32,214 bases of DNA, taken from Candidatus Rokuibacteriota bacterium. GTDB taxonomy: Bacteria; Bacteroidota; Bacteroidia; Flavobacteriales; Flavobacteriaceae. Within the stretch, counting starts at the first letter, position 1, and each line of letters opens with the position of its first letter. Under the pieces are notes generated by a model. The model did not search any database. It had not been told where the DNA came from and worked only from the letters and a program-made list of their open reading frames with translations. A program made the translations under genes and the position numbers. Positions 1 through 32,214 of the stretch are shown piece after piece. The DNA lies in the NCBI GenBank assembly GCA_900299425.1, contig OMJU01000059.1, positions 1 to 32,214 on the forward strand, in the 5' to 3' direction.

Positions 1-1179
1 CCCAGGCATGACATTAATCGGGAAACTCAAAGCGATAGATCGATTTGTGTCGGCATCAATGGCCGTAAGTTGAACGTAAGTGGTGTCATAACTCGGATTG
101 AGCAATACTTCCACAGAGGTCCCCACAAAACTGCTTCCGTCAACTTCGGCGCTCAAAGTGTTTTCTGCCAGTGTTGAGTCAGGACGATAATCCATGACAA
201 ACGTCCCTTCGGTCACCAAGACTTCTCCTTCATTGATACCGATAGGATCGCTCGCCGTAAATTCAAATGTTGCAGCGAGTTTACCGGTGATATTGCCGTA
301 TTCTTCAAAAGTGATAGAACCCATCATTGAGGTCATAGCCTCAGTTCCCTGACTATCTGTGTATGCTACTGTTAGGTTTGAACCGTTAAAAATTGGGTCA
401 AAATCATAGGTTCCTACACTAAGGCCCATAGGTATAAAAAACTCCATGCGCTCCAGAGTCGGTGCAGTTGCCGTCAACTTAACAACCTCGTCACTACCTA
501 CCATCAGAATCTCTGCCACAAAGGTTTGATCGATAAATTCTTGACCATCAACAAGGGCAAAGAAACTGCTGTCGGGGTCGACAATTCCAGAATCACCAGG
601 GTCGTCTCCCGGATCAACTCCTCCGTTATCACAATCAAAAGGATCCAAAGAACCATCTACAAGAGTAAAGGGTATATCCGTAAAGACACCATTTGTTACC
701 ACCACGGACTCGGTAATGGTACCTCCTGCTCCATCGCTAATTTCTCTAATGGCGGTAAATGAAAAAATACCACTGACTGTTTGATTGTCCTGGTCATAGG
801 TTTGTATAACCGCGGTGCCAGATCCACCCAAACTGTTCAATACCTCAAATGGCACTTCTGTCGGTGCTTCTAAAATAAAGCTTGTGGGGTTAATTTCTTG
901 GGTGAGATCAAATGTACATGTACCGATATTGGTAATGACAATAGAAATAATGTTACCAAAATAATCAGTTCCTGTCATCAGTAACACACCGTTAATCAAT
1001 TGCCCTGTAGTGGTCGATGCTGAAAATGCTTCACCATTAATGCTGGCCGAAAACACACTTGTGTCATTGGCTTCTTCATCGGTAATAAAATCACCGGTTA
1101 GTGGTTCGTCTTCACATGCTGAAAACAAAAACAGACTGAAAACGGTCATCAATAAACCGCGAACCAAGTATTTCTTCAT
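1..1179 (-). CDS. Repeat-containing lipoprotein, DUF6252-like, C-terminus outside window
   Basis: The minus-strand frame is open from an ATG at 1179 to the window edge (393 codons, no stop), so the 3' end lies outside. The start has a hydrophobic signal peptide and a lipobox (LFSAC, lipidated Cys22) followed by acidic residues, as in exported Bacteroidota lipoproteins. The rest appears to be three copies of one beta-rich domain, each opening with a pattern like F-A-x-[IV]-[ND]-G-x-x-F: near residues 43-52, 206-215 and 340-349. A Gly/Asp/Pro-rich linker (around residues 190-203) separates copies one and two. This pattern resembles flavobacterial DUF6252 lipoproteins; the assignment is from memory and moderate. 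Function is unknown; it is probably an outer-membrane-associated surface or periplasmic protein. A consensus promoter lies just upstream. Confidence 0.75.
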   Translation of the reverse strand, partial: MKKYLVRGLLMTVFSLFLFSACEDEPLTGDFITDEEANDTSVFSASINGEAFSASTTTGQLINGVLLMTGTDYFGNIISIVITNIGTCTFDLTQEINPTSFILEAPTEVPFEVLNSLGGSGTAVIQTYDQDNQTVSGIFSFTAIREISDGAGGTITESVVVTNGVFTDIPFTLVDGSLDPFDCDNGGVDPGDDPGDSGIVDPDSSFFALVDGQEFIDQTFVAEILMVGSDEVVKLTATAPTLERMEFFIPMGLSVGTYDFDPIFNGSNLTVAYTDSQGTEAMTSMMGSITFEEYGNITGKLAATFEFTASDPIGINEGEVLVTEGTFVMDYRPDSTLAENTLSAEVDGSSFVGTSVEVLLNPSYDTTYVQLTAIDADTNRSIALSFPINVMPG

Positions 1180-1208
1180 AGGGCAAGATTTGCTTTAGGT
1201 ATGTAACG

Positions 1209-1236
1209 CAAACTTAAGTAAAAATTGTGTAATCAA
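1209..1236 (-). promoter_or_regulatory. Bacteroidota-type promoter of the repeat lipoprotein gene
   Basis: On the minus strand, TTG (1236-1234), a 17-base spacer and TAAGTTTG (1216-1209) match the flavobacterial consensus TTG-N17-23-TAnnTTTG exactly. The lipoprotein ATG begins 29 bases downstream of the -7 element. The -33 element overlaps the stop codon of the upstream MFS gene, so the lipoprotein can be transcribed independently of it. Confidence 0.7.
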
Positions 1237-2564
1237 GGCTTAATTTTCTCTGGAACACGCAACAACAAAACGATCCCAGAAATGAAAAAGACAATCAAAA
1301 ACAAAACGGAGTTTCTCATGCTTCCTGTAATTTGGTCTATAAAACCATAAAGCAACATTCCGATAACAATTCCAATCTTTTCTGCCACATCATAAAAACT
1401 AAAATAAGAGGCTGTATCTTCAGTTTGTGGCAGATACTTTGAATAGGTTGAACGACTCAGAGACTGAATACCACCCATTACCAGGCCAACAATTGCCGCG
1501 GCCAAATAAAATTGAACAGGACTGACCATAAAATAAGCATAAATGCTCATGGCTGCCCATACGCTATTGACGGCGATAAGCGTTTTAAGATTACCGTATC
1601 TATGTGAGGCTTTTGAGGTTAATTGAGCCCCAATCATGGCCAAAAGTTGGATGATCAATATACTCACAATCAGCCCAGTAGTTTTTGCGCCTTCATCTGG
1701 CCAAGCAATTTCTTGTTCCCCAAAATAGGTCGCAACCAGCATAATAGTCTGCACGGCCATACTGTACACAAAAAATGCAGTGAGGTAGCGCTTAAGACGT
1801 AGATTGTCATTAAGGGCCTGATAAACGGCTTTAAGTTCAGCATATCCATTAAACACAACAGATCTTGTGACTTTATGGGGTGTACTAACGCCCTTTGGCA
1901 ATACATAAAACGTATATTGACTAAAGCCCATCCACCATAACCCTACCATAACAAACGACCAACGCATGGCCTCCATACTTCCTGCTCCAGAGGCCTCAAA
2001 ACCGAATGCCTCGGGATTCATCACCATAGCAAGATTTACGATCAACAGCAATACGCTGCCGATATACCCCAATGAAAATCCTTGCGCACTTACTCTGTCT
2101 TGCTGGTCGGGATGGGCAATGTCTGGCAGGTAGGAATTGTAAAAAACAATACTACCCCAAAAACCAATTAGACCAAAGAAATAACACAATAGTCCAAGAT
2201 AGATATGGTCTAAGTCAAAGAAGTACAGTCCCATACAGGACAATGAGCCCAAATAGCAATAAAATTTCAAAAAGGCTTTTTTATTGCCCACAAAATCCGC
2301 AATCCCAGAAAGCAGAGGGGAGCAAAGCGCTACCACAATGAATGCCGCTGCGGTGACATAACTAATTAGCGGGGTCGGCCGTATCTCTCCCCCAAAAATA
2401 GAAACTGTTTCCATTCCAGCGCTTAAAAACAGGGCGCCATAAAAAATGGGGAAAATCGCCGAAGAAATGACCAAGCTATATGCCGAGTTTGCCCAATCAT
2501 AAAAGGCCCATGCATTGATATATCGCTTATTGCCTTTGATGCTGTGTAGTTCTGCTTGTTTCAT
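1233..2564 (-). CDS. MFS transporter, UMF1/Atg22-like
   Basis: A 443-residue inner-membrane protein with about 12 hydrophobic segments. Near the N-terminus it has AFYDWANSAYS (about residues 19-29), the hallmark of the UMF1 family, which includes the fungal vacuolar effluxer Atg22. The usual MFS loop with basic and acidic residues follows helices 2-3 (SGIADFVGNKKAF). A second conserved stretch, GGIQSLSRSTYSKYLP, is also typical of this family and lies in the C-terminal half. Length is normal for the family. Substrate is not predictable from sequence; efflux or uptake of amino acids or other small solutes is only a family-based guess. The gene is divergent from the lipoprotein-msrB genes at 2701 and tail-to-head with the lipoprotein gene at 1179. 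No clear -7 element was found upstream. Confidence 0.85.
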   Translation of the reverse strand: MKQAELHSIKGNKRYINAWAFYDWANSAYSLVISSAIFPIFYGALFLSAGMETVSIFGGEIRPTPLISYVTAAAFIVVALCSPLLSGIADFVGNKKAFLKFYCYLGSLSCMGLYFFDLDHIYLGLLCYFFGLIGFWGSIVFYNSYLPDIAHPDQQDRVSAQGFSLGYIGSVLLLIVNLAMVMNPEAFGFEASGAGSMEAMRWSFVMVGLWWMGFSQYTFYVLPKGVSTPHKVTRSVVFNGYAELKAVYQALNDNLRLKRYLTAFFVYSMAVQTIMLVATYFGEQEIAWPDEGAKTTGLIVSILIIQLLAMIGAQLTSKASHRYGNLKTLIAVNSVWAAMSIYAYFMVSPVQFYLAAAIVGLVMGGIQSLSRSTYSKYLPQTEDTASYFSFYDVAEKIGIVIGMLLYGFIDQITGSMRNSVLFLIVFFISGIVLLLRVPEKIKP

Positions 2565-2657
2565 TTTCTGAAAGGATTACCCTAAATTGGTATCGTTTAG
2601 CTTTGGTCCAAGTTAACCATTTATTTAAAAGCTAAATACCATAAAAACGCATTTGAT

Positions 2658-2677
2658 TAATTTTGGCCTAACTTTTG
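2658..2677 (+). promoter_or_regulatory. Possible promoter -7 region before the lipoprotein-msrB pair
   Basis: TAATTTTG at 2658-2665 matches TAnnTTTG, and TAACTTTTG at 2669-2677 is a near match with one extra base. No TTG sits at the right distance upstream of either, so this is tentative. The downstream ATG is at 2701. Confidence 0.35.
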
Positions 2678-2700
2678 CACCCACCTAGAAAACAAAGATT

Positions 2701-3186
2701 ATGAAACGTATATTTTTCACCCTGCTTAGCCTCGGAATTTTATTTGCTTCTTGCGAAGGACCCGAAGGCCCTCCCGGAATTCCAGGAGTCAGTATTTTAG
2801 GAAAAGTTATTGAGGTAAGTGTTGACCTAGATCAAAGCAATGGTTATCAACAAGTGGTAACCTTGCCATTGGATATAGAAGTATTTGAGAGCGATGCTAT
2901 TTTGGTATATCGCCATGAAGGTATTTTTGATACCGCCGATATTTGGACACCATTGCCTACTACCTACTTTGACGCTGGCGGTGGCACATTTTTATATACC
3001 TTCAATCATACGTACTTCGATGTAAAGTTTTTTCTCGACGGCAATTTTAACCTCAACACTTTAGGGACTGAATGGACACAAAATCAGCTCTTTAGAATTG
3101 CTATTGTGCCCGCTGAATACGGCGATGCTTCCTTGAGTATGGAGGATATAGAACAGTCAGGAGATTTTGAATTTTTAGGCAACTAA
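2701..3186 (+). CDS. Small lipoprotein with a collagen-like Gly-Pro motif
   Basis: A 161-residue exported protein. A basic start, hydrophobic stretch and lipobox LFASC predict lipidation of Cys18. Directly after the Cys comes a short G-x-x run (GPEGPPGIPG, about residues 20-29), as found at the mature N-terminus of several Bacteroidota lipoproteins; it is too short to form a collagen triple helix. The remaining roughly 130 residues are rich in aromatic and acidic residues with alternating hydrophobic positions, which suggests a beta fold. I do not recognise the domain. It lies 16 bases upstream of a lipoprotein MsrB, so the two are probably co-transcribed and act in the same envelope compartment. 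Function is unknown; whether it is a substrate or partner of MsrB is speculation. Confidence 0.75.
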   Translation: MKRIFFTLLSLGILFASCEGPEGPPGIPGVSILGKVIEVSVDLDQSNGYQQVVTLPLDIEVFESDAILVYRHEGIFDTADIWTPLPTTYFDAGGGTFLYTFNHTYFDVKFFLDGNFNLNTLGTEWTQNQLFRIAIVPAEYGDASLSMEDIEQSGDFEFLGN

Positions 3187-3202
3187 TTATAGCCCTTAAA
3201 TT

Positions 3203-3688
3203 ATGCGTAGCGCTTTTATTTTACCGGTATTATTTACCCTTTTGCTGAGTTCCTGTGGTTCCAAAGCCCAGAAACAAGATGAAGTTTTTCCCATTGAAAA
3301 ACCAGATTCAGTTTGGCAAAAACAGTTAGGCCCTATGGCTTATCGCGTCTTGAGACAAGCCGCAACTGAACCACCAAATAGCAGCAAACTCAACAAAGAA
3401 TATCGCTCAGGCACTTTTCACTGCGGTGGATGTGGAGCGCCACTTTTTGAATCTACCGCCAAATTTGAAAGCGGATCAGGTTGGCCTTCTTTCGACCGTC
3501 CTATTCAAAAGGCTGTCGCTTACAGCACGGATTATGACTTAGGTTATACACGTACAGAAGAACATTGCGCCAATTGCGGAGGGCACTTAGGGCATGTGTT
3601 TCCTGATGGTCCAAGAGAGACCACAGGTATGCGTCATTGCATCAATGGTGTCGCCTTGAAATTCATCCCCTCTGAGACTAAAAACTAA
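3203..3688 (+). CDS. msrB: Peptide-methionine (R)-S-oxide reductase, lipoprotein form
   Basis: MsrB reduces methionine-R-sulfoxide in proteins. This 161-residue copy has a signal peptide and lipobox (LLSSC, Cys18), so it should act in the envelope as a lipoprotein. The SelR/MsrB domain spans about residues 36-156. Visible features are two zinc CxxC pairs (Cys74/Cys77 and Cys122/Cys125), the GWPSF motif, HLGHVF, and the catalytic Cys146 in RHCIN. In many MsrB enzymes the residue before GWPSF is the resolving Cys; here the stretch reads SGSGWPSF, with Ser92 in its place. No other Cys remains in the mature domain, so a single-Cys recycling mechanism is implied. It lies 16 bases after a lipoprotein gene and about 140 bases before a second msrB. 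Confidence 0.93.
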   Translation: MRSAFILPVLFTLLLSSCGSKAQKQDEVFPIEKPDSVWQKQLGPMAYRVLRQAATEPPNSSKLNKEYRSGTFHCGGCGAPLFESTAKFESGSGWPSFDRPIQKAVAYSTDYDLGYTRTEEHCANCGGHLGHVFPDGPRETTGMRHCINGVALKFIPSETKN

Positions 3689-3691
3689 CTT

Positions 3692-3720
3692 ATTCCTATT
3701 TTGACGCCCATAATAGGAAT
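3692..3720 (+). terminator. Hairpin after the lipoprotein msrB gene
   Basis: A perfect 9-bp inverted repeat (3692-3700 with 3712-3720) with an 11-base loop begins 3 bases after the msrB stop codon. No T-run follows it, so it may be a weak terminator or an mRNA-stabilising 3' structure rather than a classical intrinsic terminator. Confidence 0.4.
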
Positions 3721-3826
3721 CCAAGGTAGAGACATCACGATATTCATTATTAGGGTAGAAAGTTTTAGGGTTCTTAGCATAAAGGAAATAGAAAAAATTT
3801 GAGTAAACTTTTTAAATTACTATTTG

Positions 3827-4225
3827 ATGAATAAAACAGATCAACAATGGTTAGATGAATTAGGCCCTGAACGTTATCGAATCTTGCGACTCAAAGGCAC
3901 TGAGCGGCCATTTAGCGGCGAGCTCAATAAGGAATACCGCCCTGGAATTTATCGCTGCGCAGGCTGCAACGCACATCTTTTCGAGAGTGATGCGAAATTT
4001 GATAGCGGCTGCGGATGGCCCTCTTTTGATCGCAGTGTTCCTGAGTCTGTGGCCTATGAGCGAGACACCAGTCATGGCATGATTCGCACAGAAATAATGT
4101 GTGAAGCTTGCGGGGGTCATTTAGGTCATGTCTTTCCTGATGGCCCGACCCAGACTGGACAGCGCTACTGTGTAAATTCACTCTCCATAACATTTGATGA
4201 AAAATCTGAAGAAAACCCGGTTTAA
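3827..4225 (+). CDS. msrB: Peptide-methionine (R)-S-oxide reductase, cytoplasmic form
   Basis: A 132-residue MsrB without a signal peptide, so cytoplasmic. It repairs methionine-R-sulfoxide using thioredoxin. Visible residues are zinc ligands Cys44/Cys47 and Cys92/Cys95, the resolving Cys62 in SGCGWPSF, and the catalytic Cys115 in RYCVN. Unlike its neighbour it carries the full disulfide-recycling set. The ATG at 3827 was chosen; a TTG directly before it (3824) would add one residue. The two MsrB domains align over their full length and are clearly paralogous, but they have diverged a good deal. The gene ends inside a strong terminator hairpin that overlaps its last codons. Confidence 0.93.
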   Translation: MNKTDQQWLDELGPERYRILRLKGTERPFSGELNKEYRPGIYRCAGCNAHLFESDAKFDSGCGWPSFDRSVPESVAYERDTSHGMIRTEIMCEACGGHLGHVFPDGPTQTGQRYCVNSLSITFDEKSEENPV

Positions 4226-4236
4226 AACCGGGTTTT
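4212..4236 (+). terminator. Intrinsic terminator overlapping the msrB stop codon
   Basis: A near-perfect palindrome with stem AAAACCCGG/CCGGGTTTT and loop TTTAAAA is followed by a short T-run (TTTTTATTTT). The left arm lies within the last codons of msrB (Asn-Pro-Val) and the loop contains the stop codon. The lpd promoter begins eight bases later. Confidence 0.75.
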
Positions 4237-4243
4237 TATTTTG

Positions 4244-4251
4244 TAAATTTG
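4244..4251 (+). promoter_or_regulatory. -7 element of the lpd promoter
   Basis: TAAATTTG matches the Bacteroidota TAnnTTTG element. It sits between the msrB terminator and the lpd ATG (4283), leaving a leader of roughly 25 bases. No matching TTG lies 17-23 bases upstream. Confidence 0.5.
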
Positions 4252-4282
4252 CTGGCATTCAACACAAAAAATTTTTGAACAA

Positions 4283-5659
4283 ATGAAATCTTTTGACGTA
4301 ATAGTATTAGGCAGTGGCCCAGGAGGATATGTAACGGCGATTAGAGCGTCTCAACTCGGTTTAAAAACCGCAGTAATAGAAAAGGAAAACCTTGGCGGAG
4401 TATGTCTGAATTGGGGTTGTATTCCCACTAAAGCTTTACTTAAAAGTGCCCAAGTTTTTGATTATATAAAACATGCTGCTGATTACGGTATCACCGTCAG
4501 TGATTTTGATAAAGATTTCTCAAAAGTGGTTCAGCGCAGTCGTTCTGTAGCTGATGGGATGAGTAAAGGTGTTCAATTTTTGATGAAAAAAAATAAAATC
4601 GAAGTCATCGAGGGTTATGGTACTTTAAAGCCAGGTAAAAAAGTCGATGTCGATGGTACCCTTTACAGCGCAGAGCACATTATTATTGCCACAGGTGCCC
4701 GCTCGCGTGCATTGCCTAACCTCCCTCAAGATGGTAAAAAAGTAATCGGTTACCGCGAGGCAATGACCCTTGCAGAGCAACCTAAGTCCATGATTGTTGT
4801 GGGAAGTGGCGCAATCGGGGTTGAATTCTCGAACTTTTACAACAGCATGGGCACAGAGGTAACTATCGTAGAGTATTTGCCCAACCTTGTGCCTTTAGAA
4901 GATGAAGAGGTGTCAAAACAATTTGAGAAAATTTTCAAGAAAAATGGCATCAATGTCATGACCAATGCGGCACTCGAGAGTGTAGACACTTCTGGTGAAG
5001 GTGTAAAAGCTAGTGTGAAAACAAAAGACGGTGTGAAAGAATTACACGCCGATATTGTACTCTCAGCAGTGGGAATCGCAGCAAACATTGAAAACATTGG
5101 CCTTGAAGAAGTCGGGATTGTTACCGATAAAGGAAAAATTATGGTAGATGAGTTCTACCGCACTAACATACCTGGATATTACGCCATAGGAGATGTTGTC
5201 CCTGGTCCAGCATTGGCGCACGTTGCCTCGGCTGAGGGCATTACTTGTGTCGAGAAAATTGCTGGCATGCATGCAGAGCCGATTGATTATGGAAACATCC
5301 CAGGGTGTACCTATACTTCTCCAGAAATAGCAAGTGTAGGGCTCACCGAAGCACAAGCCAAAGAACAGGGTTATGAGATTAAAGTCGGTAAATTCCCTTT
5401 TTCAGCCAGTGGTAAGGCCAGTGCCTCAGGAGCCAAAGACGGTTTTGTAAAGGTTATTTTTGATGCCAAATACGGCGAATGGCTCGGATGTCATATGATT
5501 GGTGCTGGGGTTACGGATATGATTGCAGAGGCAGTTGTGGCGAGAAAACTCGAAACCACAGGACACGAAGTTCTAAAAGCAATCCACCCACACCCTACCA
5601 TGAGTGAGGCTGTAATGGAGGCAGTAGCTGCCGCTTATGACGAGGTGATTCACCTTTAG
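4283..5659 (+). CDS. lpd: Dihydrolipoyl dehydrogenase (E3)
   Basis: A FAD-dependent disulfide oxidoreductase that reoxidises dihydrolipoamide in 2-oxoacid dehydrogenase complexes and the glycine cleavage system, passing electrons to NAD+. The 458-residue protein starts with the FAD-binding GSGPGGY motif (residues 10-16). The redox-active CxxxxC lies in GGVCLNWGCIPTK. A second GxGxxG NAD-binding motif (GSGAIGVEFS) lies mid-protein, the FAD motif YAIGDV follows, and the dimerisation domain ends with the catalytic HPHPTMSEA stretch (His-Glu pair). Length is normal. It stands alone between a terminator-promoter junction upstream and a convergent terminator downstream, so it is a single-gene unit not linked to E1 or E2 genes. 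Confidence 0.95.
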   Translation: MKSFDVIVLGSGPGGYVTAIRASQLGLKTAVIEKENLGGVCLNWGCIPTKALLKSAQVFDYIKHAADYGITVSDFDKDFSKVVQRSRSVADGMSKGVQFLMKKNKIEVIEGYGTLKPGKKVDVDGTLYSAEHIIIATGARSRALPNLPQDGKKVIGYREAMTLAEQPKSMIVVGSGAIGVEFSNFYNSMGTEVTIVEYLPNLVPLEDEEVSKQFEKIFKKNGINVMTNAALESVDTSGEGVKASVKTKDGVKELHADIVLSAVGIAANIENIGLEEVGIVTDKGKIMVDEFYRTNIPGYYAIGDVVPGPALAHVASAEGITCVEKIAGMHAEPIDYGNIPGCTYTSPEIASVGLTEAQAKEQGYEIKVGKFPFSASGKASASGAKDGFVKVIFDAKYGEWLGCHMIGAGVTDMIAEAVVARKLETTGHEVLKAIHPHPTMSEAVMEAVAAAYDEVIHL

Positions 5660-5772
5660 TCTGCGGTCAAAATCAAATTGATATTTCAGTTTATTATTTG
5701 GAATCAGATTTCAACTGAAACTATTGCATAGCATAGATCTGTTTTTCAATTCCTTTTTTGGAATCAGCGCAA

Positions 5773-5800
5773 AAAAAAATCCTCTTTCGAGGATTTTTTT
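5773..5800. terminator. Bidirectional terminator between lpd and aroQ
   Basis: An A-run, stem AATCCTC/GAGGATT with loop TTTC, and a T-run form a classic intrinsic terminator readable on both strands (A-tract before, T-tract after). It serves lpd on the plus strand. It touches the aroQ stop codon (5799-5801) on the minus strand. Confidence 0.8.
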
Positions 5801-6215
5801 ATTTGAAATAATTTAATGCCAGATCGTAGACCTTGAGCCCGAAGCCTACAATTACTCCAGCAGCATGGGGCGCAATATAAGAGCGATGACGGAAATCTTC
5901 CCGTCCAAATGTATTTGAAATATGCACCTCGACAACAGGAGTATCTATGGCCCGCACAGCATCCCCTATGCCGACCGAGGTATGGGTATATGCTCCTGCA
6001 TTAAGTATGATGCCATCGGCAGTAAAGCCATGCTCATGCAATAGGTCAATAAGCACCCCCTCTACATTAGTTTGTGCATAGATTAACTCGTGATCCGCAT
6101 AGGACTCTTTTAGATGCTCCAAATAACTATCAAACCCTTGGGCCCCGTAAATTTTTGGTTCACGTTTGCCCAGTAGGTTTAGATTAGGTCCATGCAAGAT
6201 GACTATTTTGGCCAT
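5799..6215 (-). CDS. aroQ: Type II 3-dehydroquinate dehydratase
   Basis: Converts 3-dehydroquinate to 3-dehydroshikimate, step three of the shikimate pathway, as a cytoplasmic dodecamer in this family. The 138-residue protein has the family start HGPNLNLLGKREP, with active-site Arg18 and Tyr23. It also has Asn72 in LNAGAYTHTS, catalytic His98 in EVHISN, and Arg109 in the FRHRSY segment. Length is slightly below the usual 140-150. It lies 17 bases downstream of the prohibitin-like gene and is probably co-transcribed with it. The functionally adjacent aroB is elsewhere in this window (23661), so the pathway genes are dispersed. Confidence 0.95.
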   Translation of the reverse strand: MAKIVILHGPNLNLLGKREPKIYGAQGFDSYLEHLKESYADHELIYAQTNVEGVLIDLLHEHGFTADGIILNAGAYTHTSVGIGDAVRAIDTPVVEVHISNTFGREDFRHRSYIAPHAAGVIVGFGLKVYDLALNYFK

Positions 6216-6232
6216 TTTTGGAGTTTTAACCT

Positions 6233-7048
6233 TTAGTTATTGCCTAAAATCAGAGGCAAGCCATCTTCTCCTGAACCAATCACGATAACTTTAGCGTTAT
6301 TAGACTCAGATAACTTAATAGTGGCCTCGATCCCTTTGTCGCTCAAAATTTTATCGGTCAGGGATGCACTCAAAATACGGTTTGCATCTGCCTTTCCTTG
6401 AGCTTCAATGATTTGACGCTCAGCCTCTTTCTCAGCGGTTACCAAACGGAATTCGTACTCTAAAGACTCTTGTTCCTGCTTGAGTTTACGCTCAATAGCG
6501 TCTTTGATGGTCGGCGGTAAGGTTACGTCGCGCACTAACACCTCATTTAGTTGAACGTACTGGCGATCTAAAATCTTTTTGGTCTCCGCATAAATCTCAT
6601 CCTGTATGGCATCGCGCTTCGAAGAATAAAGCTGTTCTGGAGTATAACGCCCTACTACACTACGCGCTGCACTGCGAATAGCAGGCTGAATAATTCTTTC
6701 AAGGTAATTCTCCCCTTTTTCTTGATGAAGTCTTCCTAAATCCGGAGTGATTGGCTGGTACCATGCTGAGGCGTCAATTTGAATTTCAAGTCCGTTTGAA
6801 GAAAGAACTTTCATTTTTTCAAATAACTCTTGCTGACGTACCTCATATACAATCACCTTATTCCAAGGAGCAACAAGATGAAATCCTTCGCCCAATGGTG
6901 GCTCATCCGTAACAACACCACCGCCGAAGGTTTTATAAAGGACTCCAGCTTCTCCAGAGCCAATTGTGATTGCTGATTTCGCGAGAATAATGACCGCGAA
7001 TATGATTAAGGTGATTGCAGGCACTCCTGCTCTAGGTAATTTATCCAT
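6233..7048 (-). CDS. Prohibitin-family (SPFH/Band 7) membrane protein
   Basis: A 271-residue protein with one N-terminal transmembrane segment (about residues 11-30). An SPFH/Band 7 domain (about 30-200) contains the typical RQQELFEKM and VGRYTPEQLYSSKRDAI stretches. A charged, Glu/Arg/Lys-rich C-terminal helix (about 180-235) is likely a coiled coil for oligomerisation. Bacterial homologues form large membrane rings that associate with FtsH-type proteases or organise membrane microdomains; which applies here cannot be told. It is the first gene of a pair with aroQ, and no functional link between the two is known to me. No clear -7 element was seen in the 115 bases upstream. Confidence 0.88.
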   Translation of the reverse strand: MDKLPRAGVPAITLIIFAVIILAKSAITIGSGEAGVLYKTFGGGVVTDEPPLGEGFHLVAPWNKVIVYEVRQQELFEKMKVLSSNGLEIQIDASAWYQPITPDLGRLHQEKGENYLERIIQPAIRSAARSVVGRYTPEQLYSSKRDAIQDEIYAETKKILDRQYVQLNEVLVRDVTLPPTIKDAIERKLKQEQESLEYEFRLVTAEKEAERQIIEAQGKADANRILSASLTDKILSDKGIEATIKLSESNNAKVIVIGSGEDGLPLILGNN

Positions 7049-7163
7049 AATGTTTTGCTTTTTCTTTGATTTAAAAGAGGTTTATTTATATGTTTTTTTC
7101 GATGACTTGTAAGTGATTGAGGCTACTCTGGGTAGTGAATCCACAGATTCTTAGAACAATGAA

Positions 7164-9197
7164 CTAAATCAGCCCGTTATATTTTCTGATGAACCACTCT
7201 AAAGCACTTGTCAAAATTAATAAAGCTAGAGCGTAATACCATCGAATGAAGTCTAGATTTTTGATTTCGACTCGCTCGCGCGGTAAAAACTCTTTTTGAC
7301 TTTTTAAAAATTCTTTGAATTCACCCATTTGACTTAAATCTTGTAAGTCAACGTGATTATAAGCGGCCCATGCTTTCATCGGCTGAATTTTTGCATAGCC
7401 CTGCCCTATCTCACTGTCAATTGGTGCTATTTCAAATTGACCGCTTTTTTGATAATCTGTACCCAAAACACTAACCGTAAAATCATAAACCCCTGGGGCT
7501 AGGTCTGACAAACTTAATTTATATTGTTTTGTGTCGGCCATAAGGGGTCGTATAATGACTTTTTTACTTTGCTGATGCGTCATTCGCAATTCAATATTGG
7601 CAGTCAAATCTACAGCATCCGTTTTATCGAGGTATTGCACGTAAAACTCTGCCTGGGCGCGCTGGGAGTAGATGTTTTTATAATCTAGCCTTAGGACACT
7701 TTTCTCTTGGCGCTTACTGACGTATTTGGCAAGAATTCCTAAAAAAGCATCGAAAGACTCATGTGATTTTGACAGCCTGAAGGCCTCCATCCTCCAACGC
7801 CAAAAATTGATACCGTCCCAAACAACCCAGCGGACATCATTTACTTCAAGAAACCCCAGCATAAGGCTATTGTGAGGCTGATTTTGAATCGTAGGAGTTA
7901 GCAAGACCTCATGTGGTATTTCAATGCTAATTTGGCCGATATCTGAGACTAGTGGTGGCATCTCACTCCATTGACTCAAAGGGCTTTTGAATAAAGAAAA
8001 GTCCTTGTTGACTTGCGCAAACAAAGCATCGCTCACACCGATTTGGTCTTTTTTTATTGCGGGTTGAATTTTGGTAATTTCAGACCACTGAGTTTGGGGT
8101 CCGGATATGACCCATACATTGATGCGTTCTTGGGCAATTTTAGCCAGCAACTCAGAGAAATTATTGCTGGGTTGATACACAATTACCGCATCGATATCCT
8201 CTAAAAGCTCCATTGCGCCTTCGGGGCTTGTCTGGATTACCTCAGTGCGGTCGTCTGCCAATAGTCCTCGAGTTAAAGCACCAATGTCTGGATGGCTATG
8301 ATCAGAAACTAACAAAATCCGTCTCTGCTCATCTACAGCCTCTACGTTCAAGGACACCGCATTGTTGTTCACAATTTGCTCCCCAGGCAGTGACTTCAGA
8401 ACCCAAGTAAAAGTTTGACTCCCTACAACATCAGTAATGAGCTGGGACTGTATCAATTGACTGCTTGTACCAAAGGGAAAATTAACATCGACTGACTTTA
8501 CTTTTACACCCTTTTGATAGGCCTCGAGCTGCGTTTTAATCATTTCAGAGGAACCAGATCGATTGACCAATAATTCAACCTCAAATGCCTGGCCCTTGCG
8601 CACAATGGGGTTAGCAGTAACGCGCTGAATGTAAAGGTCTTCAGGCCAAATTGTATCTCCTAAAATTACAGGATAGATCGTGCGATTATCTGATTTGTAA
8701 TAATTATAGGCAGGACCGATGGTCTGTTGTCCGTCAGTAACAACAATTATTGGCCCTTGAGACTGACCTAAAATACGATCGAGATTTTTAATTGCACCAC
8801 CGATATTGGACTCAGACTCGTCAAAGCCCAGTTTATACAAAGGACGTGTATCTGGGCCAAAACCATACCAATTCACCTTAAACTTGCTGTTCAAGTCTTG
8901 GTCATTTTTCCACTGATTGTAAAAGCTAACCACAGCCGAGCTGTCCTTTATAGATCTCGATTGATCCAATAAAATACTGAGCTCGGGAAACTCCAAAGTA
9001 ACCGATTTTTGTTTGATTTGCGGATTTAACAACAAAATACAAATCAGAGCCAAAGAAGCAGTCCTTAAGGCGATCAGCAGCACCTTAATCCATCTTTTGG
9101 GAAAATTTGCTTTGGCATAGAGTAGAAACGACAAAACCAATGATAAGGGGACCAAAATGATCAACCACAGCCATTGATTTTGTATAAATGGTTCCAT
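7164..9197 (-). CDS. Membrane-anchored VWA-like domain protein
   Basis: A 677-residue protein with two N-terminal transmembrane helices (about residues 9-28 and 37-57) followed by a von Willebrand A-like domain (about 70-190). Its DQSRS at 78-82 fits the MIDAS DxSxS metal site, and VVTDGQQT fits the second MIDAS strand. Beta-rich, Ig-like regions follow, and a C-terminal helix (roughly 652-668) anchors the end (WYYALALLILTSALEWF). The layout resembles the BatA/aerotolerance-related proteins of Bacteroidota, but I recognise the architecture rather than a named family. Most of the chain should lie in the periplasm. It starts 23 bases after fabG stops and is probably co-transcribed with it. The biological role is unknown. 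Confidence 0.75.
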   Translation of the reverse strand: MEPFIQNQWLWLIILVPLSLVLSFLLYAKANFPKRWIKVLLIALRTASLALICILLLNPQIKQKSVTLEFPELSILLDQSRSIKDSSAVVSFYNQWKNDQDLNSKFKVNWYGFGPDTRPLYKLGFDESESNIGGAIKNLDRILGQSQGPIIVVTDGQQTIGPAYNYYKSDNRTIYPVILGDTIWPEDLYIQRVTANPIVRKGQAFEVELLVNRSGSSEMIKTQLEAYQKGVKVKSVDVNFPFGTSSQLIQSQLITDVVGSQTFTWVLKSLPGEQIVNNNAVSLNVEAVDEQRRILLVSDHSHPDIGALTRGLLADDRTEVIQTSPEGAMELLEDIDAVIVYQPSNNFSELLAKIAQERINVWVISGPQTQWSEITKIQPAIKKDQIGVSDALFAQVNKDFSLFKSPLSQWSEMPPLVSDIGQISIEIPHEVLLTPTIQNQPHNSLMLGFLEVNDVRWVVWDGINFWRWRMEAFRLSKSHESFDAFLGILAKYVSKRQEKSVLRLDYKNIYSQRAQAEFYVQYLDKTDAVDLTANIELRMTHQQSKKVIIRPLMADTKQYKLSLSDLAPGVYDFTVSVLGTDYQKSGQFEIAPIDSEIGQGYAKIQPMKAWAAYNHVDLQDLSQMGEFKEFLKSQKEFLPRERVEIKNLDFIRWYYALALLILTSALEWFIRKYNGLI

Positions 9198-9220
9198 GTG
9201 AAGGACCCGTTAAGGTCGGT

Positions 9221-9967
9221 TTAGGTGTACATACCTCCGTCTACATGTATGACTTGACCCGTCACGTATGCCGAAAGATCACTGGCCAAATACAAACAAG
9301 TATTGGCGATATCCTCAGGGGTCCCTCCTCTTTTGAGCGGAATTCCATCACGCCAAGATTGTACCGTGGCCTCATCGAGTTTCTGAGTCATTTCGGTCTC
9401 GATAAATCCGGGAGCAATAACATTACAACGGATATTTCTTGAGCCTAGCTCCAGGGCTACTGATTTCGAAAATCCTATAATGCCCGCCTTGGACGCGGCA
9501 TAATTGGTTTGACCGGCATTTCCTTGAACCCCGACAATCGAGCTCATATTGATGATGCTACCGTGACGTTGTTTGAGCATAGAACGCTGAACAGCTTTGG
9601 TCATATTGAACACAGACTTGAGGTTTACTTCGATCACACGATCAAAATCCTCCTCACTGATGCGCATCAACAAGTTATCTTTTGTGATTCCAGCATTGTT
9701 TATCAGAATATCAACACTGCCAAAGTCCTCTAAAACTTGAGCCACTAAAGACTCTGCCTGATCAAATTTTGCAGCATCACTTTGGTAGGCCTTAACCTTA
9801 ACACCGTCTTTAGAAAGTGACTCTGCCATAGTGTTAGCCGCCTCGGCAGACGAATTATAGGTAAAAGCAACATGCGCACCATGAGCGGCAAAAACTTCTA
9901 CAATGCCCTTACCGATACCTCGGCTTCCTCCCGTAATTAGAGCAACTTTGTTTTCGAGTAATTTCAT
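9221..9967 (-). CDS. fabG: 3-oxoacyl-[acyl-carrier-protein] reductase
   Basis: A short-chain dehydrogenase that reduces 3-oxoacyl-ACP with NADPH in fatty acid elongation. The 248-residue protein shows TGGSRGIG (12-19) for cofactor binding, NNAG at 90-93, and the catalytic residues Asn118, Ser143, Tyr156 and Lys160 (YAASK). The C-terminal half has the VIAPGFIETEMT stretch typical of FabG. Length matches the family. It lies between sucD upstream (79-base gap) and the VWA-like gene downstream. It supplies 3-hydroxyacyl-ACP, the acyl donor used by LpxA and LpxD encoded further upstream, so its position fits a lipid synthesis neighbourhood. Confidence 0.93.
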   Translation of the reverse strand: MKLLENKVALITGGSRGIGKGIVEVFAAHGAHVAFTYNSSAEAANTMAESLSKDGVKVKAYQSDAAKFDQAESLVAQVLEDFGSVDILINNAGITKDNLLMRISEEDFDRVIEVNLKSVFNMTKAVQRSMLKQRHGSIINMSSIVGVQGNAGQTNYAASKAGIIGFSKSVALELGSRNIRCNVIAPGFIETEMTQKLDEATVQSWRDGIPLKRGGTPEDIANTCLYLASDLSAYVTGQVIHVDGGMYT

Positions 9968-10046
9968 TTTTAATCTGGTTTAGCTGTTGAATATACTGAT
10001 TTTAATGGATTCAGGTCGGTTTGTGATCTGAATACAATAACCCGGC

Positions 10047-10919
10047 TTATTTAAGTAATTCTGCGACTCTCTTGCCGATTTCAGCCGGAGAATCCACCAC
10101 GTGAATGCCACAAGAACGCATGATTTTCTTTTTGGCTTGGGCCGTGTCGTCACTTCCGCCTACAATTGCACCGGCATGACCCATCGTACGTCCTGCAGGA
10201 GCCGTTTCACCGGCAATAAAACCAACTACTGGTTTAGTGCTGCCACTAGCTGCATACCAATGCGCTGCATCAGCCTCTAACTGACCGCCAATTTCTCCAA
10301 TCATCACAACAGCATGGGTTTCTGGATCATTAATGAGCAATGATAGTGCTTCTTTTGTCGTGGTACCAATAATGGGATCCCCTCCTATTCCGATGGCTGT
10401 GGTCACTCCTAAGCCTTGGCGTACGACCTGATCTGCAGCCTCATAAGTCAAGGTTCCTGATTTTGAGACGATACCGACAGGTCCTTTTTTAAAGACAAAA
10501 CCGGGCATGATCCCCACTTTGGCCTCCTCAGGGGTAATGACTCCTGGACAGTTCGGACCGATCAAACGACAATCGCGATCTTTGATATAATCTGCGGCTT
10601 TAATCATGTCAGCCACTGGAATGCCCTCAGTGATGGTAATGATGACCTTGATTCCCGCTTCGGCTGCTTCCATGATAGCGTCGGCAGCAAAAGCCGGCGG
10701 AACAAAAATAATACTGGTGTCTGCACCGACTTTGGCAACGGCCTCGGCAACTGTATTAAAAACTGGGCGATCCAAATGAGTTTGACCACCTTTTCCTGGA
10801 GTTACACCGCCGACTACATTAGTTCCGTATTCGATCATTTGACTGGCGTGAAAAGTTCCTTCACTCCCTGTAAATCCTTGAACAATAATTTTTGAATTTT
10901 TATTTACCAGTACACTCAT
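10047..10919 (-). CDS. sucD: Succinyl-CoA synthetase alpha subunit
   Basis: With SucC it interconverts succinyl-CoA and succinate with ATP or GTP formation in the citric acid cycle. The 290-residue protein has the CoA-binding Rossmann domain ([11 protein letters not shown], 15-25), [11 protein letters not shown] (35-45), the GPNCPG motif (121-126), and the phosphorylated His248 in GRTMGHAGA. Length is normal. The beta-subunit gene sucC is not adjacent, which is common in Flavobacteriia. A -7 element lies directly upstream, and a possible terminator separates it from the NTF2-like gene, so it probably starts its own transcript. Confidence 0.95.
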
Positions 10920-10953
10920 GGCGTGTGTATATTTTTGATGGGTTAATGAGCGG

Positions 10954-10961
10954 CAAAATTA
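10954..10961 (-). promoter_or_regulatory. -7 element of the sucD promoter
   Basis: On the minus strand TAATTTTG matches TAnnTTTG, about 35 bases before the sucD ATG (10919). No TTG is seen at the expected -33 distance. Confidence 0.45.
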
Positions 10962-11008
10962 AACTTTTGCCCTCGTTTAAAAAAAGAAATAATTGCTTCT
11001 TTGGCAAT

Positions 11009-11041
11009 AAAAAACGGGAACAACCCTCATGAAACGGGTTG
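11009..11041 (-). terminator. Possible terminator after the NTF2-like gene
   Basis: On the minus strand a 6-bp stem CAACCC/GGGTTG (11041-11036 with 11026-11021) with a 9-base loop containing the stop codon is followed by TTCCCG and a run of six T. An alternative GGG/CCC stem overlaps the same bases. The stem is short, so this is a modest call. Confidence 0.35.
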
Positions 11042-11416
11042 CCAATCGGGTGCACTTGCGGGTTGACTCATCATATGCCCTTTAACGATGATTCCGTCAG
11101 ATACCTCCCAAAATGTGTTGAAATGGGAAATTGCTAATTCCTCATCCGGATTTTCTATGGTTCTTGCAAAATAAGTACAACGCACCGCTACGGTATTGCC
11201 CTCCTTCACCAGGTGATGCAGCACCACCCTGAGGTCGTAATAAGTCTTGTTTATTTCTTTGAAAAATGCATCGAGTTGATCAAACCCCATGACTACCTTA
11301 CCATGACTGCTAAACCATGTTAGCTCAAGATTTGGATGAAAAAACCTAGAGACTACATTTGCATCTTCAACAACATGAGCATTATAAAATGCTCTGACCA
11401 GCTTTTTTGGTCCCAT
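11027..11416 (-). CDS. NTF2/SnoaL-like fold protein
   Basis: A 129-residue soluble protein. The helical N-terminus (LVRAFYNAHVVEDANVVSRFFHPN), the strand pattern around LELTWF..GKVVMGFDQL, and the C-terminal strands (ISHFNTFWEVSDGIIVKGHM) are those of the NTF2-like superfamily, SnoaL-type subgroup. Members act as small-molecule isomerases or hydrolases, or as binding proteins, so function cannot be assigned. Its ATG overlaps the stop codon of the lpxD paralogue by one base (TAATG), which implies co-transcription and translational coupling. I do not recall an NTF2 gene at this place in the usual flavobacterial lpxD2-sucD order, so it may be a lineage-specific insertion. Confidence 0.75.
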   Translation of the reverse strand: MGPKKLVRAFYNAHVVEDANVVSRFFHPNLELTWFSSHGKVVMGFDQLDAFFKEINKTYYDLRVVLHHLVKEGNTVAVRCTYFARTIENPDEELAISHFNTFWEVSDGIIVKGHMMSQPASAPDWQPVS

Positions 11417-12351
11417 TACTTATTTTTTAATTGTTCAACTACCTCTGGCAACTGACGAAGCGCTGCCAATTCTTTATATTTTTTTCTAAACTCCTCTGCT
11501 GGCGTACCAAAATAGGATTTACCTCCCTCGAGTGATTTACTTACACCACTCTGGGCCGAAATAATCGATCCAGAACCTATGGTAATGGCACTGGTAATTC
11601 CCGCCTGGCCCCATATCGTTACACCATCTTCTATTACGACACATCCAGCTACGCCCACTTGGGATGCGATCAAACAATCACGACCGATAATCGTATCGTG
11701 GCCCACATGGACTTGATTGTCAATTTTTGCTCCTTTTTTAAGGGTTGTATCACCGCTAACCCCTTTATCAATGGTGCAGGCGGCACCGATATGCACGTCG
11801 TCTTCAATAACGACACGACCGCTACTCTTTAGAGGGTCGTAACCCTCTGGGCGTTTTTTATAATAAAACGCATCAGCGCCTAAAATACTGCCCGAGTGGA
11901 TTACAACACGATCACCAATAACCGTGTGATCGTAAATCACCACATTAGCATGAATCAGGCAGTCCTTACCGATAGTGACATTGTTACCGATAAAACAGCC
12001 CGGCTGAATAAGGGTGTTATCGCCTATTAGCGCAGTCTGCGCAATCATGGCTGTAGCGGGCACAAATGGTCTAAAATGATCCTTGAGTTTGTTGAAGTCC
12101 CGAAAGGGGTCATCAGAAATCAATAAGGCCTTTCCCTGTGGACAATCGACCTCTTTATTGATCAGTATTATGGTAGCCGCAGAATTTAAGGCTTTGTCAT
12201 AATACTTAGGATGATCCACAAAAACGATATCACCTGGAGTGACAACATGTATTTCGTTAAACCCTTCTACAGGGAAATCCTCCGATCCAACATAATGACA
12301 ATCAAGTAGTTGGGCGATAAATTTAAGCGTGTGGGGTTGTGGTAATTTCAC
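11416..12351 (-). CDS. LpxD-like acyltransferase paralogue
   Basis: A 311-residue protein of the UDP-3-O-acylglucosamine N-acyltransferase family. An N-terminal uridine-binding-like domain (about 1-98) is followed by a left-handed beta helix of hexapeptide repeats (about 100-285). His218 in DNQVHVGHDT lies where LpxD has its catalytic His. The substrate-site stretch reads GADAFYYKK instead of the GADGFGF of the true LpxD in this window, so acyl or sugar preference may differ. It begins with GTG (12351); no suitable ATG precedes it. A terminator lies between efp and this gene, so it is not simply the last gene of the lpx operon. Flavobacteria commonly carry this second copy after efp; its role is unsettled. 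Confidence 0.85.
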   Translation of the reverse strand: MKLPQPHTLKFIAQLLDCHYVGSEDFPVEGFNEIHVVTPGDIVFVDHPKYYDKALNSAATIILINKEVDCPQGKALLISDDPFRDFNKLKDHFRPFVPATAMIAQTALIGDNTLIQPGCFIGNNVTIGKDCLIHANVVIYDHTVIGDRVVIHSGSILGADAFYYKKRPEGYDPLKSSGRVVIEDDVHIGAACTIDKGVSGDTTLKKGAKIDNQVHVGHDTIIGRDCLIASQVGVAGCVVIEDGVTIWGQAGITSAITIGSGSIISAQSGVSKSLEGGKSYFGTPAEEFRKKYKELAALRQLPEVVEQLKNK

Positions 12352-12373
12352 AGCAATTATTTCACACTAAAAT

Positions 12374-12411
12374 AAAAAAAATCCCGCCTTAGCCTGAGCA
12401 AAAACGGGATT
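12374..12411 (-). terminator. Intrinsic terminator after efp
   Basis: Read on the minus strand, AATCCCG (12411-12405) pairs with CGGGATT (12386-12380) across an 18-base loop and is followed directly by a run of T. It lies 20 bases after the efp stop codon and ends the lpxD-lpxC/fabZ-lpxA-efp transcript. Confidence 0.65.
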
Positions 12412-12431
12412 AATTTAAACGCATTTAAGGA

Positions 12432-12998
12432 TTAGTCCTTCATACGCTCTTGATATTGCCCTTTATCGGTATCTATCTTTATTTTATCTCCTTCATTGAT
12501 AAATAAGGGCACATTAACACGAGCACCGGTTTCAACGGTGGCCGGTTTTGTGGCATTAGTTGCGGTATTTCCCTTTACTCCAGGCTCTGTCTCAATAACC
12601 GTTAAGATAACATGAGCCGGCATTTCAACCGACAGTGGCATTTGATCTTCTGAATTAATGATCACCGTAACCACTTCTCCTTCTTTTATCAGATCTGGTC
12701 GGTCCAAAGCGCTTTCAGGAAGCTGAATTTGGGTATAGTCTTCGGTATTCATAAAATGGTAAGTCTCCCCTTCATTGTACAAATACTGAAATTTATGAGT
12801 TTCTACTCGGACGTCGTCGATTTTATGGCCAGCAGAAAATGTATTGTCTATAACTTTTCCTGTGGTAACACTTTTGAGTTTTGTGCGCACAAAGGCTGGG
12901 CCTTTGCCTGGCTTAACATGCAAAAATTCAATGATTTTGTAAATGTCATGATTGAATTTAATACACAGTCCTTTTCTAATGTCTGAAGTGTTTGCCAT
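12432..12998 (-). CDS. efp: Elongation factor P
   Basis: EF-P binds the ribosome between the P and E sites and relieves stalling at proline runs. The 188-residue protein has the KOW-like N-terminal domain with the tip loop KPGKGPA, in which Lys32 occupies the position of the modified Lys in other species. Two OB-fold domains follow, ending in the family signature region (GVKGNTA.....PATVETGARVNVPLFI). Length is normal. It begins 12 bases after lpxA stops and is probably the last gene of the lpx operon. No lysine-modifying enzyme gene (epmA, epmB) is seen nearby. Confidence 0.95.
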   Translation of the reverse strand: MANTSDIRKGLCIKFNHDIYKIIEFLHVKPGKGPAFVRTKLKSVTTGKVIDNTFSAGHKIDDVRVETHKFQYLYNEGETYHFMNTEDYTQIQLPESALDRPDLIKEGEVVTVIINSEDQMPLSVEMPAHVILTVIETEPGVKGNTATNATKPATVETGARVNVPLFINEGDKIKIDTDKGQYQERMKD

Positions 12999-13010
12999 AA
13001 GATTTGAAAA

Positions 13011-13793
13011 TTAATTTTGAAAATACCCTTTCATGATACCACGTTTTGAATCTTTGATGAATTGTAAAATTTCATCGCGCTCTGGTGTGGCCTCTAGCTC
13101 TGCTTCTATTATTTGCGCTGCCTGGGTATTGTTATAGTTTTTTTGATATAAAATGCGATAAATACTTTGAATCTCACGGATTTGATCTGAGTTATATCCC
13201 CGTCTTCTTAAGCCCACAGAGTTAATCCCAACATAGGAAAGTGGCTCTCGGGCAGCCTTAACATAGGGTGGTACATCTTTACGGACCAAAGACCCCCCTG
13301 TAACAAAGGCATGATTGCCTATCATACAAAACTGATGCACTGCAGTCATTCCTGCTAAAACGACGTAATCCCCGACATTGATGTGACCCGCCAAAGTGCT
13401 ATTGTTAGAAAAAATACAGTTATTCCCCACAATACAATCGTGAGCAATATGGCAATAAGCCATGATCAAGCAATTATCACCCACTACAGTTTTGCCCCGG
13501 TCAATTGTCCCACGGTTAATGGTAACATACTCACGAATTGTGGTGTTGTCGCCAATTTCGGCTGTAGTTTCTTCTCCTTTAAATTTTAAATCCTGTGGGA
13601 TGGCTGAGATTACTGATCCTGGGAAAATATTACAATTTTTACCGATTCGCGCGCCCTCCATTATGGTTACATTTGAACCAATCCAAGTTCCTTCTCCGAT
13701 AACAACATTATTGTGAATCGTTGTAAAAGGTTCGATTACAACGTTTTTTGCGATTTTCGCTCCAGGGTGAACGTAAGCCAGTGGTTGATTCAT
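13011..13793 (-). CDS. lpxA: UDP-N-acetylglucosamine O-acyltransferase
   Basis: Transfers a 3-hydroxyacyl chain from ACP to the 3-position of UDP-GlcNAc, the first step of lipid A synthesis. The 260-residue protein is a left-handed beta helix built of hexapeptide repeats (about 1-185) with a helical C-terminal domain. The catalytic His is His118 in YCHIAHDC, matching His125 of the E. coli enzyme. The conserved REYVTINRGT and GLRRRGY stretches are present. Length is normal. It starts three bases after the lpxC/fabZ stop codon, so the two are co-transcribed and probably translationally coupled. Confidence 0.95.
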   Translation of the reverse strand: MNQPLAYVHPGAKIAKNVVIEPFTTIHNNVVIGEGTWIGSNVTIMEGARIGKNCNIFPGSVISAIPQDLKFKGEETTAEIGDNTTIREYVTINRGTIDRGKTVVGDNCLIMAYCHIAHDCIVGNNCIFSNNSTLAGHINVGDYVVLAGMTAVHQFCMIGNHAFVTGGSLVRKDVPPYVKAAREPLSYVGINSVGLRRRGYNSDQIREIQSIYRILYQKNYNNTQAAQIIEAELEATPERDEILQFIKDSKRGIMKGYFQN

Positions 13794-13796
13794 ATG

Positions 13797-15197
13797 TTAT
13801 TTGGTTTTAACAATTTGGGCCATGAGTTCTGCCTCTGTAACCATGCGATCATTCGCATAAGCTTTTCCAGCCATATGAACTATCCCGCGTCGAATTGGGG
13901 TAATAAGATCAAGTGTAAATACAAGTGTATCGCCTGGGTTGACTTGATGTTTGAACTTTACGTTATCGATCTTCATAAAGAAAGTCAAATAATTTTCAGG
14001 ATCCGGCACAGTACTCAAGGCCAAAATACCTCCGGTTTGGGCCATGGCTTCCACAATCAAAACCCCTGGCATTACCGGTGCACCAGGAAAATGGCCGACG
14101 AAGAACGGCTCATTCATGGTGACATTTTTCAGTCCTACTACGCGATCGGAACTCAGTTCCAATATTTTGTCCACCAATAAAAACGGAGGGCGATGCGGCA
14201 ACATAGCCATGATTTGGTTCACCTCCTTTACAGGGGTTTTATGAACATCAAATTTTGGCACAGCGTGTCTCTTGCGATCCTTAATGATTTTACTGAGTTT
14301 TTTAGCAAACTGAGTGTTTACGTAATGTCCTGGTTTGTTGGCGATTACCTTTCCTCGAATACGGGTGCCGATCAGGGCTAAATCCCCTAAAACATCGAGT
14401 AATTTATGACGTGCTGCCTCATTTGGATGATGCAAGGTCAAATTATCTAGAATTCCATTTGGTTTAACAGATATCTTGTCCTTTTTAAAGGCTGCCCGTA
14501 ATTTATCCATGGTGCCTTCGGATAATTCCTTATCGACATAGACTATTGCATTATTCAAATCCCCGCCTTTAATAAGACCATGTTCAAGCAACATTTCTAT
14601 TTCATGAAGGAAACTAAAGGTTCTGGAGTTAGCAATCTCATCTTTAAAATCACTCAGAGTATTTAAAGTGGCGTTTTGAGTGCCCAAAATTTTAGTCCCA
14701 AAATCAACCATGGTGGTCACTTGATATTCCTTTGCAGGAAGTATGGTAAGTTCGCTTCCCGTTTCTTCATCCAAAAAAGAAATCACCTCATCTACCACAA
14801 ATTCCTCACGATCAGTATTTTGGATTACAATTCCCGCTTTTTCAATCGCCTCTACAAAGAACTTAGAAGAACCATCCATGATGGGGGGTTCAGGAGCATC
14901 TAACTCCAAAATACAGTTGTCAACCTCCATTCCCACCAAAGCGGCCAATACGTGTTCTGAGGTTTGAATTTTGACGCCCGCTTTCTCAAGGTTAGTGCCG
15001 CGCTGGGTATTGACGACATAATTCGCGTCAGCCTCAATTACTGGGGCATCTTCTAAATCTATTCGGATAAATTTATAGCCGAAGTTCTCGGGAGCAGGTT
15101 TTAGGGTAAGCGTAACGTTTTTTCCTGTATGTAAGCCAACGCCTGTTAGAGAAACTTCTGAGGCGATGGTTGTTTGTTTGCCATTACTGTTTGCCAT
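13797..15197 (-). CDS. lpxC/fabZ: Bifunctional LpxC deacetylase / FabZ dehydratase
   Basis: A natural fusion found in Bacteroidota. The LpxC part (about 1-310) is the zinc deacetylase of the committed step of lipid A synthesis, with zinc ligands His82, His264 and Asp268 ([10 protein letters not shown]) and catalytic His291 in NKPGHYV. The FabZ part (about 320-466) is the 3-hydroxyacyl-ACP dehydratase, with His335 in LPHRPPF, GHFPG and Glu383 in [12 protein letters not shown]. The two activities compete for 3-hydroxyacyl-ACP flux, so fusion fixes their ratio. The ATG at 15197 gives 466 residues, the usual length; an in-frame extension to 15317 would lie inside lpxD and has no domain content. 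The start overlaps the lpxD end by 14 bases. An ATG at 15200 directly before it is also possible. Confidence 0.95.
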
Positions 15198-16215
15198 CAT
15201 TGACTTGTTTTTCCAAAGCGTCAAACGCCCGGACAATTTTGGGTAAATTTTTGAAATGAACGTAGCTCTTACTGTATTCTCCATAATTAAAGGCAGGAGA
15301 ACCTTGAAGTACCTCATTGTCCTTAATGGAGCGCCCTATGCCACTTTGGGCTTGAATCTTTACATTATTCCCGATAGTGATATGTCCCACAATACCGACC
15401 TGGCCCCCAATCATACAATTTTCGCCAATTTTAGTCGAACCGGCAATGCCAGTTTGGGCAGCAATCACAGTATTTTTTCCGATTTCAACATTGTGCGCAA
15501 TTTGAATTTGATTGTCCAATTTCACTCCGCTGCGAATGATGGTTGACCCGAGTGTGGCACGATCAATTGTTGTGCCTGCACCGACATCTACGTTAGATTC
15601 AATAATCACGTTTCCAATCTGTGGTACCTTATCGTAGGTGCCTTGTTCGTTTGGTGAAAATCCAAAGCCATCAGCGCCGATGATAGCGCCACTGTGAATT
15701 ACAGTCGATGATCCTATTTGAGTTTCAGAATAAATCTTTGCCCCAGAGAAGATCACTACATTATCCTGGATATTGACGTTATCCCCAATGTATGCATTGG
15801 GATAAATTTTTACGTTATTGCCTATCACCGCGTTGTCGCCAATATAAGCAAAGGCGCCTATGTAACAATTCTCTCCATATCGGGCAGAATCTGAGATATA
15901 CACCGGTTGCTCCACACCCTGCTTATTCATTTTTACTTGGTTATAATAGGACAATAGCGTTGAAAAAGCACTATAGGCATCTTCTACTCTGATCAAAGTG
16001 GATTGAATACTTTGCTCCGCTTTAAAGTCCTGACTTACAATAACAATTGAAGCCTGGGTTGTGTAAATGAAATTGGTATACTTGGGATTTGCTAAAAACG
16101 TCAGACTGCCCTGGGTGCCCTCTTCTATCTTTGATAGACTAGAAACCGCTACATCTCCGTCACCATCGACTGTGCCGCTGAGTATTTCTGCAATTTGGTT
16201 GGCTGTAAATTCCAT
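15184..16215 (-). CDS. lpxD: UDP-3-O-acylglucosamine N-acyltransferase
   Basis: Adds the second 3-hydroxyacyl chain, at the 2-amino group, in lipid A synthesis. The 343-residue protein has the uridine-binding N-terminal domain ([12 protein letters not shown]), a long hexapeptide beta helix (about 105-310), and catalytic His241 in [19 protein letters not shown] and [12 protein letters not shown] are both typical of LpxD. The ATG at 16215 was chosen because it matches the usual LpxD start; an in-frame TTG at 16236 would fall within the promoter. It is the first gene of the lpxD-lpxC/fabZ-lpxA-efp operon. Confidence 0.95.
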
Positions 16216-16233
16216 CAAAATGGTATCAATGTG

Positions 16234-16261
16234 CAAATATAAAAAAAGCGTTTCTAATCAA
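16234..16261 (-). promoter_or_regulatory. Consensus promoter of the lpx-efp operon
   Basis: On the minus strand, TTG (16261-16259), a 17-base spacer and TATATTTG (16241-16234) match the flavobacterial TTG-N17-TAnnTTTG consensus exactly. The lpxD ATG (16215) follows with a leader of only about 10-15 bases. The -33 part lies within the last codons and stop of the upstream HD gene. Confidence 0.75.
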
Positions 16262-17480
16262 GGGTTTTTGGATAACATTGAAAATACTTCACCACCTTTT
16301 CAGACAGGGCTTTAATGTGTAATTGATCACTTGCCTGCGCCACATCGATTAGACCACCGTCCTTGCGCAGGAGTTGAATGTTCTCTTTAGATCGATTGTA
16401 GGCGAGATTTGAAATACTTCCAGTAAACACAAAATAAGATGCTTCTTCCTTAGAAAGGTTGTGTTTTTGCACAATCTTTTGACGTTTTTCTTCAAGTTTT
16501 TCCTCTGAAAAAGGCTCTTCTTTTATTTTAATTTTAAATAGTCTGCGTTTGATGATGGTTCTTGAGAGATGACTCAGCACGAAATCTTCATGATCCATCC
16601 AAATCTTTAGGGCGGCCAAAATATCGACATCATCAAGTCTCAAAAAATTATCGAGGTCTTCAGAGGTCAATTCCTGTTCTTGATCATTGGATAAAAAATA
16701 GTTTAAGGGGCCTTGAATGCCCAGTGCAACCTTTTTTGTAGTCAACTCTCGCGCTCTTTGAACAATTTTGATCAATATATGCTCAGCACAAAGTGAAGCC
16801 TTGTGTAAATATACCTGCCAGTACATGAGTCTTCGGGCCACCAAAAAGTTTTCAACCGAATGAATTCCTTTTTCTTCGACAACCAAACAGTCATCTACAA
16901 CGTGCAGCATTGCAATCAGTCGTTGTGCACTGATAGACCCTTCAGCAACACCCGTGTAAAAACTGTCTCTTCTCAAGAAATCGAGACGATCCATGTCGAG
17001 TTGACCAGAGACAAGTTGCTTTAAAAACTTTTTTGGATGTTTTCCTGTGAAAATTTCGATGGCTAAGTCCAGGGCTCCATTGAATTCTACATTCAGTCGA
17101 TCCATAATTGCTAGAGAAAGAGACTCGTGTGAGACGCCCGTTACAATCACGCCTTCTAATCCGTGGGAAAAAGGTCCATGTCCTATATCGTGCAATAAAA
17201 TCGCTAAATACAAAGCCTCCTCTTCCGCGCCATGTATTTCTACACGTTTCTGTCGCAAAACTGAAACAGCCCGTTGCATTAAAAACATAGCCCCTAAAGC
17301 ATGATGAAATCTGGTGTGGTGCGCACCTGGGTAAACTAAATAGCTCAGTCCCATTTGAGAAATTTGCCTCAATCGCTGAACATAAGGATGCTCAATGACT
17401 TGAAAAATCAATTCATTGTGAATTGGAATGAAACCATAAATTGGGTCATTAATAATTTTTAACTTGTGAGAATTACTCAA
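16254..17480 (-). CDS. HD-domain phosphohydrolase
   Basis: A 408-residue protein of the SAMHD1/dGTPase-like HD superfamily. Metal-binding residues are visible as His60 in TRFHHALG, His97-Asp98 in [11 protein letters not shown], and a later Asp in [15 protein letters not shown]. The [11 protein letters not shown] opening is typical of this bacterial subfamily. Family members hydrolyse dNTPs or other phosphoesters; the substrate here is unknown. The start is TTG at 17480: an in-frame stop lies two codons upstream, and the first internal ATG (codon 43) would remove the conserved N-terminus. It is divergent from porX, which is a common flavobacterial arrangement in my recollection, and lies 38 bases upstream of lpxD. 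Confidence 0.85.
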
Positions 17481-17568
17481 AATTTAACGATTAATTAGCA
17501 CCTTTAGGTGTACTTTTAGCATACTAAAACGCGTCCTCAAAGGTTATCTATATTAGAAAAGCGCAAGA

Positions 17569-17576
17569 CAAATATA
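17569..17576 (-). promoter_or_regulatory. Candidate -7 element of the HD-domain gene
   Basis: TATATTTG on the minus strand, identical to the -7 of the lpxD promoter, lies about 90 bases before the TTG start and 6 bases from the divergent porX ATG. A second, imperfect candidate (TTG at 17566-17564, 17-base spacer, TAACCTTTG at 17546-17538) lies closer to the gene. Neither is certain. Confidence 0.35.
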
Positions 17577-17581
17577 CGTAT

Positions 17582-19132
17582 ATGAATGAGATAAAAGTTC
17601 TTTGGGTAGACGACGAAATTGATTTGTTAAAGCCACATATTTTATTCCTTGAACAGCGCAATTATCAAGTGACTCCGGTTTGCAGTGGCACTGAGGCTAT
17701 AAATGCCATCCAAAAAACAGCATTTGACATTGTCTTTCTCGATGAAAATATGCCTGGATTGTCTGGTCTTGAGACATTGCAAGAAATTAAAGAGATTCAG
17801 GATAGTCTACCCGTGGTGATGATCACTAAAAGTGAGGAGGAACACCTCATGGAAGAGGCTATCGGTTCGAAAATCGCGGATTATCTGATTAAGCCTGTGA
17901 ATCCAAATCAATTACTGCTTAGCTTGAAAAAGAATTTAGATCATTACCGCTTAGTCTCTCAAAAAACTAATCAAAACTACCAGCAGGAATTCCGCAAGAT
18001 TGCCATGGATTTATCGACGATAAATCAACCAGAACAATGGAGTGAGCTCTACCAAAAGTTAGTATTTTGGGAAATGGAGCTCGATAATATTGAGAATACT
18101 GGTATGATGGAAATTTTAGAAAGTCAAAAGCAAGAAGCCAACACCCAGTTTTGTAAGTTCATCGAGAAAAAATACGAAAAGTGGTTCCACGGAGAACAAC
18201 AGGCGCCGGTAATGTCGCACACCTTATTCAAAGAAAAAGTAGCCCCACTACTTGATAAGCAACCTACATTACTAGTGGTTGTGGACAACCTGCGCTATGA
18301 TCAGTGGAAAGCTTTTGAACCCCTGCTCAACCCTCTTTATAAAAAGCGCGAAGAATCTCTCTTTTACAGTATTCTGCCTACCGCAACTCAATATTCTAGA
18401 AATGCTATATTCTCTGGATTAAGCCCAGCAGATATGGAAAAATTACATCCAGATTATTGGAGAAATGATACGGATGAGGGCGGAAAGAATCTTTACGAAG
18501 AAGAATTTCTCGGGCTCCAACTAAAGCGACTCGGGCTAGAATTAGATTGGAGTTACCATAAAATCACTTCACTGAAACAGGGTAAAAAACTCGCAGAGAA
18601 CTTCAGAGCCCATAAAGACGAGCAGCTCACCGTAGTGGTTTATAATTTTGTCGATATGCTATCACATGCGAAAACCGAGATGGAAGTGATCAAGGAATTA
18701 GCGTCCAACGACAAGTCATACCGCTCATTAACAGCGAGTTGGTTCAAAAACTCACCCTTGCTTGACATCATACATCAAGCTGCGGCAATGAATTTTAGGC
18801 TAATGATTACAACCGATCACGGTACGGTAAATGTAAAAAGTCCATCAAAAGTTGTGGGCGATAAACAAACTAGTTTAAACCTACGTTATAAAACTGGACG
18901 AAGCTTAACCTATAATCAAAAAGAGGTTTTTGCCGTTAAAAATCCGAGCTCAGTTCGTTTACCATCCATTAATATGAGCAGTAGCTTTATTTTCGCTAAA
19001 GGGGATTATTTCTTTGCCTATCCTAACAATTACAACCATTACGTGAATTACTATAGAAATACTTATCAGCATGGTGGGATTTCACTAGAGGAAATGATCA
19101 TTCCTTTCGTGGTCTTAAATCCTAAAAAATAG
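17582..19132 (+). CDS. porX: Type IX secretion response regulator PorX
   Basis: PorX is the response regulator paired with the histidine kinase PorY and controls type IX secretion and gliding genes in Bacteroidota. The 516-residue protein has a CheY-like receiver (about 1-120) with Asp10, Asp11, phospho-acceptor Asp54, Thr81 and Lys103. A helical linker follows, and then a PglZ domain of the alkaline phosphatase superfamily (about 205-510). The PglZ metal site is suggested by VVVDNLRYDQW, ATQYSRN and TTDHGTV. The PglZ domain of a known PorX has phosphodiesterase activity on oligonucleotides. porY is not in the window. The gene is divergent from the HD phosphohydrolase and followed by tsaE, which has its own -7 element. 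Confidence 0.93.
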   Translation: MNEIKVLWVDDEIDLLKPHILFLEQRNYQVTPVCSGTEAINAIQKTAFDIVFLDENMPGLSGLETLQEIKEIQDSLPVVMITKSEEEHLMEEAIGSKIADYLIKPVNPNQLLLSLKKNLDHYRLVSQKTNQNYQQEFRKIAMDLSTINQPEQWSELYQKLVFWEMELDNIENTGMMEILESQKQEANTQFCKFIEKKYEKWFHGEQQAPVMSHTLFKEKVAPLLDKQPTLLVVVDNLRYDQWKAFEPLLNPLYKKREESLFYSILPTATQYSRNAIFSGLSPADMEKLHPDYWRNDTDEGGKNLYEEEFLGLQLKRLGLELDWSYHKITSLKQGKKLAENFRAHKDEQLTVVVYNFVDMLSHAKTEMEVIKELASNDKSYRSLTASWFKNSPLLDIIHQAAAMNFRLMITTDHGTVNVKSPSKVVGDKQTSLNLRYKTGRSLTYNQKEVFAVKNPSSVRLPSINMSSSFIFAKGDYFFAYPNNYNHYVNYYRNTYQHGGISLEEMIIPFVVLNPKK

Positions 19133-19184
19133 AGAAAATTGTGTATTTTATCGATATTTTCATACCAGTTAACTATTTATTTAC

Positions 19185-19192
19185 TAACTTTG
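19185..19192 (+). promoter_or_regulatory. -7 element of the tsaE promoter
   Basis: TAACTTTG, followed by CACCC, matches TAnnTTTG and lies 18 bases before the tsaE ATG at 19211. It supports that start and excludes the longer reading from 19139. Confidence 0.5.
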
Positions 19193-19210
19193 CACCCATA
19201 TAAAATAGCA

Positions 19211-19624
19211 ATGAAAATCGAGTTTGATATTCAAGATATCGACAATGCAGCAGAAGCTATTTTAAAGGACGTTCATTCAAAAATCATACTGTTTAAAGGC
19301 TCAATGGGCTCTGGAAAGACAACTTTGATCAAATCTGTGGTCAAATACTTGGGAAGTACAGATGTGGTTTCAAGCCCTACATTCGCCTTGATGAATGAGT
19401 ATGTCGGGACCGATTGTAAAATTTATCATTATGATTTTTACAGGCTGAAAAGCCTCGAGGAAGCCCTTGACATTGGGTTTGATGAATTTATAGATGAGGA
19501 TGCTTGGAACTTGATTGAATGGCCAGATTTGATTGTAGGAATATTGCCACAACAGTACGTGGAAATAGAACTAAATAAATTAACTGAAACAAAAAGGAGT
19601 TTATTGCTTAAAAATAATAAGTAG
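19211..19624 (+). CDS. tsaE: tRNA threonylcarbamoyladenosine biosynthesis ATPase TsaE
   Basis: TsaE is the ATPase that works with TsaB and TsaD to form t6A at position 37 of ANN-decoding tRNAs. The 137-residue protein has a Walker A loop GSMGSGKTT (30-38), the switch-like VVSSPTFALMNEY stretch, HYDFYRL, and the acidic motif IEWPD near the C-terminus. The chosen ATG gives a normal family length; the in-frame region back to 19139 is hydrophobic nonsense overlapping the promoter. It follows porX by 78 bases. Confidence 0.93.
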   Translation: MKIEFDIQDIDNAAEAILKDVHSKIILFKGSMGSGKTTLIKSVVKYLGSTDVVSSPTFALMNEYVGTDCKIYHYDFYRLKSLEEALDIGFDEFIDEDAWNLIEWPDLIVGILPQQYVEIELNKLTETKRSLLLKNNK

Positions 19625-19664
19625 CTAACATACAAGTGATTAAGTCAATTTCTACGGCTTTTTC

Positions 19665-19684
19665 CAATGATAAAATTATCATTG
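19665..19684. promoter_or_regulatory. Perfect 20-bp palindrome between tsaE and the ald gene group
   Basis: CAATGATAAAATTATCATTG is its own reverse complement. It lies 40 bases after the tsaE stop and about 77 bases before the next -7 element. No T-run follows, so an operator is at least as likely as a terminator. Its regulator is unknown. Confidence 0.4.
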
Positions 19685-19760
19685 ACAAAATTTCTCCCCC
19701 CTTTATTTAAGGTCAAACTTTACAAATTACCACTATCTCTTTTTAAAAACTTGTTCAGTC

Positions 19761-19768
19761 TAGGTTTG
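19761..19768 (+). promoter_or_regulatory. -7 element before the small lipoprotein
   Basis: TAGGTTTG matches TAnnTTTG and lies 28 bases before the ATG at 19797. No TTG lies 17-23 bases upstream. It may drive the whole group lipoprotein, membrane protein, ald and DUF4258. Confidence 0.5.
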
Positions 19769-19796
19769 TAGTCTTAACCTCACAAAACCTAGTATT

Positions 19797-19931
19797 ATGA
19801 AAATTAAAAGTCTACTTTTAGTACTGTTGTTCGGTGCTACATTATTTGTATCTTGTACTCCCGAAAACATCAATGATGGTCAAATCGACGAACAAATCGA
19901 CAAATACCAAAAACCGCTTCAAAACGGGTAA
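19797..19931 (+). CDS. 44-residue lipoprotein
   Basis: A short open frame with an ATG, a strong signal peptide and lipobox LFVSC (Cys20), followed by a 24-residue polar tail rich in Asp, Gln and Lys. The mature peptide would be only 25 residues including the lipidated Cys. Tiny lipoproteins of this style are common in Flavobacteriaceae, but the function is unknown to me. The promoter element at the right distance and the clean lipobox favour a real gene. Its last 56 bases overlap the start of the following membrane protein gene in another frame. Confidence 0.6.
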   Translation: MKIKSLLLVLLFGATLFVSCTPENINDGQIDEQIDKYQKPLQNG

Positions 19932-20403
19932 TTCGTCCTTTTTCCTTGGAAGTGTGATTGTTTTAATCATCGCTTCTACACCATATTTATTTTACACATA
20001 CGAAAGTCTCCCCGACGACCAAGTTTGGGAGACTTACTTTTTCAGGATAACAACTTCTTTCCCTTCTTGGATTTCATTTGCTTGGTATTTTGTCGGCAAG
20101 GCTATTCCCTTGTTGCTTTTACTGCTGTGGTTTTTTACATGTAAACACTGGTGGCGTTGGATTATACTGGTCCCAATTGCCATGTATTCATTTCAACTAT
20201 GGGGGGTAATTAACGAAAGTAATAACCTTGATTCATTAGAATTATATTATTTGATTCCCCTAATGTTGGTTTTAGTTCCATCGGTTTACCTAATTAGAGC
20301 AAAATTATTTCACAGTTTGAATGACAAGGATCTGTCCTCTTTCGAAAAAGAGTTGTCGCAAGAGAAAAATACTTGGCAACAGATTAAAGATTTATTTCAA
20401 TAA
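19876..20403 (+). CDS. Four-helix membrane protein, unknown function
   Basis: A 175-residue protein with a Ser/Thr/Asn/Lys-rich, cytoplasmic-looking N-terminus (1-21). Four hydrophobic segments follow: FFLGSVIVLIIASTPYLFY, WISFAWYFVGKAIPLLLLLL, WWRWIILVPIAMYSFQLWG and YYLIPLMLVLVPSVYLI. A charged tail completes it. The ATG at 19876 is the last possible one before the first helix (19873 is an equal alternative), so it truly overlaps the small lipoprotein gene. I do not recognise the family. It stops 11 bases before the alanine dehydrogenase start and is probably co-transcribed with it. Confidence 0.65.
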   Translation: MVKSTNKSTNTKNRFKTGNSSFFLGSVIVLIIASTPYLFYTYESLPDDQVWETYFFRITTSFPSWISFAWYFVGKAIPLLLLLLWFFTCKHWWRWIILVPIAMYSFQLWGVINESNNLDSLELYYLIPLMLVLVPSVYLIRAKLFHSLNDKDLSSFEKELSQEKNTWQQIKDLFQ

Positions 20404-20414
20404 GCGTCAAAGGA

Positions 20415-21611
20415 TTGAGCCAGTCTTCACCGTTTTATCCCCACGAATTGCTTCCGCAAGAGGAAATGTTAGATATTTCTTTTAACGGCAAAAAGCTTTT
20501 CATTGCTATTCCAAAAGAAAGGCACCTTCAAGAAACACGCATACCGCTCACACCAGACTCTGTATCCGACCTAGTCAAAGACGGCCATCGTGTATTAATT
20601 GAATCCAACGCAGGTGAAAATGCCGGTTTTACAGATCATGATTATTCAGAAGCAGGAGCAGAAATAACACCTGACACGCAGAAAGTTTTTGAGTCTCCAA
20701 TTATTTTAAAAATAGAGCCGCCGACCTTAGATGAAGCTAAATGGATCAAGCCCAATTCGGTTCTTATCTCAGCACTTCAAATTAAAAGTCAAACAAAAGC
20801 TTTTTTTGAATTACTCCAGTCTAAAAAAATTACAGCAATCGCATTTGAATATGTGAAAGAACAGGACGGAGACTACCCTATTCTGCAAACTCTTAGTGAA
20901 TTAGCAGGAACTTCTTCAATTCTTATAGCCTCAGAGCTTTTGAGTCAACACGAATCTAGCACAGGACTATTACTGGGAAATATAGCTGGTGTTGCTCCTA
21001 CCGAAGTTGTTATCATAGGAGCAGGTACGGTGGGTTACTATGCCGCGAAGACTGCAATTGGTTTGGGGGCAAAGGTTAAAGTGTTTGATCCTTCAATCAA
21101 TCGTTTGAGGAAAATTCAATCCCGTCTTGATGACAATATCCAAACTTCGACCATTCAGCCAAAATCACTCTTGAAAGCAGTAAGGCGATGTAATGTAATA
21201 ATTGGAGCTCTCAAAGGAATGGATAGAGCACCCATGGTAATTTCCGAGGAATTGGTTGAATTCATGAAAAAAGGATCCGTAATTGTGGACGTTAGCATTG
21301 ATTCTGGCGGTTGTATTGAAACCTCCAGACTAACAACTCATGATGCGCCTACCTTTGTTTTACATGATGTAATTCATTACGGAGTACCAAATATATCTGC
21401 CCGATACCCAAGATCGGCTTCATTGGCATTAAGCAATATCTTAGCACCTTTTTTAATGAATATTGGGAATAATGGTGGTATTGATCCCTCTATCCGATTC
21501 AATTTTGGCCTACGCACTGGAGCTTATATGTATAAAGGCATCCTGACCAATAGAACAATTTCAAATTGGTTTGACCTGCCCTCAAGAGATATTAATCTAT
21601 TGATTTTATAG
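20415..21611 (+). CDS. ald: Alanine dehydrogenase
   Basis: NAD-dependent oxidative deamination of L-alanine to pyruvate and ammonia. The 398-residue protein has the AlaDh/PNT N-terminal domain (IAIPKERHLQETRIPLTPDSV, about 31-51) and a C-terminal Rossmann domain with GAGTVGYYAAKTA. The flavobacterial N-terminal extension SPFYPHELLPQEE precedes the catalytic core. The start is TTG at 20415 behind an AAAGGA stretch that could pair with 16S rRNA; the first in-frame ATG (codon 18) would cut the extension. It is followed after 6 bases by a DUF4258 gene. Flavobacterial copies are a distinct branch, and substrate specificity has not been checked here. Confidence 0.85.
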   Translation: MSQSSPFYPHELLPQEEMLDISFNGKKLFIAIPKERHLQETRIPLTPDSVSDLVKDGHRVLIESNAGENAGFTDHDYSEAGAEITPDTQKVFESPIILKIEPPTLDEAKWIKPNSVLISALQIKSQTKAFFELLQSKKITAIAFEYVKEQDGDYPILQTLSELAGTSSILIASELLSQHESSTGLLLGNIAGVAPTEVVIIGAGTVGYYAAKTAIGLGAKVKVFDPSINRLRKIQSRLDDNIQTSTIQPKSLLKAVRRCNVIIGALKGMDRAPMVISEELVEFMKKGSVIVDVSIDSGGCIETSRLTTHDAPTFVLHDVIHYGVPNISARYPRSASLALSNILAPFLMNIGNNGGIDPSIRFNFGLRTGAYMYKGILTNRTISNWFDLPSRDINLLIL

Positions 21612-21617
21612 TTAACT

Positions 21618-21998
21618 GTGAGCTTTATAAAGCGTCTTGTTTATTATTTAGGAGGATTTGGCTTAGGTGTTATTTTGCTCATGTTTTTTTTATCTGGAAA
21701 AAAAACGTCGTGCGATTATGGGCCAAATGCTAGAACATTAAAATTCTTAAAGAGTAAGCCGCTGCAAAAATCTAATACATTAATAAGAGAGTTAGCTCAT
21801 TATAATATTGATTCAGCGAATATACAGTCCGTCTTCTTAAATGGTGAAGTCAATTTTAAAAATAGTATAATATCTAGTGAACTACCCAACATCTACATGG
21901 TAGAAATTTCCTTCGAAAACAAGGGAAATTTTAAGTTTCGTTTTCGAGCAAAAAAGGATAGCACCGAATTAATATCAATTAAGCCTTCTGATCCTTAA
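21618..21998 (+). CDS. DUF4258-type membrane-anchored protein
   Basis: A 126-residue protein with one N-terminal transmembrane segment (about residues 8-26) ending near SGKKTSC. The soluble domain contains the conserved CDYGPNARTLKFLKSKPL opening and beta strands toward the C-terminus. I recognise it as the small protein that follows alanine dehydrogenase in flavobacteria and is annotated as DUF4258. It starts with GTG, 6 bases after ald stops. Its end overlaps the end of the convergent AraC-type gene by 20 bases. Function is unknown; co-conservation with ald suggests a linked role. Confidence 0.7.
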   Translation: MSFIKRLVYYLGGFGLGVILLMFFLSGKKTSCDYGPNARTLKFLKSKPLQKSNTLIRELAHYNIDSANIQSVFLNGEVNFKNSIISSELPNIYMVEISFENKGNFKFRFRAKKDSTELISIKPSDP

Positions 21999-22332
21999 GT
22001 ATTTCATTCACAAAATATGATGGATGTAATCCAGTTTTTTTATAGAAGGATCTAGAAAATGAGGCTGAATTATTATAGCCACATTCTGAGGCAATGGCCT
22101 CAATTGTGTATTTTCTGAACACAGCATCATTCTTAATTTGATTCACGGCATAGTCAATTCTTAAATCATTCAAGTACTGTGAAAAATTAATAGACTTGCT
22201 TGAATTTAACACCCTTGAAAGGTAACTTGAGTTTGTATTAAACTTCTTAGCCAAACTCATCAAGCTTAAGCTTGAATTTAGATAATCATTATTTTTTTCA
22301 AACTTATCTAGCTTTCTAAGTATATCATCCAC
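21979..22332 (-). CDS. AraC-type DNA-binding domain, N-terminal part missing
   Basis: A 117-residue product with a GTG start. The sequence matches the C-terminal HTH_18/AraC domain of the long flavobacterial regulators that normally carry N-terminal TPR repeats and a membrane helix. The signs are LSLMSLAKKFNTNSSYLSRVLN, FSQYLNDLRIDYA and IASECGYNNSASFSRSFYKKTG.HPSYF. The same frame stays open another 25 codons upstream with linker-like sequence, then meets TAA about 5 bases after the proline dehydrogenase stop. No TPR or membrane part is present. It is best read as a 5'-truncated remnant, though a short DNA-binding protein could still be made. It might be transcribed by read-through from proline dehydrogenase. 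Confidence 0.6.
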   Translation of the reverse strand: MDDILRKLDKFEKNNDYLNSSLSLMSLAKKFNTNSSYLSRVLNSSKSINFSQYLNDLRIDYAVNQIKNDAVFRKYTIEAIASECGYNNSASFSRSFYKKTGLHPSYFVNEILKDQKA

Positions 22333-22413
22333 AATCTCCTGGGTTAGCTGATTCTTGACAGATTCATCATCTCTTGCCGTTTCTTTAGATTGAGCAATGA
22401 AAGTGAATTATGA

Positions 22414-23592
22414 TTATGTGCGCGCTTCTTTTCGACGCTTTAATTCTTTTTTTAAAAGCTCAAGTTCGCGACTGGTTTGGCCCGCGACAGAGGTATTCTC
22501 TTCTGCGCGTCTTATTAAATAAGGCATCACATCTTTCACAGGACCAAATGGAATGTATTTAGCAACATTATAACCCTGGTCCGATAAATTATACGAAATA
22601 TGATCACTCATGCCATACAATTGTCCAAACCACACCCTTGGGTCGTTTTTATCAATTCCAAGCTCGTTCATTAGAGCTAAGGCTTTGAGTGTGCTTTCCT
22701 CGTTATGGGAACCCATAAAAAGGGAGATATCTTCAATGTTTTGTAATATATAATCCACCACGGAATCAAAGACTTCATCCGTGTGTCGCTTATCCCTGCA
22801 AATATGCGTGGGATAGCCCATGTTACGTGCGCGCTCATTCTCTTTTTCCATATAGGCCCCGCGCACAACTTTAAAACCTAGTTTAATCCCTTTGGCCTTA
22901 GCCTGAAGATGCACAGCCTTAAGATAATCCAGGCGATCGTGCCTGTAACATTGGATGGTATTAAAAACTACAGGAACACTCTTATTATAACGGAGCATCA
23001 TTTCCATACATAAAGCATCTGCCCCATCTTGCATCCATGATTCTTCGGCATCAATCAAGAGCATGAGCTTATTTCGTTGTGCCGCGATAGCGAGATCGTC
23101 ATAACGCTGAACCACTCGATTCCATTCTTCCAAAAGGGGACCTTGCAATGATCCCTGAGCAAAGGCCTCCCAAATTTTAAATCGGCCCAGTCCGGTGGGT
23201 TTGAATACCGCAAACGGCATGGAAGATTTTTCCGTCGAAAATTCAATTAATGATAACACTTTGTCACGCGTAGCATCAAATTGAGCTTGTTCTTCCTTAC
23301 CCTCTACCGAATAATCCAGAACTGAACGAACCCCTACTGATTGTAGCAGCTTGACAACTTTCATAGCGTCTTGCTCATTAACTCCTCCACAAAAGTGATC
23401 GAAAACTGTGGCGCGAATGAGCCCGTCGACAGGAAGATGCATATTGAGGGCCACCTTAGTCAAATTAGTGCCAATTTTTACCAGAGATTCACTGGAAATC
23501 ATTCTAAAAAGTGCGTATGCTCTTTCTAAGGCGCCATCTGTCTTAAGTGCAAATGCCTTTTCGGTGTTATCAAACAACTTATTTCCTGTCAT
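22414..23592 (-). CDS. Proline dehydrogenase
   Basis: A FAD enzyme oxidising L-proline to 1-pyrroline-5-carboxylate, with electrons passing to the respiratory chain. The product is 392 residues, without the aldehyde dehydrogenase part of PutA. The (beta/alpha)8 barrel is supported by FAVFKPTGLGRF, LLIDAEESW, FNTIQCYRHDR, KVVRGAYMEKE, GSHNEEST, FGQLYGMSD and the closing RRAEENTS, all typical of PRODH. The ATG at 23592 was chosen; a TTG at 23613 would place the start within the promoter. The gene is divergent from aroB with only 68 bases between the ATGs. Confidence 0.92.
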   Translation of the reverse strand: MTGNKLFDNTEKAFALKTDGALERAYALFRMISSESLVKIGTNLTKVALNMHLPVDGLIRATVFDHFCGGVNEQDAMKVVKLLQSVGVRSVLDYSVEGKEEQAQFDATRDKVLSLIEFSTEKSSMPFAVFKPTGLGRFKIWEAFAQGSLQGPLLEEWNRVVQRYDDLAIAAQRNKLMLLIDAEESWMQDGADALCMEMMLRYNKSVPVVFNTIQCYRHDRLDYLKAVHLQAKAKGIKLGFKVVRGAYMEKENERARNMGYPTHICRDKRHTDEVFDSVVDYILQNIEDISLFMGSHNEESTLKALALMNELGIDKNDPRVWFGQLYGMSDHISYNLSDQGYNVAKYIPFGPVKDVMPYLIRRAEENTSVAGQTSRELELLKKELKRRKEART

Positions 23593-23610
23593 AGAGTCAA
23601 TAAATAAGCG

Positions 23611-23618
23611 CAAATATA
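23611..23618 (-). promoter_or_regulatory. -7 element of the proline dehydrogenase promoter
   Basis: TATATTTG on the minus strand, identical to the lpxD -7 element, lies 18 bases before the ATG at 23592. It is two bases from the oppositely directed aroB element. Confidence 0.5.
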
Positions 23619-23620
23619 GT

Positions 23621-23628
23621 TAGATTTG
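23621..23628 (+). promoter_or_regulatory. -7 element of the aroB promoter
   Basis: TAGATTTG matches TAnnTTTG and lies 32 bases before the aroB ATG. The expected -33 region would fall on the proline dehydrogenase start region, where no TTG is seen. Confidence 0.5.
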
Positions 23629-23660
23629 AGCTTTATTTTTTCACCAAAAGGCTTTTCTAG

Positions 23661-24734
23661 ATGTCCTATTTCATTGAAAACACTGACCATACAATTAGCA
23701 TAGGCCCCCAGGCATGGACAGGGCTAAATAATCAATTAAATCAAGGTCAGTGGAGTTCAATATTTGTTTTAACCGACGAAGCCACCTTTAAATTTTGTTA
23801 CCCAGAATTCAAAAAAAACCTCGAGGGAATTGATGTAAACGTGCTAAGCATCCCTCAAGGTGAGCATTCCAAATCTATCGAATGGACGCAAAAATTATGG
23901 GAAGAATTAGCAAATAAGGGCGGTGACCGAAAAAGCTTAATGATAAATCTTGGAGGAGGTGTAGTGACAGATCTTGGGGGTTTTGTGGCCAGCACCTTTC
24001 GCCGTGGAATCGATTATTTAAATATCCCAACAACGCTTCTATCTATGGTAGACGCTGCTATCGGAGGAAAAACAGGCATTGATCTAGGCGCTTTAAAAAA
24101 TCAAATTGGTGTGGTAGCCCAACCAAAAGGTATTTACATTTTCCCGGAGTTTTTAGCCACTCTACCGGAGCGAGAACTTACTTCTGGCTGGATGGAAATG
24201 GTAAAACACGGTTTTATTTCCAATAAAAAATACCTAGACACTTGTTTGGTCCCTCCGAGCCTTCATAATGTCGAGATTGCCGAATTAATATGGGAATCAG
24301 TATTGATTAAAAATCAAGTCGTCACAGAGGACCCCTATGAATATGGCAGACGAAAGACTTTAAATTTCGGTCATACCCTGGGACATGCCATCGAAAGTTA
24401 TTGTTTAGATCATTATCCAAAGGAATACATCAAACATGGTGAAGCCGTGGGTATTGGCATGGGTCTAGCACTTTATTTATCACATATTACCCAAGGGTTT
24501 TCAGAAAGTCTTCTAATAGAGTACAAGAGAAAACTAAAAGAAATAACACCCTCTTTTTACTTTGACATTAGCGCACAACAAGAGATAATTTCTTTCCTAA
24601 AACACGATAAAAAAAATAGCCACGGACGGATAAATTTTGTGCTACTTAGTGACATTGGTAAATATGTCATTGATTGTCAGATTACTAACCAAGAAATTTT
24701 TGACGCATTTAATTTTTGGCAAGCGACTGAGTGA
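23661..24734 (+). CDS. aroB: 3-dehydroquinate synthase
   Basis: Second step of the shikimate pathway, converting DAHP to 3-dehydroquinate with NAD+ and a divalent metal. The 357-residue protein has GGGVVTDLGGFVAS and the PTTLLSMVDAAIGGKTGID stretch for cofactor and substrate binding. A metal-ligand Glu lies in ELTSGWMEMVKHG, and His ligands lie in FGHTLGHAIE and KHGEAVGIGM. Length is normal. It is followed by a conserved acidic protein gene after 41 bases. Confidence 0.95.
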   Translation: MSYFIENTDHTISIGPQAWTGLNNQLNQGQWSSIFVLTDEATFKFCYPEFKKNLEGIDVNVLSIPQGEHSKSIEWTQKLWEELANKGGDRKSLMINLGGGVVTDLGGFVASTFRRGIDYLNIPTTLLSMVDAAIGGKTGIDLGALKNQIGVVAQPKGIYIFPEFLATLPERELTSGWMEMVKHGFISNKKYLDTCLVPPSLHNVEIAELIWESVLIKNQVVTEDPYEYGRRKTLNFGHTLGHAIESYCLDHYPKEYIKHGEAVGIGMGLALYLSHITQGFSESLLIEYKRKLKEITPSFYFDISAQQEIISFLKHDKKNSHGRINFVLLSDIGKYVIDCQITNQEIFDAFNFWQATE

Positions 24735-24775
24735 ATTAAATCTTGACTTATATTTAAATTATTATTTCAAGATAT

Positions 24776-25114
24776 ATGAAACGCATCATTGTTGATTATA
24801 AAAAATTAACTCCTGAGATTCTCAGTCTTTTGGCGAGCAAATATCCCGATGGTTACGACGATGATGATATCATCAGTTTTCGAAACGCCCAAAATCAAAT
24901 CATTGAGGCAGTTGAAGTCCGTGACGAGGATGCAATTTACTTGGTCAAAGTAAGTGCAAAACTAGAGGCATCTATTGCGAATTTTGAAGAAGAAGAAGAA
25001 GAAGAAGATGACGAGGAAATTGACACTGAATCAAACGATGCCTTCGACGATTCGTCCGAAATCCCTGAAGCTGATCAGGATAATGAAGATGATGACTTTA
25101 CAGATATCGATTAA
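24776..25114 (+). CDS. Acidic small protein, flavobacterial, unknown function
   Basis: A 112-residue cytoplasmic protein. The N-terminal 65 residues look folded (MKRIIVDYKKLTPEILSLL, then YPDGYDDDDIISFRNAQN and EAVEVRDEDAIYLVKVS). The rest is almost entirely Glu, Asp and Ser, with a run of seven Glu, and is likely disordered. I recall similar flavobacterial proteins, sometimes labelled as a DNA primase, but no primase motif is visible here. It probably shares a transcript with aroB. Its stop codon interlocks with that of the convergent Lrp gene. Confidence 0.75.
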   Translation: MKRIIVDYKKLTPEILSLLASKYPDGYDDDDIISFRNAQNQIIEAVEVRDEDAIYLVKVSAKLEASIANFEEEEEEEDDEEIDTESNDAFDDSSEIPEADQDNEDDDFTDID

Positions 25115-25590
25115 ATCTCGTTAAAAATCGAATGCATCAATCGTTTTTTATCATTGATGCTTTCTTCAAGCGAAATCATCGTCTCTGTGCGCGTTACCCC
25201 TTCTATATCATCTATTCGGAAGATGATTTCCTTAGCGTGGCTCGTTTTTCGTGCGCGGATTTTACAAAAAATATTGAATTTGCCTGTTGTAACGTGTGCT
25301 ACAGTGACAAAAGGTATTTCTTTAAGTCGCTCTAACACAAATTGTGTCTGTGATGTTTTATTCAAATAAATGCCCACATAGGCTATAAAAGAATAACCCA
25401 GCTTTTTGTAGTCAACCATGAGTGAAGAGCCGGTGATAATATTCGACTCTTCCATTTTCTTAACCCGAACATGTACTGTTCCTGCAGAAATATTTAATTT
25501 TTTGGCAATATCTGTAAAAGGAGTTCGCGTGTTTTCGATGAGCATTTCAAGAATGTCATGATCGGTTTCGTCTAATTTGAATTTGGCCAT
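25111..25590 (-). CDS. Lrp/AsnC-family transcriptional regulator
   Basis: A 159-residue regulator with an N-terminal winged helix-turn-helix (LDETDHDILEMLIENTRTPFTDIAKKLNISAGTVHVRVKKMEESNII, about 5-52) and a C-terminal RAM/ligand-binding domain (about 65-150). These proteins usually bind amino acids and form dimers to octamers. Ligand and targets are unknown. Nearby amino acid genes (proline dehydrogenase, ald) make amino acid sensing plausible but not shown. Its gene ends within the stop codon of the acidic protein gene. Confidence 0.9.
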   Translation of the reverse strand: MAKFKLDETDHDILEMLIENTRTPFTDIAKKLNISAGTVHVRVKKMEESNIITGSSLMVDYKKLGYSFIAYVGIYLNKTSQTQFVLERLKEIPFVTVAHVTTGKFNIFCKIRARKTSHAKEIIFRIDDIEGVTRTETMISLEESINDKKRLMHSIFNEI

Positions 25591-25603
25591 TTCTTTTTTT
25601 TAA

Positions 25604-25611
25604 CAAAAATA
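25604..25611 (-). promoter_or_regulatory. Candidate -7 element of the Lrp/AsnC gene
   Basis: TATTTTTG on the minus strand fits TAnnTTTG and lies 13 bases before the ATG at 25590. The nearest TTG is only 11 bases upstream, so the -33 part is not convincing. Confidence 0.35.
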
Positions 25612-25641
25612 AAATTGCACGACAATAAAACCTTCTTTTTA

Positions 25642-26799
25642 TTAAATTTTTATCAATAAATCTGATTTTTTTAACAAAATGCTTACGATTATTTTATCTT
25701 CGAAATCGTTTTCGTGAGAATTTATCAATATTTCGTGAGACTCGGCGTCATAATTCTGATACCCCATTATGGTCCCTGACGGAACAACATCATGAACATA
25801 GGCCTCAGATTTAAGTGCCCCCTGGACCAAAACTAGTCGATTTTGTATCCCAACGTCCACGATTTTTCCACCATATCGTACGTTTTTCAGCACAACATCC
25901 CGGAGCATGTTTCGATTTTCGGGTATGGCATTGTAAATGTTAACCACATCTACCACAGACCTTTTGCTATCAGGATTATTTTGCAATATGCCTAAAAGTG
26001 CCAAAAACACAATATATCTTGACTGTTCACGCTGCTGGTCCCCGACTAAATGTCCTGATTCTATTAAAACTGTCGGAATTGCTTTAGATTGAAAATAATC
26101 CCCAAAACAATTGGCGCAGTATGACTCATCGTACCTTCCGATTGCCTCAAAGCCCATATCCCGCAGGAAATTCACTGAACAGCTGATATGTTCCATGGCC
26201 TTTAATCGAGCTTCAGTAAGACTGAGTTTTTCATCCGCTGCAGGAGCTAAAAATGAAATAAATGGAGGATTTATGGACGCATCCAAACTATAGAGACTCC
26301 TTTGATCATGAAAATTCAGACATAAATCGGGTCCAAACTCCTGAACTAACTCAGTTAAAATTTTACTTTCCACATGAACTTGATCACGGGCATCTCGATT
26401 TAAATCAAAACCAAGGGCATTTTCTCTAGTGTAGGCATAAGATCCGTCAGGATTGAGCTGAAAAATAATTCTCAAACGGCAGTAGCTCAAAATAGAATGG
26501 ACAAGATCGGGTTGAAAATCAGTTTGATTTAAAAAAGAAAACAGATCCACCAATGCTCTAGTGGAAGTAGATTCATCACCATGCATTTGAGACCAAGCGA
26601 GCACTTTAAAATGACCTGTTCCTAATTCGACATAACCTATTTCTCGTCCTTGAGTTGACCTCCCAAAAGCGGTAAAAATACCTTTAGATTTTGAAAACTC
26701 GATCAGATCATTCAATGCTTCAGGCGGGGTATAGCGCTGGTCAAAATTAGCCACTTTTACCGCCTTGTATAAACGCTCTATTTCAGAAGCTTGTGTCAT
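25642..26799 (-). CDS. M14-family zinc carboxypeptidase
   Basis: A 385-residue metallopeptidase. Zinc ligands are visible as His73 and Glu76 in SQMHGDEST and His164 in NFHDQRS. Asn/Arg substrate residues lie in FDLNRDA, and the catalytic Glu is likely in VLIESGHL. No signal peptide is seen with the ATG at 26799, so the enzyme should be cytoplasmic and may act on peptides or cell-wall-derived peptides. Longer readings from 26844 or 26820 would cover a -7 element and add no conserved sequence. The C-terminal 100 residues form a beta-rich domain with no obvious match. Confidence 0.85.
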   Translation of the reverse strand: MTQASEIERLYKAVKVANFDQRYTPPEALNDLIEFSKSKGIFTAFGRSTQGREIGYVELGTGHFKVLAWSQMHGDESTSTRALVDLFSFLNQTDFQPDLVHSILSYCRLRIIFQLNPDGSYAYTRENALGFDLNRDARDQVHVESKILTELVQEFGPDLCLNFHDQRSLYSLDASINPPFISFLAPAADEKLSLTEARLKAMEHISCSVNFLRDMGFEAIGRYDESYCANCFGDYFQSKAIPTVLIESGHLVGDQQREQSRYIVFLALLGILQNNPDSKRSVVDVVNIYNAIPENRNMLRDVVLKNVRYGGKIVDVGIQNRLVLVQGALKSEAYVHDVVPSGTIMGYQNYDAESHEILINSHENDFEDKIIVSILLKKSDLLIKI

Positions 26800-26807
26800 G
26801 AGTAAAA

Positions 26808-26815
26808 CAAAGGTA
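26808..26815 (-). promoter_or_regulatory. Candidate -7 element of the carboxypeptidase gene
   Basis: TACCTTTG on the minus strand matches TAnnTTTG and lies 8 bases before the ATG at 26799, which would give a nearly leaderless transcript. Tentative. Confidence 0.3.
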
Positions 26816-27043
26816 CGCATATGGTTGTTTACATAAGTAAACATGAATCAGGCATGTTTTACCCGCTAAAACGCACAAATCACCCCTATTTATTTACATC
26901 AATAAACGCATTGTTTTTAATTAATTTTTAAATAACTTAAATTCAGTAGATTAAGTTATATTAATTAAACTATATAATTAAATATAAATGATACATATTG
27001 ATAAAATAAGGCATTATATTTTCCATTTTATATCCAAAATTGT

Positions 27044-27051
27044 TAGTTTTG
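27044..27051 (+). promoter_or_regulatory. -7 element of the XRE-type regulator
   Basis: TAGTTTTG matches TAnnTTTG, 18 bases before the ATG at 27070. The preceding 200 bases are very AT-rich and otherwise hold no gene that I can see. Confidence 0.45.
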
Positions 27052-27069
27052 ATAAACATTTAAATTACA

Positions 27070-27504
27070 ATGGTAAACAGTGCTGATTTTGCAAAAAGAT
27101 TGGGTGAAATTCTGGATTATTACGGGATTACAGCAGCTGCATTTTCGGACATGTTAGAGGTCAATCGATCGACTATTTCTCACCTTCTTTCAGGTCGAAA
27201 TAAACCTAGTTTAGAGTTTGTACTTAAGGTGCTCAATGCATTTCCAGAAGTGGAATTATATTGGTTGCTCAATGGGCAAGGCCACTTCCCTACTTTGCCA
27301 AAAATCAATACTGAAGTACAAGCAAAAAACTCATCTGAGTCAAAGGCTTTTTCGACAAAGGAAACCGAAGATAGCACGCAAAACGAATTCCCAATACTTC
27401 AAAACAAATCTTCAGCCCAAAAGACAGACGATACAGAATTTAGTTCAATTGAGCGCATCGTTGTTTTTTACCAAAATGGAAAGTTTAAAACTTACAGTCC
27501 GTAA
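27070..27504 (+). CDS. XRE-type helix-turn-helix regulator
   Basis: A 144-residue protein. The N-terminal 65 residues form an XRE/Cro helix-turn-helix (FAKRLGEILDYYGITAAAFSDMLEVNRSTISHLLSGRNKPSLEFVLKVLNAFPEV), followed by the ELYWLLNGQG stretch typical of flavobacterial members. A low-complexity Ser/Thr/Lys/Glu-rich linker (about 75-125) leads to a short conserved tail, IERIVVFYQNGKFKTYSP. No sensor domain is evident. It is followed after 48 bases by a lipoprotein gene. Targets are unknown. Confidence 0.85.
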   Translation: MVNSADFAKRLGEILDYYGITAAAFSDMLEVNRSTISHLLSGRNKPSLEFVLKVLNAFPEVELYWLLNGQGHFPTLPKINTEVQAKNSSESKAFSTKETEDSTQNEFPILQNKSSAQKTDDTEFSSIERIVVFYQNGKFKTYSP

Positions 27505-27552
27505 GCCGCCGAGCAAATACATCAATTGGTATTTTTTAGCGAAATTTGCTGT

Positions 27553-27936
27553 ATGAGTCCATTTTTTAGAGTCCTGACAATCCTTATTGTAATCTCAACT
27601 TCCTTTTCAAGCTGTTTTAACAAGCCAAGGGACTGTGCTGCCTACAAAACGGGGCGATTTACTTTCTCCACAGCGGTAGGAGGTCAAATTGAAACTAGTG
27701 AATTTCAAAGGCACAACAGCTTTGAGGTGGAATACTATAAAGGAAAGCAAGATACCTCAGATATCCGTTGGATCAATGACTGCGAGTATATTGTTCAAAA
27801 ACGCAATCCAAAAAACAGGGCTGAAGAACAGGCTATACACATCAAAATATTAAGCACTGACGCTTCAGGTTATGAATTTGAATATAAAGCCGTAGGAGCT
27901 GCTAAAACACTCAAAGGGCGCGTTAATCGATCATAA
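27553..27936 (+). CDS. Small lipoprotein convergent with parC
   Basis: A 127-residue lipoprotein. The signal peptide ends in the lipobox FSSC (Cys21). The mature part has DCAAYKTGRFTFS, EYYKGKQDTSDIRWINDCEY and EFEYKAVGAAKTLKGRV, a compact pattern with two cysteines (DC-A and NDCEY) that could form a disulfide. I recall this family next to topoisomerase IV genes in flavobacteria, sometimes mislabelled as topoisomerase IV because of its position; nothing in it is topoisomerase-like. The ATG at 27553 was chosen over a TTG at 27526. The gene ends 30 bases from the convergent parC stop codon. Confidence 0.75.
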   Translation: MSPFFRVLTILIVISTSFSSCFNKPRDCAAYKTGRFTFSTAVGGQIETSEFQRHNSFEVEYYKGKQDTSDIRWINDCEYIVQKRNPKNRAEEQAIHIKILSTDASGYEFEYKAVGAAKTLKGRVNRS

Positions 27937-27966
27937 CTGAAAAAAAAATCTAAATGGAATCGACCT

Positions 27967-30732
27967 CTAAAATAGAGAGGTTTGGCCTTGAGACGTATCT
28001 GAATCGGAAGGGTTATCATCACCGGAATTGTCCCTTTCGATTCTTTTTTCAACAAGCTCCTCATTAACCTCGATATCTGCTATGTTTTGCGGGGTTTCAC
28101 CCAAATCTGGTCGGTTTTGTGACTCTTCAACGGCTTGATTTTGGGACTGCTCTGTGTCTTGGTTTTGTGACTGCTCATCAACTTGATCTTGGGCTTGGTC
28201 CTCCTCCTCTTCCTCATAAGGTAAAGGTTCCAAAGAATTGATTTCTAGAACTTTATCTTTGGTGAGCTGATTACCCATGGCGGAGATGCCTTTTACCGCA
28301 ATAAACGCCTCTAAATCAATTTCTAAGTTATCCTTGCGGGTTTTATTACGCTCCTTGACAAAAACCAGTTCAGCAACAGGCCTGTAGTCTGTGAATACTT
28401 TTTCTAAATAGGATTTTGGATGATCATTAATGACCAATTCTTCTCTATCTGGGTTATCAATTAAAAAACGCTTGACATAAAACAACTCTTTATCCCCAGC
28501 CCAGTAAATAACTGTTATAGGCTTGTTCTTTTTCCATTGCTCAAGAACAATCATATCGTCCTCAAAATGAAGAGACATATCCGGTAATACGGTCTTGACG
28601 GTTCCATTTTGCCTGATGATCAAAAGACGGTCATCTGGAGTAAATTCTCCGAGGAGTTCGCCGCGTCCATCGACATTGAGTCTTTGCACCGTATCATCGA
28701 ACCATATTTTTCGCGGCTTTAGGGTAGACAAGCCCTTTTCTTTAAGTTCAATGCGCTTAACGGCGTATTTTGAGACAATATTTCCTTTGGAATCACGGCC
28801 TTTGACTAAGATTTCAGAAAAATCTAAATCCCATTTCAGCTTTTTAATACTCCCAGATTGACGAAGCAAAACTGTTACCACCTCGGCCTCTCCATTCGGG
28901 TTAGCTGTAAAGTAGAGCACCTTTGACCCTGTCGTTCCAGCAGTTATATTGTATTCACGATCACGGGTAATACTGGTCACTGCAAAGCGCTTAACATAGG
29001 TCGCTCCTTTGACCCCATCCTTGTAGATCAAATTATAAATAGTGCGCTTATCCTTTTTCTTCCAAACCGCGACGTAGATGATTCCTTTACCCACAAAAGT
29101 CTTGTCACTAACCTTGGTAACCATCATTTGCCCAGATTCGGTAAAAACAATGATGTCATCGATATCGCTACAATCGGTCACGTACTCATCGCGACGCATA
29201 CTGGTGCCGATAAATCCTTCTGCGCGATTTACATAGAGTTTTGTGTTTCTGATTACTACTTTGGTAGCTTCTATATCGTCAAAAACACGAATTTCTGTTT
29301 TGCGCTCCCGCCCTGCACCATACTCCTTTTTCAATCGACCAAAATAAGCGATGGCATAGTCTGTTAAATGAATCAGGTCATGCTTGATCTGAGCAATTTG
29401 ATCCTCAAGTGCATCAATTTTTTGCTGCGCCTTATCGATATCAAATTTTGAAATTCGTTTGATACGTATTTCCGTGAGTCGCACAATATCATCAGTAGTT
29501 ACGACTCTTTTAAGATGAGTAATGTGGGGCTTTAACCCTTGATCAATAGCCTCAATTACGCCTTCCCAGGTCTCAACTTCTTCAATATCACGGTAAACGC
29601 GATTCTCAATAAAAATGCGCTCTAATGAAGCAAAATGCCACTGCTCCTCGAGGTCGTTTAGCTGATATTCTAAATCGCGTTTGAGCAGATTTACGGTGCG
29701 CTCAGTTGAACGCTTAAGCATTTCGTTGACTCCTATAAATAAAGGTCTGTTGTTCTCAATAACGCATCCAAGGGGCGAAATAGACGTCTCACAGCTCGTG
29801 AAGGCGTAAAGGGCGTCAATAGTTTTGTCCGGAGAGATGCCCGAAGGAAGATGCACTAAAATTTCCACCTCAGCGGCTGTGTTATCCTCGATGCGCTTTA
29901 TTTTGATCTTACCTTTTTCGTTTGCTTTAAGTATCGAGTCAATCAGACTAGAAGTATTGGTTCCAAAGGGGATTTCTTTAATTACCAAAGTACTCTTATC
30001 CAGCTGATTGATTAAGGCACGTGAACGTATTTTGCCCCCACGCTTGCCTTCGTTGTACTGAGAGGCGTCCATCAACCCACCGGTAGGAAAGTCTGGTAAA
30101 ATCTCAAAACGCTTGCCTTGTAAATGCTTTATCGAGGCATCGATCAACTCCACAAAATTGTGCGGCAGGATTTTAGTCGAAAGCCCCACAGCAATACCCT
30201 CGGCGCCTTGAGCCAATAGAAGCGGAAACATTACAGGCAGATTGATTGGCTCTTTTTTACGCCCATCATAAGAGGCCTGCCAATCCGTAATTTTTGGATT
30301 GAACACCACGTCCAAAGCAAATTTGGACAAGCGCGCCTCAATATAACGGGAGGCTGCGGCATTATCCCCTGTGTAGATATTACCCCAGTTTCCTTGAGTA
30401 TCGATCAGCAAATCTTTTTGACCGATTTGTATCATCGCATCGGCAATACTGGCATCTCCGTGCGGGTGATACTGCATGGTGTGCCCCACAATATTAGCCA
30501 CCTTATTGTAACGCCCATCGTCCAACTCCTTCATGGCATGCATGATTCGGCGTTGAACGGGTTTGAAACCGTCTTCAATAGCCGGAACTGCGCGTTCAAG
30601 GATTACATAGCTGGCATAATCTAAAAACCAGTCACGGTACATTCCAGTGACCCGTGTAATGGTCTCTTGTACTTCACCTGTTTCTGAATCCGACAAGTGC
30701 TCTAATCCACTATCTTCTATTTCCTCGCTCAT
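27967..30732 (-). CDS. parC: DNA topoisomerase IV subunit A
   Basis: The DNA-cleaving subunit of topoisomerase IV, which decatenates daughter chromosomes. The 921-residue protein has the type IIA winged-helix region with [12 protein letters not shown] (about 89-100) and active-site Tyr130 in SRYIEARL. A tower and coiled-coil region (about 420-480) precedes a C-terminal DNA-wrapping beta-pinwheel (about 510-820). At the quinolone-determining positions, Ala94 is found where E. coli GyrA has Ser83, and Asp98 where it has Asp87. The tail after about 835 is acidic, Gln/Asn-rich and disordered, with a 24-bp tandem repeat. ParC is chosen over GyrA because the start overlaps the parE stop by four bases (ATGA), implying translational coupling. 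Confidence 0.92.
28105..28200 (-). repeat. Four 24-bp in-frame repeats in the parC tail
   Basis: On the minus strand four consecutive 24-base units encode [24 protein letters not shown] and EESQNRPD. The middle two are the most alike (EQSQNQ core). The units remain in frame, so gain or loss of a unit would change tail length by eight residues without breaking the gene. Confidence 0.7.
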
Positions 30733-32214
30733 GCCGTTTCTTGGACTTGATCCAATTCTACTTTAAGGTTATTGATAATGAATTCTTGACGGTCTGGGGT
30801 GTTTTTACCCATATAGAAACTGAGCATTTCTTCCACACTCATCGCTTTATCCAGCATTACTGGATCCAAGCGAATATCTTCCCCAATAAAGTGTCTGAAC
30901 TCATCAGGGGAAATCTCTCCTAACCCTTTAAATCGGGTGATTTCGGGCTTTGGCTTCAACTCCTCAATAGCGTCAATGCGCTCTTGTTCCGAATAGCAAT
31001 AAATTGTTTTCTTTTTATTGCGCACCCTAAAAAGAGGAGTCTGTAATATATAAAGATGCCCTTCTTTTATGAGTTCAGGGAAAAATTGCAAAAAGAAGGT
31101 GATTAAAAGAAGACGAATGTGCATTCCATCCACATCAGCATCGGTAGCGATTACGATATTGTTGTAACGCAAATCTTCAAGAGATTCTTCAATGTTTAGC
31201 GCCGCCTGCAAAAGGTTAAACTCTTCGTTTTCATAGACTATTTTTTTAGTCAAACCATAACAGTTTAAGGGCTTACCTTTAAGACTAAAAACCGCCTGAG
31301 TATTGACATCACGACTTTTGGTAATGCTTCCAGAGGCCGAATCTCCCTCGGTAATGAATAAAGTAGTATCTAGGGTGCGATCGCTCTTAGAATCGGTAAG
31401 GTGGACCCTGCAATCTCTGAGTTTTTTATTGTGCAGACTGGCTTTTTTGGCGCGCTCTTTAGCGAGCTTTCGAATGCCACTGAGCTCTTTTCGCTCCCGT
31501 TCCGCTTGAATGATTTTTCGCTGAATTTTCTCAGCAACCTCCTGATTTTTATGCAGAAAGTTATCTAAATGAGTTTTGATAAAGTCATTGACGTAAGTAC
31601 GGACAGTCGGCATAGATCCACCCATATCCGTCGACCCGAGCTTGGTTTTAGTCTGACTCTCAAAAACAGGTTCCATCACCTTTATGCTGATGGCTCCGAC
31701 AATCGATTTACGCACATCACTGGCATCGTAATTTTTTCCGTAGAATTCTCGAATGGTCTTTACCAAAGATTCTCGAAATGCCGCTTGATGCGTTCCTCCC
31801 TGAGTGGTATTTTGACCATTGACAAAACTGTGGTATTCCTCGCTATACTGGGTTTTACTGTGGGTCAAGGCTATTTCAATATCCTCTCCACGTAAATGAA
31901 TTACTGGATACAAGCGATCTTCTTGAGGCATATTGTCCTCTAAGAGGTCTTTCAAGCCATTTTCGCTGAAAAATTTTTCCCCATTAAAATCAATGGTGAG
32001 TCCAGGATTTAAATACACATAATTGCGGAGCATTTTCTCCACATATTCATTCCTGAATTTAAAATTTTTAAAAATCGCCTCGTCTGGAGAGAAGATAACC
32101 TTGGTACCCCGGCGTTTTGCACTTTCCTCGGGAGCTGGATCATCAACCAGTTCACCAGATTCAAATCCGGCCGACTTCATTTGACCGTCACGCACTGACT
32201 CCACGCGAAAATAA
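30729..32214 (-). CDS. parE: DNA topoisomerase IV subunit B, N-terminus outside window
   Basis: The ATPase subunit of topoisomerase IV, here the C-terminal 494 residues or so. The frame continues without a stop to the window end, and about 120 residues (the first part of the GHKL ATP-binding domain) are missing compared with the usual length of roughly 615-620. The transducer domain contains the QTKTKLGS stretch with the ATP-contacting Lys. The TOPRIM domain has EGDSASG, PLNCYGL and [10 protein letters not shown] (metal-binding acidic residues), and the C-terminal segment has RFKGLGEI. It overlaps parC by four bases. Confidence 0.93.

Follow-up and report, generated by a model that had tools for sequence, protein, structure and literature searches.

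An exported and a cytosolic MsrB encoded side by side, probably the two-gene form of a task that a single dual-start gene may perform in other Bacteroidia

PilB of Neisseria occurs in a periplasmic and a cytosolic form, expression in E. coli having shown that the cytosolic one starts at an internal AUG (PMC6210582); the dual form is also cited in PMC2907840. The latter source describes internal starts in HBP35 of Porphyromonas gingivalis, at M115 and M135 in an insertion mutant and at M135 in E. coli as well. Human MsrB2 and MsrB3 are described as MsrBs of the Ser/Thr type, lacking the resolving Cys as does one of the enzymes considered here (PMC7475093). Start sites of F. johnsoniae are reported to favour A at positions -3, -6, -12 and -13, to be poor in U at -3 and to be little structured (PMC6847099).

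The window, which is the whole 32,214-nucleotide stretch of DNA that was analysed, contains two msrB genes running in the same direction, 138 bases apart. They are the only SelR matches found in the window's genome, the assembly being 83% complete. Profile matches and direct reading confirmed both open reading frames where an earlier note on this DNA had placed them, and the features of the locus are as follows.

3203-3688, forward strand: exported MsrB (P0001, 161 residues; copy 1), a predicted lipoprotein of the 1-Cys type, from profile matches, structure alignment and direct reading
3203-3256, forward strand: signal peptide of copy 1 with lipobox LSSC (L15-S16-S17-C18), from direct reading, by motif
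3254-3256, forward strand: codon of Cys18 of copy 1, the residue predicted to be lipidated, from the lipobox motif
3257-3334, forward strand: linker of copy 1, from Cys18 to Met45, free of in-frame ATG, GTG or TTG, from direct reading
3476-3478, forward strand: Ser92 of copy 1, aligned with the resolving position, which is Cys63 in Neisseria MsrB (PMC6210582), from alignment
3638-3640, forward strand: catalytic Cys146 of copy 1, from alignment and direct reading
3689-3826, forward strand: intergenic spacer of 138 bases, from direct reading
3827-4225, forward strand: cytosolic MsrB (P0002, 132 residues; copy 2) of the 2-Cys type, from profile matches, alignment and direct reading
4010-4012, forward strand: resolving Cys62 of copy 2, from alignment and direct reading
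4169-4171, forward strand: catalytic Cys115 of copy 2, from alignment and direct reading

Both copies exceed the curated cut-offs of TIGR00357 (MsrB) and PF01641 (SelR), contain the catalytic Cys in RxCxN together with two zinc-binding CxxC pairs, and share 70 identical residues over 131 aligned positions. Their identification as MsrB from profiles and motifs is sound; they are enzymes of known kinds, and reduction of methionine-R-sulfoxide is their predicted activity. The cysteines of copy 1 (residues 18, 74, 77, 122, 125 and 146) are lipobox Cys18, four zinc ligands and catalytic Cys146, with no other free Cys, as in a 1-Cys MsrB, and those of copy 2 are residues 44, 47, 62, 92, 95 and 115. 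The resolving Cys of 2-Cys MsrBs, located in SGCGWP, is present in copy 2 only. In an alignment to the solved MsrBs 3cez, 2k8d and 6sym, the last of which we take to be E. coli MsrB, Ser92 of copy 1 is the residue between the glycines of SGxGWP, a place occupied by Cys in 3cez and 6sym and by Thr in 2k8d. Both CxxC pairs of copy 1 and its RxCxN Cys are matched in the alignment as well. By direct reading under a heuristic rule, copy 1 has the signal peptide of a bacterial lipoprotein, ending in the lipobox Cys. The best start for copy 2 is the ATG at 3827, and direct reading found no signal peptide in it. The earlier note had described copy 1 as a lipoprotein with Ser92 opposite Cys62 of copy 2 and with all its other cysteines engaged in zinc binding, lipidation or catalysis, and copy 2 as a standard cytosolic enzyme. 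These assignments hold, as does its claim that copy 1 cannot form an internal disulfide, there being no spare cysteine in the protein and no conserved alternative core Cys in its relatives; the unusual envelope reductant that it suggested found no support, as described below.

Just upstream of copy 1, positions 2701-3186 hold a lipoprotein-like open reading frame with a collagen-like GPEGPPGIPG stretch, for which Pfam and NCBIfam gave no match at E 0.001. Immediately downstream of copy 2, positions 4283-5659 encode a pyridine nucleotide-disulphide oxidoreductase by profile match, presumably a dihydrolipoyl-dehydrogenase-like product. A long open reading frame at 13797-15317, judged by eye, presumably resembles an LpxC-FabZ fusion.

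Scanning genomes with copy 1 yielded 80 loci, from Flavobacteriaceae where titles name a family; such a scan reveals a cytosolic copy only within about 4 kb of the exported one. These loci and the two window loci together contain 134 distinct SelR proteins. In the adjacent pairs, Ser or Thr occupies the resolving place in 79 of 82 exported proteins, and Cys in all 52 non-exported ones. The three exported exceptions with Cys are L060 and two weak signal calls, one of which (L023) resembled an upstream-frame artefact. Because the same partition recurs in these loci, the Ser/Cys split of the window is not due to chance. The exported protein of L060 (4001-4462) lies inside the Ser/Thr clade yet has Cys at the resolving place, perhaps through reversal. 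An alternative resolving Cys in the core of the exported copies was considered and rejected, none being conserved among 77 of them; a single additional Cys, at +9, is seen in L006 and in L011, and L060 has the resolving Cys itself. The lipobox Cys is an unlikely resolver, since the signal peptide of L056 lacks a lipobox Cys altogether.

A wider sample, of the class, comprised 119 genomes, 108 of which gave matches; with a contig-end fragment (G084) left out, 106 genomes and the window were parsed. In an order sample, 72 of 89 genomes matched, and 68 new ones were parsed. Signal peptides were called by a rule of our own, refined in the course of the analysis. Export is the rule in the class: counting proteins with the same core once, 111 MsrBs are exported (76 with Cys, 35 with Ser/Thr) and 32 cytosolic (23 with Cys, 9 with Ser/Thr). 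These counts include an odd SelR protein, L225, which is absent from the trees and from the Cys counts behind the start-context and complementarity analyses. With Cys kept in such fractions of exported and cytosolic proteins class-wide, export was rejected as a general explanation for the missing Cys.

Compartment alone does not set the resolving residue; copy number predicts more. Counted once per genome, Cys is present in 63 of 72 exported single copies, and Ser/Thr in 24 of 30 exported copies that stand beside a cytosolic one. The near-complete split is limited to adjacent Flavobacteriaceae pairs. Where the cytosolic copy of that family is unlinked, in the family test described below, the cytosolic partners comprised 3 with Cys and 7 with Ser/Thr, and Cys is therefore no requirement of the cytosol. 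A need of Cys for cytosolic work was rejected on this count and on the internal Met carried by 8 of the 9 exported Ser/Thr proteins that are single copies in the class. That the resolving residue tracks gene arrangement better than compartment is something one window cannot reveal.

In copy 2, a sulfenic acid at Cys115 would be converted to a Cys115-Cys62 disulfide and then reduced by thioredoxin. The sulfenic acid at Cys146 of copy 1 would instead be reduced directly by a thiol or a thioredoxin-like protein on the envelope side, a step probably fed through DsbD. The earlier note had suggested that recycling of the exported Ser/Thr copy may call for an unusual reductant in the envelope, a view that draws on the lack of any Cys in copy 1 able to resolve the sulfenic acid. 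DsbD_TM matches were found, however, in all 21 genomes checked, the window's own and those of 20 relatives of either arrangement, so electrons can reach the envelope and no unusual reductant is required; in addition, Ser/Thr MsrBs are known elsewhere (PMC7475093) and occur in the cytosol of the same family. Dependence on a special reductant is thus quite improbable. Nor does the presence of DsbD separate the two-gene from the single-gene arrangement in these 21 genomes, and a missing DsbD route was rejected as the reason for the Ser form.

Single-copy exported MsrBs usually carry Cys together with an internal Met just before the domain. Such a Met, lying in the linker that joins the signal to the domain, was found in 69 of 72 proteins of the class and 23 of 25 of the order sample, giving 92 of 97, where 23.5 of 97 would be expected from control lipoproteins of the same loci (Met within 30 residues after the lipid Cys in 31 of 128). 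Among exported copies with a cytosolic partner it is present in 19 of 61, and families with a Met majority number 43 of 46 for single-copy proteins versus 7 of 23 for those with a cytosolic partner; MsrA-MsrB fusions are included in these counts, with the linker taken as the part preceding their first domain. Of 79 exported Ser/Thr copies from the Flavobacteriaceae loci, 1 has a linker Met. The linker of copy 1 in the window has no start codon before Met45, in contrast to most single-copy relatives, and copy 1 does not show the PilB-like arrangement in which an internal start lets one gene give two products. Linker sequence and length vary widely among relatives, yet the Met recurs. In most genomes with a single Cys-type MsrB it lies in the range where cytosolic copies begin, the commonest Met-to-domain distance being 15 residues for internal Mets, and 15 and 8 for cytosolic ATGs.

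The surroundings of 102 internal ATGs were compared with those of 2131 linker codons of the same genes. A is more frequent at -6 (0.66 versus 0.41), -13 (0.62 versus 0.34) and -3 (0.54 versus 0.43), U is rarer at -3 (0.04 versus 0.17), and folding is weaker around the internal ATGs; no enrichment of A is seen there at -12 or -2 (p 0.22 each). In their sequence context, the internal ATGs resemble Bacteroidota start sites, in line with the F. johnsoniae determinants. We infer that translation in single-copy relatives can also begin at the internal Met. One gene of a single-copy genome would then give a long envelope lipoprotein and a short cytosolic enzyme, and the window would give the same two products from two genes.

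The good start context would also suit single-copy genomes that use the internal start only, leaving the in-frame signal peptide upstream untranslated and the protein purely cytosolic. Against this, the sequence ahead of the internal Met looks like a signal peptide in 72 of 73 single-copy genomes of the class and 25 of 33 of the order sample, and a lax lipobox rule is satisfied by 94 of the 111 exported class proteins, a property that an untranslated stretch would not be expected to keep. Exclusive use of the internal start is highly improbable.

The pattern of copy number, resolving residue and internal Met was tested in the window's own family through a prediction set beforehand. A family sample of 139 genomes contained 11 with one match, and 20 genomes were fetched, comprising 10 new single-copy ones and 10 two-copy ones taken at steps. 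The single-copy MsrB is exported and has both Cys and an internal Met in 10 of 10, and the exported copy of the two-copy genomes has Ser/Thr in 10 of 10. Some linker Met occurs in 4 of the latter 10 exported copies, in three of them close to the lipid Cys.

Complementarity was assessed in 136 genomes that have either a single-copy MsrB with Cys or one Cys-type MsrB together with an exported Ser/Thr copy. Judged by sequence, the Cys-type MsrB looks dual-start in 94 of 107 genomes where it stands alone, the exceptions being nine without a signal and four with a signal but no Met, and in 2 of 29 where an exported Ser/Thr copy accompanies it. Independent pairs drawn on the best tree with our own script, branch support being ignored, ran as predicted in a mean of 12.3 of 16 and opposite in 0 (median p 0.0005). 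On supported branches, complementarity could be scored in 5 pairs, 3.8 as predicted (median p 0.125). Earlier supported-branch tests of a less clean design gave median p values of 0.45 (partner versus Met), 0.25 (partner versus Cys), 0.25 (Met versus Cys) and 1 (export versus Cys), and further ones 0.25, 0.0625 and 0.125; none of these tests, all of low power, reached a median p under 0.05.

The family tree has 89 rows, and a single clade with SH-aLRT 97 gathers 29 of its 33 exported Ser/Thr proteins; this clade counts 30 rows, L060 with its Cys among them. The exported Ser/Thr protein of G309 joins that clade at 90, and those of G162, G194 and G198 lie elsewhere on long branches. Among 17 putative dual-start Cys proteins, 6 mix with cytosolic Cys proteins, 6 are grouped nearby and 5 (G220 and four outgroup rows) are elsewhere; the putative dual-start protein of G291 stands beside the cytosolic protein of G309 at support 99. 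The two copies of the window belong to separate lineages, the exported Ser/Thr one and the Cys one. A separate clade with support 99 unites 15 cytosolic Ser/Thr MsrBs (L344, L346, L348 and 12 further loci), whose N-terminus is like KGNPxPDRRVEKT.

The pair might also consist of ordinary paralogues, that is, of exported 1-Cys and cytosolic 2-Cys lineages inherited together, with no dual-start gene elsewhere and with the internal Met retained in the linker through common ancestry or for some other function. The concentration of the family's exported Ser/Thr proteins mostly in one clade, the non-significant supported-branch tests and the linker Met seen in exported copies of two-copy genomes outside the class agree with such a history. 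It accounts poorly for a Met that recurs while the linkers around it differ widely in sequence and length, for the start-like nucleotide context and weak folding at the internal ATGs, and for the Cys-type proteins with an exported Ser/Thr partner, 26 of 29 of which lack signal and Met together. Simple co-inheritance of paralogues is therefore unlikely, and there is a good likelihood that the pair represents the two-gene version of a system by which Bacteroidia share methionine-R-sulfoxide repair between compartments. By analogy with Neisseria PilB, the two genes probably do a job that is often done by one dual-start gene.

Outside the class, the phylum sample covered best-scoring matches only (24 proteins, 23 of them outside the class) and few of the partners in two-copy genomes. 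Fifteen single-copy proteins comprise 9 exported ones, 7 with a linker Met, and 6 cytosolic ones. In two-copy genomes, a linker Met is present in 5 of 5 exported copies read among these best-scoring matches, and also in G362, a two-copy genome that is the one member of the sample inside the class. The exported Ser/Thr proteins L412, L414, L420, L421 and L423, from two-copy genomes outside the class, keep the linker Met, against the in-class rule. As this small phylum sample does not fit, the dual-start claim is limited to the class Bacteroidia, and the broader reading given below is rated slightly less probable on its account.

MsrA was examined in the 20 genomes of the family test (loci L363-L392). 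In seven genomes with one MsrB and one MsrA, among them G220 with its MsrA-MsrB fusion, MsrA is exported by the rule and has a linker Met in 6 of 7; G290 gave no MsrA match. Nine of the ten two-MsrB genomes have two MsrA types, cytosolic and exported, set apart from each other, although the cytosolic-type MsrA of G243 was called exported by the rule. A linker Met is present in 4 of 9 exported MsrAs of two-MsrB genomes, and the MsrA pattern is therefore weaker. For the class as a whole, we lean slightly towards the view that a genome's only MsrB, and sometimes its only MsrA too, exists in two forms through alternative starts, one an envelope lipoprotein and the other cytosolic, that lineages switch between this state and two dedicated genes, and that an enzyme confined to the envelope tends to lose its resolving Cys.

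If so, many Bacteroidia would guard both compartments against methionine oxidation with one gene and two starts, the start-site annotation of many msrB genes would conceal a second product, and the number of msrB genes per genome would go with the cysteine chemistry of the enzyme. No report of a dual-start MsrB in Bacteroidota was found in the part of the open full-text literature that was consulted, a body that mostly leaves out subscription journals. The alternation of one dual-start gene with two dedicated genes would be a new and testable variant of the PilB principle.

The proposed MsrB of Bacteroidia and the Neisseria PilB (PilBAB) system are alike in that one Msr system would serve both periplasm and cytosol (PMC6210582). 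They differ in that PilB is described as a fusion of thioredoxin-like, MsrA and MsrB parts with 2-Cys domains (PMC6210582), whereas the Bacteroidia mostly have a lone MsrB, and in that PilB relies on two starts and the window on two genes. HBP35 resembles the proposed system as a redox protein of the Bacteroidota envelope whose internal starts give forms without a signal peptide, but belongs to another family, being a hemin-binding protein with a thioredoxin motif (PMC2907840). Human MsrB3, like copy 1, is directed into the secretory route; an N-terminal CX5C pair is proposed to act as its resolver (PMC7475093), whereas the N-terminus of copy 1 contains the lipobox Cys only. Copy 2 shares its zinc-binding, catalytic and resolving cysteines with the 2-Cys MsrB 6sym, with no notable difference in the aligned part.
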